DNA of 64,000 nucleotides from Rhodoferax sp. (GTDB taxonomy: Bacteria > Pseudomonadota > Gammaproteobacteria > Burkholderiales > Burkholderiaceae_C), in assembly GCF_028714215.1 (NCBI RefSeq), contig NZ_JAQTMS010000022.1, positions 1-64,000 on the forward strand. The letters are read 5' to 3'. Each line of letters opens with the position of its first letter. Within the stretch, counting starts at the first letter, position 1. Of the stretch, positions 1-64,000 are shown one piece after another. Made by a program: the position numbers and the translations under genes. The notes beneath the pieces were generated by a model. It did not search any database, had not been told where the DNA came from, and saw only the letters and a program-made list of their open reading frames with translations.

Positions 1-201
1 TCTGCTACTCGCCGCACCGACGCTTTGCGAGACGGGACTTTCACCCGTTGGAGTGGCGCAGCTGGCCAAGGTACACCCTCCCCCATCGGGGATCAATTGT
101 TCCTTCGCTTCACGACGCACCATGGCCGCCAGTTTAGATGTTCCATAATGATCCAGATAGTGCTATTTTTTCCGTCAAGTCGTTCAATTTTGGAACAGCC
201 T
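1..201. other. Unassigned sequence at the window edge
   Basis: I recognise no gene here. Open frames through the stretch show no family features, and the LysR coding region that follows is best started at 202. The stretch may hold the LysR promoter or the tail of an element lying outside the window. Confidence 0.4.
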
Positions 202-1146
202 GTGAGTCGTCCCCTGAATTCCATATCGCTGCAACACTTCGTCGCCGTTTGCGAGGAAGGCAGCATCAGCCGCGCCGCCAGCCGGGAGGCGATGGTGGCC
301 TCCGCCTTGAGCAAGCGCATCGCCGCGCTGGAGCAGGAGGTGGGCGTGCCGCTGCTGGTGCGCAGCCGCCGCGGCGTTCAGCCGACGCCCGCGGGGGAGG
401 CACTGCTGGCGCGCTCGCGCGAGATTCTGGCGGCACTGGACCAGGCCCGGGCCGAGATCAATGCCTTTGGCCAAGGGGTTCAGGGCAGCGTGCGGGTACT
501 CGCCAGCCCGTCGGTTCTGTCCGAACACCTGCCCGACGACATCGGCCGATTTCTGAAGCAGAACCCGGCCCTGCGCGTCAGCCTGGACGAGCGTCTGAGC
601 CCACACATCGTGCGCTGCCTGCACGAAGGAGCGGCCGACCTGGGCGTTCTTTGGGATCGAGCCGACCTGGCCGGTCTGCATGCCGTGCCCTACCGCAGCG
701 ACCATCTTTCGGTCGCCATGGCACCCGACCACCCGTTGGCCGGCAAGCCCTCGCTGCGCTACGCCGACACGCTGGACCAGATCTCGATCGGGGTTGCCAG
801 CGGCGGCTTGATGGACCAGTTGCTGCGGCGCCAGGCGGCACTGCTGGGCAGCCTGCCGCTGCACCGGGTCCAGGTCTCCAACATGGACGCCGCCTGCCGC
901 ATCGCCGCCGCTGGACTGGGGCTGGCGGTATTGCCCCATGAGGCGGCGGTGTCGCATGCCAGCGCCGCCTGTCTGGCCCTGGTACCGCTGTCGGACCCCT
1001 GGGCGGTACGCCGCTTTGTCATCGCCAGCCGGCCCGAGCCGCTGCGCTCGGCCAGCGCACGCCTGTTGTCGAAGTACCTGCAGACAGTGGCTTTGACGGC
1101 AAAGCCGGGTGAGCCGGCGCCGCCTGAAACTGTCGGCAAGGGTTAG
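202..1146 (+). CDS. LysR family transcriptional regulator
   Basis: This is a DNA-binding regulator of about 314 residues, the usual LysR length. An N-terminal winged helix-turn-helix spans about residues 9-66 (key stretch ISRAASREAMVASALSKRI). A periplasmic-binding-protein-like effector domain follows from about residue 90 to 300. I chose the GTG at 202 because it places the HTH at the normal distance from the N-terminus. An in-frame ATG at 148 would add 18 mostly hydrophobic residues, and neither start has a strong ribosome binding site. The gene overlaps the convergent S41 protease-like gene by 4 bases. Its target and effector cannot be told from sequence; LysR targets are usually divergent neighbours, which lie outside this window. 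Confidence 0.88.
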   Translation: MSRPLNSISLQHFVAVCEEGSISRAASREAMVASALSKRIAALEQEVGVPLLVRSRRGVQPTPAGEALLARSREILAALDQARAEINAFGQGVQGSVRVLASPSVLSEHLPDDIGRFLKQNPALRVSLDERLSPHIVRCLHEGAADLGVLWDRADLAGLHAVPYRSDHLSVAMAPDHPLAGKPSLRYADTLDQISIGVASGGLMDQLLRRQAALLGSLPLHRVQVSNMDAACRIAAAGLGLAVLPHEAAVSHASAACLALVPLSDPWAVRRFVIASRPEPLRSASARLLSKYLQTVALTAKPGEPAPPETVGKG

Positions 1147-2696
1147 CGGCTGTCGAGATAGTTGACGGCGTACTGGAGTTCCACATCAACCCCCGCCGCC
1201 AAGGCCAGCACGTTCTCCAGCGTCTTGGGCACGCGCGGGTTGGGCGCCACGCCGCCGACCCCGTTGCGGCTGTCGAGCTGAATCACGCCGTGCTGATCGA
1301 CCGAGCGACCGAAGGGATAGCCGATCGCGTAGCCGCCCGGCAGCACGATCTTGCCGCCCACCATGCCAAACGAAGCATTGGTGCCGTGAAAACCGATCAC
1401 CTTGGCATTGGCCAGCCGCGCCAGGCAGGCCGGTGGCCCCTCGCCGGAGCTGGTGGTACCGGGATTCACCAGCACCACCAGCGGCCCGCCGTAGTGAGGC
1501 GTCTGCGGCTCGATGGAGAGTTGGTCGACGATCGGTTCCGGTCCGCGTTCCGCCAGTGTCAGGCGCAGAAAACGGCCGTCCCGTTTGTCGTAGTACTCCT
1601 GCTCCTCGTAAAAAGACGGTACCGTGTAAAAGAAGCCGCACAGGTCGGCGGCGAGTTGATCGGAGCCGCCGTAGTTGCCGCGCAAATCGATGATGACACC
1701 CGGCACAGCGGCCGCGACGAACGCGGTGATGGCCTGGCGGAACTGCTCGTAGACCCGGATCGGATAGCCGGGGCTGGCCGGGTCGTACTCCATCGTCACC
1801 AGCACGTAACCGTAGCCCTGCGGCAAGGTCCGGTAATCGACCCGGCTCGAGAACGCCGGTCGCGCGGCGAAGTTCAGCAGCAAAAAGCTGCGCCCGGCGT
1901 CTTCCACCGCCGTCACGCTGGCAGTTTCAGCAAGCGCTGACCCGGGGTTCCTGAACTGGACCTGGACGGTGGCGCCGATGGCGCTGCGGGTCAGCAGTCG
2001 AGCCTGCTCCAGCCGGTAGTGTTCGCGCGTGGCCTGGGGGTTCTCATTGCCGTAGGCTCCGGTCAAGCATTTATAGGGAATGGCACCCACAGCGATGCTT
2101 TCGATGGCGTTGCGCGCCGGCTGAGCGCCCCAGTTGATGATCTCGGCGCCTGCCACGATCCCGGCCAGGTCGGCCGGACCGCCCGGGATCACGGCGGCGG
2201 CGATCACCCGCCCATCATCGAGTTCCGCCACGGCCATGCCAAAACCGCCCCCTGCCAGCGCTTTTGCCAGGGCCAGCGGCACGGCCGGGTTGTCCGCCGA
2301 CAGGCTCAGATGGCCGTCCGGGATGGCGCACAGGTACTCATGCAGGGCAAGGTAGTAAGCCCTGTCGTCGGTAGCGCTCTGGGCGCGCCAGATGCGCGCC
2401 TGGTAGCGATCGAAGAGGCCCGACCAATCGACCCCTTTCCAGTCGCCGAAAGCGTACTCGCGTGAAAACTTTTCGTGCGCCGCCTGGAACGCATCGCTCC
2501 AGGTCAGGGCACTGTAGTCGGCCAAGTCGGGGTAGCTGAAACCGAGCCTGGGATCCGGTACCGCGCCCGCTCCACCACCCCCGACACAGCCGCCCAACAG
2601 ATTGGGCGCCAGCACCCCGATGCTGACCAAGCTGGTCAGGCGCAGGGCATCTCGGCGGGATACGGCACAGGTCGAGAGGTTGATCACGGATTTCAT
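1143..2696 (-). CDS. S41 family (tail-specific protease-like) Tat lipoprotein
   Basis: This is a C-terminal-processing-peptidase-like protein of 517 residues. The N-terminus has a twin-arginine motif (SRRDALRLT, about residues 13-21), a hydrophobic stretch and a lipobox ending LLGGC, with the acylatable Cys at residue 37. It is therefore predicted to be a folded, Tat-exported, lipid-anchored protein. A PDZ-like segment lies near residues 160-200 (AVIPGGPADLAGIVAGAEI). The S41 core follows, with IDLRGNYGG near residue 330 and the nucleophile region GTTSSGEGP near residue 413. The start ATG at 2696 has AGGAG about 10 bases upstream; an extension to 2828 is open but lacks signal-peptide logic. 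It converges with the LysR gene. The substrate is unknown. Confidence 0.85.
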   Translation of the reverse strand: MKSVINLSTCAVSRRDALRLTSLVSIGVLAPNLLGGCVGGGGAGAVPDPRLGFSYPDLADYSALTWSDAFQAAHEKFSREYAFGDWKGVDWSGLFDRYQARIWRAQSATDDRAYYLALHEYLCAIPDGHLSLSADNPAVPLALAKALAGGGFGMAVAELDDGRVIAAAVIPGGPADLAGIVAGAEIINWGAQPARNAIESIAVGAIPYKCLTGAYGNENPQATREHYRLEQARLLTRSAIGATVQVQFRNPGSALAETASVTAVEDAGRSFLLLNFAARPAFSSRVDYRTLPQGYGYVLVTMEYDPASPGYPIRVYEQFRQAITAFVAAAVPGVIIDLRGNYGGSDQLAADLCGFFYTVPSFYEEQEYYDKRDGRFLRLTLAERGPEPIVDQLSIEPQTPHYGGPLVVLVNPGTTSSGEGPPACLARLANAKVIGFHGTNASFGMVGGKIVLPGGYAIGYPFGRSVDQHGVIQLDSRNGVGGVAPNPRVPKTLENVLALAAGVDVELQYAVNYLDSR

Positions 2697-2855
2697 CCTG
2701 GTTTGCTCCTGTCCAATGCGGCGAAGAAACCGATGCGCGATCCGGGTCCTTACAACGCGCGGTGCACCGCAGGAAGAGATGGGGTCAAGAATAGTTGTCG
2801 AAAAATAGGCCTTCTTGACAACTATCACCAGAAGGCTGTGTGGGCGGATGACCGA
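2697..2855. other. Intergenic region, nothing recognised
   Basis: This 159-base gap lies between the S41 protease-like gene and a small hypothetical gene on the same strand. I see no convincing promoter, terminator or RNA in it. Confidence 0.4.
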
Positions 2856-3137
2856 TCAAGATGCCATGGATCGGACCAGGGCACGCAAATCCGCCTCAAA
2901 CTGCGGGCGGCCTGCGGGCGGTGGACATTGGGCGGCCGACTCCGCCTTGGCGTCCTGCGCTCTGAGTGAGAGGCAAGGCAGTGCGTAGCGAGCGTGCGGC
3001 ATGGGGTATCTTCTGTAATTGGAACCGCCACGTCCAACCGAATAGATCACGGTGCGTTCCTGCTCCTGCAAATAGCGTAAGCCGGTCGCCACGCCGTCAA
3101 GGACAATACTGTCGTCAGTGTTGAAATTGATGCTCAT
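2856..3137 (-). CDS. Small hypothetical protein, 93 aa
   Basis: I do not recognise the family. The N-terminal half has a regular pattern (MSINFNTDDSIVLDGVATGL, then LRYLQEQERTVIYSVGRGG and YRRYPMPHARYALP). It looks like a compact, partly beta-stranded domain. The C-terminal half is lower in complexity, with Ala, Pro and Gln, and ends in an amphipathic helix (FEADLRALVRSM). It has no signal peptide or membrane segment. The ATG at 3137 has GGAG 9 bases upstream, supporting this start over the longer open frame to 3224. It lies downstream of hoxJ on the same strand, separated by a strong hairpin, so it may be a separate unit. Confidence 0.6.
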   Translation of the reverse strand: MSINFNTDDSIVLDGVATGLRYLQEQERTVIYSVGRGGSNYRRYPMPHARYALPCLSLRAQDAKAESAAQCPPPAGRPQFEADLRALVRSMAS

Positions 3138-3288
3138 ATGCGCTCCACATTCCAAGTTCCGGTTGATCCCCGCATGACTGCAGTTTCGACCGCTCAGGGG
3201 GTGTTGTGAATGGCAGTGAAGCACCTTTTTCGCAGGTTATTTGGTACCAGGATTTTCATGCCCTCCCGTAGTACAAAGCTACCAATCG

Positions 3289-3319
3289 GCGCCGCGGACA
3301 GCAGCGCTGTCCCTGGCGC
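3289..3319. repeat. Two-tier inverted repeat downstream of hoxJ
   Basis: The arms are GCGCC (3289-3293) and GGACAGC (3296-3302), a loop AGC, then GCTGTCC (3306-3312) and GGCGC (3315-3319). This gives 12 base pairs with one symmetric internal loop. It sits 46 bases past the hoxJ stop. No T-run follows on the minus strand, so it is not a textbook intrinsic terminator. It could block 3' decay or be a dispersed palindrome. Confidence 0.6.
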
Positions 3320-3364
3320 TGGACCCAGACCAGGAGCTTGTCCGCCAACAATGGGGAACGCGTT

Positions 3365-4714
3365 CTAAGGCGCGACCAAGGGCAAGGTCAACGTGAACTG
3401 GGCGCCGCCCTGCGGCAGGTTGTCCACCGTCAGATGGCCGCCGTGCTGTTCCACGATGCCATAGCTGATCGAGAGGCCCAGCCCGGTACCCTTGCCGACG
3501 CTCTTGGTGGTGAAGAAGGGATCGAAGATGCGCGACAAATGCGCTGGCGCTATGCCGGGGCCGTTGTCGGCAAAATGCAACTGCACGGTCCCCGCAGTCT
3601 GCTGCAAGATGATGCGCAATTGGGGCGTTTTATCGCCCTCCGTGTTGGCCGCGTCGTAGGCGTTTTGCACCAGGTTCATCATCACTTGCAGCAACTGGCC
3701 GGCATTGCCCGTGACGTAGCAATCGGCGCCGCGCGTCCAGTGCACCTGAAAGCGCGGTGCCGTGCCCTTTTTGACCCACAGGATGGCACGCTCCACCACG
3801 CCGTTGATCTCGACCGGCGTGACTTCTTCATGCCCCACGGTTGAAAACCGCTTCAGTCCGCTGACGATGTCGGTGGTGCGCTGAGCCCCTTCCAGCGTGC
3901 CCTCCAGCAGCGAGGGCAAGTCCTTGAGCAGGTGGTCGATGCGCAATTCAGCGCGCAACGCCTGCACCTCGTTGGGCAGTTCCAGTCGATGGACCGCTTC
4001 CAGGTAACGGCTCAAGCGCGTGCCGTAGCGTTGCAGCACATGCACATTGCCCAGCACGAAACTGATCGGGTTGTTCAGTTCGTGCGCCACACCGGCCACC
4101 AGGCGCCCCAGGGACGCCATTTTTTCCGAGTGCAGCAACTGCTGCTGCGCCAGCTTCAAGGCCTCGTGCGCTTCACGCAACTGGTGGTAGGCGCGCTTGA
4201 GTTCACCCAGCGGCCGACCGACCAGCACGCGACCGACCTGCCGGCCGGCGCTGTTGTGCCGCGGCGTGCAGTTGAAGTCGACCGCCACCACTTGGCCCAT
4301 GGCATCACGCAGGTTGATTTCGACCACCACGCCGGAGCGCGAGTCGGAGTGATACAAGGCCAGTTGCCAGCGTTGCACGCTCTGTTCGTCGGCCAGCAAA
4401 TCGAGCACCGGCGAGCCTAGCAGCGCCTGCTCGCTGCGCCCCACCAGCTCGCACAGGGCGGCATTGGTTTCTTCGATCAAACCGTCCTGGTTGCAGGCGA
4501 TCAGGACATCGCTCATGGCCGACAACAGGCTGAAAATGAACTGCTGCGACTGCTCCAGTTGCGCGTTCTTTTCTTCCAGCTCCACCTCGTCGCTGACCAG
4601 CTTGGAATAGACCTCGTCCATCTTCTGGATCACGTCCAGCCAGGTCGCCTCGTCGACGCCTTCGAGTTCACCCAAAGGCAAATGCAGCAGCGGTGACGGC
4701 GGTGGAACAGGCAT
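3365..4714 (-). CDS. hoxJ: HoxJ/HupT-type hydrogen-signalling sensor histidine kinase
   Basis: This is a soluble histidine kinase of 449 residues with no membrane segment. A PAS domain lies at about 60-165. A coiled linker leads to the H-box (SLGRLVAGVAHELNNPISFV, phospho-acceptor His211). The N-box NLVQNAYDA lies near 345, followed by G boxes DNGPGIA and GKGTGLGLSISYG. The ELNNP-type H-box and cytoplasmic PAS architecture match HoxJ/HupT. In those systems the kinase is restrained by the HoxBC regulatory hydrogenase in the presence of H2 and otherwise phosphorylates the NtrC-like regulator HoxA/HupR. The hoxBC genes on the same strand upstream support the name. A DUF6880-like gene and a VapBC pair intervene. 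No hoxA is present, and no clear ribosome binding site precedes the start. Confidence 0.82.
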   Translation of the reverse strand: MPVPPPSPLLHLPLGELEGVDEATWLDVIQKMDEVYSKLVSDEVELEEKNAQLEQSQQFIFSLLSAMSDVLIACNQDGLIEETNAALCELVGRSEQALLGSPVLDLLADEQSVQRWQLALYHSDSRSGVVVEINLRDAMGQVVAVDFNCTPRHNSAGRQVGRVLVGRPLGELKRAYHQLREAHEALKLAQQQLLHSEKMASLGRLVAGVAHELNNPISFVLGNVHVLQRYGTRLSRYLEAVHRLELPNEVQALRAELRIDHLLKDLPSLLEGTLEGAQRTTDIVSGLKRFSTVGHEEVTPVEINGVVERAILWVKKGTAPRFQVHWTRGADCYVTGNAGQLLQVMMNLVQNAYDAANTEGDKTPQLRIILQQTAGTVQLHFADNGPGIAPAHLSRIFDPFFTTKSVGKGTGLGLSISYGIVEQHGGHLTVDNLPQGGAQFTLTLPLVAP

Positions 4715-4760
4715 GGCTCAAAACAGTTTATCAAACGCCTATGAAGCGGTCTGTTCAGGC

Positions 4761-6239
4761 TTATTTCTCGGATGCAGTCGAACGCGCCACACCGTCGAGC
4801 AGCTTGATGAAGTTCCGTTTTGGCTTGAACTGAAGCCGCAGCTCAGCCAGGTAGTCGCCAAATTGCAGTTGCTGTTTCTGCTCTTTCATCAACTCCCCCA
4901 CTTTGCTGATCAGCTTGATCGCCTCCTCGTAAGCTGCGTTATGGGTCTGCTCGACGATGGCCGGCACCACGCGGCGGTAGAGACTCACCGCGTCAACTGG
5001 ACGCGCGGATTCGAGCTTTCCGGCCAGTGTGATCAGCAGGCTGCGATCACAGATGCCTGTCTGAGCGGCCACCCAGGCAGCATCCAAATCCTGCTCCCAG
5101 AGGGCAATTTCCACGCGCAACGAGTAGTTGGGTGCGGAGGGTTTCGGCTTCCGGTGGGTCGTCGCCATTGCCTCACGCGCAATGACGTCGGCAACTCTTG
5201 CCAACGCCCTCTCCCGTTGCACCGGCCAGAGACCAAGCTTGCCGGCGACATCGTGCAGCTTCTTGTAGTGCTCGATACCCGGCTGCTCCTCGAACTGGAT
5301 CCAGGTGAGTTGCAGCGCCTCGTCATTGCGCTTGCGCTTGAGGTAAGCCGCTACCAGGAAATCCCGCAGACGGTTGTCGGGGCGTTCCGGGAAAGCCTTC
5401 AGACCGCGCTCCGCCCACGCCAGCGCCTGGTCCGGCTGCTTGGCCTTGGTCCAGATTTCAGCGATGCCAAGATAACGATAGCCGGATGAAAGATCCCGCG
5501 ACTTGATCGCTACCAATTCCTCGATGTCGTCGCTGGCCTCGGCCAGTTGCTCCATGACGCGTGTGATGCGAGAGCGGTGGACATCGTAGCTGTCCTTTGC
5601 AGTCGGCGGCTTTAACTTGCGCCACTCGGCCTCCGCCAGTTCTCGATACCGGCACAGGCCCACCTTGCCCAAGGGGATTTTGTACGTCGCTGCATCGAAG
5701 CTGCACAAGCCGAAAGGCAGCGTCGTTTCGAGACGGAACAGGCGCTCCGCCAAGTCTGCAGCTTCGGGTCGAGCCATGGCGCAGGCCTTCAGATGCAGTT
5801 CGCCCAGACGATAGACAATGTCACCGATCTCGCCATCCGAGTCGTCAATTTGCTCCAGAGAATTCTCGACTCGCTCGATGGCGTATTCGGCCAGTTCGAC
5901 CAACATGGCTGCGGTGTCGGGCTTGAGCAATTCCGCCAGCGAATCCACCACCTGATCGACCTTGGCAGCGAAGGTGCCCACCTCGCGCCAGTCGACAAAG
6001 CCGCGAATGCGCGTTGCACCATCGATGGCTCGCTTAAAGGCCTTGGCGACGTTGCCGCCAGCGCCGCTGGTGGGCTCGGCTTTGAGCAACAGGGACTGGT
6101 AAAGACGGTCGTCGCGCTGGGCCACGTCGAGCAGGAGATCGATCAAGGCTTGCGTGTCCAGATACTCATGGATATCACGCCACGGATCGCGCCGCTTATT
6201 GCTGCCGGATACCATGCCTGACTTCAACCCATGTTCCAC
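4761..6239 (-). CDS. DUF6880-like helical-repeat protein
   Basis: This is a soluble, largely helical protein of about 492 residues. It opens with an N-terminal segment of the type DTQALIDLLLDVAQRDDRL, followed by FKRAIDGATRIRGFVDWRE. The C-terminal half has TPR-like helices, for example LGIAEIWTKAKQPDQALAWA and AERGLKAFPERPDNRLRDFL. This layout matches proteins I associate with DUF6880, some of which are fused to SWIM zinc fingers; no SWIM cysteines are seen here. Its function is unknown. The GTG start at 6239 has AGGAG 9 bases upstream; an ATG at 6215 is the alternative. It follows vapC by 49 bases and precedes hoxJ by 46, so it appears to have been inserted together with the VapBC pair into a hydrogen-sensing operon. 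Confidence 0.7.
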   Translation of the reverse strand: MEHGLKSGMVSGSNKRRDPWRDIHEYLDTQALIDLLLDVAQRDDRLYQSLLLKAEPTSGAGGNVAKAFKRAIDGATRIRGFVDWREVGTFAAKVDQVVDSLAELLKPDTAAMLVELAEYAIERVENSLEQIDDSDGEIGDIVYRLGELHLKACAMARPEAADLAERLFRLETTLPFGLCSFDAATYKIPLGKVGLCRYRELAEAEWRKLKPPTAKDSYDVHRSRITRVMEQLAEASDDIEELVAIKSRDLSSGYRYLGIAEIWTKAKQPDQALAWAERGLKAFPERPDNRLRDFLVAAYLKRKRNDEALQLTWIQFEEQPGIEHYKKLHDVAGKLGLWPVQRERALARVADVIAREAMATTHRKPKPSAPNYSLRVEIALWEQDLDAAWVAAQTGICDRSLLITLAGKLESARPVDAVSLYRRVVPAIVEQTHNAAYEEAIKLISKVGELMKEQKQQLQFGDYLAELRLQFKPKRNFIKLLDGVARSTASEK

Positions 6240-6288
6240 GATAAGTCTCTCCTCTTTCGTTCCCGGATTGGCAGCGGCATGGCAACGA

Positions 6289-6708
6289 CTACTTGGTAGG
6301 TACCACGACCGCCGGCGTGACTCCCAAACGTTTGCCGCGACGCGCGAATCGACGGTCATCGAAGCTCAAGAATTCCGTGCAATGGCTACTGGCCAGCAGG
6401 TGCAGCGCATCGGCGAAGTCCAGTCCCTCAGTGTGCCAGGCCAGGGCATCGTCGATGCGCGACCATTCCTCAACGCTGACGTTGGGCAGCCCCAGCAAAT
6501 GTTTGACGACCCGCACGAAATCCTCGGTCGCAAAGCCATAGAAGGCGCGCAACACCCATTCGAGTTCAAGAATCACGGTCAGGGGTACGAATACCTTGGG
6601 GGATTCGGTCAGGAGACGAAGGGCAATCGGGCGTTGTCTGGCGGCCTCGGGGTCGGCCGGGTCGGCCACATAGAAACGCGCCAGGATGTTGGTATCAAGT
6701 GCGATCAT
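6289..6708 (-). CDS. vapC: VapC-type PIN domain toxin
   Basis: This is a PIN-domain ribonuclease of 139 residues. The acidic metal-binding set is visible: Asp5 (IALDTNILARF), Glu48/Glu50 (LELEW), Asp97 and Asp100 (LDFADALHL), and Asp117/Asp118 (SFDDRRF). VapC toxins usually cleave tRNA or rRNA and are neutralised by the cognate VapB. The start ATG at 6708 overlaps the antitoxin gene by 14 bases, as expected for a coupled toxin-antitoxin operon; the upstream extension of the frame has no PIN features. The RNA target cannot be predicted. Confidence 0.9.
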   Translation of the reverse strand: MIALDTNILARFYVADPADPEAARQRPIALRLLTESPKVFVPLTVILELEWVLRAFYGFATEDFVRVVKHLLGLPNVSVEEWSRIDDALAWHTEGLDFADALHLLASSHCTEFLSFDDRRFARRGKRLGVTPAVVVPTK

Positions 6709-6955
6709 CTTTGGCTTCCCGCATGGCGAGGGCGACATCGAAATCGGCAAGCCGGCGCTTGCCGGGCCGCTTGCAAACCAGCATGCCGAAGCCATCTTCG
6801 GCACTGGTTTGAACAACCTGGCGCTTCACCTCGGCGTGGATGACATGACCGTCCAGGTGGAAATCGAGTTGACAACCTGGAGTGATGCCCAGACGGCGAC
6901 GGATTTCCACTGGAATAACGACTTGGCCTTTATCGGAAACAGTGACGGTTAGCAT
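6695..6955 (-). CDS. vapB: AbrB-fold VapB-type antitoxin
   Basis: This is an 86-residue protein with an N-terminal SpoVT/AbrB swapped-hairpin DNA-binding domain (about residues 1-45, including VSDKGQVVIPVEIRRRLGI). The C-terminal tail is predicted to bind and block the PIN toxin encoded next. AGAGGA lies about 10 bases before the ATG. A perfect palindrome 14 bases upstream of the start is a likely autoregulatory operator. The pair starts right after hoxC on the same strand. Confidence 0.9.
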   Translation of the reverse strand: MLTVTVSDKGQVVIPVEIRRRLGITPGCQLDFHLDGHVIHAEVKRQVVQTSAEDGFGMLVCKRPGKRRLADFDVALAMREAKDDRT

Positions 6956-6968
6956 GGCAGTACGATCC

Positions 6969-6983
6969 TCTTACATGGTAAGA
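6969..6983 (-). promoter_or_regulatory. Palindromic operator candidate for vapBC
   Basis: The sequence TCTTACATGGTAAGA on the plus strand is a perfect 6-bp inverted repeat with a 3-bp centre. It lies 14 bases upstream of vapB, next to an A+T-rich stretch that can serve as a -10 element. VapB antitoxins of the AbrB fold bind such palindromes to repress their own operon. The assignment is inferred from position and symmetry. Confidence 0.55.
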
Positions 6984-6998
6984 ATATTTTAGCATGCG

Positions 6999-8480
6999 TC
7001 AATGCACCGTGCAGACCATGCACGGATCGAAGGAACGGACGATGTGCTGCACGGCAACACTCTGGCCGCGGCCGTCCGAACTGTCGATGGTGGCGCCCAC
7101 CAGGGCCGCCTCCAGCGCCCCCGGTGTGCCGGCGGCGTCGCGCGGCGAAAAGTTCCAACTGGTGGGGGCCACGATCTGGTAGTGCGCGATGCGGCCGTTC
7201 TCGATCTTCAGCCAATGCCCCAGGGCGCCGCGGGCCGCCTCCGACAGGCCAACGCCCTGCCCCTGCGCCGGCAGCGCCTGCACCTGGTGATACGGCTCAT
7301 GCGCTTGCAGCGCCAGCAACCACTGTTCCATCAGCGGCAGGATACGGGCCATTTCCAGCAGACGCGCCAAAACCCGCGTGTACACGCTGCCGCCATGCGC
7401 CAGCGCCAGCGCACGGATCAGGGCCTGGCCATCCACCAGTTGCCGCGCAATGGCCCCGGTCTCGACCACCTGGCCGGCCAGCCGGGGTGCCTTGTTCCAG
7501 CTGTAGGCGCCCGGTTTGTCGATGTCGGGTTGGGTCAGGCCTTGCATCGGGTGCAAGGGCTGGCCCGCTTCACCCTCGGCCAGCCAGCTGTGCCGCGTGT
7601 CTTCACTGATCCGGCTGGCATCGAGCGCCAGCCGCTGCTGCAACTGGGCGTCCCAGACACCGCGGCCCAGCGCGTGAGAGCCGTCGACCTGGGCGTAAGC
7701 GCCGTAACTGAGGTAGCGCCCCGGTCCCGGCCCCAGGGCGGCCAGCTCCAGGTCAGCGGCAATGTCGAGGAACAGCGCCAGATCGCTGCCCTGGACGCGC
7801 GCCTGCCAGTGCGATAGATCAGCCAGACTGGCCAGCGCCGCCACTTCTTCCAGGGGCGCGCCGTACAAGGTTTGCTCCAGGAAAGCACGCATCTCGCGCA
7901 GGCGCGACAGCAGGCGCACGCGCTCGGTCGACTCAATGGCGCGCGAGGTGCCGCCCGGCAACAGGGCGCCGGAGTGCGGCCATTTGCCGCCCAGTGCGCC
8001 CATCAACTCCAGCCAGCGCGCGCGCGCCGCCAGCGCCGCGCGGTTGTGCAAGCCGCCACCGGCGCCCCCCACCAGCGCCGCGAAGCGCCGCTGCGTCTCG
8101 CCAAACCAGCGCCTAGGGGCATACACCTCGCGGGTGAAATCGGGCATGAAGAAGACGTAGAAATGCGTCAGGTGATCGGCCAGGTTTTCGCAGGCCAGCA
8201 TCAGGTTGGTGGCATACAAGCCATTGGGCGGCATCACCACGCCCGAAGCATCGGCCAGGGCCTTGGCGGCAGCGACCGACTGCGAGACCGAGCAGATGCC
8301 GCAGATGCGCGGCGCGATGGTCAAGGCGTCGATCGGATCGCGCCCGACCAGCATGACTTCGAAGCCACGGTACATGGGCGCCTTGACACGCGCTTCAAGC
8401 ACCCGGCCATCGGCCACCTCCAGCTCGACTTCGAGGTCGCCCTCGACGCGATTGAAGGGTCCCAGTATCAAACGGCTCAT
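6999..8480 (-). CDS. hoxC: Regulatory [NiFe]-hydrogenase large subunit
   Basis: This is the 493-residue catalytic subunit of a cytoplasmic H2-sensing hydrogenase (HoxC/HupV). The NiFe ligands are present: RICGIC with Cys60 and Cys63, and DPCMVC with Cys487 and Cys490. The conserved RVEG motif starts at Arg11. Two features mark it as a sensor rather than an energy-converting enzyme. The protein ends exactly at DPCMVCTVH, with no C-terminal peptide for a maturation protease. The L2 motif reads RICGICSVSQ, with Gln67 where most uptake hydrogenases have His. The start ATG at 8480 follows hoxB by 14 bases. The subunit should pair with HoxB and signal to HoxJ. Confidence 0.93.
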   Translation of the reverse strand: MSRLILGPFNRVEGDLEVELEVADGRVLEARVKAPMYRGFEVMLVGRDPIDALTIAPRICGICSVSQSVAAAKALADASGVVMPPNGLYATNLMLACENLADHLTHFYVFFMPDFTREVYAPRRWFGETQRRFAALVGGAGGGLHNRAALAARARWLELMGALGGKWPHSGALLPGGTSRAIESTERVRLLSRLREMRAFLEQTLYGAPLEEVAALASLADLSHWQARVQGSDLALFLDIAADLELAALGPGPGRYLSYGAYAQVDGSHALGRGVWDAQLQQRLALDASRISEDTRHSWLAEGEAGQPLHPMQGLTQPDIDKPGAYSWNKAPRLAGQVVETGAIARQLVDGQALIRALALAHGGSVYTRVLARLLEMARILPLMEQWLLALQAHEPYHQVQALPAQGQGVGLSEAARGALGHWLKIENGRIAHYQIVAPTSWNFSPRDAAGTPGALEAALVGATIDSSDGRGQSVAVQHIVRSFDPCMVCTVH

Positions 8481-8494
8481 TTTCAGTTTTGCGC

Positions 8495-9496
8495 CTAGCG
8501 CAACCCGGTCTTGCGCGACACCGGCGGCAGTGCCAGATGGTCGCTGTGGGAATTTTTCTTGACGCGCTTGGGGGTGGCACTCTTGGACAGCGAGGCCAGC
8601 GCCACAAACCAGGCCTTGGGCATGTCGATCGGCAAGCCGATCGGGATACCGGCCAGCTTGGGCGTCAGATGAAACGGATGACCGGGACTTTGAAACCCCG
8701 GCTCGGTGCAACTGATGCAGGCGTAGCCGGCGCGCGTGCAGGAGCCGTAACCGTTCCACAAGCGGCTGTTGCAGTCGGCGTGCGCCTGCGTGCCCTTGCA
8801 GCCCATGTTCTCCATGGTGCAGCCCAGGTCCGAGGGTTTGGCGGCGCTGGCCTTGTACTCGTAATACTCGTTGCGCGTGCAACCGTGGTGCACCAGTTGA
8901 TCGGCATAAAAACGCGGGCGCCCCAGCGGGTCCAGATCGGCGGCCGTCAACAAACCGGCGGCCAGCGCCATTAATGTGTCGGTGACCCAGCCGGGGTGCG
9001 TCGGACAGCCGGCAATGTTGATCACCGGCAAGCCGCCGCGAGCGCGAAAACCAGCCCCCAGCAAACCCCCTTGGCGCTCGTCCTCGTACTGCAGGCCGCA
9101 GGCGTCGGTCGGGTTGCTGCCGCTGGCCGTGATGCCGCCCCAGGCGGCGCAACTGCCCACCGCCAGCACATGCGTGGCGACGGCTGACAATCGGCGCACC
9201 CAGGCTATCATCGCAACACCGGTGCCGGCCAGCACATGGAAGCGCCCGCTGCCCTGCGGGCCGCGCAGCAGAGCACCTTCGATGCACAGCGCATCCAGCC
9301 GCACGCGGCCGGCCAGGCAGTCCTCCAGCAGGTCCAGCAAATCCTGCCCGCCTTGCAGCGACAAGGCGGGATGCCACAGCAGCTCTATGCCATTGCCGCG
9401 CAGCAAGGCCGGGAAGTTGACCGTGTCGGCGCACAGCAGCGACATGCTGCAGCCGCCACAGCCGCCGGACTGCAACCACAGCACATTAAGCGTCAT
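8495..9496 (-). CDS. hoxB: Regulatory [NiFe]-hydrogenase small subunit
   Basis: This is the iron-sulfur electron-transfer subunit of the H2 sensor, 333 residues. It begins directly with the cluster domain (LWLQSGGCGGCSMSLLC, Cys13, Cys16 and Cys22) and lacks the long Tat signal of membrane-bound uptake hydrogenases. It is thus predicted to be cytoplasmic, as in HoxB/HupU. Further cluster ligands are seen in GSCAAWGG and AGCPTHPG and in the C-terminal Cys-rich segment (HHGCTRNEYYEY, then LGCTMENMGCKG and SCTRAGYACISC). The ATG at 9496 has GGGGA upstream. hoxV precedes it by 46 bases and hoxC follows, so all three are probably co-transcribed. Confidence 0.93.
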   Translation of the reverse strand: MTLNVLWLQSGGCGGCSMSLLCADTVNFPALLRGNGIELLWHPALSLQGGQDLLDLLEDCLAGRVRLDALCIEGALLRGPQGSGRFHVLAGTGVAMIAWVRRLSAVATHVLAVGSCAAWGGITASGSNPTDACGLQYEDERQGGLLGAGFRARGGLPVINIAGCPTHPGWVTDTLMALAAGLLTAADLDPLGRPRFYADQLVHHGCTRNEYYEYKASAAKPSDLGCTMENMGCKGTQAHADCNSRLWNGYGSCTRAGYACISCTEPGFQSPGHPFHLTPKLAGIPIGLPIDMPKAWFVALASLSKSATPKRVKKNSHSDHLALPPVSRKTGLR

Positions 9497-9542
9497 GTAG
9501 TCCCCAGTTTCATGATTCGTTGGCCTCCCCGCTGGCAGCAGT

Positions 9543-10691
9543 CTATACCGTGCAGACCACGCACGGGTCGAAGGCGGCAGCCAGGGTGCGCGCCGCCGCC
9601 GTATCGTCCGGCGACAAAGCCGCCAAGGCATGCGCCAGCGCGCCGTCCGGGTGAAAATTCCACTCGGTCGGCGCCAGCACCCGGTAGTCCCGCACCCTGC
9701 CGTCGGCGTCAAGCTGCACCCAGTGCAGCAGCAGGCCACGGGCCATCTCGCACCAGCCCAGCGCCTGACCCTTGCCCAGACTCAGAGAACCCGTTGCCAG
9801 CAGCGGCGCACTGCCCTGGCTGGGTGTGCTGGGGTCGGCGGCGGCGAGTTCCACCAGTTCCAGCCAGCGCGCGCTCAGACGGGTCCAGGCGCTGGGCTGC
9901 GTCTGTGCCTGCCCGTGCCGCTGCCGCAGGCGTGACCAGGCGCCGGTTTCGGCACATTGGCCCAGCCAGGTCGGGCGCTGCACAAAGTCGGGCTCCTCCA
10001 CCAGCGATCGCGCCAACTGACGCAAGCGGGCGCTCTGTAGCGCCGGGTCTTCATCCAGCAGGTCCAGGCAGCGCATCTGCGGTGCCAGCGCCTGTGCAAT
10101 CGGCTGCCAGGCGGCCAGACAGTAGGCCGGCGCCAGCTGCGGCGCCTGCGCCCGGCACCATGCGGCGAAGGCATCCGGATCACGACAGGCGGCCAGCCAG
10201 GCAAGCACGGATTGACCCAGGACGTGCTGCTCCAACCAGGCACGCAAAGCAGCCAGCAACTGCCACGCCACCGCAGCATCCGTGACCGGGCTGGCGGTTC
10301 CCAGCGGCAGCGGACAGCCACTCAGCCAACCCAGGTTGCGGGCGTCGGCGTGCGCCTGCGGCAGCCGTTGCGGCCAGTCCAGCGCCATGCTGCGCAAGTG
10401 GTCGCGCGCGGTCTCCAGCCACAACAGCACCGGCGCTTCATTGAGCGGGACTGGTGACCCGACCTGCGCAGCGGCCAGCGCCAGGTTGGCGGTGCGGCGA
10501 TGCGCGTGGGCACACAGGGTGAACACACTGCTCAGGCTGCGGCTGACTTCGCTGCCCCGTTGACCGCGCAGCAGACGTCCCAGACGCCCGGCCCCCAGCA
10601 CCGGACGCTGGCCGACAATGCTGCGCGTCGTGCCGGGGTGCAACTGGTACTGCCCGCTGAGCGCTTCCCACGACGTCAGTTCAGTGCTCAC
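9543..10691 (-). CDS. hoxV: HoxV/HupK-like hydrogenase maturation protein
   Basis: This 382-residue protein is a degenerate relative of hydrogenase large subunits. It keeps the C-terminal pair FDPCVVCTV (Cys377, Cys380). The N-terminal RVEG/RICGIC region is reduced to a single Cys (VFTLCAHAHRRTA, Cys60). HoxV/HupK proteins are thought to act as scaffolds for Fe(CN)2CO assembly or delivery to the large subunit. The start is a GTG overlapping the TGA of cca (GTGA), suggesting translational coupling to that housekeeping gene. Its place directly ahead of hoxBC is unusual, because family members more often sit in uptake hydrogenase operons. It may serve the sensor or a hydrogenase encoded elsewhere. 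Confidence 0.82.
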   Translation of the reverse strand: MSTELTSWEALSGQYQLHPGTTRSIVGQRPVLGAGRLGRLLRGQRGSEVSRSLSSVFTLCAHAHRRTANLALAAAQVGSPVPLNEAPVLLWLETARDHLRSMALDWPQRLPQAHADARNLGWLSGCPLPLGTASPVTDAAVAWQLLAALRAWLEQHVLGQSVLAWLAACRDPDAFAAWCRAQAPQLAPAYCLAAWQPIAQALAPQMRCLDLLDEDPALQSARLRQLARSLVEEPDFVQRPTWLGQCAETGAWSRLRQRHGQAQTQPSAWTRLSARWLELVELAAADPSTPSQGSAPLLATGSLSLGKGQALGWCEMARGLLLHWVQLDADGRVRDYRVLAPTEWNFHPDGALAHALAALSPDDTAAARTLAAAFDPCVVCTV

Positions 10692-11944
10692 AGTGCCGCC
10701 TTCACGGCCTCAACCCGTGCCTTGTGAATCAGCTCACCGATCAACTTGCCATTGACACCTTTTGCCATCGCGTCGGCAGCCACTGTGTCGGTAGCCACCG
10801 ATTGCGCCGCCGTCAGTGCCGCCAACAGGCGGGCACGCTGCGGGTACGGCTCATCCTGCAAGCCGAGTCGGCCTCGTGCGTCGCATTCGCAGGCCAGCAA
10901 AATGGCGGCAAAGCGGGCCGGCTTGCGAATGGCATCGCAGCGCTCCAGCAAGCGCAGCATGGCTGCCGCACCCAGGTCAGCGCTGCGGTGAATGTTGCCG
11001 TGCTCGCGCGCCACCACATCGGCCAGTTCGCGACACTCGGTAGGCACGCGCAGACGCTCGCAAACGCCCTTCAGCAGGCGCGCGCTGCGTTCCTCATGAC
11101 CCAGGTGGCGCGGCAGCAGATCGACCGGCGTGGTGCCCTTGCCAAGGTCATGCAACAGGCAGGCTACGCGCACCGGCAGCGCTGTCTTGAGTTGCGCGCT
11201 CAGGTCCAGCACCAGCATCAGGTGCACACCGGTGTCGATCTCGGGGTGGTATTCGGCGCGCTGCGGCACACCCCACAGTCGGTCCACCTCGGGCAGCAGG
11301 CGCGCCAGCGCGCCGCAATCGCGCAGCACGGCGAACATGCGCGACGGCGTGTCTTCCATCAGCCCCTTGGCCAGCTCTTGCCAGACGCGCTCGGCCACCA
11401 GGTGATCGACTTCGTCCTCCAGCACCATCTCACGCATCAGCGCCATGGTCTCGGGCGCCACCGTGAAGTCGGCAAAGCGTGCCGCCAGCCGTGCCACGCG
11501 CAGCACGCGCACCGGGTCTTCCCGAAAAGCCGGCGTCACATGGCGAAACACCCGTGCCGCCAGATCGCGCTGCCCGCCATAGGGGTCGATCAGCGTCAAT
11601 TCGCTGATGTCAAAGCTGCCGTCAGACCGGAGGGAATCGGCAGCGGCAGCGATCGCATTGACGGTCAGATCGCGGCGCGACAGATCCTGCTCCAGCGTCA
11701 CATCGACGCTGGCGTTGAAGGCAAAGCCGTGGTAGCCACGCGCCGTCTTGCGCTCGGTGCGGGCCAGCGCGTACTCGTCCTTGGTGCGCGGATGCAGAAA
11801 GACCGGGAAGTCACGCCCCACCGGCAGGTAGCCCTGCGCCACCATCGCCTCGGGCGTGCTGCCCACCACGACCCAGTCGCGGTCCTTCACCGTCAGCCCC
11901 AACAAGGCATCACGCAACGCTCCGCCAACCAGGTATGTTTGCAT
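10688..11944 (-). CDS. cca: CCA-adding tRNA nucleotidyltransferase (multifunctional)
   Basis: This enzyme adds or repairs the 3' CCA of tRNAs. It begins with the class II nucleotidyltransferase signature (MQTYLVGGALRDALLG, about residues 1-16). The catalytic acidic region RDWVVVG and the arm RRDLTVNAIA follow. An HD phosphohydrolase domain lies in the C-terminal half (CLLHDLGKG near residue 250, REHGNIH near 305), as in E. coli-type Cca. The start at 11944 matches the family N-terminus; an ATG 27 bases upstream is possible. It is 418 residues long. Its stop overlaps the start of hoxV. Confidence 0.92.
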   Translation of the reverse strand: MQTYLVGGALRDALLGLTVKDRDWVVVGSTPEAMVAQGYLPVGRDFPVFLHPRTKDEYALARTERKTARGYHGFAFNASVDVTLEQDLSRRDLTVNAIAAAADSLRSDGSFDISELTLIDPYGGQRDLAARVFRHVTPAFREDPVRVLRVARLAARFADFTVAPETMALMREMVLEDEVDHLVAERVWQELAKGLMEDTPSRMFAVLRDCGALARLLPEVDRLWGVPQRAEYHPEIDTGVHLMLVLDLSAQLKTALPVRVACLLHDLGKGTTPVDLLPRHLGHEERSARLLKGVCERLRVPTECRELADVVAREHGNIHRSADLGAAAMLRLLERCDAIRKPARFAAILLACECDARGRLGLQDEPYPQRARLLAALTAAQSVATDTVAADAMAKGVNGKLIGELIHKARVEAVKAAL

Positions 11945-11998
11945 GCTTGGCAGTTTACCCAAATGGGTCATGCGGCGGCATCGAGACTTGGCCGCCCC

Positions 11999-13132
11999 TC
12001 AATCCAGCGTCTGCCGGTAGCGCTTGAGGGCGATGACGCCGGCGACGAACAGAAAGGCCAGCATGGGCCACAGTTCCGGCAGCACTTGCGCCGCCGTGTT
12101 GCCCTTGAGCAGGATGCCGCGCACGATGCGCAGAAAATGGGTCAGCGGCAGCACCTCGCCGATCCACTGCGCCCACACCGGCATGGCCCGGAACGGGAAC
12201 ATGAAGCCCGACAGCAGCATCGACGGCAGGAAGAAAAAGAAGGTCATCTGCACCGCCTGCAACTGATTGCGCGCGACCGTGGAAAAGGTGAAACCGACCG
12301 CCAGATTGGCGACGATGAAAACACCTATCATGGCCATCAGCAGCGCAAAGCTGCCGACCATGGGCACCTCGAACAGCAGGAAAGCGGCCGCCATGACAAC
12401 CCCCAACTGAAGATAGCCGATCACCACATTGGGCAGGATCTTGCCGACCATCACTTCGCTGGGGCGCACCGGTGTCGCCAGCAGGTTTTCCATGGTGCCG
12501 CGTTCGCGCTCGCGCGTCATGCCCAGCCCCGTCAGCATCACCATGGTCATGGTCAGTATGGTGCCTATCAGGCCCGGCACGATGTTGTAGCGCGACAGTC
12601 CCTCCGGGTTGTAGCGTTTGTGAATCCGCAGCTCGAACGGCGCCGGCGTGCCCTGCAAGGCGCGCAGCGGCCCGGTCAGATCGTGGCGCAGCGCCTGGCT
12701 TGCCACCAGATTGAGCGCCGCCAGCGCGTTGCCGGATGCGGAAGGGTCAGTGGCATCGACCGAGACCAGAATCGCCGGCATCTCGCCGCGCACCACATCG
12801 CGTGAAAAGTTGGCCGGTATGACGACCAGAAACTGGGCCTGCCCGTTGGCGATCAGCGCTTCGCCCTGGCTCTCGCTGATGCCGCTGTGGCTGACGCGAA
12901 AATAGCCGGTGTTTTGCAGGGCAGCGACAAAGCTGCGCGCCATGGCGCTGTTGTCGCTGCTGACCACGGCCGTCGGCAGGCCTTTCGGGTCGGTGTTGAT
13001 GGCGTAGCCGAACAACACCAGCTGCAGGATCGGAATCCCCACCGCCATGGCGAAGGTCAGGCGGTCGCGCATCATCTGCTGGAATTCCTTGATGAAAACC
13101 GCCAGCATGCGGTGCCATGAAAATCGTGTCAT
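11999..13132 (-). CDS. ABC-2 type efflux permease (YbhR/YhhJ-like)
   Basis: This inner-membrane permease of 377 residues has one N-terminal membrane segment (about 27-46, VGIPILQLVLFGYAI), a long extracytoplasmic domain (about 50-175), and five further segments in the C-terminal half. The cytoplasmic motif ERERGTMENLLATPV is typical of ABC-2 drug and lipid exporters. It is the last gene of a TetR-HlyD-ATPase-permease operon and overlaps the ATPase gene by 4 bases. The E. coli YbhGFSR system has two permeases; here there is one, presumably a homodimer. The substrate is unknown. Confidence 0.9.
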   Translation of the reverse strand: MTRFSWHRMLAVFIKEFQQMMRDRLTFAMAVGIPILQLVLFGYAINTDPKGLPTAVVSSDNSAMARSFVAALQNTGYFRVSHSGISESQGEALIANGQAQFLVVIPANFSRDVVRGEMPAILVSVDATDPSASGNALAALNLVASQALRHDLTGPLRALQGTPAPFELRIHKRYNPEGLSRYNIVPGLIGTILTMTMVMLTGLGMTRERERGTMENLLATPVRPSEVMVGKILPNVVIGYLQLGVVMAAAFLLFEVPMVGSFALLMAMIGVFIVANLAVGFTFSTVARNQLQAVQMTFFFFLPSMLLSGFMFPFRAMPVWAQWIGEVLPLTHFLRIVRGILLKGNTAAQVLPELWPMLAFLFVAGVIALKRYRQTLD

Positions 13133-14082
13133 GCGTCCACCCCAAGCCGGTCGCCGGCAGCCGAGAAATTGTCCTGGGCGCGCGCAATCAGACTGATGAA
13201 AACGTCCTCCAGATTGGCTTCGGTCGGCGTCACGCGCAAGCCTGGCTGCTGCCGCACATTCTTCAGCGCTTGCTCCACCAGCTCGCCGTCTTGTCCGGCC
13301 ACGTGCACCGCGTTGCCGAAGGCCGCCACGCTCAGGACGCCGGGCGCTGCCTTGAGCGGCTCCAGCAAGGCCTGCACGCCCTGGCCTTCGATGGACCAGA
13401 CTTTCAAGTTCGAGCTTTCAATGATTTCGCGCTCCGAGCCGCGCGCCAGAATGTTGCCGTAAGCGATGTAGACCAGGTCGTGGCAGCGCTCGGCTTCGTC
13501 CATGTAATGCGTGGACACCAGCACAGTGATGCCCTGCGCCGCCAGCTGGTGAATCTGGTCCCAGAAGTCGCGCCGCGCCTTCGGATCGACGCCGGCGGTG
13601 GGCTCGTCCAGCAACAGCAATCGGGGCTCATGGATCAGACAGGCGGCCAGCGCCAGGCGCTGCTTCCAGCCACCCGACAGAGTGCCCGCCAGTTGCTGCT
13701 GGCGCGCGGTGAGCCCGAGCCGCTCCAGCGCCAGATCGACCGCCGCACGGCGCTGCGCAAGACCAAACAGGCGCGCCACAAAGTCGAGGTTCTGCCGAAT
13801 CGAGAGATCGTCGTAGAGACCGAACTTCTGCGTCATGTACCCGACCTGGCGCTTGATCGCACGTGCCTCCTGGATGATGTCCAGGCCCAGGCATTGGCCG
13901 CTGCCGGCATCGGGTGTCAACAGGCCGCACAGCATGCGGATGGTGGTGGTTTTTCCGCTGCCGTTGGGGCCTAGAAAACCGCAAATCCGTCCGGCGCCCA
14001 CTTGCAGATCTATGTGATCGACGACGGCGCGACCGCCGTAATTCTTGGTCAGTCCGCTGACGTCAATCGCCAGTGGGCTCAT
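13129..14082 (-). CDS. ABC transporter ATP-binding protein (YbhF-like, single domain)
   Basis: This is a cytoplasmic ATPase subunit of 317 residues. Walker A is GPNGSGKTT (about 38-46), the signature is LSGGWKQRL, Walker B is LLLLDEPTAGVD, and a switch His lies in VLVSTHYMDEAERC. The C-terminal 80 residues form the extra domain common in ABC-2 exporter ATPases. E. coli YbhF carries two ATPase domains in tandem; this one has a single domain. It overlaps the HlyD gene and the permease gene by 4 bases each, so the operon is tightly coupled. Confidence 0.92.
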   Translation of the reverse strand: MSPLAIDVSGLTKNYGGRAVVDHIDLQVGAGRICGFLGPNGSGKTTTIRMLCGLLTPDAGSGQCLGLDIIQEARAIKRQVGYMTQKFGLYDDLSIRQNLDFVARLFGLAQRRAAVDLALERLGLTARQQQLAGTLSGGWKQRLALAACLIHEPRLLLLDEPTAGVDPKARRDFWDQIHQLAAQGITVLVSTHYMDEAERCHDLVYIAYGNILARGSEREIIESSNLKVWSIEGQGVQALLEPLKAAPGVLSVAAFGNAVHVAGQDGELVEQALKNVRQQPGLRVTPTEANLEDVFISLIARAQDNFSAAGDRLGVDA

Positions 14083-15062
14083 GGCGCGCGCCCGGTGGCC
14101 GCTGGCCGCACGTCCAGCGGCTGCCCGGGATGCAACAGCGTGCCTTGCGGGGAATCCGGGCTGGCTTCCACCAGGTACACCAGTTTGGCGCGCTGGGCGT
14201 TGGAATAGATGACCGGCGGCGTGTATTCGACCTGGGTCGCGATGCGGGTCACGTGGGCCGCGATGGGGGCCGGGCAGCCGTCACAGCTCAGCAGCACGGC
14301 CTGGCCCGGTGTGACCTGGGCCAGTTGGGCCTCGGGCACAAAGAAGCGCGCCTTCACGTTTTGCGGCGGCAGCAAGGCCAGCACCGCTTGACCGGCAGGA
14401 ACGAATTCGCCGGCGCGAAAAAACACCTCCGACACCAGAGCATCCAGCGGCGCCGTCTGTTGCTTTTGTCCTTCACGCCATTTGCTTTGGCGCAAGGCTT
14501 CGCTCGCCGCCGTCGCCGTCGCCTGCGTCGCCACACGTTCGTCCTCGCGGGCCGGCAGACGGGCCACGCGCAGGGCGGCCGTGAGTTCGGCCACGCGGGC
14601 CTGCGCCTGCGCGACGGCCGTGCTGGCATCGTCCAGCCGCGACTTCGAAATGAAACCTTGGGTTACCAACTGTTGCTGCCGCGCCAATTCGCTTTGCATG
14701 AAGACAGCGCTGGCCTGCGCTTGCGCCAGTTGCGCCTGGGTCACGGCAATTTCATCGCTGCGCCGTCCCTTGTCCAGGTTGGTGGCTTGCGCGCGGGCGC
14801 TGACCAGGCGGGCTGCCGCCTCGTCGCTGGCGCCGCGCTCGGCTTCGGCGTCCAGCGCAAACAAGACGGCATTTTTGACCACTGTTTGCCCCGCTTGCAC
14901 AGCCATGGCTTCGAGCCGGCCGGCCAGCGGTGCGGCGATGTAAACGTAATCGCCTTCGGCGTAGCCGGACCAGCCCGGCGTGGGCCGTTCCGAGCAGGCC
15001 ACCAGCCCCAGCAGAACAGGGCATAACAGCAGACAGCGCGATAGGGATATTCGATCATGCAT
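14079..15062 (-). CDS. HlyD-type periplasmic adaptor lipoprotein (YbhG-like)
   Basis: This membrane-fusion protein of 327 residues is predicted to link the ABC exporter to an outer-membrane channel. The N-terminus has a signal peptide ending in a lipobox (LLGLVAC, Cys at about residue 22). A lipoyl half-motif (AAPLAGRLEAMAVQAGQTV) follows. A long alpha-hairpin lies at about 90-200 (AQAQASAVFMQSELARQQQL), with beta-barrel sequences at the C-terminus. The start at 15062 gives the signal peptide directly. It overlaps the TetR gene by 8 bases. No outer-membrane factor is in this operon. Confidence 0.9.
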   Translation of the reverse strand: MHDRISLSRCLLLCPVLLGLVACSERPTPGWSGYAEGDYVYIAAPLAGRLEAMAVQAGQTVVKNAVLFALDAEAERGASDEAAARLVSARAQATNLDKGRRSDEIAVTQAQLAQAQASAVFMQSELARQQQLVTQGFISKSRLDDASTAVAQAQARVAELTAALRVARLPAREDERVATQATATAASEALRQSKWREGQKQQTAPLDALVSEVFFRAGEFVPAGQAVLALLPPQNVKARFFVPEAQLAQVTPGQAVLLSCDGCPAPIAAHVTRIATQVEYTPPVIYSNAQRAKLVYLVEASPDSPQGTLLHPGQPLDVRPAATGRAP

Positions 15063-15702
15063 GATGAAGCTTCTTTCTTTTACCGGCCAGCGCGGCCAGG
15101 GCGCGGTCAACCCGTTCGGCAATGCCTTTGTCGCTGAGCACGTCCGAATAGACTTGCGTTGAGAATTGGGGCGGTGCCATGCCCATGCGAACGGCACTGG
15201 GTGCCAGCAACATCGGCGCCACCACCGCGCCCATCAAAAAAGTGAAGCGCTGCATCGGCGCCATGGGCGCAACGGCGCCGTCCCGCTCCGCCTCGGCCAG
15301 CAATGCCATCAACAACTCAAGATGGCGCGCGCCGTTCTGCCGCAAAAACTCAAGCGCCACCAGCTCGCCGCCAGCGGCATCGGTCCAGACGCGCGCAATC
15401 CACTGACCATGCTCGCGCATCAGGCGTCCCAACAAGCACAAGGCCTGGCGCAAGCGCTCCAAGGCGACGCCGGATTGCGCAACCTGAAAGTGCAACTGGG
15501 AAAACATTTCGTCGTACATCTGTTGCAGCAGGGTACGCAAAAAGATTTCCTTGCTCTTGAAGTGGTAATGAAACATGCCGACGTTGACCTGCGCATGCTG
15601 GGCCAGCAGCCGCAACGAAAGCCCGGCACAGCCATGCCGCGGGAATAGCTCGCGGCCGCTTTGCAGCAGAATTTGATCGATATTGCGGGATGGACGGGGC
15701 AT
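15055..15702 (-). CDS. TetR family repressor (CecR-like)
   Basis: This 215-residue regulator has an N-terminal TetR HTH (about 10-55, including LSLRLLAQHAQVNVGMFHYH) and a CecR-like C-terminal ligand domain. It is the first gene of the HlyD-ABC operon, as cecR (ybiH) is for ybhGFSR in E. coli, and so is probably its repressor. The start at 15702 fits the family; an in-frame ATG at 15723 is possible. Promoter-like elements and a near-palindrome lie directly upstream. Confidence 0.88.
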   Translation of the reverse strand: MPRPSRNIDQILLQSGRELFPRHGCAGLSLRLLAQHAQVNVGMFHYHFKSKEIFLRTLLQQMYDEMFSQLHFQVAQSGVALERLRQALCLLGRLMREHGQWIARVWTDAAGGELVALEFLRQNGARHLELLMALLAEAERDGAVAPMAPMQRFTFLMGAVVAPMLLAPSAVRMGMAPPQFSTQVYSDVLSDKGIAERVDRALAALAGKRKKLHHA

Positions 15703-15726
15703 GATGAAGCACGTTCCAAACATTAC

Positions 15727-15777
15727 TAGCCAATTGACTAATAATCGAATTGTGCGCGTCGCGCAGCCTTCGGTCAA
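15727..15777 (-). promoter_or_regulatory. Promoter and likely operator of the TetR efflux operon
   Basis: On the minus strand, TTGACC (15772-15777) and CACAAT (15749-15754) are separated by 17 bases. Just downstream of the predicted transcription start lies TAGTCAATTGGCTA (15727-15740), a near-palindrome with 12 of 14 positions symmetric around CAATTG. A repressor bound there would block the promoter and autoregulate the operon. The elements are seen in the sequence; the function is inferred. Confidence 0.6.
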
Positions 15778-15811
15778 GCGCCTTGTTTCTTCATGCCGAT
15801 AAGGCGGCGTA

Positions 15812-15840
15812 TTGACAATAGATACACATTGACTTAAGAT
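15812..15840 (+). promoter_or_regulatory. Sigma-70 promoter of the DUF1778-GNAT operon
   Basis: A consensus -35 TTGACA (15812-15817) and TAAGAT (15835-15840) are separated by exactly 17 bases. The start would fall near 15847, about 32 bases before the antitoxin ATG. Strong promoters held down by an antitoxin-toxin complex are usual for these modules. Confidence 0.75.
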
Positions 15841-15878
15841 TGCCGCATCTGTTGTCTATGCCACCCAAGGAAACTTTC

Positions 15879-16151
15879 ATGCGTGATGCCGCCATCAACC
15901 TGCGCGCTCTTCCCGATCAACGCGCGCTCATTGACCACGCTGCTCAATTGCTTGGCAAGAACCGCTCGGACTTCATGCTGGAGGCCGCCTGCGACAAAGC
16001 ACGCTCGGTGATGCTGGATCAGGTGTTCTTCGGCCTGGACGCCGACCGGTTTCGTCAGTTCACGAAATTGCTGGACGCGCCACCGAAGCCCAATCCGGGC
16101 CTTGATCGCCTGATGGCCGTCAAGGCGCCCTGGACCAATGCCAAGGCATGA
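15879..16151 (+). CDS. DUF1778 (TacA-type) antitoxin
   Basis: This 90-residue protein has an N-terminal ribbon-helix-helix domain (MRDAAINLRALPDQRALIDH, with LLGKNRSDFMLEAACDKA after it). Its C-terminal tail is predicted to wrap the acetyltransferase toxin. The ATG at 15879 is preferred because AAGGAA lies 7 bases upstream and the family begins here; ATG at 15858 is an alternative. Its stop overlaps the toxin start by 4 bases. Confidence 0.9.
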   Translation: MRDAAINLRALPDQRALIDHAAQLLGKNRSDFMLEAACDKARSVMLDQVFFGLDADRFRQFTKLLDAPPKPNPGLDRLMAVKAPWTNAKA

Positions 16152-16645
16152 ACCTGCAACTGTCGGCACCAACGCCACTGGCCAGCGCCCACCAGGTGAA
16201 TGAATTCGAGTGCGGTGAGCCGGTCCTTGACGAGTGGCTCAAACGGCGGGCCATGGCCAACCAATTGAGTGGCGCCACTCGGACGTTTGTCGTGGCGGAT
16301 CAAGACCAGCGTGTCTACGGCTATTACGCCCTGGCTGCCGGCGCCGTAGCGCACAAGCTGGCAAGCAGCGCGGTACGTCGCAATATGCCCGACCCGATCC
16401 CTGTCATGGTGTTGGCCCGTCTAGCCGTCGACACCCGCGCACAAGGCATCAAGCTGGGGGCCGCCATGCTGCGCGATGCGGTCAACCGGGCCGTTGCCGT
16501 GTCGGAAAACGCCGGCGTCAGGGCCTTGCTGGTGCACGCTCTGCATGACCGGGCCAGACTGTTCTATGAACATTACGGGTTTCAGGTGTCGCCGACGCAT
16601 CCGCTGACGCTGATGTTGCGACTGAACATCGCAAGACCCGGCTAG
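16148..16645 (+). CDS. GNAT acetyltransferase toxin (TacT/AtaT-like)
   Basis: This 165-residue GNAT fold enzyme is predicted to block translation by acetylating the amino acid on charged tRNAs. Visible features are the family N-terminus (FECGEPVLDEWLKRRA), the beta4-alpha3 region VLARLAVDTRAQGIKLGAAM that binds acetyl-CoA, and the C-terminal FYEHYGF with the likely catalytic Tyr. The pyrophosphate loop reads AQGIKLG instead of the more common QGxGLG. It is paired with the DUF1778 antitoxin by a 4-base overlap. Which tRNA it targets cannot be told. Confidence 0.9.
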   Translation: MNLQLSAPTPLASAHQVNEFECGEPVLDEWLKRRAMANQLSGATRTFVVADQDQRVYGYYALAAGAVAHKLASSAVRRNMPDPIPVMVLARLAVDTRAQGIKLGAAMLRDAVNRAVAVSENAGVRALLVHALHDRARLFYEHYGFQVSPTHPLTLMLRLNIARPG

Positions 16646-16708
16646 TTCTCTTTCTGAAGCCCATGCCTGCTTCTTCAACAAAATACAAAACCTTGTCTGT
16701 CTTCCCAC

Positions 16709-17767
16709 ATGAACCACCCCGCTAGCTCCTGGCTTAAAACGGCCGTCGCCCTGATCGAGGCCGACTACCAGCGCAGTGCCGATACCCACTTGATTGCCCT
16801 ACCCCTGCCCGGCTTTGCCAGGCTGGGCATAGACCTGTATTTGAAGGACGAGTCGACCCACCCGACCGGCAGCCTGAAACACCGGCTGGCGCGTTCGCTG
16901 TTCCTGTATGGACTGTGCAACGGCTGGATAGTCCAGGGCTCCACCGTGGTCGAAGCATCCAGCGGCTCCACCGCTGTGAGCGAAGCCTATTTTGCGCGGC
17001 TGCTGGGCTTGCCTTTCATTGCGGTGATGCCGCGCAACACCTCGCCGGAAAAAATTGCGCAGATCGAGTTCTATGGCGGACGCTGCCATTTGGTCGACAG
17101 CGCCTTGCAGGTCTACGACGAAGCACTGGCCCTGGCGCGGCAAACGAACGGCCACTACATGGACCAGTTCACCTATGCCGAGCGCGCCACCGACTGGCGC
17201 GGCAACAACAACATTGCGCAAAGCATGTTCAGCCAGATGGCGCGCGAGCGGCACCCGATTCCGCGCTGGATCGTGGTCGGTGCCGGCACCGGCGGCACCA
17301 GCGCCACCATAGGCCGCTACGTGCGCTACCAGCGCCACGACACCCGGCTCTGCGTGCCCGATCCGCAAGGCTCCGTGTTCGGCGAATACCACCGCAGCGG
17401 CGACGCCAGCCTGACCGGCCCGGGCTCCAACATCGAGGGCATAGGCCGCCCACGGGTGGAGGCCAGTTTCATCCGCACCCTGGTGGACCGCATGCTGGAA
17501 GTGAGCGACCTGGATTCGGTGGCCGCCATGCGCCTGCTGTCCGAGTTGCTGGGACGCAAGGTCGGACCGTCCACCGGCACCAACTTCATCGGCATGCTGA
17601 ACCTGGCCTGCGAGATGCGCGAGCGAGGCCAGCAGGGCTCCATCCTGTCGCTGCTGTGCGATGCCGGTGAGCGCTATCTGCCCAGCTACCACGATGCCGC
17701 CTGGGTGCAAGCCAGGTTCGGCGACTGCGGCCCGGCGCTGGCGCGCCTGAAGCTTCAGTTGGCCTGA
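16709..17767 (+). CDS. PLP-dependent cysteine desulfhydrase-like enzyme (Cds1 family)
   Basis: This fold-type II PLP enzyme of 352 residues is related to cysteine synthases. The PLP lysine is Lys57 in [15 protein letters not shown]. The phosphate-binding glycine loop is [12 protein letters not shown], and the substrate loop is [13 protein letters not shown]. The TGSLKHRLA context and overall length resemble Cds1, which releases H2S, pyruvate and ammonia from cysteine. A cysteine synthase or another beta-replacement activity cannot be excluded. The next gene starts 8 bases downstream, so the two are likely co-transcribed. Confidence 0.82.
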
Positions 17768-17774
17768 GCCCACC

Positions 17775-18854
17775 ATGCCTGCAAGCCGGTCCGGCATCTC
17801 GCGACGACAGTTGCTGGCGGCGGGTCTGGCGACTGCCATGTCGCCCTTGCCGGCAACAGCGCTAGTGCCGTACCAGCTGCAATTTCCGCGTGACCTGGGC
17901 AGCCACGCCGACTTCGCCATCGAGTGGTGGTATATCACCGGCCGCCTGCTTTCGGGGCGGCGGGAATTCGGTTTTCAGTTGACTTTCTTCCGCTCCCGGG
18001 TGCCGACGACGCAGAACATGACATCGGCTTTTGCCGCCAAGCAATTGATCTTTGCCCATGCCGCCGTGACCGACGTGGCTGGCAAAAAATTGTGGCACGA
18101 CCAGCGCATTGCGCGTCAAGGTTTTGAGGTCGCGCAGACCAGTGAAACCGACACCCAGCTCAAGCTGCGCGACTGGTCACTGCGACACACCGCCACGCAA
18201 TATCAGGCCCGGGCTGCCAGCAGCGATTTTGAAATTGATCTATCGCTGCGCGAAAGCCAGCCCCTGCTGCTGCAAGGCGACAGGGGCCTGTCGCGCAAGG
18301 GGCCGCAGGAACAGCAGGCCAGCTATTACTACAGCCTGCCGCAACTGCAGGCCAGCGGCACCCTGGGCTTGGGAAAGCAGCGCCTGCCGGTGCAGGGCAC
18401 TGCCTGGCTGGACCACGAGTGGAGCCAGTCGCTGCTCGGACAACAGGCGGTGGGTTGGGACTGGATCGGCATGAACCTGCTGGACGGCAGCACCCTCACC
18501 GCCTTTCGCCTGCGCGACCAGTCTGGCAACGCGCTATGGGACGGCGGCTCTTTTCGCCGCCCCGGCATGGGCGCGGCGCCGCACGTGTTCAGCCACGGAG
18601 AAGTCATCTTCAAGCCGCTGCGCAGTTGGACCAGCCCGCTGACGCGAGCCAGCTACCCGGTCGAGTGGCTGGTCCAAACGCCCACCGGCTTCTACACCGT
18701 GAAGGCGGTCATCGACAACCAGGAACTCGACAGCCGCGCCTCCACCGGCGCGGTCTACTGGGAGGGCTTGAGCGAGTTGTTCGACAGCCAGGGAAGACTG
18801 CTGGGACGCGGCTATCTGGAGATGACCGGTTACGCCCAAGCGCTGCGCTTGTAA
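17775..18854 (+). CDS. AttH/CrtC-like lipocalin-fold exported protein
   Basis: This 359-residue protein has a Tat-type N-terminus (SRRQLLAAG, Arg10-Arg11) and a likely cleavage site near residue 29. The mature part carries AttH/CrtC family motifs: DFAIEWWYITGRL near 45, FGFQLTFFRS, a central WLDHEWS near 210, and GWDWIGMNLLDGS. Such proteins contain two lipocalin-like domains and bind or hydrate lipophilic molecules. AttH-like members are often encoded beside a LolCDE-like ABC transporter, which is absent here. The neighbour is the Cds1-like gene. The substrate is unknown. It converges with emrB with a 10-base gap. Confidence 0.82.
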   Translation: MPASRSGISRRQLLAAGLATAMSPLPATALVPYQLQFPRDLGSHADFAIEWWYITGRLLSGRREFGFQLTFFRSRVPTTQNMTSAFAAKQLIFAHAAVTDVAGKKLWHDQRIARQGFEVAQTSETDTQLKLRDWSLRHTATQYQARAASSDFEIDLSLRESQPLLLQGDRGLSRKGPQEQQASYYYSLPQLQASGTLGLGKQRLPVQGTAWLDHEWSQSLLGQQAVGWDWIGMNLLDGSTLTAFRLRDQSGNALWDGGSFRRPGMGAAPHVFSHGEVIFKPLRSWTSPLTRASYPVEWLVQTPTGFYTVKAVIDNQELDSRASTGAVYWEGLSELFDSQGRLLGRGYLEMTGYAQALRL

Positions 18855-18864
18855 CTGTGTCCGA

Positions 18865-20433
18865 TCAATGCGCCCCGGCGCCGGCATCGACCGGGTCTCC
18901 AACGGCAGGAACACGCTTGGGTCGCGACAGCCACACGACGGGAATCAGCAGCAGAAAAATCAGCGCCGAGGCAAAGAACACGTCGTTGGCGCCCAGCATA
19001 TAAGACTGCTGATCCACCAAGCGGTTCACCTGCGCCAGTGCCTGCTCGGGCGTGAAACCCGCGCTGCCCATGCCCGTGAGCACCTGGGTCGCGGCAAAGT
19101 TGCCCGAGTTGATGGATTCCGCCAGTTGTGCATGGTGCATGGCGGCGCGGTCCTGCCAGACCGTGGTGGCAATGGAGGTGCCGAACGAGCCGGCCACAAT
19201 CCGCACAAAACTGGACAGGCCGGAGGCGGCCGGTATCTTGTCGGGCGCGATGCCCGACAGCAGGATGACCGACAGGGGAATGAAGAAGCACGACATGGCG
19301 ATACCCTGGATCAGCGTGGGTATCAGGATGGTGCCGAAGTCGGCCTGGGTGTTGAAATGCGAACGCATGATGAGCACCAGTGCAAACACCAGAAAGGCAA
19401 AACTGGCCAGGTAGCGCGGGTCCACCTTGTAGATGTTTTTACCCACGATGGGCGACAGGATGATGGCGAACAGGCCCACCGGCGCCAGCAACATGCCGGC
19501 GTCGATCGAGGGGTAGCCCATGAACTGCTGCAGCCACAAGGGCAGCAGCACCACGTTGCCGAAGAACAGGCCGTAGCCCATGGCGATGGCCACCGTGCCG
19601 GACCAAAAGTTGCGCTGCTTGAACAGCCGCAAGTCCACCACCGGATGTTCCTCGGTCAGTTCCCAGGCCAGGAAAAAAGCGCCGCCAACCAGGGCCACCA
19701 GACCCAGCCCCACCACCTCGGGTGAATGAAACCAGTCCAGCTCCTTGCCCTTGTCCAGCATGATCTGCAGCGCGCCCACCCATAGCACCAGCAGGCCCAG
19801 ACCGACACCGTCGATCGGCAGTTTATGGGTCACGCTTTCGCGCTTGTGGTAAATGCTCCAGACCATGAAGGCCGACAGCAGACCGACCGGGATGTTGATG
19901 TAAAAAATCCAGGACCAGTTGATGTTGTCGGTGATCCAGCCGCCCAGCAACGGCCCCAGCACCGGCGCCACCAGTGTCGTAATGGCCCACAGACCCATCG
20001 CCAGACCGGCCAGCGCCGGCGGGTAACTCGATAGCAACAAACCCTGCGACAGCGGAATCATGGGACCGGCGACAAAACCCTGCAAGGCGCGGAACACGAT
20101 CAGCATCGTCATGTTGGGCGCCAGGCCGCACATCCAGGAGGCCAGCACGAACATCAGGACGCTGGTGATGAACAAACGTACCTGGCCGAAGCGCTGCGAC
20201 AGCCAGCCGGTCAGCGGCAGCGCGATGGCGTTGGCGACGCCGAAGCTGGTGATGACCCAGGTGCCCTGGTTGGTGCTGACGCCCAGGTCACCGGCGATGG
20301 CCGGCAGCGAGACGTTGGCAATCGACGAGTCGAGCACGTTCATGAAAGTGGCCAGCGACAGTGCAATGGTGCCCCACAAACGGGCCGAGCCTTGCAGTGG
20401 CGCCATCGGGGCCGATTGAGCTAGGGTCGCCAT
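18865..20433 (-). CDS. emrB: DHA2 family MFS drug transporter (EmrB-like)
   Basis: This proton-driven exporter of 522 residues has 14 predicted membrane segments. Motif A-like GWLSQRFGQVRLF follows the second segment. The N-terminal motif DSSIANVSLPAIAGDLGV is typical of DHA2/EmrB. It is the last gene of a MarR-OMF-EmrA-EmrB operon, so all parts of a tripartite pump are present. EmrAB systems export hydrophobic weak acids, uncouplers and antibiotics; the substrate here is unknown. Confidence 0.93.
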   Translation of the reverse strand: MATLAQSAPMAPLQGSARLWGTIALSLATFMNVLDSSIANVSLPAIAGDLGVSTNQGTWVITSFGVANAIALPLTGWLSQRFGQVRLFITSVLMFVLASWMCGLAPNMTMLIVFRALQGFVAGPMIPLSQGLLLSSYPPALAGLAMGLWAITTLVAPVLGPLLGGWITDNINWSWIFYINIPVGLLSAFMVWSIYHKRESVTHKLPIDGVGLGLLVLWVGALQIMLDKGKELDWFHSPEVVGLGLVALVGGAFFLAWELTEEHPVVDLRLFKQRNFWSGTVAIAMGYGLFFGNVVLLPLWLQQFMGYPSIDAGMLLAPVGLFAIILSPIVGKNIYKVDPRYLASFAFLVFALVLIMRSHFNTQADFGTILIPTLIQGIAMSCFFIPLSVILLSGIAPDKIPAASGLSSFVRIVAGSFGTSIATTVWQDRAAMHHAQLAESINSGNFAATQVLTGMGSAGFTPEQALAQVNRLVDQQSYMLGANDVFFASALIFLLLIPVVWLSRPKRVPAVGDPVDAGAGAH

Positions 20434-20445
20434 AAGGTGCCAGTT

Positions 20446-21663
20446 TCAGGGGCGGCCCATATTGGCCGCAATGATTTTTCGCACTTCCTCGGCCGCACCG
20501 CTGTCTTGCGACTCAAAGACCGAGGTTTGCACCAGGGCGGCGGGGCGCGGCGCATCGGCCAGCATCTTGCCGTCCTGCTGGCTGACATCCACCGTGGCCA
20601 GCATCGACAAGCCGACGCGCAACGGGTTTTGCGCCACCTGGGCGGCGTCCAGCGCCACCCGCACCGGCACGCGCTGCACCACCTTGATCCAGTTGCCGGT
20701 GGCGTTTTGCGCCGGCAACAGGGCAAAGGCGGCACCGGTGCCCATGCCCAGACCGCTGACCGTCCCTTTGTATTCGACCTGTCTGCCGTACAGATCGGCC
20801 GTCAGATTGACGCTCTGGCCGATGCGGATGTTGCGCAACTGCACTTCCTTGAAATTGGCGTCCACCCACAGTTGATTCAGCGGAATGATGGCCATCAAAG
20901 GCGTACCGGCCGCCACGCGCTGGCCGAGTTGCACGCTGCGCCGCGCCACATAACCGTCGACCGGTGCCGGCAAGGCGGCACGCTGGGTCGCCAGCCAGGC
21001 TTCGCGCAGCTTGGCGGCTGCCGCCTGCACACTGGGGTGCTTGTCGATGGCGGTGCCATCGGTCATGGCCTGGTTGCTGCGCAACTGTTCTTTCGCCGCC
21101 GTGACGCCCGCCAGCGCCGCGGTCAGGGCAGATTTGCCATTCGCCAGTTGGGTTTGCGCGTGGTTGAGTTCTTCCTTCGAGACCGCGCCGTTCTGGATCA
21201 GCGACTGGCGCCGATTCAAGTCATCGGTAGCGCGCGCAATTTCACTCTGCGCCTTCGCCACATCGGCCTCGCGCAAGGCTATTTGAGCCGTCAGCGTGCT
21301 ATTGTTGGCATACAGGGTGCGCACCTGGCGCACCACTTGCGCCAGACCGGCCCTGGCCTGCTCCAACGCCACGCTGGCGTCGGCCGGATCGAGCTTGACC
21401 AGCGGCTGACCGGCTTTCACGTAATCGGTGTCGTCTGCCAGGATCGCCATCACGGTGCCGCCGATCTGCGGCGTGATCTGAATCACGTTGCCCTGCACGT
21501 AGGCGTTGTCGGTCGACTCGTAGTGGCTGGCCACCAGCCATTCGTAGGCGGCCCAGCCCAGGCCGGCCAGGACCACCACGCCGGTCAGCGTGAGCAAGGC
21601 CTTTTTGCGGGCCGGGTTGGCAGCGGCGCGCGGCGCCGGGATAGAGGTTTGAGATGAGGTCAT
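20446..21663 (-). CDS. emrA: EmrA-like membrane fusion protein
   Basis: This 405-residue adaptor has a single N-terminal membrane anchor (about 23-42, KKALLTLTGVVVLAGLGWAA) and a family motif after it (YESTDNAYVQGNVIQITPQI). A lipoyl domain with a long coiled-coil hairpin lies at about 95-210, and a beta-barrel domain follows. It couples the EmrB transporter to the outer-membrane channel encoded directly upstream. It lies 12 bases before emrB. Confidence 0.93.
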   Translation of the reverse strand: MTSSQTSIPAPRAAANPARKKALLTLTGVVVLAGLGWAAYEWLVASHYESTDNAYVQGNVIQITPQIGGTVMAILADDTDYVKAGQPLVKLDPADASVALEQARAGLAQVVRQVRTLYANNSTLTAQIALREADVAKAQSEIARATDDLNRRQSLIQNGAVSKEELNHAQTQLANGKSALTAALAGVTAAKEQLRSNQAMTDGTAIDKHPSVQAAAAKLREAWLATQRAALPAPVDGYVARRSVQLGQRVAAGTPLMAIIPLNQLWVDANFKEVQLRNIRIGQSVNLTADLYGRQVEYKGTVSGLGMGTGAAFALLPAQNATGNWIKVVQRVPVRVALDAAQVAQNPLRVGLSMLATVDVSQQDGKMLADAPRPAALVQTSVFESQDSGAAEEVRKIIAANMGRP

Positions 21664-21693
21664 GACAATAGGGGCGAATAGAGGGAGAACAAT

Positions 21694-23130
21694 TTATTTC
21701 CGGGCCGTGGCAGGGGGCAGATCGGCGCGGTAGCCGCCACCCAGAGCGCGCATCAGGGCAACCTGGCTGTCGAGGGCCCGGGCCGCCAGATCGACACCTT
21801 GGCGGCGCTGATTGAGCACCGCCGTTTCGGCGTTCAGGAGGCTGAGCCGATTGACCAGCCCGGCCTCAAAGCGCTGCAAGGCGATCTGATAGGCGTTTTC
21901 GGCGGAGGCTTGCGCCGCGCGCTGCTCGGTCTGCTGACGGCCAATCGACTGCACCGAGGCGAGTTGATCGGCGACCTCGCGCACGGCCTCGATCACGGCG
22001 GCGTTGTAGCTCTCGATAGCGGCGTCCAGATCGGCGGCCTTGCCGCGCAGGTTGGCGCGCAAGCGGCCACCGTCGAACAGCGGCAGCCGCACGGCCGGCC
22101 CGACACCCCACTGTTCGCTGCCGGCGCCCAGCAAGCGATCCAGCCCAATGCTGGAGAAACCGGCAAAGGCCACCAGGTTGACGTTGGGGTAGAACTGGGC
22201 GCGGGCGCTGCTGACATCCCGGGTCGCGGCCTCGACCCGCCAGCGTGCCGCGGCGATGTCGGCGCGACGCCCCAGCAGATCCGACGGCAGGGTAGCCGCG
22301 ACGGCTGCATTTTTGATCGCCGCCATGGGCGGTAGCTCGATCGCCAGCGCCGCCTGCGGCTGACCCAGCAAAGCGCCCAGTGCATGACGCCCCAGCGTCA
22401 ACTGCTCCTGCAGGCCCTCGATCTGCAGGCGCGCATCGGGCAGGGTTCCTTCGCTTTGCCGCAGTTCAAGGCGGGTATCCAGACCGGCGTTGACGCGGTC
22501 CCGCACCAGAGTCAGTGTTTGCGTGCGTTGCGCCAGCAGGCGTTGCGCCACAACCAGTTGCTCGTTCAAACGTACCAATTGGAAGTAGCTGCGGGCCACG
22601 TTGCTGGCCAGCAAGGTCCGGGCGGCGGCGGCGTCGGCCTCGCTGGCGCGCACGCTGCCCAGCGCGGCATCCAGTGCGGCACGGTTTTTACCAAAAAAAT
22701 CCAGCTCCCAACTGCCGCTGAGTTGCGCCGTTCCGGTCTCGTAAATGGAACCGGCCAGCGGGGGTGGATAGAGGCCGTTGGCGGTGAACTTCTGCTGCAT
22801 GGCATCCAGCCCCGCGACTAGTTGCGGAGCGTCGGCCGCGCCGGTCGCGTCGGCACCGGCTTGGGCCCGGAGCAGCCGGGCCTGCACAATTTTGAGCGAA
22901 GGGTTGCTGGCCAACGCTTGGTCCATCAAGCGGTTCAGTTGCGCGTCGCCAAACTCGCGCCACCACTGGCCGTCGAGCGCCAGCGTTGCGTCTGGCGCTG
23001 TCGGCAGGCCCAGGGAGGAAGCATCGCGCAAGCTGGCGGGAGCCGGGAGATCGGACAGGCCGGCGCAAGCCGACAAGCCCAGGGCCGCGAGCAGCAGCAC
23101 TGCCGATCGCGCTAATAGGTCAGGCTTCAT
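21694..23130 (-). CDS. NodT/OprM-type outer-membrane efflux lipoprotein
   Basis: This 478-residue TolC-like channel begins with a signal peptide and lipobox (LLLAALGLSAC, Cys22). It contains two outer-membrane-efflux repeats with long periplasmic helices and beta segments, for example QWWREFGDAQLNRLMDQAL near 55. It forms the exit duct of the EmrAB pump. Its start overlaps the marR gene by 11 bases, and emrA follows 30 bases later. Confidence 0.92.
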   Translation of the reverse strand: MKPDLLARSAVLLLAALGLSACAGLSDLPAPASLRDASSLGLPTAPDATLALDGQWWREFGDAQLNRLMDQALASNPSLKIVQARLLRAQAGADATGAADAPQLVAGLDAMQQKFTANGLYPPPLAGSIYETGTAQLSGSWELDFFGKNRAALDAALGSVRASEADAAAARTLLASNVARSYFQLVRLNEQLVVAQRLLAQRTQTLTLVRDRVNAGLDTRLELRQSEGTLPDARLQIEGLQEQLTLGRHALGALLGQPQAALAIELPPMAAIKNAAVAATLPSDLLGRRADIAAARWRVEAATRDVSSARAQFYPNVNLVAFAGFSSIGLDRLLGAGSEQWGVGPAVRLPLFDGGRLRANLRGKAADLDAAIESYNAAVIEAVREVADQLASVQSIGRQQTEQRAAQASAENAYQIALQRFEAGLVNRLSLLNAETAVLNQRRQGVDLAARALDSQVALMRALGGGYRADLPPATARK

Positions 23131-23665
23131 GGCTGCCTCCGGAAGTGGGTGGGGTTTGGGCTTGGGCGTTGTCCAGGATGCGGCGCAAAAAGCCCTTCAA
23201 GGCCTGAAATTCGTCGTCCGAAAAACCGGCCAGATGGGCGTTTTGCACGCGGCACAGCACCTCGGGTATGCCGGCCGCCACCGAACGCCCTTCGTCCGTC
23301 AACTCGATATTGACAACACGCCGGTCTTCGACCGATCGCACCCGATGACACAGACCTTTGGCTTCCAGCCGGTCCAGCAGACGCGTCATGGCGCCGGCAT
23401 CGAGCTGGCACTCGCGCGCCAGTTCGGCCACGGTGGAAGCTTTGCCCATGAACAGCTTGAACAAGGGGATCCATTGGGCATTGGTCAGGTCGACCGGTTC
23501 GAGCTGGCGCTCGATTTCCTGCGCCACGGCCGTCAACACGCGCCGCATCAGATAGCCCACGCTGTTTTCCGGCATGTAGCCCTCGGTGCAGTAAAACTGC
23601 CTTGCCACGCACACCGCTTCCGCGGGCTTGGCATCGGGGCTGAGGGATTTTTTTGAGGAACGCAT
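23120..23665 (-). CDS. MarR family repressor of the Emr operon
   Basis: This winged-helix regulator of up to 181 residues has its HTH and wing around 75-125 (VAELARECQLDAGAMTRLLD, then EDRRVVNIELTDEGR). It heads the OMF-EmrA-EmrB operon and probably represses it until a lipophilic ligand binds. The start is uncertain. The first ATG (23665) lies about 10 bases after a near-perfect -10 element, leaving almost no leader. An internal ATG at 23575 (MPENSVGYLMRR) has GAGG 5 bases upstream and gives the common 151-residue MarR length. Confidence 0.88.
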   Translation of the reverse strand: MRSSKKSLSPDAKPAEAVCVARQFYCTEGYMPENSVGYLMRRVLTAVAQEIERQLEPVDLTNAQWIPLFKLFMGKASTVAELARECQLDAGAMTRLLDRLEAKGLCHRVRSVEDRRVVNIELTDEGRSVAAGIPEVLCRVQNAHLAGFSDDEFQALKGFLRRILDNAQAQTPPTSGGSHEA

Positions 23666-23675
23666 AAGGTCGGCG

Positions 23676-23704
23676 ATATTATTTGCTTAGGCATTTATTG
23701 TCAA
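23676..23704 (-). promoter_or_regulatory. Sigma-70 promoter of the marR-emr operon
   Basis: On the minus strand, TTGACA (23699-23704) and TAATAT (23676-23681) are spaced by exactly 17 bases. Transcription should begin near 23669. It lies in the 92-base gap shared with the divergent ABC exporter, so MarR bound here could affect both units. Confidence 0.75.
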
Positions 23705-23757
23705 GGCTTTGTTTGGTACGGCAACGTTTTCTGCACTTTTTGGCTACACTGCGAAGC

Positions 23758-25533
23758 ATGTCTACGCCTGCCCCCGCCAAAGCCTCGCCGCGTTCACTGT
23801 CGGGCTTGCTTCCGTTCCTGCTGCCCTACCGTGGCCGCATCGCCCTGGCGCTGCTGTTTCTGGTGTTGGCCGCGGTCGCCACGCTGGCTTTTCCGGTGGC
23901 CTTGCGCAGCCTGATCGACGCTGGCCTGGTGCAAACCGACAAAGGCGCGCAGGTGATGGCTATGCGCGAGCATTTTGTCGCGCTCTTTGCCGTGGCGGTG
24001 GCGCTGGGGCTGTTTTCGGCGGCGCGCTTTTACATGGTGAGCTGGCTCGGCGAACGCGTCACCGCCGATTTGCGCAACGCGGTCTACGGTCACGTGCTGC
24101 AACAGAGCCCCGAATTTTTCGAGACCACGCAGACCGGCGAAGTGCTGTCGCGCCTGTCGGCCGACACCACGCTGGTGCAGACCGTGGTGGGCTCGTCGCT
24201 CTCCATGGGCTTGCGCAACACCGTGATGGGAATCGGCGCGCTGGGCATGCTGATCTGGACCAACCCCTATGTCATGTTCCAGGTGCTGGGCGTGCTGGTG
24301 CTGGTGGTCGTTCCGTCCCTGTGGTTCGGCCGGCGCGTGCGCAAGCTGTCACGGGCCAGCCAGGACCGCATCGCCGATTCCAGCGCCATGGCGGCCGAGG
24401 TGCTGAACGCCATTCCCGTGGTGCAAAGCTATACCGCCGAGGGCCGCGAGGCCGCACGCTTCAACGCCTCCACCGACAAGGCCTTCAGGACCGCGGTGCG
24501 GCGCACCAAGGCGCGCTCGGTGCTGGTGGCTTTCATCATCATCGCCACCTCCGCCGCGCTGCTGTGGGGCTTGTACCAGGGCACCCAAGCGGTGATGGCC
24601 GGGCGCATCAGTGCCGGCGATCTGGGCCAGACGGTGATGTACGTCATCATCCTGGCCAGCGCTTTTGCGATTTTGGGCGAGGTCTACGGCGACCTGCTGC
24701 GCGCCGCCGGTGCCACCGAGCGCTTGATGGAGTTGCTGGCGAGCCGCTCGCCGATCGCATCGCCGGCGAATCCGGTGCCAGCCCCGGCGCAGCTCGCCGG
24801 CAGCGCGATCCAATTTGAAGGCATCAGTTTCAACTACCCGTCGCGCCCGAATCAGGCGGCGCTGAAGGATTTTTCCTTGACGGTCAAACCGGGCCAGACC
24901 GTCGCCATCGTGGGCCCCAGCGGCGCCGGAAAAAGCACCGTGTTCCAGTTGTTGCTGCGCTTTTACGACCCGGCATCGGGCCGCATCGTGCTGGACGGCG
25001 TGCCGACCCGCGAACTGTCCCTACATGACTTGCGCCAGCGCATCGGCATCGTGCCGCAGGACGCGGTCATCTTCTCCAGCAGCGCGCTGGAGAACATTCG
25101 CTATGGCAAGCCTGCGGCCAGCGACGAAGAAGTCAAGGCCGCCGCGCAAGCGGCTTTTGCGCACCAGTTCATCAGTGCCTTGCCGGAGGGTTACGACACC
25201 TTCCTGGGCGAGCGCGGCGTGCGCCTGTCCGGCGGCCAGCGCCAGCGCATTGCCATTGCCCGCGCCATGTTGAAAAATCCACCGCTGCTGCTGCTGGACG
25301 AGGCCACCAGCGCACTGGACGCCGAAAGCGAACGCATGGTACAGGCCGCGTTGGAGAGCGCCATGCTGGGCCGCACCACGCTGGTGATTGCGCACCGCCT
25401 GGCAACGGTGCAACAGGCCGACCTGATCGTGGTACTGGACCACGGTCAACTGGTGGAACAAGGCACGCACGCCCAGTTGGTGGCGCGCGGCGGCGTTTAT
25501 GCCGGGCTGGCGGCGCTACAGTTCAACGCCTGA
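23758..25533 (+). CDS. ABC exporter, fused membrane and ATPase domains (MsbA-like)
   Basis: This 591-residue half-transporter is predicted to act as a homodimer in the inner membrane. Six membrane segments lie at about 20-310. The ATPase domain has Walker A GPSGAGKST near 387, signature LSGGQRQRIAIARAM, Walker B LLLLDEATSALD and the switch region VIAHRLATV. Family members flip lipids or export peptides or drugs; nothing in the sequence fixes the substrate. The start at 23758 opens directly on a short cytoplasmic tail before the first segment; an extension to 23683 is open but enters the marR promoter. The gene is divergent from marR. Confidence 0.9.
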   Translation: MSTPAPAKASPRSLSGLLPFLLPYRGRIALALLFLVLAAVATLAFPVALRSLIDAGLVQTDKGAQVMAMREHFVALFAVAVALGLFSAARFYMVSWLGERVTADLRNAVYGHVLQQSPEFFETTQTGEVLSRLSADTTLVQTVVGSSLSMGLRNTVMGIGALGMLIWTNPYVMFQVLGVLVLVVVPSLWFGRRVRKLSRASQDRIADSSAMAAEVLNAIPVVQSYTAEGREAARFNASTDKAFRTAVRRTKARSVLVAFIIIATSAALLWGLYQGTQAVMAGRISAGDLGQTVMYVIILASAFAILGEVYGDLLRAAGATERLMELLASRSPIASPANPVPAPAQLAGSAIQFEGISFNYPSRPNQAALKDFSLTVKPGQTVAIVGPSGAGKSTVFQLLLRFYDPASGRIVLDGVPTRELSLHDLRQRIGIVPQDAVIFSSSALENIRYGKPAASDEEVKAAAQAAFAHQFISALPEGYDTFLGERGVRLSGGQRQRIAIARAMLKNPPLLLLDEATSALDAESERMVQAALESAMLGRTTLVIAHRLATVQQADLIVVLDHGQLVEQGTHAQLVARGGVYAGLAALQFNA

Positions 25534-25580
25534 GGGTAACCGTGTCGTGCCTGGCTTGACCCGGCATCCATGCTGTCGGG

Positions 25581-25613
25581 TGTCATGGATCCCGGATCAG
25601 GTCCGGGATGACA
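25581..25613. repeat. REP-like palindrome between convergent genes
   Basis: The arms ATCCCGGA (25589-25596) and TCCGGGAT (25602-25609) flank a short TCAGG centre, with outer TGTCAT and GACA. This resembles the common dispersed CCCGGA-centred palindrome of proteobacteria. It lies between the convergent ABC exporter and glutamate dehydrogenase genes. It may act as a bidirectional stop or transcript stabiliser, although no T-run follows. Confidence 0.65.
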
Positions 25614-25648
25614 GCCGGGGACGCAATGACAGCCATCGGGCCTGCGCC

Positions 25649-28600
25649 TCAGACCAACTGGCGCAGTTGCCGCAAGGCCACCGACACCGGTGCCAGGTCG
25701 GCAGCCTGCGTGCCGATGTCGGTCAGCAGCCGGCACAGGCGCTCAATCGCCGGGCCGTGTTGCTCGCGCCAGGCACTGAGCGCTTCCTGCCTCGAAAGCA
25801 GGCCGCGCGTGATCTGGCTGGCGATCGAATAGACGTCGTCCCGGGCACTGGCGCGGGCCTGGGTTTGCCACAAGGTGTCGGTCGGTAGCCGGTTGATCTG
25901 GGCGCGCCAGCCGGTCAGTCCCAGTTCGGCGTCGACGCCGAAATAAGCCCGCGCCGCCTGTTCCAGAGCGATGCTGGCATGTTGTGCCAGATCGACCAGG
26001 TCCAGCGCCGGGAAGATGAAGTCCAGCGCCGTCAAACTTTGCGCCAACGTCGGCTCGACACCGGCATTCACCAGCGCCTGTGCCGCGTGTTGCCAGCTGG
26101 CATTGGCGCTGGCCGGCAGCCAGTCCGCGAGATGCGCCCGCAACTCGCGCGCCGCCGGTTGATAGCACTGGATCAGGGTCGGCAAATCGGTGCTTTGCGT
26201 GCGCACGCGCAGCATCCAGCGCGAGGCGCGCTGGGCAATCGCTGTCAGCTTGGTCAGCAAATCAAGCTGTAGTCTGGCATCGACCCGGTAGTCCAGGGCA
26301 TCGATCTGGTCCCACAAGGGTTCCAGGTCGAAGATCTCGCGCGCCAGCGTGAAGGCCCGGATCACATCGGCCGCCGTGGCGGCGGTCTCGGAGGCGATGA
26401 AGTTGACGAAGGTGGCACCGGTGCGGTTGACCACCGTGTTGCTGAGGAAGGTGGCAATGATCTCGCGCTTGAGCGGATGGGCGGCGATCGCGGCGCCGAA
26501 CTTCTCGCTCAGCAGGGGCGGGAAATAGGCTTTCAGGGCACGGCTGAAGAACGGGTCGTCCGGCAGATTGCTGCTCACCAGTTCATCGAACACCGACATC
26601 TTGGCGTAGGCCAGCAGCACCGCATTTTCAGGCGCCGTGAGACCCGCCTTGCGCGCCTTGCGGCGAGCGATTTCTTCGTCCGTCGGCAAGAATTCGATGG
26701 CCCGGTCCAGCCGTCCATGGCGCTCCAGCCACTGCATCAGGCGCTGCTGCCCATCGAGCAGGTAAAGCGCGCGGTAGCCGGCAATGTCGAGTGCCTGGGT
26801 CTGGTAATAGTTGTCGGTCAGCACCAGCAGGCCCACTTCGTCGGTCATCGATGCCAGCACGTCGTTGCGCTGCTTGAGCGTCAGGTCACCGGCCTCCACC
26901 ACGCTGCCCAGCAGGATCTTGATGTTGACCTCATGGTCCGAGCAGTCGACACCGGCCGAGTTGTCGATCGCATCGGTGTAGATCAGGCCGCCTTTCTGCG
27001 CGTACTCGATGCGGCCGTTCTGGGTGCAGCCCAGGTTGCCGCCCTCGGCCAGCACCTTGCAGCGCAACTCATTGCCATTGACACGGAAAGCATCGCTGGC
27101 CTTGTCGCCGACCTGGGCATGGGTCTCGAAAGTGGCTTTGACGTAAGTGCCGATGCCGCCGTTGTAGAGCAGATCGACCGGTGCCTGCAGAATGGCCCGC
27201 AGCAATTCCACCGGCGTCAGCTCCTCGGCGTCGATCCCCAGCACGGCGCGCGCTTCGGGGCTCAGCGTGATCGACTTGGCGCTGCGTGCGTAAACGCCGG
27301 CGCCGGGTGACAGCAGCGCCTTGTCGTAGTCGTCCCAGCTTGAGCGTGGCAGCTCAAACAGGCGCTGGCGCTCGGCATGCGAGCGTTGCACGTCCGGATT
27401 CGGATCGATGAAGATGTGCCGGTGGTCGAACGCCGCCACCAGCTTGATGTGCTTGGACAGCAGCATGCCGTTGCCGAACACGTCGCCCGACATGTCGCCA
27501 ATGCCGGCCACCGTGAAGGCGGTGGTCTGGGTGTTGACGGACAGGGCGCGGAAGTGCCGTTTCACCGACTCCCAGGCACCGCGCGCGGTGATGCCCATCT
27601 TCTTGTGGTCGTAACCGACCGAGCCGCCGGAGGCAAACGCATCGCCCAGCCAAAAACCGTAGTCGGCCGACACGCTGTTGGCAATATCCGAGAAAGTGGC
27701 GGTACCTTTGTCGGCCGCCAGCACCAGGTAGGGGTCGTCCTGATCGTGCCGCACCACGTTGGGCGGTGGGACGACAGCGCCTTTCACCAGGTTATCGGTG
27801 AGGTCCAGCAAGCCCGACAAAAAGGTTTTGTAGCAGGCCACGCCCTCGGCCATATAGGCTTCCCGGTCGCTCGCGGAAGGCGCATTCTTGAGCACGAAAC
27901 CGCCCTTCGAGCCGACCGGCACGATGACCGTGTTTTTGACATGCTGGGCTTTCACCAGGCCCAGAATTTCGGTGCGGAAGTCCTCCCGCCGGTCCGACCA
28001 GCGAATGCCGCCGCGCGCCACTTTCCCGTTGCGCAAATGAATGCCTTCAACGCGCGGCGAATAGACCCAGATTTCAAACATCGGTTTGGGCTCGGGCACG
28101 CCCGGAACCTGACGCGGATTGAGTTTGAAACTGAGGTACGGCTTGTGCGCGCCGGCGGCTGTTTTCTGCCACGCATTGGTGCGCAAGGTGGCCAGCACGG
28201 TGGCGAAGAACTGCCGCAGAATGCGGTCTTCGTCCAGGCTCGCCACCGCCTGCAGGTGGGTCTCGATCTGCTGCTTGAGCAGATCCTGGGAGCCTTCGTG
28301 GTCTGCCGCCAGGGCCGGATTGGCCTTGGCGGGCTCAAAGCGCGCATTGAAGAGTTCGATGATCGCCTGCGCGATGAAGGCGTTCTTGTTCAGCGTCGCT
28401 TCGATGTAGTTCTGGCTGAAGGCGAATCCCAATTGCTTGAAGTAGCGGGTATAGGCGCGCAGGATGGCGATGGCGCGCGCATCGAGCGTGGTGCTGAGCA
28501 CCAGCTTGTTCAGGTCGTCGCTCTCCACCTCGGCGCGCCAGGCTTGCGAAAAGAGGGCTTCGAAGCGGGCTTTGACGGTGGCCAGGTCGGTGCTGGCGGG

Positions 28601-30424
28601 CAGTTGCAGGCCCAGGTCGTGGATCCACAAGGCAGTGTCGGCGCAGACGATGTGGTAAGGATGTTCATCGAGAACGCGCGCACCCATGCGCTCCAGCACC
28701 GGCAAGGAATCCGACAGCGCGACCTTGGCCGTGTTGTAAATCTTGAAACGCAGCATGCCGGCGTCGGCGTCCAGCGGTCGGTACAGTTTCACGCCCAGTG
28801 GTGAGGCGTCCGACAACCCGGCCAGCACGTCGGCGTCCTCGGCCGCCACGGCAGCCGAGAAGTCCTCCCGGTAGGCGGTCGGAAACGCATTCGCAAAACG
28901 GTGCGCCAGGGCCAGGCCATGGCCTTCACCGTGCGCGCGCAGCAACTCGGTGCCGCAGTCGTCTTCCCAGCGTTGCGCCAGCTTGGCGACCCGCCCTTCC
29001 AGTGCCGGTAGGTTGACGCTCTGCGGCGCAGCGACCTTGGCGCGCACCAGATAATGAATCCGCGCTTGCGGGCTGTCGGTCAGCATTGGTGTGAACTCGA
29101 TCGACTGGCCGTCCAGGGTGGCCATCAGCTCGGCGCCGATCTTGATGCGCAGTTCGGTATTGAAGCGGTCGCGCGGCACGAACACCTGGACCGAGGTGAA
29201 GCGGCCGAACGGGTCGCGGCGCAGGAACACCCGGGTCCGCTGGCGCTCCTGCAGACGCAGGATTCCAATGGCGTGCTCAGTCAGCGTGGCGCCGTCGATC
29301 TGGAACAGCTCGTCACGCGGATAAACGTCCAGAATCGACTGCAAGGACTTGGCGGCGTGGCTGTCGGGCACGACGCCGCCATTGCTCATGACCAGCGCGG
29401 CGCGCCGGCGCACCTGGGGAATCTCGCTCACCAGGGCGGAATAGGCGGCCGACGTGTAAAGCCCCAGAAAACGCGTTTCTCCGACCACCTTGCCGGCTTC
29501 GTCGAAGCGTTTGACACCGATGTAATCGAGCCAGGCCGGGCGGTGCACTGTGGCACGCGTCATGGCCTTGGTGACCAGCACCAGTTCATTCGATTCAATC
29601 AGCGCCACGGCCTCCGGCGGCAGAACCGTTTCGGCGGTCTGAACCGGACCGCGCAGGATGCCCAAACCGGATTCGGGACGGGCGATCAGGCTGACCCTGT
29701 CGGCGTCGCGTTTCAGGTCGTAATCGCGGGCACCGAGGAAGGTGAAATGGCGGTCTTGCAGCCAGTGCAGAAAATCAACCCCCTCCTGCCGGCTATCGGC
29801 CGACAGGGTTGAATTTTTCGACGCCTCGCTGACGCTCTGGACCCGCTCCAGCATGGCGCGCCAATCCTGCACCGTGCTGCGCACATCACCCAGCACGCGG
29901 TTCAATTCCTGCGCCAAAACGCGCTGCTCGGCAGCACTCACAATGCGGTCGCACTCCACCAGAATGAGCGATTCAATGGGGTCCTTATGCCCGCTGGCGG
30001 TGGCCGCCGCCACATTGCTGGCGCGGGCGATTTTTCCTTCGCCATCCCGGCCCACGCTCATCAGGGGGTGCACGATCCAGTGCGCGGTACGGCCGCTGCG
30101 GTTGATCGCCATGGTGACCGAGTCGACCAGGAACGGCATGTCGTCATGCACGATCTGAAGCACCGTGTGTTCACTGACAAAACCGTCTTCCGCCAGGGTC
30201 GGATTGAAGACCCGCAGCTTGGCGCTCTGGGCCGCGCGCGGCGCGTCCAGCAGACGCCAATGGGCATTGGCAATCGCATACAGGGTAGCCGCACCGCGCA
30301 CCGCTATTTCATCGGGGTCAGTGTTCTCGAAGTAGGCCTCCATGAAACCAGTTTGCCGGCTGGCCACCGGCCCGCCGTGTTCTGTCATGTAGCTTAGCAA
30401 TTCGGCAAGAGGAGAGTTCGTCAT
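25649..30424 (-). CDS. Large NAD-specific glutamate dehydrogenase
   Basis: This 1591-residue cytoplasmic enzyme of the 180-kDa GDH class converts glutamate to 2-oxoglutarate and ammonia with NAD. The N-terminal half (about 1-700) has the regulatory ACT-like segments of the family. The catalytic core follows, with GGIRWSDRREDFRTEI near 810 and KGGFVLKNAP near 845, and the dinucleotide-binding region (GNGMLLSKHIKLVAAFDHRH) near 985. A helical C-terminal domain completes it. Its length is normal for the class. It follows the DUF1178 gene by 25 bases on the same strand, so it may read through from the nuo-nudix unit. It is probably catabolic, for growth on amino acids. Confidence 0.95.
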   Translation of the reverse strand: MTNSPLAELLSYMTEHGGPVASRQTGFMEAYFENTDPDEIAVRGAATLYAIANAHWRLLDAPRAAQSAKLRVFNPTLAEDGFVSEHTVLQIVHDDMPFLVDSVTMAINRSGRTAHWIVHPLMSVGRDGEGKIARASNVAAATASGHKDPIESLILVECDRIVSAAEQRVLAQELNRVLGDVRSTVQDWRAMLERVQSVSEASKNSTLSADSRQEGVDFLHWLQDRHFTFLGARDYDLKRDADRVSLIARPESGLGILRGPVQTAETVLPPEAVALIESNELVLVTKAMTRATVHRPAWLDYIGVKRFDEAGKVVGETRFLGLYTSAAYSALVSEIPQVRRRAALVMSNGGVVPDSHAAKSLQSILDVYPRDELFQIDGATLTEHAIGILRLQERQRTRVFLRRDPFGRFTSVQVFVPRDRFNTELRIKIGAELMATLDGQSIEFTPMLTDSPQARIHYLVRAKVAAPQSVNLPALEGRVAKLAQRWEDDCGTELLRAHGEGHGLALAHRFANAFPTAYREDFSAAVAAEDADVLAGLSDASPLGVKLYRPLDADAGMLRFKIYNTAKVALSDSLPVLERMGARVLDEHPYHIVCADTALWIHDLGLQLPASTDLATVKARFEALFSQAWRAEVESDDLNKLVLSTTLDARAIAILRAYTRYFKQLGFAFSQNYIEATLNKNAFIAQAIIELFNARFEPAKANPALAADHEGSQDLLKQQIETHLQAVASLDEDRILRQFFATVLATLRTNAWQKTAAGAHKPYLSFKLNPRQVPGVPEPKPMFEIWVYSPRVEGIHLRNGKVARGGIRWSDRREDFRTEILGLVKAQHVKNTVIVPVGSKGGFVLKNAPSASDREAYMAEGVACYKTFLSGLLDLTDNLVKGAVVPPPNVVRHDQDDPYLVLAADKGTATFSDIANSVSADYGFWLGDAFASGGSVGYDHKKMGITARGAWESVKRHFRALSVNTQTTAFTVAGIGDMSGDVFGNGMLLSKHIKLVAAFDHRHIFIDPNPDVQRSHAERQRLFELPRSSWDDYDKALLSPGAGVYARSAKSITLSPEARAVLGIDAEELTPVELLRAILQAPVDLLYNGGIGTYVKATFETHAQVGDKASDAFRVNGNELRCKVLAEGGNLGCTQNGRIEYAQKGGLIYTDAIDNSAGVDCSDHEVNIKILLGSVVEAGDLTLKQRNDVLASMTDEVGLLVLTDNYYQTQALDIAGYRALYLLDGQQRLMQWLERHGRLDRAIEFLPTDEEIARRKARKAGLTAPENAVLLAYAKMSVFDELVSSNLPDDPFFSRALKAYFPPLLSEKFGAAIAAHPLKREIIATFLSNTVVNRTGATFVNFIASETAATAADVIRAFTLAREIFDLEPLWDQIDALDYRVDARLQLDLLTKLTAIAQRASRWMLRVRTQSTDLPTLIQCYQPAARELRAHLADWLPASANASWQHAAQALVNAGVEPTLAQSLTALDFIFPALDLVDLAQHASIALEQAARAYFGVDAELGLTGWRAQINRLPTDTLWQTQARASARDDVYSIASQITRGLLSRQEALSAWREQHGPAIERLCRLLTDIGTQAADLAPVSVALRQLRQLV

Positions 30425-30449
30425 ATGGGTTCCGTAAGGCCTCTGAATC

Positions 30450-30899
30450 TCATTGGAGTTGTCCTTTGAGCGCTTCGGGCAGTGGTAAATGCAGCACGCT
30501 GATGCCTTCCTCGATCAGCGCTTGGGCCTCCGCGCTGGAAGCCTGGCCGCGGATGCCGCGCTCCTTGCTTTCACCGTAATGGATCTTGCGCGCCTCTTCG
30601 GCAAAGCGGTCGCCGACGTCGTCCGTATGGGCCACGATGCGACGCGCCAAAGCCATCCAGGCGACTTGCAGGCTCTGCTCCACCCCGGCAACCGCCACCT
30701 GCTCGGACGGCGCCGGGGATTCGCCGGGAGTGCCGGCAAGATTGAGGCGCGGCGCGCTCAGTTTCTTGGCAATCGTGGCATCGCCACAGACTGGGCATTC
30801 GATCAGACCGCCGTCGCGTTGTTGCAAAAAATCGTCTTCCGACGCAAACCAGCCCTCAAACACATGGCGTTGGCGACACTGGAGGTCCAGAACTTTCAT
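30450..30899 (-). CDS. DUF1178 family protein
   Basis: This 149-residue protein of unknown function begins with the family pattern MKVLDLQCRQRHVFEGWF. A CPVC pair follows (LIECPVCGDATIAKKLSAPR, about 33-52). Together with the early Cys and His it may hold zinc. The C-terminal half is helical, with the motif AEEARKIHYGE. The start at 30899 matches the family. It overlaps the end of the Nudix gene region by no bases and lies 7 bases after it. Confidence 0.88.
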   Translation of the reverse strand: MKVLDLQCRQRHVFEGWFASEDDFLQQRDGGLIECPVCGDATIAKKLSAPRLNLAGTPGESPAPSEQVAVAGVEQSLQVAWMALARRIVAHTDDVGDRFAEEARKIHYGESKERGIRGQASSAEAQALIEEGISVLHLPLPEALKGQLQ

Positions 30900-30906
30900 G
30901 GCGTCA

Positions 30907-31512
30907 TTATCCGGCGATCTCCGGTCCGGCGGCGGCACGCCAAACGAGTTCCCAGGTCCCCGACAAGACGTTTTGCAGCCAAAGGGCGGCGGCCAGGGTT
31001 TTACCGTCCGTCACCCGGCCCTCGCGACACCATTGCCGCAGCTGCGCCGGGGTGGCGCTGAACACGTCCAGAAACTCGCCCGGGTCGAGTTGCCGCGCGC
31101 CCGGTGTCAGGCCGCGGGCAAACCAGATGTCGATGAACTCGGTCGAATAGGAGATGACGGGGTGCAACACGCCGGCACGCGCCCACTGGGTGGCGCGATA
31201 GCCGGTTTCTTCCATCAGTTCGCGCTGGGCACAGGACTGGATGTCCTCTCCGGGATCGAGCTTGCCGGCCGGAAACTCTACCATCACCTGCCCAATGGGA
31301 TAGCGAAATTGGCGCTCCAGCACGACCTGGATGCCGCCCGCGGCGTCCTCCAGCAGAGGCACAATCATGACGGCCCCGGGATGCACGATGTATTCGCGAC
31401 TGGCGCTGGCGCCATCCGGCAGTCTGACGGTATCGCGAAAGGCGTGCAGCAAGCCGCCCTTGAACAGTTCCTTACTGGAGAGCTTCTCTTCGATCAGATG
31501 ACGCGCATCCAT
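30907..31512 (-). CDS. nudF: Nudix hydrolase, ADP-ribose pyrophosphatase type
   Basis: This 201-residue enzyme has a complete Nudix box (GKLDPGEDIQSCAQRELMEE, then TGY) near 80-102. It lies after a beta-rich segment (REYIVHPGAVMIVPLLED) typical of ADP-ribose pyrophosphatases. It is predicted to split ADP-ribose to AMP and ribose 5-phosphate. It follows nuoN by 21 bases, fitting co-transcription with the complex I genes and a link to NAD turnover. The specific substrate is inferred from family resemblance. Confidence 0.88.
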   Translation of the reverse strand: MDARHLIEEKLSSKELFKGGLLHAFRDTVRLPDGASASREYIVHPGAVMIVPLLEDAAGGIQVVLERQFRYPIGQVMVEFPAGKLDPGEDIQSCAQRELMEETGYRATQWARAGVLHPVISYSTEFIDIWFARGLTPGARQLDPGEFLDVFSATPAQLRQWCREGRVTDGKTLAAALWLQNVLSGTWELVWRAAAGPEIAG

Positions 31513-31533
31513 CGACGAACCAAGCCCAGGCGT

Positions 31534-33021
31534 TCAGGTGCCCAACATCTGGACCACGGCGTTGGCGCATAAAGTCATCAGACTACCAGGCACCAAACCG
31601 ATAAACAGCACCAGCGCACCGTTGATCGACAACACCGCGCGGACGTCCAGTGGCGCCGATACCGCACTGGCCGTGATCGGCTGGTCAAAGTACATGACCT
31701 TGACCACGCGCAAGTAGTAGAAGGCACCGATCAGCGACATCATGACGGCGAAGACGGCCAGACCGATGTGGAACACCTGACCGGAAGCGACCAGCGCCTG
31801 CAGGACCGACAGCTTGGCGTAGAAGCCAACCATCGGCGGAATGCCGGCCAATGAAAAAAGGCAGGTCGCCATCACCGCGGCGTAAAGCGGGCTGCGTTGG
31901 TTCAGGCCGGCAAAATCGGCGATCTCCTCGCTCTCGAAACCTTCCCGGGCCAGCAGCAGGATGACGCCGAAACTGGCCAAGGTCGTCAGCACATAAGTGA
32001 CAACGTAGAACATCGACGAACTGTAGGCATTGGCGGCTGAATTGATGTTGCCGTTGACCACGCCCGACATCAGCCCCAGCAGCACGAAACCCATGTGGGA
32101 AATGGTCGAAAACGCCAACATGCGCTTGAGATTGGTTTGTGCGATGGCGGCCAGATTGCCGATCAGCAGCGATGCCACCGACAGCAGCATCAGCATTTGT
32201 TGCCAGTCGATGGCCAGCGGCAGCATGCCCTCCACCAACAGGCGGATGACGATACCGAAGGCGGCCAGTTTGGGAGCGCCGCCTATCATCAAGGTAATCG
32301 CCGTCGGCGCACCCTGATAGACGTCGGGAATCCACATGTGGAACGGCACCACGCCCAGCTTGAAGGCCAGGCCGGCGACCACGAACACCAGACCGAAGAC
32401 CAGCACCTGGTGCTTGACCTGGCCGGAATTGATGGCCTTGAAGACGGTATTCACGTCCAGCGAGCCGGTGGCGCCGTACATCATGGACAGGCCATACAGC
32501 AGGAAGCCCGAAGCCAGGGCGCCCAGCACAAAATACTTCATCGCGGCTTCCGTGGCAGTGGCATTGTCACGCCGCAAAGCGACCAGCGCATAGCTGGCCA
32601 GGGTGAGCAATTCGAGACCCAGGTAGATCACCAGGAAATTGTTGCCGGCGATCATGACGAACATGCCCAGCAAGGCAAACATGCTCAAGCTGAACAGCTC
32701 GCCACCGCGCAACATGCCGCGGTCGGCGGCATAGGGACGACCGTAGACCAGCGTGACCATCACCGCGACAGTGGCAAAACATTTCAGCCAATTGCCCATC
32801 TGGTCGCTGACCACCATGTTGCCGAAGCCGTATACGGTGGCCCCGCCGCTGGCGTAACTTGCCTGCAAGGCAGCCACCACAGCCAAGGTCAGAAGCGTCA
32901 ACAAATAGGTAACGGTGCGGCGCGGACTGTGCACGCCAAGATCAACCAGTGCAATCACGCAGGCCATGGTGAGCAGGATGATTTCGGGGTAAACGGAAAT
33001 CCAACTGAGTTTATCGATCAT
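31534..33021 (-). CDS. nuoN: NADH-quinone oxidoreductase subunit N
   Basis: This 495-residue antiporter-like membrane subunit of complex I has 14 predicted segments. The core sequence [20 protein letters not shown] surrounds conserved proton-path residues (KRMLA Lys), and [20 protein letters not shown] carries the lysine/His path. It is the last nuo gene, 38 bases after nuoM, and is followed by the Nudix gene. Confidence 0.97.
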
Positions 33022-33059
33022 TTTCTGTTTCTCTATTCAATGTGCTCAATTCAGACCGA

Positions 33060-34535
33060 TCAATTCAACTTGGACAGCGCCACGTGCTTGAGCAATTCCG
33101 CCACCGACGTGTCCATCACGTCGGTAAATGGCTTCGGATAAATACCCATGTACAGCACGGCAACGGCCAGCAGGGTCAGGAACAAAAACTCACGGCTGCC
33201 GATGTCCAGCAGTTCCTTGACATGATGGTTGCTGACCGGGCCCAGGTAAACCCGCTTGAACATCCACAGCGTGTAGGCGGCGCCAAAAATCAGGGCACTG
33301 GCGGCGGCAAAGCCCAACCAGAAATTGGCTTTCACGGCACCCAGAATCACCATCCACTCGCCAACAAAACCGGCGGTGCCCGGCAAGCCGCAATTGGCCA
33401 TCGCAAACATCAGGGCAAACGCCGTGAACTTGGGCATGGTGTTGACGACACCGCCGTAGCTGGCAATTTCACGCGAATGAACGCGGTCGTACAGGACACC
33501 AATCGAGAGGAACATGGCAGCCGATACAAAACCGTGGGAGATCATCTGGACCAGGCCACCCGAGACCCCGAGGTCATTGAAAATGAAGAAGCCGAGGGTC
33601 ACAAAACCCATGTGGGCGACTGATGAATAGGCGACCAGCTTTTTCATGTCCTTTTGCACCATCGCCACCAGGCCAACATAGATGACCGCAATCAGGGACA
33701 AGGCAATCATCAGCCAGGCCCATTCACGCGCGGCATCCGGCGCAATCGGCAGGGAGAAGCGCAGAAAACCATAGGCACCAAGCTTGAGCATGATGGCCGC
33801 CAGCACCGCCGAGCCACCGGTAGGCGCCTCAACGTGCACATCGGGCAACCAGGTGTGCACCGGCCACATCGGCACCTTGACGGCGAAGGCGGCAAAGAAG
33901 GCAAAGAACAGCAGTGTTTGCGCGGTGCCACCCAGCGGCAGTCGGTGCCACAGCGCCAGATCGAAACTACCGCCCGACTTGGTGTACAGGAAGATCAGCG
34001 CAACCAGCATCAGCAGCGAGCCAAGCAAGGTGTAGAGGAAGAACTTGAAGGCCGCGTAAATCTTGTTCGGACCACCCCAAATACCAATGATCAGGTACAT
34101 CGGGATCAGCGTGGCTTCGAAGAACACGTAAAACAGCATGCCATCGAGGGCGCAGAAGACGCCGATCATCAGGCCGCTGAGAATGAGGAAAGCACCCATG
34201 TACTGGTTGACGCGCCGGGTAATGACCTCCCAACCGGCGATCACGACCACCAGGTTGATGAAAGCGGTCAGCAACACGAACCAGAGCGAAATGCCGTCCA
34301 CGCCAAGATGGTAGTTGACGTTGAAGCGGGTGATCCAGGGCGCCTTCTCGACAAACTGCATGGCAGCCGTGCCCAGTTTGAAACCGTCGTACAGCGGCAA
34401 GGTGACGAGGAAGCTGACAAAAGCACCAATCAGGGCGACCCAGCGCACGGAGCGTGCCTGATCATCGCGACCGAATGCCAGCAGCACAACACCAAACGCA
34501 ATTGGTGTCCAAATAGCCAGGCTCAACAATCCCAT
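33060..34535 (-). CDS. nuoM: NADH-quinone oxidoreductase subunit M
   Basis: This 491-residue antiporter-like proton-pumping subunit has 14 predicted segments. Family motifs are HTWLPDVHVEAPTGGSAVLA near 230 and KKLVAYSSVAHMGFVTLG near 300. It lies between nuoL and nuoN in the full operon. The 70-base spacer from nuoL is the longest in the cluster. Confidence 0.97.
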   Translation of the reverse strand: MGLLSLAIWTPIAFGVVLLAFGRDDQARSVRWVALIGAFVSFLVTLPLYDGFKLGTAAMQFVEKAPWITRFNVNYHLGVDGISLWFVLLTAFINLVVVIAGWEVITRRVNQYMGAFLILSGLMIGVFCALDGMLFYVFFEATLIPMYLIIGIWGGPNKIYAAFKFFLYTLLGSLLMLVALIFLYTKSGGSFDLALWHRLPLGGTAQTLLFFAFFAAFAVKVPMWPVHTWLPDVHVEAPTGGSAVLAAIMLKLGAYGFLRFSLPIAPDAAREWAWLMIALSLIAVIYVGLVAMVQKDMKKLVAYSSVAHMGFVTLGFFIFNDLGVSGGLVQMISHGFVSAAMFLSIGVLYDRVHSREIASYGGVVNTMPKFTAFALMFAMANCGLPGTAGFVGEWMVILGAVKANFWLGFAAASALIFGAAYTLWMFKRVYLGPVSNHHVKELLDIGSREFLFLTLLAVAVLYMGIYPKPFTDVMDTSVAELLKHVALSKLN

Positions 34536-34605
34536 TTTTCTTATTCCTAAACAGTTCGGTACAGGGCTTGCCGCATACGAGCCTGCGGTCTGTCCCGCAA
34601 GGTCA

Positions 34606-36615
34606 TCATTTCAGCCATACGAAATACGTCATGAGCACAAACACACCCAGGATCATGGCCAGTGCGTAGTGGTACAGGTAACCCGACTGCACCCGGCGCA
34701 CGGTACCGGAGACCCAGTCGACCACTTTCCACGAGCCATTCACAAGCGCGCCATCAATCAGATACTCGTCACCGCCCTTCCATAGCCCGGTTCCCAGTGC
34801 CCTGGCACCCCGTGCAATCACGTTCTCATTGAACCAGTCCATGTAATACTTGTTCTCAAGCAGGGTGTAGATCGGCTGGAAGGTGCGCTTGATGGCGGCC
34901 GGCAAGGCCGGATTGACCATGTACATGTAGTAGGAGGTCGCCACGCCCGCCAGCGCCAGCCAGAACGGCAAGGTGGTCAACGAATGCAATGCCATTTGCA
35001 CCGGGCCATGGAAGGCTTTGGCCATCTCTTCCAGGGCGGCGTGCTTCTCCGCGTCGATGAAGATGGCCCCCTTGAAAAACTCGCCGAACAGCATCGGCCC
35101 GATGGTCATGAAACCGATCACGACCGACGGAATGGCCAGCAGGACCAGCGGCACCGTGACGACCCACGGCGACTCGTGCGGTGCGTGCTGCTCGCCATGG
35201 TGACCATGGCCGTGGTGCGCATCCGGGTTCTGGTCGAAACGCTCCTTGCCGTGAAACACCAGGAAATACAGGCGGAAGGAATAGAACGCCGTTATAAAAA
35301 CTCCGGCCAGTACGGCAAAGGAGGCAAAGCCGGCGCCCGGCAGATGACTCTCGTGCACCGCTTCAATGATGCTGTCCTTGGAATAGAAGCCGGCGAACAA
35401 GGGCGTGCCGATCAGGGCCAGCGAGCCCAGCAGCGAAGTGATCCAGGTGATCGGCATGTACTTGCGCAGACCGCCCATCCAGCGGATGTCCTGGTTGTGA
35501 TGCACGCCCATGATGACGGACCCGGCAGCGAGAAACAGCAGCGCCTTGAAGAACGCATGGGTCATCAGGTGAAACACCGCCACCGAATAGGCCGAGGCAC
35601 CCAGCGCCACCGTCATGTAACCGAGCTGGGACAGCGTGGAATACGCCACCACGCGTTTGATATCGTTCTGGATGATGCCCAGGAAACCCATGAACAAGGC
35701 GGTGATGGCACCGATCACCAGCACGAAGTTCAAGGCCGTGTCACTGAGTTCAAACAGGGGGGACATGCGTGCCACCATGAATATGCCGGCCGTCACCATG
35801 GTGGCGGCGTGGATCAGGGCCGAAATCGGGGTCGGGCCTTCCATCGAATCGGGCAGCCAGACGTGCAGCGGAAACTGAGCTGATTTGCCCATGGCACCGA
35901 TGAACAAGCAGATGCAGATGACGGTGACCAGCATCCAGTCGGTGCCCGGAAAACTCAGCTTTGCCAGCTCACCCGCCTTGGCGAACGCCTCGGCGTAATT
36001 GAGAGTCCCGGCAAAAGCGACGATCAGTCCAATGCCCAGGATAAAGCCGAAGTCACCGACACGATTCACCAAAAACGCCTTCATGTTGGCAAAAATGGCG
36101 GTCGGCTTGTTGAACCAGAAACCGATCAGCAAATACGACACCAGGCCCACCGCCTCCCAGCCAAAGAACAGCTGCAACATGTTGTTGCTCATCACCAGCA
36201 TCAGCATGGAGAAGGTGAACAGCGAGATATAGGCAAAGAAACGGTTGTAGCCGTCATCTTCTTCCATGTAACCGATGGTGTAGATGTGAACCATCAGGGA
36301 GACAAAGCTGACCACGCACATCATCATCGCGGTCAGACCGTCGACCAGGAAACCGATTTCCATTTTCAGCCCACCCACCACCATCCAGGTGTAGAGGGTC
36401 TCATTGAACCGGGCACCCTCCAGCGCCACGCTCTTGAGCGTCATGGCGGACAGGATGAATGACAGCAGCACACCCAATATGGTGAGCGAGTGCGACATGC
36501 GCCGTCCGATCCAGTTGCCACCGAACTTGGTACCAAGAATACCGGCCAGAACAGCTCCGGCCAGCGGCGCCATGGGAACCGCGAGAAGCGTTGCGGCAGA
36601 CAGGGTTTGACTCAT
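34606..36615 (-). CDS. nuoL: NADH-quinone oxidoreductase subunit L
   Basis: This 669-residue subunit is the distal proton-pumping arm protein. The core has FPLHVWLPDSMEGPTPISAL near 245 and KRVVAYSTLSQLGYMTVALG near 315. A C-terminal lateral helix and final membrane segment extend it past NuoM/N size. A His-rich cytoplasmic loop (DAHHGHGHHGEQHAPHES) lies near 465-485. It starts 5 bases after nuoK. Confidence 0.97.
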   Translation of the reverse strand: MSQTLSAATLLAVPMAPLAGAVLAGILGTKFGGNWIGRRMSHSLTILGVLLSFILSAMTLKSVALEGARFNETLYTWMVVGGLKMEIGFLVDGLTAMMMCVVSFVSLMVHIYTIGYMEEDDGYNRFFAYISLFTFSMLMLVMSNNMLQLFFGWEAVGLVSYLLIGFWFNKPTAIFANMKAFLVNRVGDFGFILGIGLIVAFAGTLNYAEAFAKAGELAKLSFPGTDWMLVTVICICLFIGAMGKSAQFPLHVWLPDSMEGPTPISALIHAATMVTAGIFMVARMSPLFELSDTALNFVLVIGAITALFMGFLGIIQNDIKRVVAYSTLSQLGYMTVALGASAYSVAVFHLMTHAFFKALLFLAAGSVIMGVHHNQDIRWMGGLRKYMPITWITSLLGSLALIGTPLFAGFYSKDSIIEAVHESHLPGAGFASFAVLAGVFITAFYSFRLYFLVFHGKERFDQNPDAHHGHGHHGEQHAPHESPWVVTVPLVLLAIPSVVIGFMTIGPMLFGEFFKGAIFIDAEKHAALEEMAKAFHGPVQMALHSLTTLPFWLALAGVATSYYMYMVNPALPAAIKRTFQPIYTLLENKYYMDWFNENVIARGARALGTGLWKGGDEYLIDGALVNGSWKVVDWVSGTVRRVQSGYLYHYALAMILGVFVLMTYFVWLK

Positions 36616-36620
36616 CTTTA

Positions 36621-36929
36621 TTAACCCTTGAGCGTATTGAGTTCGTCCACATTGATGCTGGACTTGTTACGGAACAGCAGCACCAAAATGGCCAGACCGA
36701 TGGCCGATTCGGCCGCAGCGACGGTCAGAATGAAAAACACGAATATTTGCCCGTGCATGTCGCCCAGGTAATAGGAAAATGCCACGAAATTGGTGTTGAC
36801 CGCCAGCAGCATCAACTCGATCGCCATCAACAGAACGATCAGGTTCTTGCGATTGAGGAAAATACCGATCACCGACAGCGCGAACAGCATCGCTCCCAGC
36901 GATAAAAAATGTCCAAGAGTCAAGGTCAT
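36621..36929 (-). CDS. nuoK: NADH-quinone oxidoreductase subunit K
   Basis: This 102-residue protein has three membrane segments. Conserved Glu residues in the membrane sit in the stretches [13 protein letters not shown] and [13 protein letters not shown] and contribute to the proton path of complex I. It overlaps nuoJ by 4 bases. Confidence 0.97.
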
Positions 36930-37585
36930 GCTTTGTTCTCCGCAGTTTTGGCGGCAGCCGTGTCGTCCAGCGCCGCCACCTGGGTGGCCGCCATCTTGAC
37001 CACGGTCATGCGGTCTTTGGACTTGACCTGCAGCTGTTTATAGGGATCGATGTGCTTGCTGTCCTTGCGCTGACGCAGCGTCAGCGCGATGGCCGCGATC
37101 ATCGCCACCAGCAGGATGGCTGCGGCAATTTCGAGCGGATACAGGTATTGCGTATAAAGAAGCTTGCCCAGTTCGCGGGTATTGGACAGCTCCACCGGCG
37201 CCTGGCCCAGAACAGCCGCCAGGTGCGGCTCCTCGTTGACCCGGAAACCGCCCATCAGGACCGCCGCCATCTCCAACGCGATCAGCACGCCGATCACCGC
37301 TGCCAATGGAAAATGCTTCCAGAACCCCTGGCGGGCGCTGTCGACATTGATGTCCAGCATCATGACGACAAACAGGAACAGCACCATCACGGCCCCGACA
37401 TACACCAGCACCAGGGCAATCGCCAGGAACTCGGCCTTGAGCAGCATCCACAAAGCCGCCGCCTGAAAGAATGCCAACACGAGGTACAGCACGGCATACA
37501 CCGGGTTGCGCGCGGTGATGACCCGAAAGGCGGCAAATAGCAGCACGATCGAGAAGAAATAGAAGAGACCGGTCTTGACGTCCAT
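36926..37585 (-). CDS. nuoJ: NADH-quinone oxidoreductase subunit J
   Basis: This 219-residue membrane subunit has five predicted segments in the first 165 residues ([20 protein letters not shown]-like region near 60-75). A hydrophilic C-terminal tail of about 50 residues is rich in Ala and Lys, longer than in E. coli but common in beta-proteobacteria. It belongs to the membrane arm beside NuoA, K and H. Confidence 0.96.
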
Positions 37586-37637
37586 GTGTCGTTACTTTAT
37601 TTCGCTGTTCTTAGGGTTGAAGTTGCTGCGGCGTTGG

Positions 37638-38171
37638 CTAGCGGTATTTGGCGTCAGCCGCCCTGGCCGCTGCAATCTGGCTTTCATAGCGATCACCCAC
37701 CGCCAGCAGCATGTCTTTGGTGAAATACAAATCCCCAGGGGCTTCGCCGTGGTACTCGAAAATGGGTGTTTCCACAATCGAGTCGACCGGGCAGCTTTCC
37801 TCACAGAAACCGCAATAGATGCACTTGTTGAAGTCGATGTCGTAACGTGTCGTGCGCCGGGATCCATCGGCGCGCACCGCCGACTCGATGGTGATGGCCA
37901 TCGCCGGACAGACTGCCTCGCACAACTTGCAGGCAATGCAACGCTCTTCACCGTTCTCATAGCGGCGCAGCGCATGCAGACCGCGAAATCTCGGCGACAG
38001 CGGCGTCTTTTCTTCCGGATACTCGAGCGTGATCTTGCTGCGAAAAGTGTACTTGCCGGTCAGAGCCAGGCCCTTGAGAAACTCGCCCAGCATGAAACTG
38101 GACAAGAAGTCCTTCAGCGAGAAGGAACTCCCGTTCGACGTTTCAATAGAACTTGAAGTAGGGGTAGACAT
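37638..38171 (-). CDS. nuoI: NADH-quinone oxidoreductase subunit I
   Basis: This 177-residue subunit carries clusters N6a and N6b. Two 4Fe-4S motifs are seen: [12 protein letters not shown] (about 78-89) and [12 protein letters not shown] (about 117-128). The N-terminus has a short Ser/Thr-rich stretch that may be partly dispensable. It lies 12 bases after nuoH and 52 before nuoJ. Confidence 0.97.
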
Positions 38172-38183
38172 AGACAGCTCGAA

Positions 38184-39266
38184 TTACTTCCAAATGTTCC
38201 AGGGGGTCTGCATCCATACCCCGACAACCACCAGCCAGACCAGGGTAACCGGAATGAAGATTTTCCAACCCAGGCGCATGATCTGGTCATAGCGAAAGCG
38301 CGGGAAGGAGACCCGCACCCAGACAAACATGGTGACCACCGCGAATGTTTTCAGGCCCAGCCAGATCCAGCCTGGAATCCAGTTGAACACAGCACTGTCG
38401 ATCGGCGACAACCAGCCGCCCAGGAACATGATGGTGCACAGCGCCGACACCAGCCAGATGTTGGCGTATTCGGCCATCTGGAACATGGCCCAGGACATGC
38501 CGGAATACTCCACCATGTGACCGGCCACGATCTCCGACTCGCCTTCGATCACGTCGAACGGGAGCCGATTCGTTTCGGCCAGGCCGGAGACAAAATAGAT
38601 GACAAAAATGGGCAATAGCGACAACCAGTTCCACGACAGGAAGTTCAAGCCGATCTGCGCAAACTGGCCCTTGCCTTGCCCGCTGACGATATCCGTCAGG
38701 TTCAGGCTGGCCGAAACCATGAGCACCACCACCAGGCAAAAGCCCATGGCAATTTCGTAGCTCACCATTTGGGCAGAGGCTCGCAGCGCGCCCAGGAACG
38801 GGTACTTGGAATTGGAAGACCAGCCTGAAATGATCACGCCATAAACTTCCATCGAGGTAATGGCCATCAGAAACAGCAAGCCGGCATTGATGTTGGCGCA
38901 GGCAATGTCGGGACTGAACGGAACCACCGCCCAAGCCACCATGGCCGGCATGACCGTCATCACCGGGCCCATATAAAACAAGAATTTGTCCGCCGCCGCC
39001 GGTCTGACAAGTTCCTTGGTCATCAACTTCAAGGCATCCGCAATCGGCTGCAGCAAACCCCAAGGCCCGACTCGATTCGGTCCGAGACGGATTTGCGCCC
39101 AACCAAGGAGTTTGCGTTCCCACAAGGTGGTGTAGGTCACCAGGCCCATCACCAGCATCAGGACCAGGACAACCTTGACCAGCGCCCAAATCACAGGCCA
39201 GGCATAAGCCGACCACCAAGGTGCGTCCAGCAAGCCTTGACCAAAGGAGAAAATGACGTCAATCAT
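38184..39266 (-). CDS. nuoH: NADH-quinone oxidoreductase subunit H
   Basis: This 360-residue membrane subunit forms the quinone chamber floor with NuoB and NuoD. It has eight predicted segments. Family motifs are [20 protein letters not shown] near 50-70 and the acidic loop [20 protein letters not shown] near 230. It overlaps nuoG by 4 bases. Confidence 0.97.
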
Positions 39267-41398
39267 GCTGTCGCCTCCTGCGCCACATCATTTCGTTTGG
39301 CGTCTGCCGTGAGTTGCAGGCTGGCTGCGCGGCGCAGCGTGCCATCGAGCGCGTAGATACTGGCCACTACCGGGGCTATCCCGGCGGGCGTCAGATCGAC
39401 CAGCGCTTGCGTTGTGTTATTCAGAACATTGCCGGGCAAAAGGGTTTCACCCTCGGCCGGCAGGCCGCAAACCCGAGCCAGCACCTGCTGCGAGGATTCG
39501 AAGTCGAAACCCGGCACCTCCAGCAGATTGGCCAGCACGCGCAGCACCTTCCACGCCGGCCGCGTTTCACCCAGCGGTTTGACCACGGCATGAAAACTTT
39601 GCACGCGGCCCTCGGCGTTGACGAAGGTGCCGGAAGTTTCAGTGAACGGCGCGATCGGCAGCAGCACATCGCTGAATTCCATATTCGCCTTGAACGGACT
39701 GAGTGTCACCACCATCTCGGCTTGCGCCAGAGCCTTGCCGGCCGCGGCACCCGCCGCCGAGTCAAATTCAGGCTCGTTGTTCAACAACAAAACGGCTTTC
39801 AGCCCACCCTGCAGCATTTGACCGGCATTCTTTCCGTTCGGCCCGGGCAGCGCCCCCGCAAGTTGTGCGCCCACCGTGTTGGCGGCTTCGCCAAGGTAGC
39901 CGACGCTGGCACCGGTCTGCGCGCCAATCCAGTTGGCCAGGGCCAGCAGGCTGGAGGCCTTGGCATGGTGCGCGGCCGCATTGCCCAGCAAAACAGCCTT
40001 GCGTTCGCCGCCGAGCAAGGACTTGGCGATGGCTTTGGCGGTCTCGCTGATATTGCCTTTCGCCGGCGCCGCAACACCTTTGTCGGCCGCCACTGCCGCC
40101 GCGACATCGGCCAGCGCCTGAGCCCAGGAAGCAGCATCACACTGCAGCGTATTGGCTACCGGCATGGCCCAGTCCCGCGCCACCGAATCAATGGCGTTCA
40201 CGGCACAGCCCTTGCGGGCGGCCTGCCGGATTCTCTGGGCAAACAGGGGATGATCCTTGCGCAGATTGGAACCCACCACCAACACGTTCTGAAGCCCGGA
40301 CAAGGACGCAACAGAGGTACCCAGATGGCGCACCCCTTCAATCGCGGCAAACTCGGCGTTGCGCAAGCGGTAATCGACGTTCTGACTGCCCAGACCGTTC
40401 AGCAGGGAGCCGGTCAGAAACAGTTCTTCCAGCGTGCTGTGCGGGCTGACCAGCGCACCAATACTCGAAGCGCCATGCTCCGACTTGATCTGCTTCAAAC
40501 CGTTGGCAACGTACTCCAGCGCCTGCTGCCAGCTGACTGCGCTCCAGACGCCACCCTGCTTGAGCATGGGGCTGGTCAGCCGCTGGTCGCTATTCAAAGC
40601 CTCATAGGAGAAACGGTCGCGGTCGGCGATCCAGCACTCGTTGACGGCTTCGTTCTCCAGCGGCACGACGCGCATCACCTTGTTGTTCTTGACCTGCACA
40701 ATCAAATTGGCGCCGGTCGAGTCATGCGGACTGATCGATTTGCGCCGTGACAGTTCCCAAGTGCGGGCGCTGTAACGGAACGGTTTGCTGGTCAAGGCGC
40801 CGACCGGACAAATATCTATCATGTTGCCCGACAACTCGGAATCCACCGATTGACCCACAAAGGTTTCAATTTCGGCATGCTCGCCACGATGCGTCATGCC
40901 CAACTCCATCACCCCCGCCACCTCCTGGCCAAACCGAACGCAGCGCGTGCACTGGATGCAACGGCTCATCTCCTGCATTGAAACCAGGGGACCTACATCC
41001 TTGAAGGCAACAACACGCTTTTCCTCCTGGTAGCGCGAGGCAGAAGCACCATAACCGACCGCCAGATCCTGCAACTGACACTCGCCGCCCTGATCGCAAA
41101 TGGGACAGTCCAGGGGGTGATTGATCAGCAGGAACTCCATCACCGACTTTTGCGCACTGACCGCCTTGTCGCTGCGGGTGCGAACCACCATGCCCGGAGC
41201 CACCGTGGTGGCACAGGCCGGCATCGGTTTGGGCATTTTTTCCACATCGACCAGGCACATGCGGCAACTGGCCGCGATGCTGAGTTTCTTGTGATAACAG
41301 AAATGCGGAATGTAGGTGCCAGCCTTCTCCGCCGCATGCATGATCATGCTGCCTTCAACGATGTCAACCTTCTTGCCGTCGAGTTCAATTTCAATCAT
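39263..41398 (-). CDS. nuoG: NADH-quinone oxidoreductase subunit G
   Basis: This 711-residue iron-sulfur subunit of the peripheral arm has an N-terminal ferredoxin domain with Cys34, Cys45 and Cys48 (CYHKK..SCRMC). The motif [14 protein letters not shown] near 98 and the HxxC-type and CIQCTRC ligands near 145 follow. A molybdopterin-oxidoreductase-like domain lacking an active metal site makes up the rest. It lies 14 bases after nuoF. Confidence 0.96.
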
Positions 41399-41412
41399 CT
41401 TGGGCTGCTCGC

Positions 41413-42768
41413 TCAGACGTAGGCCGGGACCATGCAGGTCTTATGCTCTACGTGATATTCAAATTCAGGGCGGAAGTGCTTCAGCATGGCCCGCACCGGC
41501 ATTGCCGCCGCATCGCCCAGCGCGCAAATGGTGCGTCCCATGATGTTCTGGGCCACGTTGTCGAGTAAATCCATGTCGCTGGCGCGACCCTGGCCGTTTT
41601 CGATCCGGTCCACCACGCGGTAGAGCCAGCCAGTGCCCTCGCGGCATGGCGTGCACTGGCCACATGACTCGTGCATGTAGAAGTAACTCAGACGCTGCAG
41701 ACTTTTGACCATGCAACGGCTGTCATCCATGACGATGACGGCGCCGGAGCCCAGCATGGAGCCGGCCTTGGCGATCGAGTCGTAGTCCATGCTGCAGTCC
41801 ATCATGATCGCGGCCGGCAGCACGGGCGTGGACGATCCGCCCGGGATCACGGCCTTGAGCTGGCGACCCTTGCGCACACCGCCGGCAAGTTCCAGCAATT
41901 TGGAGAACGGGGTGCCCATCGGGATTTCGTAATTGCCCGGCAGTTCGACGTCACCGCTGATCGAAAACAGTTTGGTGCCGCCGTTGTTGGGTTTGCCGCA
42001 TTCCAGATAAGCCTTGCCGCCATGGTTGATGATCCAGGGCACGGCGGCAAAGGTCTCGGTGTTGTTGATGTTGGTCGGCTTGCCATACAAACCGTAGCTG
42101 GGCGGGAATGGCGGCTTGTAACGCGGCTGCCCCTTCTTGCCTTCCACCGACTCCAGCAAAGCCGTTTCCTCGCCGCAGACATAGGCGCCGAAGCCGTGAA
42201 ACGCGTGCAGCTGAAAACCAAAACCACTGCCAAGAATGTTGTCACCCAGCAAGCCGGCCGCGCGAGCCTCCGCCAGCGCCTCTTCAAAACGTTGGTAGAT
42301 CTGGAAGATCTCGCCGTGAATGTAGTTGTAGCCGGTGCCTATGCCCATCGCGTAGGCGGCGATCAGCATGCCCTCGATCACGATATGCGGGTTGAATTGC
42401 AGGATTTCGCGGTCCTTGCAGGTACCCGGCTCGCCTTCGTCCGAATTGCACATCAGGAACTTCGGCCCGGCGTACTGGCGCGGCATGAAGGTCCACTTCA
42501 GTCCGGTCGGGAAACCCGCGCCGCCACGTCCACGCAAGCCGGATTCCTTGACCGTCGCAATGACCTGGTCGGGCGTCAAGCCAGCGCCACCGTCCTTGCC
42601 CAAAATCTTGCGCAACGCCTGGTAGCCACCGCGCGCTTCATAATCCTTCAGACGCCAGTTGCTGCCATTGAGCCCGGCCAGAATCTGTGGGCTGATGTGC
42701 CGGCCATGAAAACAGGTCTGCACCCCCGTCGCCTGGAACTGGGCCAGGATTTTTTCGGGCGCCATCAT
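41413..42768 (-). CDS. nuoF: NADH-quinone oxidoreductase subunit F
   Basis: This 451-residue subunit is the NADH- and FMN-binding entry point of complex I. It shows the glycine-rich FMN region [13 protein letters not shown] near 75, the NADH site region near 180-190 ([17 protein letters not shown]) and the N3 cluster motif [11 protein letters not shown] near 355. Two successive ATG codons at the start give no practical difference. Its first ATG overlaps the nuoE stop. Confidence 0.97.
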
Positions 42769-43253
42769 TTATTCCCCTCGGAGCGCAGGCCGTCGACCAG
42801 TTGATCGAGCTTGTCGTCAGTCATGAAACTGCACATCGTTCTATCGTTCACCAACAGCACCGGAGAGTCGGCACAAGCACCCAGACACTCGCATTGCTGC
42901 AGGGTGAACAAGCCGTCCGGCGTGGTCTCGCCGAGGCCGATGTCAAGCTTTTGCTCAAGGTGCTTGAGCGCCCGCCCACCGTCGCGCAACTGGCATGGCA
43001 AATTGGTGCAAACATTGAGCTTGTACTTGCCAACCGGCTGCTGGTTGTACATGTTGTAGAAGGAGGTGACTTCATGCACCGCAATCGGTGCCATGCCCAG
43101 GAAATCGGCCACCAGTTTTTCGCTTTCGGCACTCACGTAGCCAAGCTCCTGCTGGACGATGGCCAGACAGGCCATGACCGCGGACTGCTTCTGGTCAGCC
43201 GGGTATTTGGCGACTTCTTGAGCGAAGCGTGCTCTGGATTCTTCGGAAATCAT
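42765..43253 (-). CDS. nuoE: NADH-quinone oxidoreductase subunit E
   Basis: This 162-residue thioredoxin-like subunit holds the N1a 2Fe-2S cluster. The ligands are CTNLPC near 88-93 and [11 protein letters not shown] near 125-135. It overlaps nuoD and nuoF by 4 bases each, indicating translational coupling. Confidence 0.97.
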
Positions 43254-44503
43254 CGATCAACTTCCCCAAACACTATATCCAACGAACCAATAATTGCCAC
43301 CGCATCGCCAATCATGTGACCACGCCCCATTTCACCCAATGCCGCCAGATGAACAAAGGCCGGCGGCCGGATCTTCATGCGATAGGGTTTGTTGGCCCCG
43401 TCGCTGACCATGTAGATACCGAATTCACCCTTGGGATGCTCGATGGTGGCGTAGGCCTCGCCTTCGGGCACGGAGAAACCCTCAGTGAAGAGCTTGAAGT
43501 GGTGAATCAACTCTTCCATGTTGGACTTCATGGCTTCACGACTCGGTGGCGCGATCTTGTGGTTGTCGGTAATCACCGGACCCGGATTGGCGCGCAGCCA
43601 GTCCACGCATTGCTTGATGATGCGGTTGGACTGCTTCATCTCCTCCATGCGCACCAGGTAGCGGTCATAGTTATCACCGGTCTTGCCGACCGGAATATCA
43701 AAATCCAGTCGGTCGTAAACCTCATAGGGTTGCTTCTTGCGCAGATCCCAAGCGATGCCCGAGCCACGCAGCATGGGACCGGAGAATCCCAGATTCAAGG
43801 CGCGTTCCGGCGTCACAACGCCGATGCCCACGGTGCGCTGCTTCCAGATCCGGTTGTCCGTCAACAGCGTGTGGTATTCGTTCAGGTGGGTCGGGAAGCG
43901 CTGCGTAAAGTCGTCAATGAAGTCAAGCAGGCTGCCGTCGCGAGCACGATTGAGCTGGGCCGTCGACTTGGCGCTGCGAATCTTGTTGGGCTGGTGCCGC
44001 GCCATGGTGTCAGGCAAATCGCGGTAGACGCCGCCCGGCCGGAAGTAGGCAGCATGCATGCGCGCACCGCTGACGGCCTCGTACATGTCAAGCAGGTCTT
44101 CCCGCTCCCGAAAGGCGTAGAACATGACGGTCATGGCCCCGCAGTCAAGGGCACCGGCGCCGACACACAGCAAGTGGTTCAGCAAGCGGGTAATTTCGCT
44201 GAACATGACACGGATGTACTTGGCGCGCAGAGGTACTTCCAGGTTCAGCAATTTTTCCAGCGCCAGGCAATAAGCGCTTTCATTGCACATCATCGACATG
44301 TAGTCGAGACGGTCCATGTAGGGCAAGGCCTGGATATAGGTTTTGCTTTCGGCCAGTTTTTCGGTCGCGCGATGCAACAGCCCGATATGCGGGTCGGCAC
44401 GTTGAATCACTTCGCCGTCAAGCTCCAGCACGAGGCGCAAAACGCCATGCGCTGCCGGATGCTGCGGCCCGAAGTTGAGGGTATAGTTTTTGATTTCAGC
44501 CAT
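43250..44503 (-). CDS. nuoD: NADH-quinone oxidoreductase subunit D
   Basis: This 417-residue quinone-site subunit is related to hydrogenase large subunits but lacks the NiFe cysteines. The N-terminus matches the family ([20 protein letters not shown]), which favours the ATG at 44503 over a TTG two codons earlier. The conserved motif [13 protein letters not shown] near 40 supports the call. It is separate from nuoC, unlike the fused NuoCD of E. coli. Confidence 0.97.
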
Positions 44504-44514
44504 GGCCAAGGTGC

Positions 44515-45123
44515 TTATTGCAAGTCTCCGTAATGCTCTTCACGGATGATGCGCGGTGTGATTTCGCGTGGCTCAATCGTGACAGGCTGGTATACGACAC
44601 GCTTTTGCTCGGCGTCATAGCGCATCTCGACGTGACCTGAAACCGGAAAGTCCTTGCGAAATGGATGCCCGATAAAACCGTAGTCGGTCAGGATCCGACG
44701 CAAATCGGGATGGCCTTCAAACACGATTCCGAACAGATCAAAAGCCTCCCGTTCAAACCAGTTGGCCGAGTTCCAGAGTTCATTGAGCGACTGAAGCACT
44801 GGAAAATTGTCGTCGGATGCAAACACTTTCAGCCGGACACGCTGGTTCAGGCTCACCGACAGAAAATGACACACCACACAGTAGCGCAGCCCGACTTGCG
44901 GCTGATCCTTGTAGCTCGAGTAGTCGACTCCGCAGAGGTCCATCAGTTGCTCAAACCGGCAGTTCGGGTCGTCGCGCAGAATTTTTGCCGCTTCCAGATA
45001 ATGCGCCGCATCCACCACGACCGTCAGTTCGCCCAGGCGAACCACACTGCTTAGAACCAGGTCGCCCAAGGCGGCATCCACATTGGCTTTGATGGTTTGC
45101 GGATTTACAGCGTAAGTTGTCAT
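44515..45123 (-). CDS. nuoC: NADH-quinone oxidoreductase subunit C
   Basis: This 202-residue peripheral-arm subunit carries the 30-kDa family motif ([20 protein letters not shown] near 125-145), followed by [18 protein letters not shown]. It is an unfused NuoC, as usual outside the enterobacteria, and lies 11 bases before nuoD. Confidence 0.97.
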
Positions 45124-45133
45124 CGCCGTCCCC

Positions 45134-45613
45134 TCACGTGCGTGCTATGGTTTGGGTGCGGCGAATCTTGTGCTGCAACTGAATGATGCCGTAGAGCAAA
45201 GCCTCCGCGGTAGGCGGACAACCGGGCACATAAACATCCACCGGAACAATCCGATCACAACCCCGCACCACGGAGTAACTGTAGTGGTAGTAGCCACCGC
45301 CGTTGGCACACGACCCCATGGAAAGAACCCAGCGCGGTTCACTCATCTGGTCATAGACCTTGCGAAACGCTGGCGCCATCTTGTTGCACAGCGTACCGGC
45401 GACAATGATCAGGTCGGCCTGACGCGGGCTGGCGCGAAATACTTCAGCACCAAAACGGCTGATGTCGTAGCGGGCGGTGGTGGATTGCATCATCTCCACG
45501 GCGCAGCAGGCCAGACCAAAAGTCATGGGCCAGATCGAACCGGTTTTCGCCCAGTTCACCACCGAGTCGTAACTGGTGGTGATGAAGCCTTCTTTTAATA
45601 CGCCTTCGATCAT
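45134..45613 (-). CDS. nuoB: NADH-quinone oxidoreductase subunit B
   Basis: This 159-residue subunit holds cluster N2, the last electron carrier before quinone. The tandem cysteines lie in [11 protein letters not shown] near 35, and further ligands in MGSCANGGG and VPGCPPTAE. The start at 45613 ([14 protein letters not shown]) is the family N-terminus and follows the nuoA stop by 4 bases; a 15-residue extension is open but would overlap nuoA. Confidence 0.97.
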
Positions 45614-45617
45614 CGCT

Positions 45618-45977
45618 TCATTCCCAGTCAAGGGCCCCTTTTTTCCACTCGTAAACAAAGCCCACGACGAGAATGGCCAAAAATACCATGACCGCCCAAA
45701 ATCCCAGCGCGCCTATGTCTTTTAGCGAGACCGCCCAGGGAAACAGAAATGCGATTTCGAGGTCAAACAGAATGAACAGGATGGCTACCAGGTAGTAGCG
45801 CACGTCAAACTTCATGCGGGCATCTTCGAAGGCTTCGAAGCCGCACTCGTAAGGGGAATTTTTTGCGGGGTAAGGTCGGTTGGGTCCGAGGATGTAACCA
45901 ATCACCTGGGGGGCAATGCCAACTCCTAAACCGACCAGAACGAACAAGAGGATTGGCAGGTACTGATCAAGATTCAT
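45618..45977 (-). CDS. nuoA: NADH-quinone oxidoreductase subunit A
   Basis: This 119-residue membrane subunit has three predicted segments. The loop [20 protein letters not shown] is diagnostic. The start at 45977 ([13 protein letters not shown]) matches the family; the open frame extends further upstream without support. It is the first gene of the nuo operon and lies 59 bases after the tRNA-Leu gene on the same strand. Confidence 0.96.
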
Positions 45978-46036
45978 CTGGCGATTCTGACCCAAGTTTT
46001 TGCTTGCTGCTTTGATCCACATCAAGCATGTTTATT

Positions 46037-46121
46037 TGGTGCCTTCGGCGAGACTCGAACTCGCACAGCTTTCGCCACTACCCCCTCAAGATAGCGTGTC
46101 TACCAATTTCACCACGAAGGC
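46037..46121 (-). tRNA. tRNA-Leu (anticodon GAG)
   Basis: This 85-nt tRNA has CCA encoded at its 3' end. The acceptor arms GCCTTCG and CGAAGGC-type pair, a long class II variable arm is present, and the anticodon stem CTATC/GGTAG encloses the loop TTGAGGG, giving anticodon GAG. It reads CUC and CUU leucine codons. It lies between secG and nuoA, with no T-run terminator before nuoA. Confidence 0.95.
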
Positions 46122-46237
46122 GGCTTTCAGATGTCTGGATTGCGTGAGGCACCTTGCGGTTCTGGCTCTCAAGACAGGCTGAAGTTTACCCCGAAATCAC
46201 GCTGTTTTCCGACGCAACGGCGCAATATCGGCGGCAA

Positions 46238-46591
46238 TTATTTGGACGGAATTTGGGCTGCGCCAGACGCCGGTGCGGCAGGCACTGCAGCCGCCGGAGC
46301 GGGCGCCACGACCGCCGCGCCCTGCAACACGCTACCAGAGCTGGCGGCCGGTCGAACCGAGCCGAAATAGGCCAGCAACAAGGTGCAGGCAAAGAACACC
46401 GTGGCCAGCACCGCAGTGGTGCGCGACAGAAAATTGGCGCTGCCAGAGGCCCCAAACAGACTGCCGGAACCGCCGCTGCCAAAAGCCGCGCCCATGTCGG
46501 CGCCCTTGCCATGTTGCACCAAAATCAAACCGATCATGGCCACTGCGGCAATCATCTGGACAGCGAGAAGGATGGATAGAAAAATACTCAT
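46238..46591 (-). CDS. secG: Preprotein translocase subunit SecG
   Basis: This 117-residue inner-membrane protein has two predicted segments (about 3-22 and 55-74). The family loop LILVQHGKGADMGAAFGSGG lies between them. The C-terminal 40 residues are rich in Ala and Pro and are not conserved. It supports SecYE during protein export. It follows tpiA by 38 bases and precedes tRNA-Leu. Confidence 0.95.
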   Translation of the reverse strand: MSIFLSILLAVQMIAAVAMIGLILVQHGKGADMGAAFGSGGSGSLFGASGSANFLSRTTAVLATVFFACTLLLAYFGSVRPAASSGSVLQGAAVVAPAPAAAVPAAPASGAAQIPSK

Positions 46592-46629
46592 TTAATACTC
46601 CGGAATAGCTAGCAGTCAATGCAAGAAGT

Positions 46630-47373
46630 TTAGTTTGCAGAGGCAATAATTGATAAGAAATCTGGGGCCTTGAGCGAGGCACCGCCGACCAACCCGCCGT
46701 CGATGTCGGGTTGCGCCAGCAACTGTGCCGCATTGGCGGCATTCATGCTGCCGCCGTACAGGAGGTGGATGCGATCGGCTTGCGGGCTTGCCGCTTTCAA
46801 CTGGGCCCGCAACACGGCATGCACCTGCTGCGCCTGCTCGGTGCTGGCGGTCTTGCCGGTACCGATGGCCCACACCGGCTCGTAGGCCACCACGATCTCG
46901 CTGATGCAGTGACCGTTGGCATGGATCACCGCCGCCAGTTGGCGCTTGACCACCTCCTCGGTCCGGCCCGCTTCACGTTCCGCCAGGGTCTCGCCGACGC
47001 ACACAATGGGCGTGATGCCGCAGGCCAGGGCGCGCTGGGCTTTGACCGCCACCCCCGCATCGGTCTCGAAATGGTATTGACGACGCTCGGAGTGGCCCAC
47101 CAGCACATAGCGCACACCAAACTCCTGCAGCATGGCGGAAGAAACCTCCCCCGTGAAAGCGCCCTCCGGCTGTTGCGACACATCCTGCGCGCCCAGGTCG
47201 ATGGCCGTGCCATTCACCAGCGACTGGCATTGGGCCAGATAGACCGACGGCACGCACAGCGCCACCTGACAGGCCGGTGTTCCGAGTCCGGCCAAAAGAT
47301 TTTTGATCAAGGCCTCGTTGGCAGCCAGGCTGCCGTTCATTTTCCAGTTACCTGCGATCAGCTTTTTTTTCAT
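46630..47373 (-). CDS. tpiA: Triose-phosphate isomerase
   Basis: This 247-residue TIM-barrel enzyme interconverts dihydroxyacetone phosphate and glyceraldehyde 3-phosphate. The catalytic set is visible: Asn and Lys in [10 protein letters not shown], His in [10 protein letters not shown] near 95, and Glu in [14 protein letters not shown] near 165. The phosphate loop is [12 protein letters not shown]. The start at 47373 overlaps the preceding oxidoreductase stop by 4 bases. Confidence 0.97.
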
Positions 47374-48365
47374 GCCCCACCCCAAGTCAAAACAATTTTC
47401 CCGACATGCTTATTCGATTCCATCAAGGCATGCGCCTTGGCCGCATCCTGCGCCACAAACGTGCTGTGAATCACCGGCTTGATAGCGCCGCGCTCGATCA
47501 GGGGCCAGACATTTTTCAGACAGGCTTGCGCAATCGCCGCCTTGAACGCAACAGGCCTCGGCCGCAGCGTCGATCCGGTCACCGTCAAACGCCGGCGCAG
47601 TACCAGACCGGCGTTGATTTCACTCTTGACACCGCCCTGCACCGCAATAATGACCAGGCGGCCATCTTCGCTCAGGCACTCGACCTCCTTGGCCACGTAG
47701 TTGCCGGCCACCATGTCGAGAATGACATTGACGCCCTGACCGAACGTCAAACGCTTCACCTCGACCTGAAAATCCTGCGTCCGGTAGTTGATCGCATGGT
47801 CGGCACCCAGGGCCAGACAGGCGGCGCATTTCTCATCGCTGCCGGCGGTCACGATAACTTGCGCGCCCATGGCCTTGGCCAACTGAATGGCGGTCACGCC
47901 AATCCCGCTGGAGCCGCCCTGAATCAGCAGGGTTTCGCCTTTTTGCAGCCGCGCCCGGTCAAACACATTGCTCCAGACGGTGAAAAAAGTTTCCGGCAAA
48001 GACGCCGCCTCGACATCGCTCAAACCTTTCGGCACGGGCAGGCATTGGGCCACCGGCGCCACGCAAAATTCAGCGTAGCCACCACCGGCAACCAGTGCAC
48101 AAACCCGATCACCGAGCTTGAAGCCCGCGTCTGCCAGTTCCTGTGCATCACCTTGCTCGATCACGCCAGCGACTTCCAGGCCTGGAATATCCGAGGCTCC
48201 CGGCGGCACCGGGTAGTTGCCGGTGCGTTGCAGGACATCAGGGCGATTGACGCCACTGGCCGACACCCGGATCAGCAACTCGCCAGCGCCCGGCAGCGGC
48301 GTCGGCCGCTCACCCAGACGCAGCACCTCGGGGGCGCCAAAAATCGTGATCTCGATGGCCTTCAT
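47370..48365 (-). CDS. NAD(P)H quinone oxidoreductase, PIG3 family
   Basis: This zinc-independent medium-chain dehydrogenase/reductase has 331 residues. The GroES-like N-terminal domain ([20 protein letters not shown], with [21 protein letters not shown]) is followed by the nucleotide-binding domain with [19 protein letters not shown] near 145. The start at 48365 matches the family. It sits between pnp and tpiA, as in other Comamonadaceae. The physiological substrate is not known. Confidence 0.9.
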
Positions 48366-48397
48366 GCTCAATTCAGACGACAGCCCGCGGACGGTAT

Positions 48398-50521
48398 TCA
48401 AGCGTGGTTGTCGTTGCCATTCTGGGTCGGACGATCCAGCAAGACTTTCATCGACAGCTTGATGCGGCCTTTCTCGTCCGTTTCCATGACCTTGACCTTG
48501 ACGATCTGGCCTTCGCTCAGGTAGTCGGACACCTTCTCGACGCGCTCGTGCGCAATCTGGCTGATGTGCAGCAAGCCGTCTTTACCCGGCAGCAGGTTGA
48601 CCAAGGCGCCGAAGTCCAGAATCTTGGTGATCGGACCTTCGTAGATCTTGCCGATCTCGACTTCCGCCGTGATCTGCTCGATGCGACGCTTGGCTTCCTC
48701 GGCCTTGGCCGGATCGGCCGAGGCGATGGTGATGGTGCCGTCTTCCTCGATGTTGATCTGGGTACCGGTTTCCTCGGTCAGCGCGCGGATGACGGCGCCG
48801 CCCTTGCCGATCACGTCACGGATCTTCTCGGGGTTGATCTTCATGGTGAACAGACGCGGCGCGAAGTTGGACACTTCGGTCTTCGCCTCGGCCATCGCTT
48901 CCTGCATCTTGCCCAGGATGTGCATGCGGGCTTCCTTGGCCTGGGCCAGCGCAACCTGCATGATTTCCTTGGTGATGCCCTGGATCTTGATGTCCATCTG
49001 CAGTGCCGTGATGCCGTTGGTGGTACCTGCCACCTTGAAATCCATGTCGCCCAGGTGGTCTTCGTCACCCAGGATGTCGGTCAAAACGGCGAAGCGGTTT
49101 TCTTCCTTGATCAGGCCCATGGCGATGCCCGCCACATGCGCCTTGATCGGTACGCCGGCATCCATCAGGGACAGGCAGCCACCGCACACCGAAGCCATGG
49201 AAGAAGAACCATTCGATTCGGTGATTTCCGAGACCACGCGCATGGTGTAGGGGAAGTCTTCCTTGTTGGGCAATACCGCCACCAGCGCACGCTTGGCGAG
49301 CCGGCCGTGGCCGATCTCGCGACGCTTGGGGGTACCGACACGCCCGGTTTCGCCGGTGGCGAACGGAGGCATGTTGTAGTGCAGCAGGAAACGGTCTTCA
49401 TACTCGCCAGACAAGGCGTCGATGCGCTGCGCATCGCGCTCGGTGCCCAGCGTGGTGACCACCAGTGCCTGGGTTTCGCCACGCGTGAACAGGGCTGAAC
49501 CGTGGGTCCGCGGCAGCACGCTGTTGCGGATTTCAATCGGACGCACGGTGCGCGTATCGCGGCCATCGATGCGCGGCTCGCCGGCCAGAATCTGGCTGCG
49601 CACGATATGCGCTTCGATGTCAAACAGCATGCCTTCCACCTTGACGCTGTCAAACTCGACACCGTCCGTCTTCAGGTCAGCCATCACGACAGCGTAGGCC
49701 TCGCGGCAGGCGCGGGTACGGGCCTGCTTGTTGCGAATCTGGTAAGCAGCCACCAGCCGGTCCTTGGCCAGCGCGCCGACCTTGGCGATCAGTTCCTGGT
49801 CCTTGGCGGGGGCTTTCCAATCCCACGCCGGCTTGCCGGCATCGCGCACCAGTTCGTGAATCGCGTTGATGGCAATATTGCCTTGTTCATGACCAAACAC
49901 CACGGCGCCCAGCATGATCTCTTCGCTCAGTTGCTTGGCTTCGGATTCCACCATCAGGACGGCGGCCTCGGTACCGGCCACCACCAGGTCCATGACGGAA
50001 TCCTTGCGCGCGGTCTGGCCCGGGTTGAGCACGTATTCACCGTTGATGTAACCGACGCGGGCGGCACCGATCGGGCCGCTGAACGGAACACCGCTGACCG
50101 ACAGGGCGGCGCTGGTGGCAATCATGGCGGCGATGTCGGCATCGACCTCCGGGTTCAAGGACAGCGTGTGGATCACCACATGCACTTCATTGAAAAACCC
50201 TTCGGGAAACAGCGGACGGATCGGACGGTCGATCAAGCGGCTGGTCAGCGTTTCAAACTCGCTGGGACGACCCTCGCGCTTGAAGAAGCTGCCGGGGATC
50301 TTGCCGGCGGCATAGGTCTTCTCCAGATAGTCCACCGTCAAGGGGAAGAAATCCTGGCCGGCCTTGCCTTCGGTCTTGGCGACGACGGTGGCCAACACCA
50401 CGGTACCGTCCATGTCCAGCAGCACAGCGCCGCTGGACTGACGGGCGATTTCACCGGTTTCCATGGTGACGGTGTTCTGGCCCCATTGGAAGGTTTTACT
50501 AACTTTGTTAAATATGCTCAT
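48398..50521 (-). CDS. pnp: Polynucleotide phosphorylase
   Basis: This 707-residue 3'-5' phosphorolytic exoribonuclease of the degradosome type has two RNase PH domains at about 10-230 and 320-540, joined by a helical linker. A KH domain follows ([18 protein letters not shown] near 565), then an S1 domain ([20 protein letters not shown] near 625). The start at 50521 has GGAG 8 bases upstream. It follows rpsO, the classic order, with an intrinsic terminator between them. Confidence 0.97.
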
Positions 50522-50664
50522 TCTTTTCTCCTGGTCAATTTGGGAAGTGCAGGCCACCTCGCCCGAGCCCGGACTCGGCATCACAGAACACGATGCCATT
50601 CCAGAGAAATTCGTCTGAATTACTCTGGAATGACACAGCTTCGCTCCGTTTTTGCCTGCTCCGA

Positions 50665-50703
50665 AGTAAAAAACGCCTGAGCTAGTAACCTAACTCAGGC
50701 GTT
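50665..50703 (-). terminator. Intrinsic terminator after rpsO
   Basis: On the minus strand, arms AACGCCTGAG (50694-50703) and CTCAGGCGTT (50672-50681) form a perfect 10-bp stem with a 12-base loop. A run of six T follows at 50673-50668. It lies 17 bases past the rpsO stop, so read-through into pnp would be partial. Confidence 0.9.
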
Positions 50704-50720
50704 CATCATTCAATCGACGC

Positions 50721-50987
50721 TTACTTGCGCAGACCCAGTTTGGTGATCAGCGCGGTGTAACGGTCGGCGTCTTTGGATTTCAGGTAATCCAGCAGTTTGC
50801 GACGGCGGCTCACCATGCGCAACAAACCACGACGGCCATGGTGATCCTTGGCGTGGGTCTTGAAGTGCGGAGTGAGTTCGTTGATACGGGCAGTCAGGAG
50901 TGCTACCTGCACTTCAGGGCTGCCGGTGTCGCCGGGCTGGCGTGCGTTGTCTTTCACGACAGCGGCTTTGATACTGGATGCGATCAT
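50721..50987 (-). CDS. rpsO: 30S ribosomal protein S15
   Basis: This 88-residue ribosomal protein binds the 16S rRNA central domain. Family motifs are [20 protein letters not shown] near 20-40 and [20 protein letters not shown] near 47-66. It is followed by an intrinsic terminator and pnp. Its leader contains a hairpin that could serve autoregulation. Confidence 0.98.
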
Positions 50988-51077
50988 GTCATTTTCCTGT
51001 TTGATGTGAACTTGCGTCAGGCGCTGGAACTGCCCCTGACGTGCGCTTGTGCAATGTGCAAAGCCATGGGATTATAG
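50988..51077 (-). promoter_or_regulatory. rpsO leader with -10 element and hairpin
   Basis: On the minus strand, a perfect TATAAT lies at 51072-51077; the -35 region is weak. The predicted leader of about 75 nt contains a 7-bp stem, CGTCAGG (51035-51041) with CCTGACG (51015-51021), and a 13-base loop. S15 is known to repress its own mRNA through leader structures in several bacteria, but whether this hairpin does so is inferred. Confidence 0.5.
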
Positions 51078-51084
51078 CTCGACC

Positions 51085-51174
51085 CCAGGCTACGCGCACT
51101 TCGTGTCGCTTAGTCACCCCCGACCAGGGGCAATGCCGGCGGCACGAAGGAGCCGGTTCGGCGGCATCCCTGGT
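51085..51174. repeat. Comamonadaceae-type G+C-rich intergenic repeat, copy 1
   Basis: This stretch runs from a CCCCAGG start through a GCGC-type TTCG hairpin, a C5/G4 hairpin and a GGAGCCGGTTC segment to CATCCCTGG. It matches the layout of a second copy near 59318-59403. It lies between rpsO and the aminotransferase gene. Such segments recur in Comamonadaceae intergenic regions in my recollection. Confidence 0.55.
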
Positions 51175-52350
51175 TTAACCATTCCACCGCGCCGGTTGTT
51201 TCGCTAGCCAGTCCCGCAGTCGTTCCACCCCCCGCACCAGCCGCTGCGTGTCCTTTGAAGCAAAGCACCAGCGCAGCCAGCCGCGCGCCTCCGGTGCGAA
51301 CGCATCCCCTGGCGCCAAGCCAAGCCCGGCCTCAACCACCAGTCGCTTGGCGGTGGCGAGTGAATCGTCAAAGCCCGGCAATCTGAAAAAAGCGTACATG
51401 CCGCCGCGCGCCGCGGCCACCTGCAAGCCCGGGATCGCCTGCAACAAGGGAATCAAGGTGTCGCGGCAGGCCTTCAGATGCGCCACCACCTGGGGCGTCA
51501 CTTCATCGGTACGCTGCAGGGCAACGATGCCGGCGCGCTGCGTGAAAACACTGGCGCACGAAGTGTTGAACTCAATCAGCTTGCCCATGTGGTGCGTCAT
51601 GCTGGGAGGCATCACCAGCCAGCCGAGCCGCCAGCCGGTCATGAGAAAACTCTTGGAAAAGCTGTGCACCACCACCAGGCGATCGGCGGGCCTGGCGAGA
51701 TCCAGGAAGCTGGGCGCGCAAGCGTTCAAACTGGGCTCGTAATAAAGCCGCTCATAGACCTCATCGGCCAGGATCCAGGTACCGGTAACACGGCAATGGT
51801 CCAAGATGCGCTGCTGCTCTTCGCGCGCCAGCGTCCAACCGGTCGGATTGTTCGGCGCGTTGATGATCAGCAGCTTGGTGGACGCCGTAACAGCCGCCAG
51901 CAGGGCGTCGATGTCCAGCGTCCAGGCGCCGGCCACCGGCACCAGCGCCACGCACTTGACATGGGCTCCCATGATGGTCGGCTGGGCCGTCAGATTCGGC
52001 CAGACCGGGGTCACGGCCACCACTTCATCGCCAGCATCCACCAACTGCTGTACCGCCAGCATCAATGCGTTGACACCGCCACTGGTCACCGCCAGCCGAT
52101 CGACGCCAATCGGGCCGTGGCGCGCACTCATGTAGTTCGAGATCTCCTGGCGCAATTCCGGCAGCCCCAGGTTATGCGAATAAAAGGTCTCGCCGCGCTG
52201 CAGCGACTCGATGGCCGCCTGCCGGATGAAGTCGGGCGTGACCTCGTCACTCTCGCCAAACCAGAAGGCCAGCACATCGCTGCGCCCCATGCCGGCATTG
52301 GCGACTTCGCGGATTTTGGACTCTTCAAGGTTCTGGATGACTTGGCGCAT
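51175..52350 (-). CDS. Pyridoxal phosphate-dependent aminotransferase
   Basis: This fold-type I class I/II aminotransferase has about 391 residues. The PLP lysine is in VVVHSFSKSFLMTGWRLGWL near residue 232. Other landmarks are NAPNNPTGW, LADEVYERL and the C-terminal arginine region EARGWLRWCFA. It is related to the aspartate and alanine aminotransferase group; the substrate is not fixed. The ATG at 52350 has GAGG upstream and avoids overlap. An earlier ATG at 52392 would overlap the preceding gene by 19 bases and lacks a ribosome binding site. Confidence 0.9.
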   Translation of the reverse strand: MRQVIQNLEESKIREVANAGMGRSDVLAFWFGESDEVTPDFIRQAAIESLQRGETFYSHNLGLPELRQEISNYMSARHGPIGVDRLAVTSGGVNALMLAVQQLVDAGDEVVAVTPVWPNLTAQPTIMGAHVKCVALVPVAGAWTLDIDALLAAVTASTKLLIINAPNNPTGWTLAREEQQRILDHCRVTGTWILADEVYERLYYEPSLNACAPSFLDLARPADRLVVVHSFSKSFLMTGWRLGWLVMPPSMTHHMGKLIEFNTSCASVFTQRAGIVALQRTDEVTPQVVAHLKACRDTLIPLLQAIPGLQVAAARGGMYAFFRLPGFDDSLATAKRLVVEAGLGLAPGDAFAPEARGWLRWCFASKDTQRLVRGVERLRDWLAKQPARWNG

Positions 52351-52373
52351 GGCGGCCTCGGGTTGGGAATTGA

Positions 52374-53654
52374 TTACCGCTGCATTTTGCAACGGGTCGG
52401 CTGCTCGGCATTGGCGGCAGTAACCGTCTTGATGACCCGAAAACCGTAGCCGGAACCTTCGACGTCAAACTTGACGCCAGGTGCGCCCTGCCGGTCCATC
52501 AGACCCACCACCAGTTGTTGCTGGAACTGATGGTCGGACGCCCGCATCACGCCGCTCTGTGACGCAAAGCTGATGCGTGCTCCCTCCAGTTGTCGGGCAA
52601 TGGCCGTTGCGTTGGCGGTCCCCGCCTTCTCCATCGCCTGCACCAGCGACTCCACCATCAACTGCATGCGCATGTGAACGTAGTCGTCGGCCGGCTTGGG
52701 GAAACGCTGGCGAAAGGATTGGTAGAAGGCAACGCTTTGCGCGTTCTGCACATTGGGCAACCAATCCGCCACTGCCACCACCTTGCCAATGCCGGCGTCA
52801 CCCATCGCCGCCGGCGCGCCCAGCGCATTGCCGTAGAAAGTGTAGAACTTGCCGTCAAAGCCGACTTCTTTCGCGGCCTTCACCAGCAGTGTCAAATCGT
52901 TGCCGAAATTGCCCGTGATGACGGCCTGCGCGCCACTGGTCTTGATCTTGGCGGCATACGGCAAAAAATCCTTGACCCGACCCATGGCATGCAGTTCCTC
53001 GCCGACGATCTGCACGTCCGGTCGCAACAGCCCCAATTGGCGCCTGGCTTCACGCGCCACCGCGTGGCCAAAGCTGTAGTCCTGGCCGATGATGTAAACG
53101 CTTTTCAGGGCCTGGTCCTCTTTCAGCACTTCCATCAGCGCGCTCATGCGCATGTCGGCATGGGCATCAAAACGGAAGTGCCAGAAGCTGCATTTTTCGT
53201 TGGTCAGAATCGGATCGACCGCCGAGTAGTTCAAGAACAAAACGCGCTTGTCCGGCTCGCGCTCGTTGTGCTTGTTGATGGCATCGATCAGGGTCGCTGC
53301 TATGGCCGACGAATTGCCTTGCATGACAAATTGGGCGCCCTCGTCGATCGCCGACTTGAGGGCCGACAAAGCTTCCTCGTTCTGACCTTTGCTGTCATAG
53401 CGCTCCAGCAGCAAGAGGCGGTTGCCAGCGGCGCCGCCGGGCCCCGCAAGCTTCACGCCACCGCGCGCATTGACACGTTCCACGGCCCAGATCAGGTTGC
53501 GAAAAACGGCCTCGCCGGTGTTCGCAAACGGACCACTCAGGCTCTCAATCATGGCGATCCTGATCGGCGCGGGTGCCGGCTGCGCCTGCACCAGGGTAGC
53601 CACACATAGCGCCATCGCCAGCGATTTCAAGGCCCGGCGGAGAAGAATAAACAT
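52374..53654 (-). CDS. Branched-chain amino acid/amide-type ABC binding protein
   Basis: This 426-residue periplasmic binding protein has a Sec signal peptide (about 1-24, ending VQAQ). A type I periplasmic-binding fold follows, with IRIAMIESLSGPFANTGEAV near 31-50 and SVYIIGQDYSFGHAVAREA near 195. It is of the LivK/urea-amide type. No permease or ATPase genes are adjacent, so it may work with a transporter encoded elsewhere. The aminotransferase gene follows directly, which hints at amino-acid use. Confidence 0.88.
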   Translation of the reverse strand: MFILLRRALKSLAMALCVATLVQAQPAPAPIRIAMIESLSGPFANTGEAVFRNLIWAVERVNARGGVKLAGPGGAAGNRLLLLERYDSKGQNEEALSALKSAIDEGAQFVMQGNSSAIAATLIDAINKHNEREPDKRVLFLNYSAVDPILTNEKCSFWHFRFDAHADMRMSALMEVLKEDQALKSVYIIGQDYSFGHAVAREARRQLGLLRPDVQIVGEELHAMGRVKDFLPYAAKIKTSGAQAVITGNFGNDLTLLVKAAKEVGFDGKFYTFYGNALGAPAAMGDAGIGKVVAVADWLPNVQNAQSVAFYQSFRQRFPKPADDYVHMRMQLMVESLVQAMEKAGTANATAIARQLEGARISFASQSGVMRASDHQFQQQLVVGLMDRQGAPGVKFDVEGSGYGFRVIKTVTAANAEQPTRCKMQR

Positions 53655-53703
53655 ATTGAAATTTCTCTTGAATAACGCCGCTTCATTCGCAGATTCGAGA
53701 CAA

Positions 53704-53727
53704 GCGGCGGTTCGTGTTGAACGCCGC
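53704..53727 (+). repeat. Hairpin in the hsp20 leader
   Basis: GCGGCGGTTC (53704-53713) pairs with GAACGCCGC (53719-53727) with one bulged G and a 5-base loop. It ends 10 bases before the AGGAG ribosome binding site, which it does not cover. It might be an mRNA stabiliser or part of a thermosensor, but nothing shows that directly. Confidence 0.45.
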
Positions 53728-53748
53728 GCAGTTTACTAGGAGTTACCC

Positions 53749-54129
53749 ATGTTTTTTGCCACCACCGCCCCGGCCAGCTTCCGCCGTCAATTCAATTCAC
53801 CCGCCGGCCGTTCACTGGAGCGCTTCCTGCAGGAAACCCGACTGGCCAGCCAGCAGAAATCCTGCGCCCTGGAACAGGACGAGAAGTCTTACACGCTGAC
53901 GTTCGACGTGCCCGGCGTTGCCAAGGACCAGTTGAGCATTGGCATCGAGGGCAGCATCGTCCGCATTGAAAGCAAGGAAGGCGCGCCACGCCAGTACCAG
54001 CAGGCCTACGAATTGCCGCAGGACATTGATGCCGCCGGCAGCGAGGCCAAATTGGAGAATGGCGTGCTGACCTTGAAGCTCGGCAAACTGGTCCCGATCA
54101 GCCGCGCCACCGAGTTGACCATCAACTGA
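53749..54129 (+). CDS. Small heat-shock protein, Hsp20 family
   Basis: This 126-residue ATP-independent chaperone has an alpha-crystallin domain at about 40-126. Recognisable parts are YTLTFDVPGVAKDQLSIGIE and the conserved AKLENGVLTLKLGKL near the end. The N-terminal arm is Ser/Phe-rich. AGGAG lies 6 bases before the ATG. It ends 5 bases from the convergent tsaD gene. Heat regulation is expected for the family, but no clear sigma-32 promoter is visible. Confidence 0.92.
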   Translation: MFFATTAPASFRRQFNSPAGRSLERFLQETRLASQQKSCALEQDEKSYTLTFDVPGVAKDQLSIGIEGSIVRIESKEGAPRQYQQAYELPQDIDAAGSEAKLENGVLTLKLGKLVPISRATELTIN

Positions 54130-54134
54130 TTTTT

Positions 54135-55199
54135 CTACAGCAAATCCAGCGGCCAGCGCGGTTTGACGTCGAAGGCGTAAACCGCGCTGGCCGCTTGTTG
54201 TCCTGACTGCAGGCGCATGGCGGCGGCCATGGCAATCATGGCTCCGTTGTCGGTGCACAAGTGCAGTTCCGGGTAATGCACTCGCAACCGGCGCTTGGCG
54301 CACTCGCTGTTGAGCTGTTGGCGCAACAATCCGTTGGCGCCGACACCGCCCGCCACCACCAGCCGCGTCAAGCCGGTTTGAAACAGCGCCGTCAGGGCCT
54401 TCTTCACCAGTACCTCCACAATCGCCGCCTGAGTGGAAGCCGCCAGATCAGCCAGCATTGCACTGGGCAAAGCCTCGACGGCACAGCCCTGCGCAAGCGC
54501 CAACTTTTTGGCCTGCACCATCACTGCTGTTTTCAAACCGGCAAAGGAAAAATCAAGGTTGCCGCTGTTAAGCAGGGGACGCGGCAGCTTGAACGCTGCT
54601 GGGTCACCGTTTTGCGCCAGACGTGACAAGGCTGGCCCCCCCGGGTAGCCCAAGCCCAGCAGTTTGGCCGACTTGTCGAACGCTTCACCCGCGGCGTCGT
54701 CAATCGTCTCGCCCAATAGCGTGTAGCGCCCGACTCCATCGACCTGCATCAATTGTGTGTGTCCCCCCGACACCAGCAGCGCCACGAAGGGGAATTCCGG
54801 CGGGTCGGCACTCAGGAACGGCGACAGCAAATGGCCTTCAAGGTGGTGCACGCCCAGCACCGGCTTCTTCAGCGCCGCAGCCAGCGCGCAGGCCACGCCG
54901 GCTCCCACCAGCAAAGCGCCGGCCAAACCCGGGCCGCGCGTAAAAGCCACCACGTCGATGTCCGCCAGTGTCCGCTTGGCCTCCAGCAATACCTTTTCCG
55001 TCAGAGGCAAGACCCGGCGAATGTGGTCGCGGCTGGCCAGCTCGGGCACCACACCGCCATACGCCTGATGCATCTCGATCTGGCTGTGCAGGGCATGCGC
55101 CAGCAACAGCGGTAGTTCGCTGCCCCGCAGCTCGACCAGAGCGACACCGGTTTCGTCACACGAGGACTCAATCCCCAACACTTGCAAGTTTTTCGCCAT
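54135..55199 (-). CDS. tsaD: tRNA N6-threonylcarbamoyladenosine transferase TsaD
   Basis: This 354-residue Kae1/TsaD enzyme transfers the threonylcarbamoyl group to A37 of ANN-decoding tRNAs. The N-terminal ASKHA-fold motif is [14 protein letters not shown], and the metal site is HHLEGH (118-123). The later motif [14 protein letters not shown] is also present. The start at 55199 matches the family; an extension to 55232 is open. It is divergent from nasT with a 91-base gap. Confidence 0.96.
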
Positions 55200-55290
55200 G
55201 AGCTTGAGTTTAGGGGATGCCTGCTCCCGCAAACCGATACCCGGCCCGAGGCCGGCCCGTCATTGGCTCGATTCTTGCGGAAATGTGACC

Positions 55291-55917
55291 ATGAATGAAG
55301 CCCTGCGAATCGTCGTCGTCGCCCCCAATCTGGCGATAGAAGACCAGAGCGATGACTACGCCATCAGCCAGGCGGAGCGTTCGCGCAGCCTGCGCATTGG
55401 CCTGCTGGAAAGCGGCTTCAACCTGGTGGCCAGCCTGCCGGCCGACGTGTTCCTGACCGAACGGCTGGCCCAGTTGCAGCCTGACTTGATCATCGTGGAC
55501 GCCGAAAGCGAAGCCCGCGACGCGCTGGAGCATGTGGTGATGGCAACACGCGACGCCCGCCGCGCTATCGTCTTGTTCACCAACGACAGTGATACCCGCC
55601 ACGTGAAAGACGCGGTGGCCGCCGGCGTGTCGGCCTACATCGTGGCCGGGCTCTCGGCCGAGCGCATCCGGCCGATCCTGGACGTGGCCATGGCCCGCTT
55701 CCAGCATGAGGAGTTGTTGCGCCAGGAACTGGCGGCCACCAGGACCGAGCTGCAGGAGCGCAAGGTCGTCGACCGAGCCAAAGGACTGCTGATGCAGCGC
55801 CAGGGATTGAGTGAGCCCGACGCGTTCAACAAGTTGCGCAAGGCCGCCATGGACAAGGGGCTAAAACTGGCCGATATGGCGCAGCGCGTGCTCGATGCCG
55901 CCGACCTACTGTCCTGA
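55291..55917 (+). CDS. nasT: NasT-type ANTAR antitermination regulator
   Basis: This 208-residue protein has an N-terminal receiver-like domain (about 5-125, Asp70 in LIIVDAESEARD) and a C-terminal ANTAR domain (about 145-205, RKVVDRAKGLLMQRQGLSEP, then LADMAQRVLDAADLL). NasT binds paired hairpins in nas leader RNAs and prevents termination; in known systems NasS holds it inactive until nitrate binds. The start at 55291 fits the family; the open frame from 55198 is unsupported. It precedes the nas leader, which carries the matching RNA motif. No nasS is adjacent. Confidence 0.93.
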   Translation: MNEALRIVVVAPNLAIEDQSDDYAISQAERSRSLRIGLLESGFNLVASLPADVFLTERLAQLQPDLIIVDAESEARDALEHVVMATRDARRAIVLFTNDSDTRHVKDAVAAGVSAYIVAGLSAERIRPILDVAMARFQHEELLRQELAATRTELQERKVVDRAKGLLMQRQGLSEPDAFNKLRKAAMDKGLKLADMAQRVLDAADLLS

Positions 55918-55928
55918 CTTGGTGCGCC

Positions 55929-55943
55929 GCACGGAATTGGTGC
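55929..55943 (+). promoter_or_regulatory. NtrC-type binding site candidate
   Basis: GCAC-N7-GTGC (GCACGGAATTGGTGC) fits the core NtrC dyad. It lies about 130-145 bases upstream of the predicted sigma-54 transcription start, a usual distance for NtrC enhancers. Only one clear site is seen. Confidence 0.6.
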
Positions 55944-56046
55944 TGCCACGGTCAACCCGCTGCCGCAGCAGAAAAGAGGGCACAAACACCGGCCCATGTT
56001 CGACGCAATGCTTCTGAATTCATAGCAACCTGATGCCCCTGCAAGC

Positions 56047-56061
56047 TGGCATGCAGATTGC
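56047..56061 (+). promoter_or_regulatory. Sigma-54 promoter of the nas operon
   Basis: TGGCATGCAGATTGC carries the -24 GG and -12 GC with exactly 10 bases between them and fits TGGCAC-N5-TTGC at all but one position. Transcription is predicted to start near 56073, directly at the first hexaloop hairpin. With the upstream NtrC-type dyad this suggests nitrogen-limitation control. Confidence 0.7.
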
Positions 56062-56072
56062 GTCACCGATGA

Positions 56073-56124
56073 CAAGACCAACGAAGGTCAGTTGATCGTC
56101 TGCTCTCAACGGCGAGCGCAGACG
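56073..56124 (+). ncRNA. ANTAR-target double hairpin in the nas leader
   Basis: Hairpin 1 (56073-56094) has CAA/TTG and GACC/GGTC pairs around the hexaloop AACGAA. Hairpin 2 (56097-56124) has CGTCTGC/GCAGACG and CTC/GAG pairs, with one mismatch, around the hexaloop AACGGC. Both loops have A at position 1 and G at position 4, the rule for RNAs bound by ANTAR proteins, and the two stems are only 2 bases apart. It is the expected target of the NasT encoded directly upstream. Confidence 0.8.
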
Positions 56125-56137
56125 GCCACACCAGGAC

Positions 56138-56208
56138 AAAGGCGTCCCCACCCACAGGCAGCGGCCCTCCAGCCGCCACCTGTTCGGTGCGGACGCCTTT
56201 TTTGTTTT
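56138..56208 (+). terminator. Intrinsic terminator (attenuator) of the nas operon
   Basis: AAAGGCGTCC (56138-56147) pairs with GGACGCCTTT (56191-56200) around an inner stem (ACAGG/CCTGT and GCGGC/GCCGC). A T-rich run follows (56198-56208). It lies 14 bases past the double hairpin and 30 before nrtA, so transcription should stop here unless antiterminated by NasT. Confidence 0.88.
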
Positions 56209-56238
56209 CTGCAACCCGAAACCTCGAGGAAATGTGCC

Positions 56239-57483
56239 ATGCCCGATCTTCTTAACGCCAGCGTCAGCCGCCGCGCGGTATTGCAAAGCGCCGCCGTCGG
56301 TGCCATTGGTATCAGCCCCGCCCTGCGCGCCACGGTTTATGCCGCAGGCTCCGACGCACCGGAGAAAGCCGAGGTCAAGATCGGCTTTATTCCGCTGACC
56401 GATTGCGCCAGCGTGGTGATGGCCTCCGTGCTGGGCATCGACAAGAAATACGGCGTCAGGATCATCCCAACCAAGGAGGCCAGTTGGGCCGGCGTGCGCG
56501 ACAAACTGATGACCGGCGAACTCGACTTTGCCCATGTGCTGTACGGCTTGGTCTACGGCGTGCATCTGGGCCTGGGTGGCGCCAAGAAAGACATGGCCGT
56601 GCTGATGAACCTGAGCCAAAACGGCCAGGCCATCACGCTGTCCAAGAAACTGGCCGACAAAGGCGCGGTGGATGGCGCTGGCCTGGCCCGATTGATGGCT
56701 GCCGAGAAGCGTGAATACACTTTCGCCCAGACCTTCCCCACGGGCACCCATGCCATGTGGCTGTACTACTGGATGGCGGCCAACGGCATCAACCCGATGC
56801 AGGACGCCAAGGTCATCACCGTGCCGCCGCCGCAGATGGTGGCCAACATGCGCGTCGGCAACATGGACGGCTTCTGCGTCGGCGAGCCCTGGAATCACCG
56901 CGCCATCATCGACGGCATTGGCGTGACCGCCGTCACCACACAGGACATCTGGCGGGACCACCCGGAAAAAGTGCTGGGCACGACCGGCGACTTCGTCAAA
57001 AAATACCCCAACACGGCGCGCGCCGTGACAGCCGCCATTCTGGAGGCCGGCAAATGGATTGACGCCGGACTGCAGAACAAAAACAAGATGGCTGAAACTA
57101 TCGCCGAAAAGAGCTACGTCAATACCAGCGTGGACGCCATCAACCAGCGCATCCTGGGGCGCTACCAGAACGGCATGGGCAAGACCTGGGACGACCCCAA
57201 CCACATGAAGTTCTACAACGACGGCCTGGTGAATTTTCCCTACCTGTCGGACGGCATGTGGTTCCTGACACAGCACAAGCGCTGGGGCCTGCTGCGGGAG
57301 CACCCGGATTACCTGGCGGTCGCCAAACAGATCAACCAGATCGACATCTACAAGCAGGCGGCCAGCGCCAGCCACACGCCGCTGCCCAAAGACGCGATGC
57401 GCAGCTCCAAGCTGATGGACGGCGTGGTGTGGGACGGCAAGGACCCGAAAAAATACGCCGACAGTTTCAGGATCAAGGCCTGA
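56239..57483 (+). CDS. nrtA: Nitrate ABC transporter substrate-binding protein
   Basis: This 414-residue NrtA/CmpA-family protein has a twin-arginine signal (SRRAVLQSAA, about 10-19), so it is predicted to be exported folded to the periplasm. Family motifs are VKIGFIPLTDCASVVMASVL near 46-65, THAMWLYYWMAANGI and DGFCVGEPWNH near 214. It binds nitrate or nitrite for NrtBD. GAGGAA lies 8 bases before the ATG. Because the signal sequence makes it periplasmic, it is unlikely to be the cytoplasmic NasS sensor. Confidence 0.93.
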   Translation: MPDLLNASVSRRAVLQSAAVGAIGISPALRATVYAAGSDAPEKAEVKIGFIPLTDCASVVMASVLGIDKKYGVRIIPTKEASWAGVRDKLMTGELDFAHVLYGLVYGVHLGLGGAKKDMAVLMNLSQNGQAITLSKKLADKGAVDGAGLARLMAAEKREYTFAQTFPTGTHAMWLYYWMAANGINPMQDAKVITVPPPQMVANMRVGNMDGFCVGEPWNHRAIIDGIGVTAVTTQDIWRDHPEKVLGTTGDFVKKYPNTARAVTAAILEAGKWIDAGLQNKNKMAETIAEKSYVNTSVDAINQRILGRYQNGMGKTWDDPNHMKFYNDGLVNFPYLSDGMWFLTQHKRWGLLREHPDYLAVAKQINQIDIYKQAASASHTPLPKDAMRSSKLMDGVVWDGKDPKKYADSFRIKA

Positions 57484-57540
57484 AGCCGCGCCGGGCCGGC
57501 CAGCGCTTTGTCCCCCGTCATTTCGCAGGAGTTGCACACC

Positions 57541-58473
57541 ATGGTTAGCGCAGTTTTTCACTCTCCGGTGGCGCCCGCCGCGACGATTGGTCCATCCGCC
57601 GTGAAGCCGCAGGCAGTCGCCACGGAGACGTCGCAAGCGGTCCACCAGAAAGCCCCGGAACTCGCGGCAAGACCCAGCGCCCGCACGTTCGACTGGCGCG
57701 CCTTCTGGCTGGCATTGCTGCCGCCCATATTGGGCCTGGGCCTGCTGCTGGGCATCTGGGCGCTGGTGTCCATCACGACCGCCAGCAGCATCCCCTCGCC
57801 GGCGGACACCTTCCGGCAAGCCATCGTCATCTTCTCCGACCCGTTCTACCGCAAGAGCCCCAACGACCAAGGGGTTGGATGGAACGTCCTGATGTCGCTG
57901 CAACGCGTGGCGGCAGGTTTTGGGCTGGCCGCCGCGGTGGGCATTCCGGCCGGTTTCATGATCGGTCGCTTCGAGTTCCTGAACCGCATGTTCACGCCCA
58001 TCGTCAGCCTGCTGCGTCCGGTATCGCCGCTGGCCTGGTTGCCGATCGGCTTGCTGGTGTTCAAGGGTGCCAACCCGGCCGCCATCTGGACCATTTTCAT
58101 CTGCTCGATCTGGCCCATGATCATCAACACCGCCGTCGGCGTGCAGCGCGTGCCGCAGGACTACATGAATGTGGCGCGGGTGCTGAACCTGAGCGAATGG
58201 AAGATCCTTACCAGGATTTTGTTCCCCTCGGTGCTGCCCTATATGCTGACCGGCGTGCGGCTGGCCGTGGGCACCGCCTGGCTGGTGATTGTGGCGGCGG
58301 AGATGCTGACCGGCGGCGTCGGCATCGGCTTTTGGGTCTGGGACGAGTGGAACAACCTGAACGTCAAGAACATCATCATCGCCATTTTTGTGATCGGCAT
58401 CGTCGGGCTGATGCTGGAATTCGCGCTGATCAAAATCGCCACCGCGTTCACGTTTGAAGAGGTCAAATCATGA
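57541..58473 (+). CDS. nrtB: Nitrate ABC transporter permease
   Basis: This 310-residue inner-membrane permease has an N-terminal extension of about 50 residues before the first segment. About six membrane segments follow, with the cytoplasmic EAA-type loop VQRVPQDYMNVARVLNLSEW near 200-219 that contacts the ATPase. The start at 57541 follows nrtA by 57 bases. Its stop overlaps nrtD (ATGA). Confidence 0.94.
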   Translation: MVSAVFHSPVAPAATIGPSAVKPQAVATETSQAVHQKAPELAARPSARTFDWRAFWLALLPPILGLGLLLGIWALVSITTASSIPSPADTFRQAIVIFSDPFYRKSPNDQGVGWNVLMSLQRVAAGFGLAAAVGIPAGFMIGRFEFLNRMFTPIVSLLRPVSPLAWLPIGLLVFKGANPAAIWTIFICSIWPMIINTAVGVQRVPQDYMNVARVLNLSEWKILTRILFPSVLPYMLTGVRLAVGTAWLVIVAAEMLTGGVGIGFWVWDEWNNLNVKNIIIAIFVIGIVGLMLEFALIKIATAFTFEEVKS

Positions 58474-59306
58474 GCGACTCAGCAGCGACCAAATACATCG
58501 AGATCGCCGGCGTCGGCCAAACCTTCAAGACCCGCAGCGGCCCGTTCTGCGCGCTGCAAGACGTCAGTCTGACGGTCGCCAAGGGCGAGTTTGTCACCCT
58601 CATCGGCCACTCCGGCTGCGGCAAGTCCACGCTACTGAACTTGATTGCCGGTCTGACACTGCCGACGCAAGGCCACCTGCTGTGCGCCAACCGCGAGATT
58701 TCGGGCCCCAACCCGGAACGGGCCGTGGTGTTCCAGAACCATTCCTTGCTGCCCTGGCTGACCTGTTTCGAAAACGTCTATCTGGGCGTCGAGCGGGTCT
58801 TTGGCGCCGGCAACCGGACGACCGGCGCCGTGTCGGAGAACAAGGGGCAACTCAGGGCGCGCACCGATGCCGCGCTGGCGCTGGTGGGCCTGGGCGCGGC
58901 GGCACAAAAGCGTCCGGGCGAAATTTCGGGCGGCATGAAGCAGCGCGTTGGCATCGCGCGCGCGCTGGCCATGGAGCCCAAGGTGTTGCTGATGGACGAA
59001 CCCTTTGGCGCGCTGGACGCCTTGACCCGCGCCAAGCTGCAGGACGAGTTGCTGCAGATCGTCGCCAAGACGCACAGCACCGTGGTGATGGTGACGCACG
59101 ATGTCGACGAGGCCGTGCTGCTGTCCGACCGGATCGTGATGCTGAGCAACGGGCCGTGCGCCACCATCGGCGAGGTTCTGCGCGTGGCGCTGCCGCGTCC
59201 GCGCAACCGGGTCGAACTGGCCGAAAGCGCGCAGTACCTGCACTGCCGCAAGGCGGTGATGGACTTCCTGTACACGCGCCAGGCCCATGTGGAGAAAGCC
59301 GCATGA
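58470..59306 (+). CDS. nrtD: Nitrate ABC transporter ATP-binding protein
   Basis: This 278-residue ATPase has Walker A GHSGCGKST near 48, signature ISGGMKQRVGIARAL, Walker B VLLMDEPFGALD and switch VMVTHDVDEAV. It lacks the NrtA-like C-terminal domain of NrtC, so it is an NrtD-type subunit. With NrtA and NrtB it makes a complete nitrate importer. Confidence 0.94.
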   Translation: MSDSAATKYIEIAGVGQTFKTRSGPFCALQDVSLTVAKGEFVTLIGHSGCGKSTLLNLIAGLTLPTQGHLLCANREISGPNPERAVVFQNHSLLPWLTCFENVYLGVERVFGAGNRTTGAVSENKGQLRARTDAALALVGLGAAAQKRPGEISGGMKQRVGIARALAMEPKVLLMDEPFGALDALTRAKLQDELLQIVAKTHSTVVMVTHDVDEAVLLSDRIVMLSNGPCATIGEVLRVALPRPRNRVELAESAQYLHCRKAVMDFLYTRQAHVEKAA

Positions 59307-59317
59307 ACAGAAGCACC

Positions 59318-59403
59318 CCTGTGCCGCGCCTTCGGCGCGTCTCCCCCTCAAGGGGGCGACACCAGCGGCCCGGCAAAGCCGGTTCCGCGGTGTCCCTGGC
59401 CTG
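59318..59403. repeat. Comamonadaceae-type G+C-rich intergenic repeat, copy 2
   Basis: It contains the same ordered parts as the segment at 51085-51174: a GCGCC-TTCG-GGCGC hairpin, CCCCCTCAAGGGGG, GACACC, and a CCGGC-AAA-GCCGG hairpin, then GGTGTCCCTGG. It sits between nrtD and nirB inside the nitrate operon. It could affect mRNA stability between transporter and reductase genes. Confidence 0.6.
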
Positions 59404-59434
59404 AATAGCAAGACTTGCAACATCGGAGATTGAC

Positions 59435-61912
59435 ATGGACATGAGCGTCAAGCCCAAAGACCGGATGAAACTGGTGATGATCGGCAACGGCATGGCCGGG
59501 GTGCGCACGCTGGAGGAACTGCTGAAACTGGCCCCCGACCTGTACGACATCACCGTCTTCGGCGCCGAGCCGCACCCTAACTACAACAGAATTTTGTTGT
59601 CGCCGGTGCTGGCCGGGGAACAAACGGTGGACCAGATCGTCCTCAACGACTGGGCTTGGTACCAGGACAACGGCATCACCCTGCACGCCGGCTGGACCGT
59701 GACCGGGGTCGACCGCGTCAAGCGCAGCGTGCATGCGAAGAACGCCGCCGGTGAAACGATCAGCGCACCCTACGACCGCCTGATCATGGCCACCGGCTCC
59801 AACCCCTTCATGCTGCCCGTGCCGGGCAAAGAATTGCAGGGCGTGCTGGCCTACCGCGACATTGCCGACACGCAGGCCATGATCGACGCCGCCGGCAAGT
59901 ACCAGCACGCCGTGGTCATCGGCGGCGGCCTGCTCGGGCTGGAAGCGGCCAACGGCCTGATGAAGCGCGGCATGACGGTCAGCGTGGTGCATGTGGCGCC
60001 CTGGCTGATGGAACGCCAGCTCGACAGCGTGGCGGCGAAGCTGCTGCAGCAATCGCTGGAAGCGCGCGGCATGCAATTCCTGATCGGCGCGCAAACGCAG
60101 GAGCTGGTCGGTGGCGAAGAGGATGGCAAAGGTGGCCGCGTCAAGTCGGTCAAGTTCAAGGACGGCAGCGAGGTGCCCGCCGATCTGGTGGTGATGGCAG
60201 TCGGCATTCGTCCCAACACCGCATTGGCCGAAGCCATGTGCCTGCACGTGAACCGCGGCATTGTGGTCAGCGACACGCTGCAGACCACCACCGACGCCCG
60301 CATCTACGCGGTGGGCGAATGCGCGGCGCACCGCGGCATTGCCTACGGCCTGGTGGCGCCGCTGTTCGAGCAGGGCAAGGTGGCAGCCAACCATCTGGCG
60401 CAGTTCGGCATCGGCCGCTACAGCGGCTCGCTGACCTCGACCAAGCTCAAGGTCACCGGCATCGACCTGCTTTCTGCCGGCCAGTTCATGGGCGGCGACG
60501 ATACGGAAGAGATCGTCATGAGCGACCCGGCCGGCGGTGTCTACAAAAAGCTGGTGCTGAAGGACGACAAGCTGGTCGGCGCCTGCCTGTACGGCGACAC
60601 GGTGGACGGCAGTTGGTACTTCAAGCTGCTGCGCGACGGCCGCAATGTCACCGACATCCGCGACCGGCTGATGTTCGGCGAGTCCAACATCGGCGACGCC
60701 GGCCATGAGGGCCATAACCAGGCCGCCGCCATGACCGACAGCGACGAGGTCTGCGGCTGCAATGGTGTCACCAAAGGCACCATCTGCAAGGCCATCAAGG
60801 ACCAGGGCTTGTTCACGCTGGACGAGGTGCGCAAACAGACCAAGGCCAGCGCTTCCTGCGGCTCCTGCACCGGACTGGTGGAGCAGATCCTGATGTTCAG
60901 CGCCGGCGGCGACTACTCGGCCACGCCCAAGACCAAGGCGCTGTGCGGCTGCACTGACCACGGTCACCAGGCGGTGCGCGACGCCATCCGGCAGCACAAG
61001 CTGCTGAGCATTGCCGAGGTCTACCAATTCCTGGAATGGCGCACGCCCAACGGCTGTGCTTCATGCCGCCCGGCCATCAACTACTACCTGATCTCGACCT
61101 GGCCGAAGGAGGCCAGGGACGATCCGCAAAGCCGTTTCATCAATGAGCGCAGCCACGCCAACATCCAGAAAGACGGCAGCTACTCCGTCATTCCCCGCAT
61201 GTGGGGCGGCGAGACCACGGCCAGTGAACTGCGCCGCATTGCGGACGCGGTGGACAAGTACAAGATCCCCACCGTGAAGGTCACCGGCGGTCAGCGCATC
61301 GACCTGCTGGGCGTGAAAAAAGAGGATTTGGCGGCGGTCTGGCAGGACCTGGGCATGCCCAGCGGCCACGCCTATGCCAAGGCGCTGCGCACCGTCAAGA
61401 CCTGCGTCGGCAGCGAATGGTGTCGCATGGGCACGCAGGACAGCACGCAAATGGGCAAGGACCTGGAGCGCGCCTTTGTCGGCATGTATGCGCCGCACAA
61501 GGTGAAATTCGCGGTCAGCGGCTGCCCGCGCAACTGCGCCGAGGCCGGCATCAAGGACGTCGGCATCATCGGCGTTGACAGTGGTTGGGAGATGTACATC
61601 GCCGGCAACGGTGGCATCAAGACCGAAGTTGCGCACTTCTTCACCAAACTGAAAACCGCTGCCGAAGTGCTGGAGTACACCGGCGCCTTTTGCGAGCTGT
61701 ATCGCCAGCAAGGCTGGTACCTGGAGCGCACCGTGCACTTTGTCAACCGCGTCGGCCTGGACTATGTGAAGAAGAAAATTCTGGACGATCCTGCGGGCCG
61801 CAAGGCACTGTGGGAGAGCCTGCAGTTTGCGTTGGACGGCGAGCCCGATCCCTGGTTTGAATTTGACAAGGCCGCGGTCGATACCCGGCAATTCCAGAGG
61901 ATATTGGCATGA
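59435..61912 (+). CDS. nirB: Assimilatory nitrite reductase large subunit
   Basis: This 825-residue flavo-sirohaem enzyme reduces nitrite to ammonia with NAD(P)H. The FAD motif is VMIGNGMAGVRTLEELL near 14-30 and the NAD(P)H motif VVIGGGLLGLEAANGL near 155. BFD-like 2Fe-2S cysteines are in VCGCNGVTKGTIC and SCGSCTGLVEQIL near 440-490. The C-terminal siroheme/4Fe-4S ligands are in VGSEWCRMGTQDS and SGCPRNCAEAG near 660-710. GGAG precedes the ATG. It overlaps nirD by 4 bases. Confidence 0.96.
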   Translation: MDMSVKPKDRMKLVMIGNGMAGVRTLEELLKLAPDLYDITVFGAEPHPNYNRILLSPVLAGEQTVDQIVLNDWAWYQDNGITLHAGWTVTGVDRVKRSVHAKNAAGETISAPYDRLIMATGSNPFMLPVPGKELQGVLAYRDIADTQAMIDAAGKYQHAVVIGGGLLGLEAANGLMKRGMTVSVVHVAPWLMERQLDSVAAKLLQQSLEARGMQFLIGAQTQELVGGEEDGKGGRVKSVKFKDGSEVPADLVVMAVGIRPNTALAEAMCLHVNRGIVVSDTLQTTTDARIYAVGECAAHRGIAYGLVAPLFEQGKVAANHLAQFGIGRYSGSLTSTKLKVTGIDLLSAGQFMGGDDTEEIVMSDPAGGVYKKLVLKDDKLVGACLYGDTVDGSWYFKLLRDGRNVTDIRDRLMFGESNIGDAGHEGHNQAAAMTDSDEVCGCNGVTKGTICKAIKDQGLFTLDEVRKQTKASASCGSCTGLVEQILMFSAGGDYSATPKTKALCGCTDHGHQAVRDAIRQHKLLSIAEVYQFLEWRTPNGCASCRPAINYYLISTWPKEARDDPQSRFINERSHANIQKDGSYSVIPRMWGGETTASELRRIADAVDKYKIPTVKVTGGQRIDLLGVKKEDLAAVWQDLGMPSGHAYAKALRTVKTCVGSEWCRMGTQDSTQMGKDLERAFVGMYAPHKVKFAVSGCPRNCAEAGIKDVGIIGVDSGWEMYIAGNGGIKTEVAHFFTKLKTAAEVLEYTGAFCELYRQQGWYLERTVHFVNRVGLDYVKKKILDDPAGRKALWESLQFALDGEPDPWFEFDKAAVDTRQFQRILA

Positions 61913-62295
61913 GTGCATGGAAAAAAATCTGCCGGCTTGAAGACATCCCAGTGCTGGGCGCGCGCCGCGTCGCCCGCGCCAGTGGCCTGGACGTCGCCGT
62001 GTTTCGCAACGCGCAGGACCAGGTGTTTGCGCTGCTCGACCGCTGCCCGCACAAGGGCGGTCCGCTGAGCCAGGGCATCGTGTTTGGCGCCAGTGTGGCG
62101 TGTCCCCTGCACAACTGGACCATTGGCCTGGCCGATGGCTGCGCCGCTGCGCCCGATGTGGGTTGCACACCCCGCTTCAGCGTGAAGGTGGAAGCCAATG
62201 TGGTGCACCTTGATGCGCGTGAGCTGGCCAGCCACGCGATCGACCTGGTCGCTCCGGTGGCCGGCCCGGCAGGCCGGCAAACCGAGCACGCATGA
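61909..62295 (+). CDS. nirD: Nitrite reductase small subunit, Rieske type
   Basis: This 128-residue Rieske-fold protein partners NirB. The cluster ligands are present: CPH in LDRCPHKGGPLSQ near 46 and CPLH in VACPLHNWTIGLADG near 65. It can therefore hold a 2Fe-2S cluster, in contrast to NirD proteins that lost the ligands. It overlaps nirB and nasA by 4 bases each. Confidence 0.93.
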   Translation: MSAWKKICRLEDIPVLGARRVARASGLDVAVFRNAQDQVFALLDRCPHKGGPLSQGIVFGASVACPLHNWTIGLADGCAAAPDVGCTPRFSVKVEANVVHLDARELASHAIDLVAPVAGPAGRQTEHA

Positions 62296-64000
62296 GGTTG
62301 GAGCCCGCTCCGACGGCGGCGGCGAGCAGCTTGCGCCAGACCCGATCAACCTGCCCCTATTGCGGCGTCGGCTGTGGCGTCATCATCGAGTCCGCTGGCA
62401 ACCAGATCACTGGCGTTCGTGGCGACCCGGATCATCCCGCCAATTTCGGCCGGCTCTGCACCAAGGGTGCCACGCTGCACCTCACCGCCAGCGCGGCCGT
62501 GACGCGGCAAAGCCGCCTGCTGCACCCCCTGCGACGCGCGCAGCGGGGGGAGCCGGCGCAGCGCTGCGACTGGGACAGCGCACTCGATCTTGCCGCCGCG
62601 CGCTTTGCACAAATCATTCGGGAGCATGGTCCCAATGCGGTCGGTTTCTACATCTCCGGGCAACTGCTCACGGAAGACTATTACGTCTTCAACAAGCTGG
62701 TCAAGGGACTGATTGGCAGCAACAACATCGACAGCAACTCACGCCTGTGCATGAGCAGCGCGGTGGCCGGCTACAAACAGACGCTGGGCATGGACGCGCC
62801 GCCCGCCTGCTACGACGACATCCAGCACGCCAGCACGCTGTTCATCATCGGCTCCAACACGGCCTACGCGCATCCGGTGCTGTTTCGCCGCATTGAAGCG
62901 GCGCGCCGTGCCAACCCGGCGCTCAAGATCGTGGTCTGCGACCCGCGCCGCACCGACACCGCCGCGATGGCCGACCTCTTCTTGCCGATCCAGCCCGGCA
63001 CCGATGTGCTGCTGCTGATGGGCATGCTGCACATCATGCTGTGGGAAGGCTGGGTTGACAGCGCGTTCATCGCCGCCCACACCGGCGGCTTTGAGACTCT
63101 CAAGGCCAACGTGCTCGACTGCACGCCTGACTTGGTGACGCAGACCTGTGGCATCTCCAGAGCCGATTTGCTGCAGGCGGCGCGCCTGTTTGCCGGCGTC
63201 TCATCCGATCACGCGGCGCAGCGCACGCCCACGCTCAGCCTGTACTGCCAGGGCCTGAACCAGTCCAGCAGCGGCAGCGCCAAAAACGCGGCGCTGATCA
63301 ACCTGCACCTGCCACCGGACAGATTGGAAAACCGGGTGCCGGACCTTTTTCGCTGACCGGCCAGCCCAACGCCATGGGGGGACGCGAAGTCGGCGGCATG
63401 GCCAATTTGCTGTCGGGCCACCGCGACCTGCACAACCCGGCGCACCGCGCCGAGGTGGCGGCCTTGTGGGGCGTGCCCAGCGTGCCGGCACAAGCCGGAA
63501 AAACCGCCGTGGAAATGTTCCAGGCCGCCGCCGACGGCGAAATCCAGGCCCTGTGGATCGCCTGCACCAACCCCGCGCAAAGCATGCCCGATCAGAGCAC
63601 CGTGCGCCGCGCCCTGGAACGCGCCGAATTCGTGGTGCTGCAGGAAGCCTTTGCCGGCACCGCCAGCGGCCGCTACGCCGACCTGCTGCTGCCGGCCAGC
63701 ACCTGGGGCGAAAAAGAAGGCACCGTCACCAACAGCGAACGCCGCATCAGCCGCGTGCGCGCCGCCGTGCTGGCGCCCGGCGAAGCCCGCCATGACTGGC
63801 AGATCGTCGTCGATTTCGCACGCCGCCTGGAGACGCGGCTGCCACGCCCAAAGTCGCTGTTCCCGTACACCAGCTCGGAGTCCATCTGGCTGGAGCATCG
63901 CGAATCGACCCGCGGCCGCGACCTCGACATCACCGGCATGTCCTACCCCATGCTGGAGCAGTCACCCCAACAATGGCCGCTGCCTGAAGGCCAGACCCAG
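62292..64000 (+). CDS. nasA: Assimilatory nitrate reductase, frameshifted and cut by the window end
   Basis: This is the molybdopterin enzyme reducing nitrate to nitrite in the cytoplasm. The N-terminal 4Fe-4S motif is clear (CPYCGVGCGVIIES, then NFGRLCTKGATLH near 20-60), followed by Mo-bis-MGD domain sequences such as NSRLCMSSAVAGYKQTLG. The frame is intact for 340 codons to 63311. An apparent single-base deletion (a G expected between 63311 and 63312, CTG-GCC read as CTG-CC) then breaks it and gives a stop at 63354-63356. The -1-corrected frame resumes from 63314 as TGQIGKPGAGPFSLTGQPNA and GGREVGGMANLLSGHRDLHN and stays open to 64000. The rest of the gene lies outside. The gene may be inactivated, or the base may be a sequencing error. 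Confidence 0.88.

Follow-up and report, generated by a model that had tools for sequence, protein, structure and literature searches.

The window analysed here, a 64,000-nt stretch of a Rhodoferax sp. contig, contains nasT and, downstream on the same strand, a set of nitrate assimilation genes. In the gap between nasT and nrtA (55918-56238) an NtrC-type dyad is followed by a sigma-54 element, three hexaloop hairpins (P1, P2 and P3) and an intrinsic terminator. The features are as follows.

55291..55917, + strand: nasT, pseudo-receiver and ANTAR domain (ATG 55291, stop 55917)
55929..55943, + strand: NtrC-type dyad GCAC-N7-GTGC, GCACGGAATTGGTGC, exact match
56047..56061, + strand: sigma-54 element TGGCATGCAGATTGC (GG-N10-GC), conserved among relatives
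56072..56074 (about 56073), + strand: predicted transcription start, placed by sigma-54 spacing, 3 nt before P1
56076..56089, + strand: P1, additional hexaloop hairpin upstream of P2, GACC[AACGAA]GGTC, position and pairing conserved
56097..56124, + strand: P2, recruitment-type hexaloop hairpin, loop AACGGC at 56108-56113
56134..56147, + strand: P3, mini-hairpin GGAC[AAAGGC]GTCC, proposed antiterminator, overlapping the terminator 5′ arm
56138..56203, + strand: intrinsic terminator; 63-nt hairpin 56138-56200, stem 56138-56147 with 56191-56200, T-run 56198-56203
56239..57483, + strand: nrtA, substrate-binding protein with a twin-arginine signal (SRRAVLQ), putative candidate sensor
57508..58473, + strand: nrtB, nitrate ABC transporter permease (NCBIfam TIGR01183 above cut-off)
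58470..59306, + strand: nrtC, nitrate ABC transporter ATPase (NCBIfam TIGR01184 above cut-off)
59435..61912, + strand: nirB, nitrite reductase large subunit (NCBIfam TIGR02374 above cut-off)
61909..62295, + strand: nirD, nitrite reductase small subunit (NCBIfam TIGR02378 above cut-off)
62292..64000 (leaves the window), + strand: nasA-like, assimilatory nitrate reductase, family matches below cut-off

The name nrtA is based on Pfam NMT1_2 and gene context. Within nasA (63290-63380) the ORF 62292-63356 stops early and the protein resumes in another frame from about 63310, an apparent frame change that may be a draft sequencing error or a genuine break. The gene upstream of nasT, on the opposite strand, is presumably tsaD-like.

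An initial annotation of the gap had named the dyad, the sigma-54 element, two hairpins with A and G at loop positions 1 and 4 (A1 and G4) and the terminator; all were found at the coordinates above and are mostly conserved in order. The compact arrangement that it had singled out is also present, as a widespread feature of relatives rather than a peculiarity of this locus. Relatives were collected by a NasT scan, from which the best 80 of at least 95 loci were kept (81 with the window). A sigma-54 element and a T-run lie within 1200 nt after nasT in 64 of the 81 loci and in the other 17 none was found there; in four of these 17 the model R1 locates the leader farther along: in L060 it lies close to the locus end, and in L035, L041 and L079 it precedes an nrtA that is some way off.

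Two exact dyads occur in the 64-kb window against 4.1 expected, which by itself is not above chance, and one-mismatch matches to TGGCAYGNNNNTTGC number seven against 6.8 expected. The element TGGCATGCAGATTGC is the sole exact TGGCAYGNNNNTTGC match in the 64 kb, and a looser sigma-54 pattern gave 47 exact matches in the whole genome, compared with 21 for a reversed control. Since the dyad and the one-mismatch sigma-54 matches are no rarer than chance, the case rests on conservation: an exact GCAC-N7-GTGC lies at most 200 nt upstream of the sigma-54 element in 55 of the 64 leaders (0.5% in shuffles), the remaining nine having no exact dyad inside 200 nt. The genome encodes one RpoN, one NtrC over the cut-off and one ANTAR protein, and with the GG-N10-GC element and the NtrC dyad the sequence and protein parts of a sigma-54/NtrC promoter are all present. 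Sigma-54-dependent transcripts begin about 12 nt past the -12 GC, which is the spacing used to predict the start near 56073.

An ANTAR site, in the portion of PMC3369931 available to us, is a hexaloop hairpin joined to a further mini-hairpin where the terminator has its 5′ base, with A1 and G4 in each loop, and induction is impaired when the linker is lengthened or shortened. P2 (AACGGC) and P3 (AAAGGC) both carry A1 and G4, as does P1 (AACGAA), and P3 overlaps the terminator and excludes it. The initial annotation had overlooked P3 and taken P1 and P2 as the ANTAR pair; since P2 and P3 match the terminator-overlap definition (PMC3369931), P1 and P2 were rejected as the entire pair and P1 is regarded as additional. 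Three hexaloops rather than exactly two are present in this leader, which is filed as a variant of the ANTAR dual-hexaloop site because it contains the P2-P3 pair. The linkers, 7 nt between P1 and P2 and 9 nt between P2 and P3, are both within the 5-12 nt range given for eut sites in the same source.

Folding places P3 and the terminator in competition. The terminator hairpin (-41.4 kcal/mol, z -7.6) was equalled by none of 200 shuffles, while by energy alone P1 was matched by 9 of 200, a P2 fragment by 13 and the two jointly by 2. P3 by itself is weak (-4.0 kcal/mol) and is mutually exclusive with the terminator, with which it shares 56138-56147; when growing transcripts were folded stepwise from 56072, P3 was kept to 56192 and was gone from 56195. 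The full leader folds at -65.3 kcal/mol compared with -51.7 when P3 is enforced, suggesting that the terminator wins unless P3 is held.

Among the relatives 63 of 64 leaders have P3; the extracted sequence of the 64th (L023) is too short. Its stem is GGAC/GTCC in 50 and GAAC/GTTC in 13, with no mixed forms although the pattern permitted them, and its loop has A1 in 57 and G4 in all 63. Sixty of 64 leaders have a P2 with A1, G4 and at least three pairs, the loop letters holding by construction, since the search pattern required both. In seven leaders (L006, L009, L010, L012, L013, L017 and L021) a further hairpin separates P2 from P3, and the P2-P3 loop distance is 47-57, versus about 30 usually; the inserted hairpin may keep P2 and P3 close in space.

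The loops of P1, P2 and P3 start at 56080, 56108 and 56138. P1 was sought solely where its loop would begin 33-35 nt from the first position of the -24 element, and was found in 53 of the 64 leaders, the window included (3.5% of shuffles), and in 38 of the 53 the distance is 34 nt. Its loop has A1 in 40, G4 in 42, both in 37 and A5 in 39 of the 53; the 16 loops that lack A1 or G4 make it less strict than that of P3, while all 45 aligned leaders close it with C:G. P1 is missing from 11 of the 64 leaders, which corresponds to three changes on the NasT tree, at least two of them forced, indicating that P1 is not essential and has a history of repeated gain or loss. P1 is proposed to act as a second recruitment hairpin.

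The three stems were examined in an alignment (A2) of 45 of the 53 P1-bearing leaders; seven were left out as too long, owing to the hairpin inserted between P2 and P3, and one because P3 was not captured. Changes on both sides were seen in three of four P1 pairs, six of seven P2 pairs and one of four P3 pairs, the covariation of P3 thus depending on one pair, and all P1 cells (100%) are paired. Over the alignment 92.7% of cells are paired, versus 78.8% in shuffles, and the covariation score is 0.425, versus 0.169, neither value being reached by any of 500 shuffles; the number of pairs with change on both sides (10) was reached by 9 of 500. The initial annotation had made its reading depend on covariation of its two stems in relatives, and those of P1 and P2 do covary. 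Sliding the pairing partner by 1-3 columns leaves 28-47% paired, and RNAalifold, supplied with no structure, recovers the same three stems. Run over the genome, model R1 gave one strong site (E 5.7e-20), the next best being 0.0145 with 150 of 2776 first-look candidates scored; the next three matches (E 0.0145 and weaker), viewed by eye, had no leader layout of a second ANTAR RNA site. In Burkholderia multivorans a second R1 match (L103 4852-4936, 25.4 bits) lies on the other strand between nasT and narK, before a gene that we take to be cobA-like, and is a possible second NasT target.

Beyond the close relatives, a search of 300 genomes of the order for a pattern of sigma-54 element plus P3 gave 58 matches (reversed control 4), which lie in 53 of the genomes, and 36 of 398 genomes of the phylum also had the pattern, part of these matches being chance. 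Twenty of the 58 were fetched, picked by eye as leader-like with a preference for more hexaloops and all outside the window's family, and counts on them are not frequencies. A mid-leader hexaloop with A1, G4, C:G closure and at least five pairs precedes P3 in 10 of these 20 hand-picked leaders (0.14% in shuffles). Nine of the 10 (L153, L155-L158 and L165-L168, from families f5, f8, f15, f22 and f50) have three hexaloops, an A1/G4 hexaloop lying upstream as well; in the tenth (L159) the first hairpin is without A1/G4. Matches in family f55, viewed as their first 80 letters, have one upstream hexaloop, and from their likeness to the P11 RNA we infer that this family is Pseudomonas.

Nitrogen-controlled initiation with ANTAR antitermination is known from Klebsiella, Azotobacter and P. 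aeruginosa, and nas operons regulated by NasS-NasT also occur in Azotobacter and Pseudomonas aeruginosa. The view of the initial annotation that the parts were familiar from other nas systems agrees with the accessible text of PMC5424462, where nitrogen-controlled initiation stands above ANTAR antitermination, and of PMC12316311, where sigma-54 promoters are predicted at NasT-group genes. As described in the available parts of PMC3369931, PMC8934654 and PMC7496416, the leaders of eut in Enterococcus, nasF in Klebsiella and amiE in Pseudomonas resemble the present one in their A1/G4 hexaloops with C:G closure, short linkers and a last hairpin on the terminator 5′ arm, and differ in having one upstream hexaloop rather than two (P1 and P2). 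The NasS-NasT operons of Paracoccus, as far as the same kind of partial text in PMC3795266 and PMC5424462 goes, share a pseudo-receiver/ANTAR NasT, leader hairpins before nas and NtrC-level control above; in the Rhodoferax genome, unlike these, no NasS was found, and behind nasT come the leader and then Tat-type NrtA, NrtB and NrtC.

At the gathering thresholds Rfam gave no match for the window or for the loci of 13 relatives. Below them, the alignments of narK (RF03032, 19.2 of 43.2 bits) and P11 (RF00625, 15.7 of 70 bits) to window 56047-56148 cover the sigma-54 element, a single hairpin with an AACG hexaloop, and GACAAAG at the beginning of P3 and the terminator; the two models differ from the leader in their sub-gathering scores and in the single upstream hexaloop of the alignments. 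The narK and P11 RNAs look like ANTAR/NasT leaders rather than distinct kinds of RNA. In the literature searched no ANTAR leader with three hexaloops was found, which is not proof of absence in print. The two-signal cassette is therefore already known in kind, and the third hexaloop is its apparently new part.

A search of the genome found no ANTAR protein besides NasT (3.2e-21), which has the pseudo-receiver and ANTAR domains of NasS-NasT systems. The receiver lysine of 1s8n aligns with A in this NasT, and A at that position points to a protein partner rather than phosphorylation, which makes such a partner likely here. Many residues of the receiver half are kept in at least 95% of the 81 rows. 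The first receiver loop in the window's NasT group has a 14-residue insert (55330-55371) that the Burkholderia, rhizobial-type and Paracoccus NasT used for comparison lack; as a mark of NasT that works without NasS this insert was discarded, since family members seemingly without it, matched to NasT from about residue 29 on, also adjoin Tat-type NrtA.

In Paracoccus, NasS keeps NasT inactive until nitrate or nitrite is bound (PMC3795266, available in part). By similarity to three NasS queries no cytoplasmic NasS was found in the present genome, a 116-contig draft estimated to be 100% complete. Two alphaproteobacterial-type queries match the window NrtA and a second NrtA-like protein (C21), one of them also a weak C40 piece (E 3.3e-4), and a Burkholderia NasS query (limit 1e-30) matches the window NrtA and the C21 protein alone; both of these have twin-arginine N-termini. 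The C21 protein was rejected as NasS on account of this N-terminus and its position beside what are presumably permease-, ATPase- and cyanase-like genes. It belongs to a second NrtA-like transporter set (L101 7200-13200; G000:C21), adjoined by a cyanase-like gene and by regulators that we take to be NarL-type and PAS-type, and this set probably serves cyanate uptake.

Across 100 genomes of the family a NasT-like match was found in 53 and a Burkholderia NasS match above 280 bits in 70, exactly one in each, so that no family genome shows NrtA plus a separate NasS of such kind. The motif RRxx[LFIMV] is present in the first 35 residues of 64 of the 67 proteins after nasT (NasT-scan loci and window); of the other three, L034 and L048 are signal-less and the N-terminus of L041 lies outside the alignment. 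Signal-less binding proteins stand directly behind the leader in L034 (6868-8307), L048 (6893-8149) and L130; narK follows in L048, and L034 and the L130 genome (L177) have a second transporter set there. In the 30 best-scoring family loci for the Burkholderia NasS query, the motif in a permissive pattern was found in 29, all but L130, and the P3 pattern upstream in 24. Ten stretches upstream of leaders from other families contained nasT and a signal-less binding protein in five cases (L178-L181 and L184) and neither in five.

In trees the signal-less beta proteins share a clade with Tat-type NrtA (100/99 or better), from which alphaproteobacterial NasS is separate. All three trees put L034 and L130 within Tat-type NrtA, two of them with starred support above these proteins, while the other signal-less proteins shift between trees. 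NarK-type NasS is nested inside NrtA in two trees, in one of them without starred support, and is near the base in the third, from which L048, NasS_Burk and L184 were left out. These placements carry warnings on long branches and letter make-up, and the later two trees omit 18 NrtA rows and have unsettled bootstraps. Since the signal-less NasS-like proteins group with NrtA, L034 and L130 inside it, NrtA may double as a sensor, and it is the best candidate for that role.

Taken together, these data suggest, with a probability of about 0.78, that in the gap a sigma-54 promoter, preceded by an NtrC-type site, drives a NasT-controlled leader RNA. Under nitrogen limitation NtrC-P would activate transcription near 56073, and the nascent RNA would form P1, P2 and then P3. 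With NasT inactive, completion of the 3′ arm (56191-56200) would let the long terminator displace P3, and transcription would stop; active NasT would be recruited at P1 and P2 and hold P3, occupying the terminator 5′ arm (56138-56147), and polymerase would continue into nrtABC-nirBD-nasA. What was computed for this model is the set of sequence elements, how far they are conserved and covary, and that P3 and terminator exclude each other in folding; protein binding, the start site, the direction of control and P1 as a second recruitment hairpin are predicted from them. The two-signal control proposed in the initial annotation stands as the best reading in its initiation (sigma-54/NtrC) and elongation (NasT) halves and leaves the nitrate signal unaccounted for, no NasS having been found.

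Control of initiation alone, the leader terminator being a constitutive attenuator and NasT acting elsewhere or nowhere, would fit the good conservation of the sigma-54 element and dyad. It appears very improbable, however, given that P3 pairs with itself while sharing the terminator arm, that its GGAC/GTCC to GAAC/GTTC change is coordinated and that three ANTAR-signature hexaloops adjoin the genome's only ANTAR gene found. A more serious, though still unlikely, alternative concerns P1, which could be a stem-loop protecting the 5′ end, with NasT acting at P2 and P3 alone as in the standard dual-hairpin model. At the one spot where P1 was sought and found, its stem would begin at about +4, and both its less strict loop and its loss in some lineages are consistent with such a role. 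Against it, A1 and G4 are the commonest letters at their positions in the P1 loop (40 and 42 of 53) and the closing pair is always C:G (45 of 45), the features that NasR selects (PMC7496416, in its available part); a second mid-leader hexaloop also recurs in half of the hand-picked leaders from other families, far above the shuffles.

It is also conceivable, if rather improbable, that NasT receives no nitrate input, being always active or level-dependent, and that nitrogen limitation is the sole signal. The failure to find NasS in the genome by similarity would fit, as would the nitrate-independent nas expression that follows nasS loss in Paracoccus (PMC3795266, available in part), but the receiver half of NasT is well kept and, as an argument rather than data, an always-on antiterminator would make the terminator pointless.

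Tat substrates fold in the cytoplasm prior to export. On the preferred reading, with NasT acting on the leader, a nitrate-free NrtA precursor might hold NasT inactive, and released NasT might step along three evenly spaced hexaloops from recruitment to antitermination, a speculative scheme to which we give a low probability; the placement of L034 and L130 within Tat-type NrtA, at loci with a second transporter set behind, speaks for it. PMC8934654, in its accessible part, asks why two hexaloops exist given that the dimer contacts one, and proposes a handover from recruitment to antitermination hairpin. The 53 leaders with P1 and 11 without it, in otherwise similar operons, are a ready natural comparison for this handover. 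A NasT operon for which no NasS was found raises the question of where nitrate is sensed; if the NrtA scheme were true, the first gene behind the leader would encode both the binding protein of the transporter and the sensor of its regulator.
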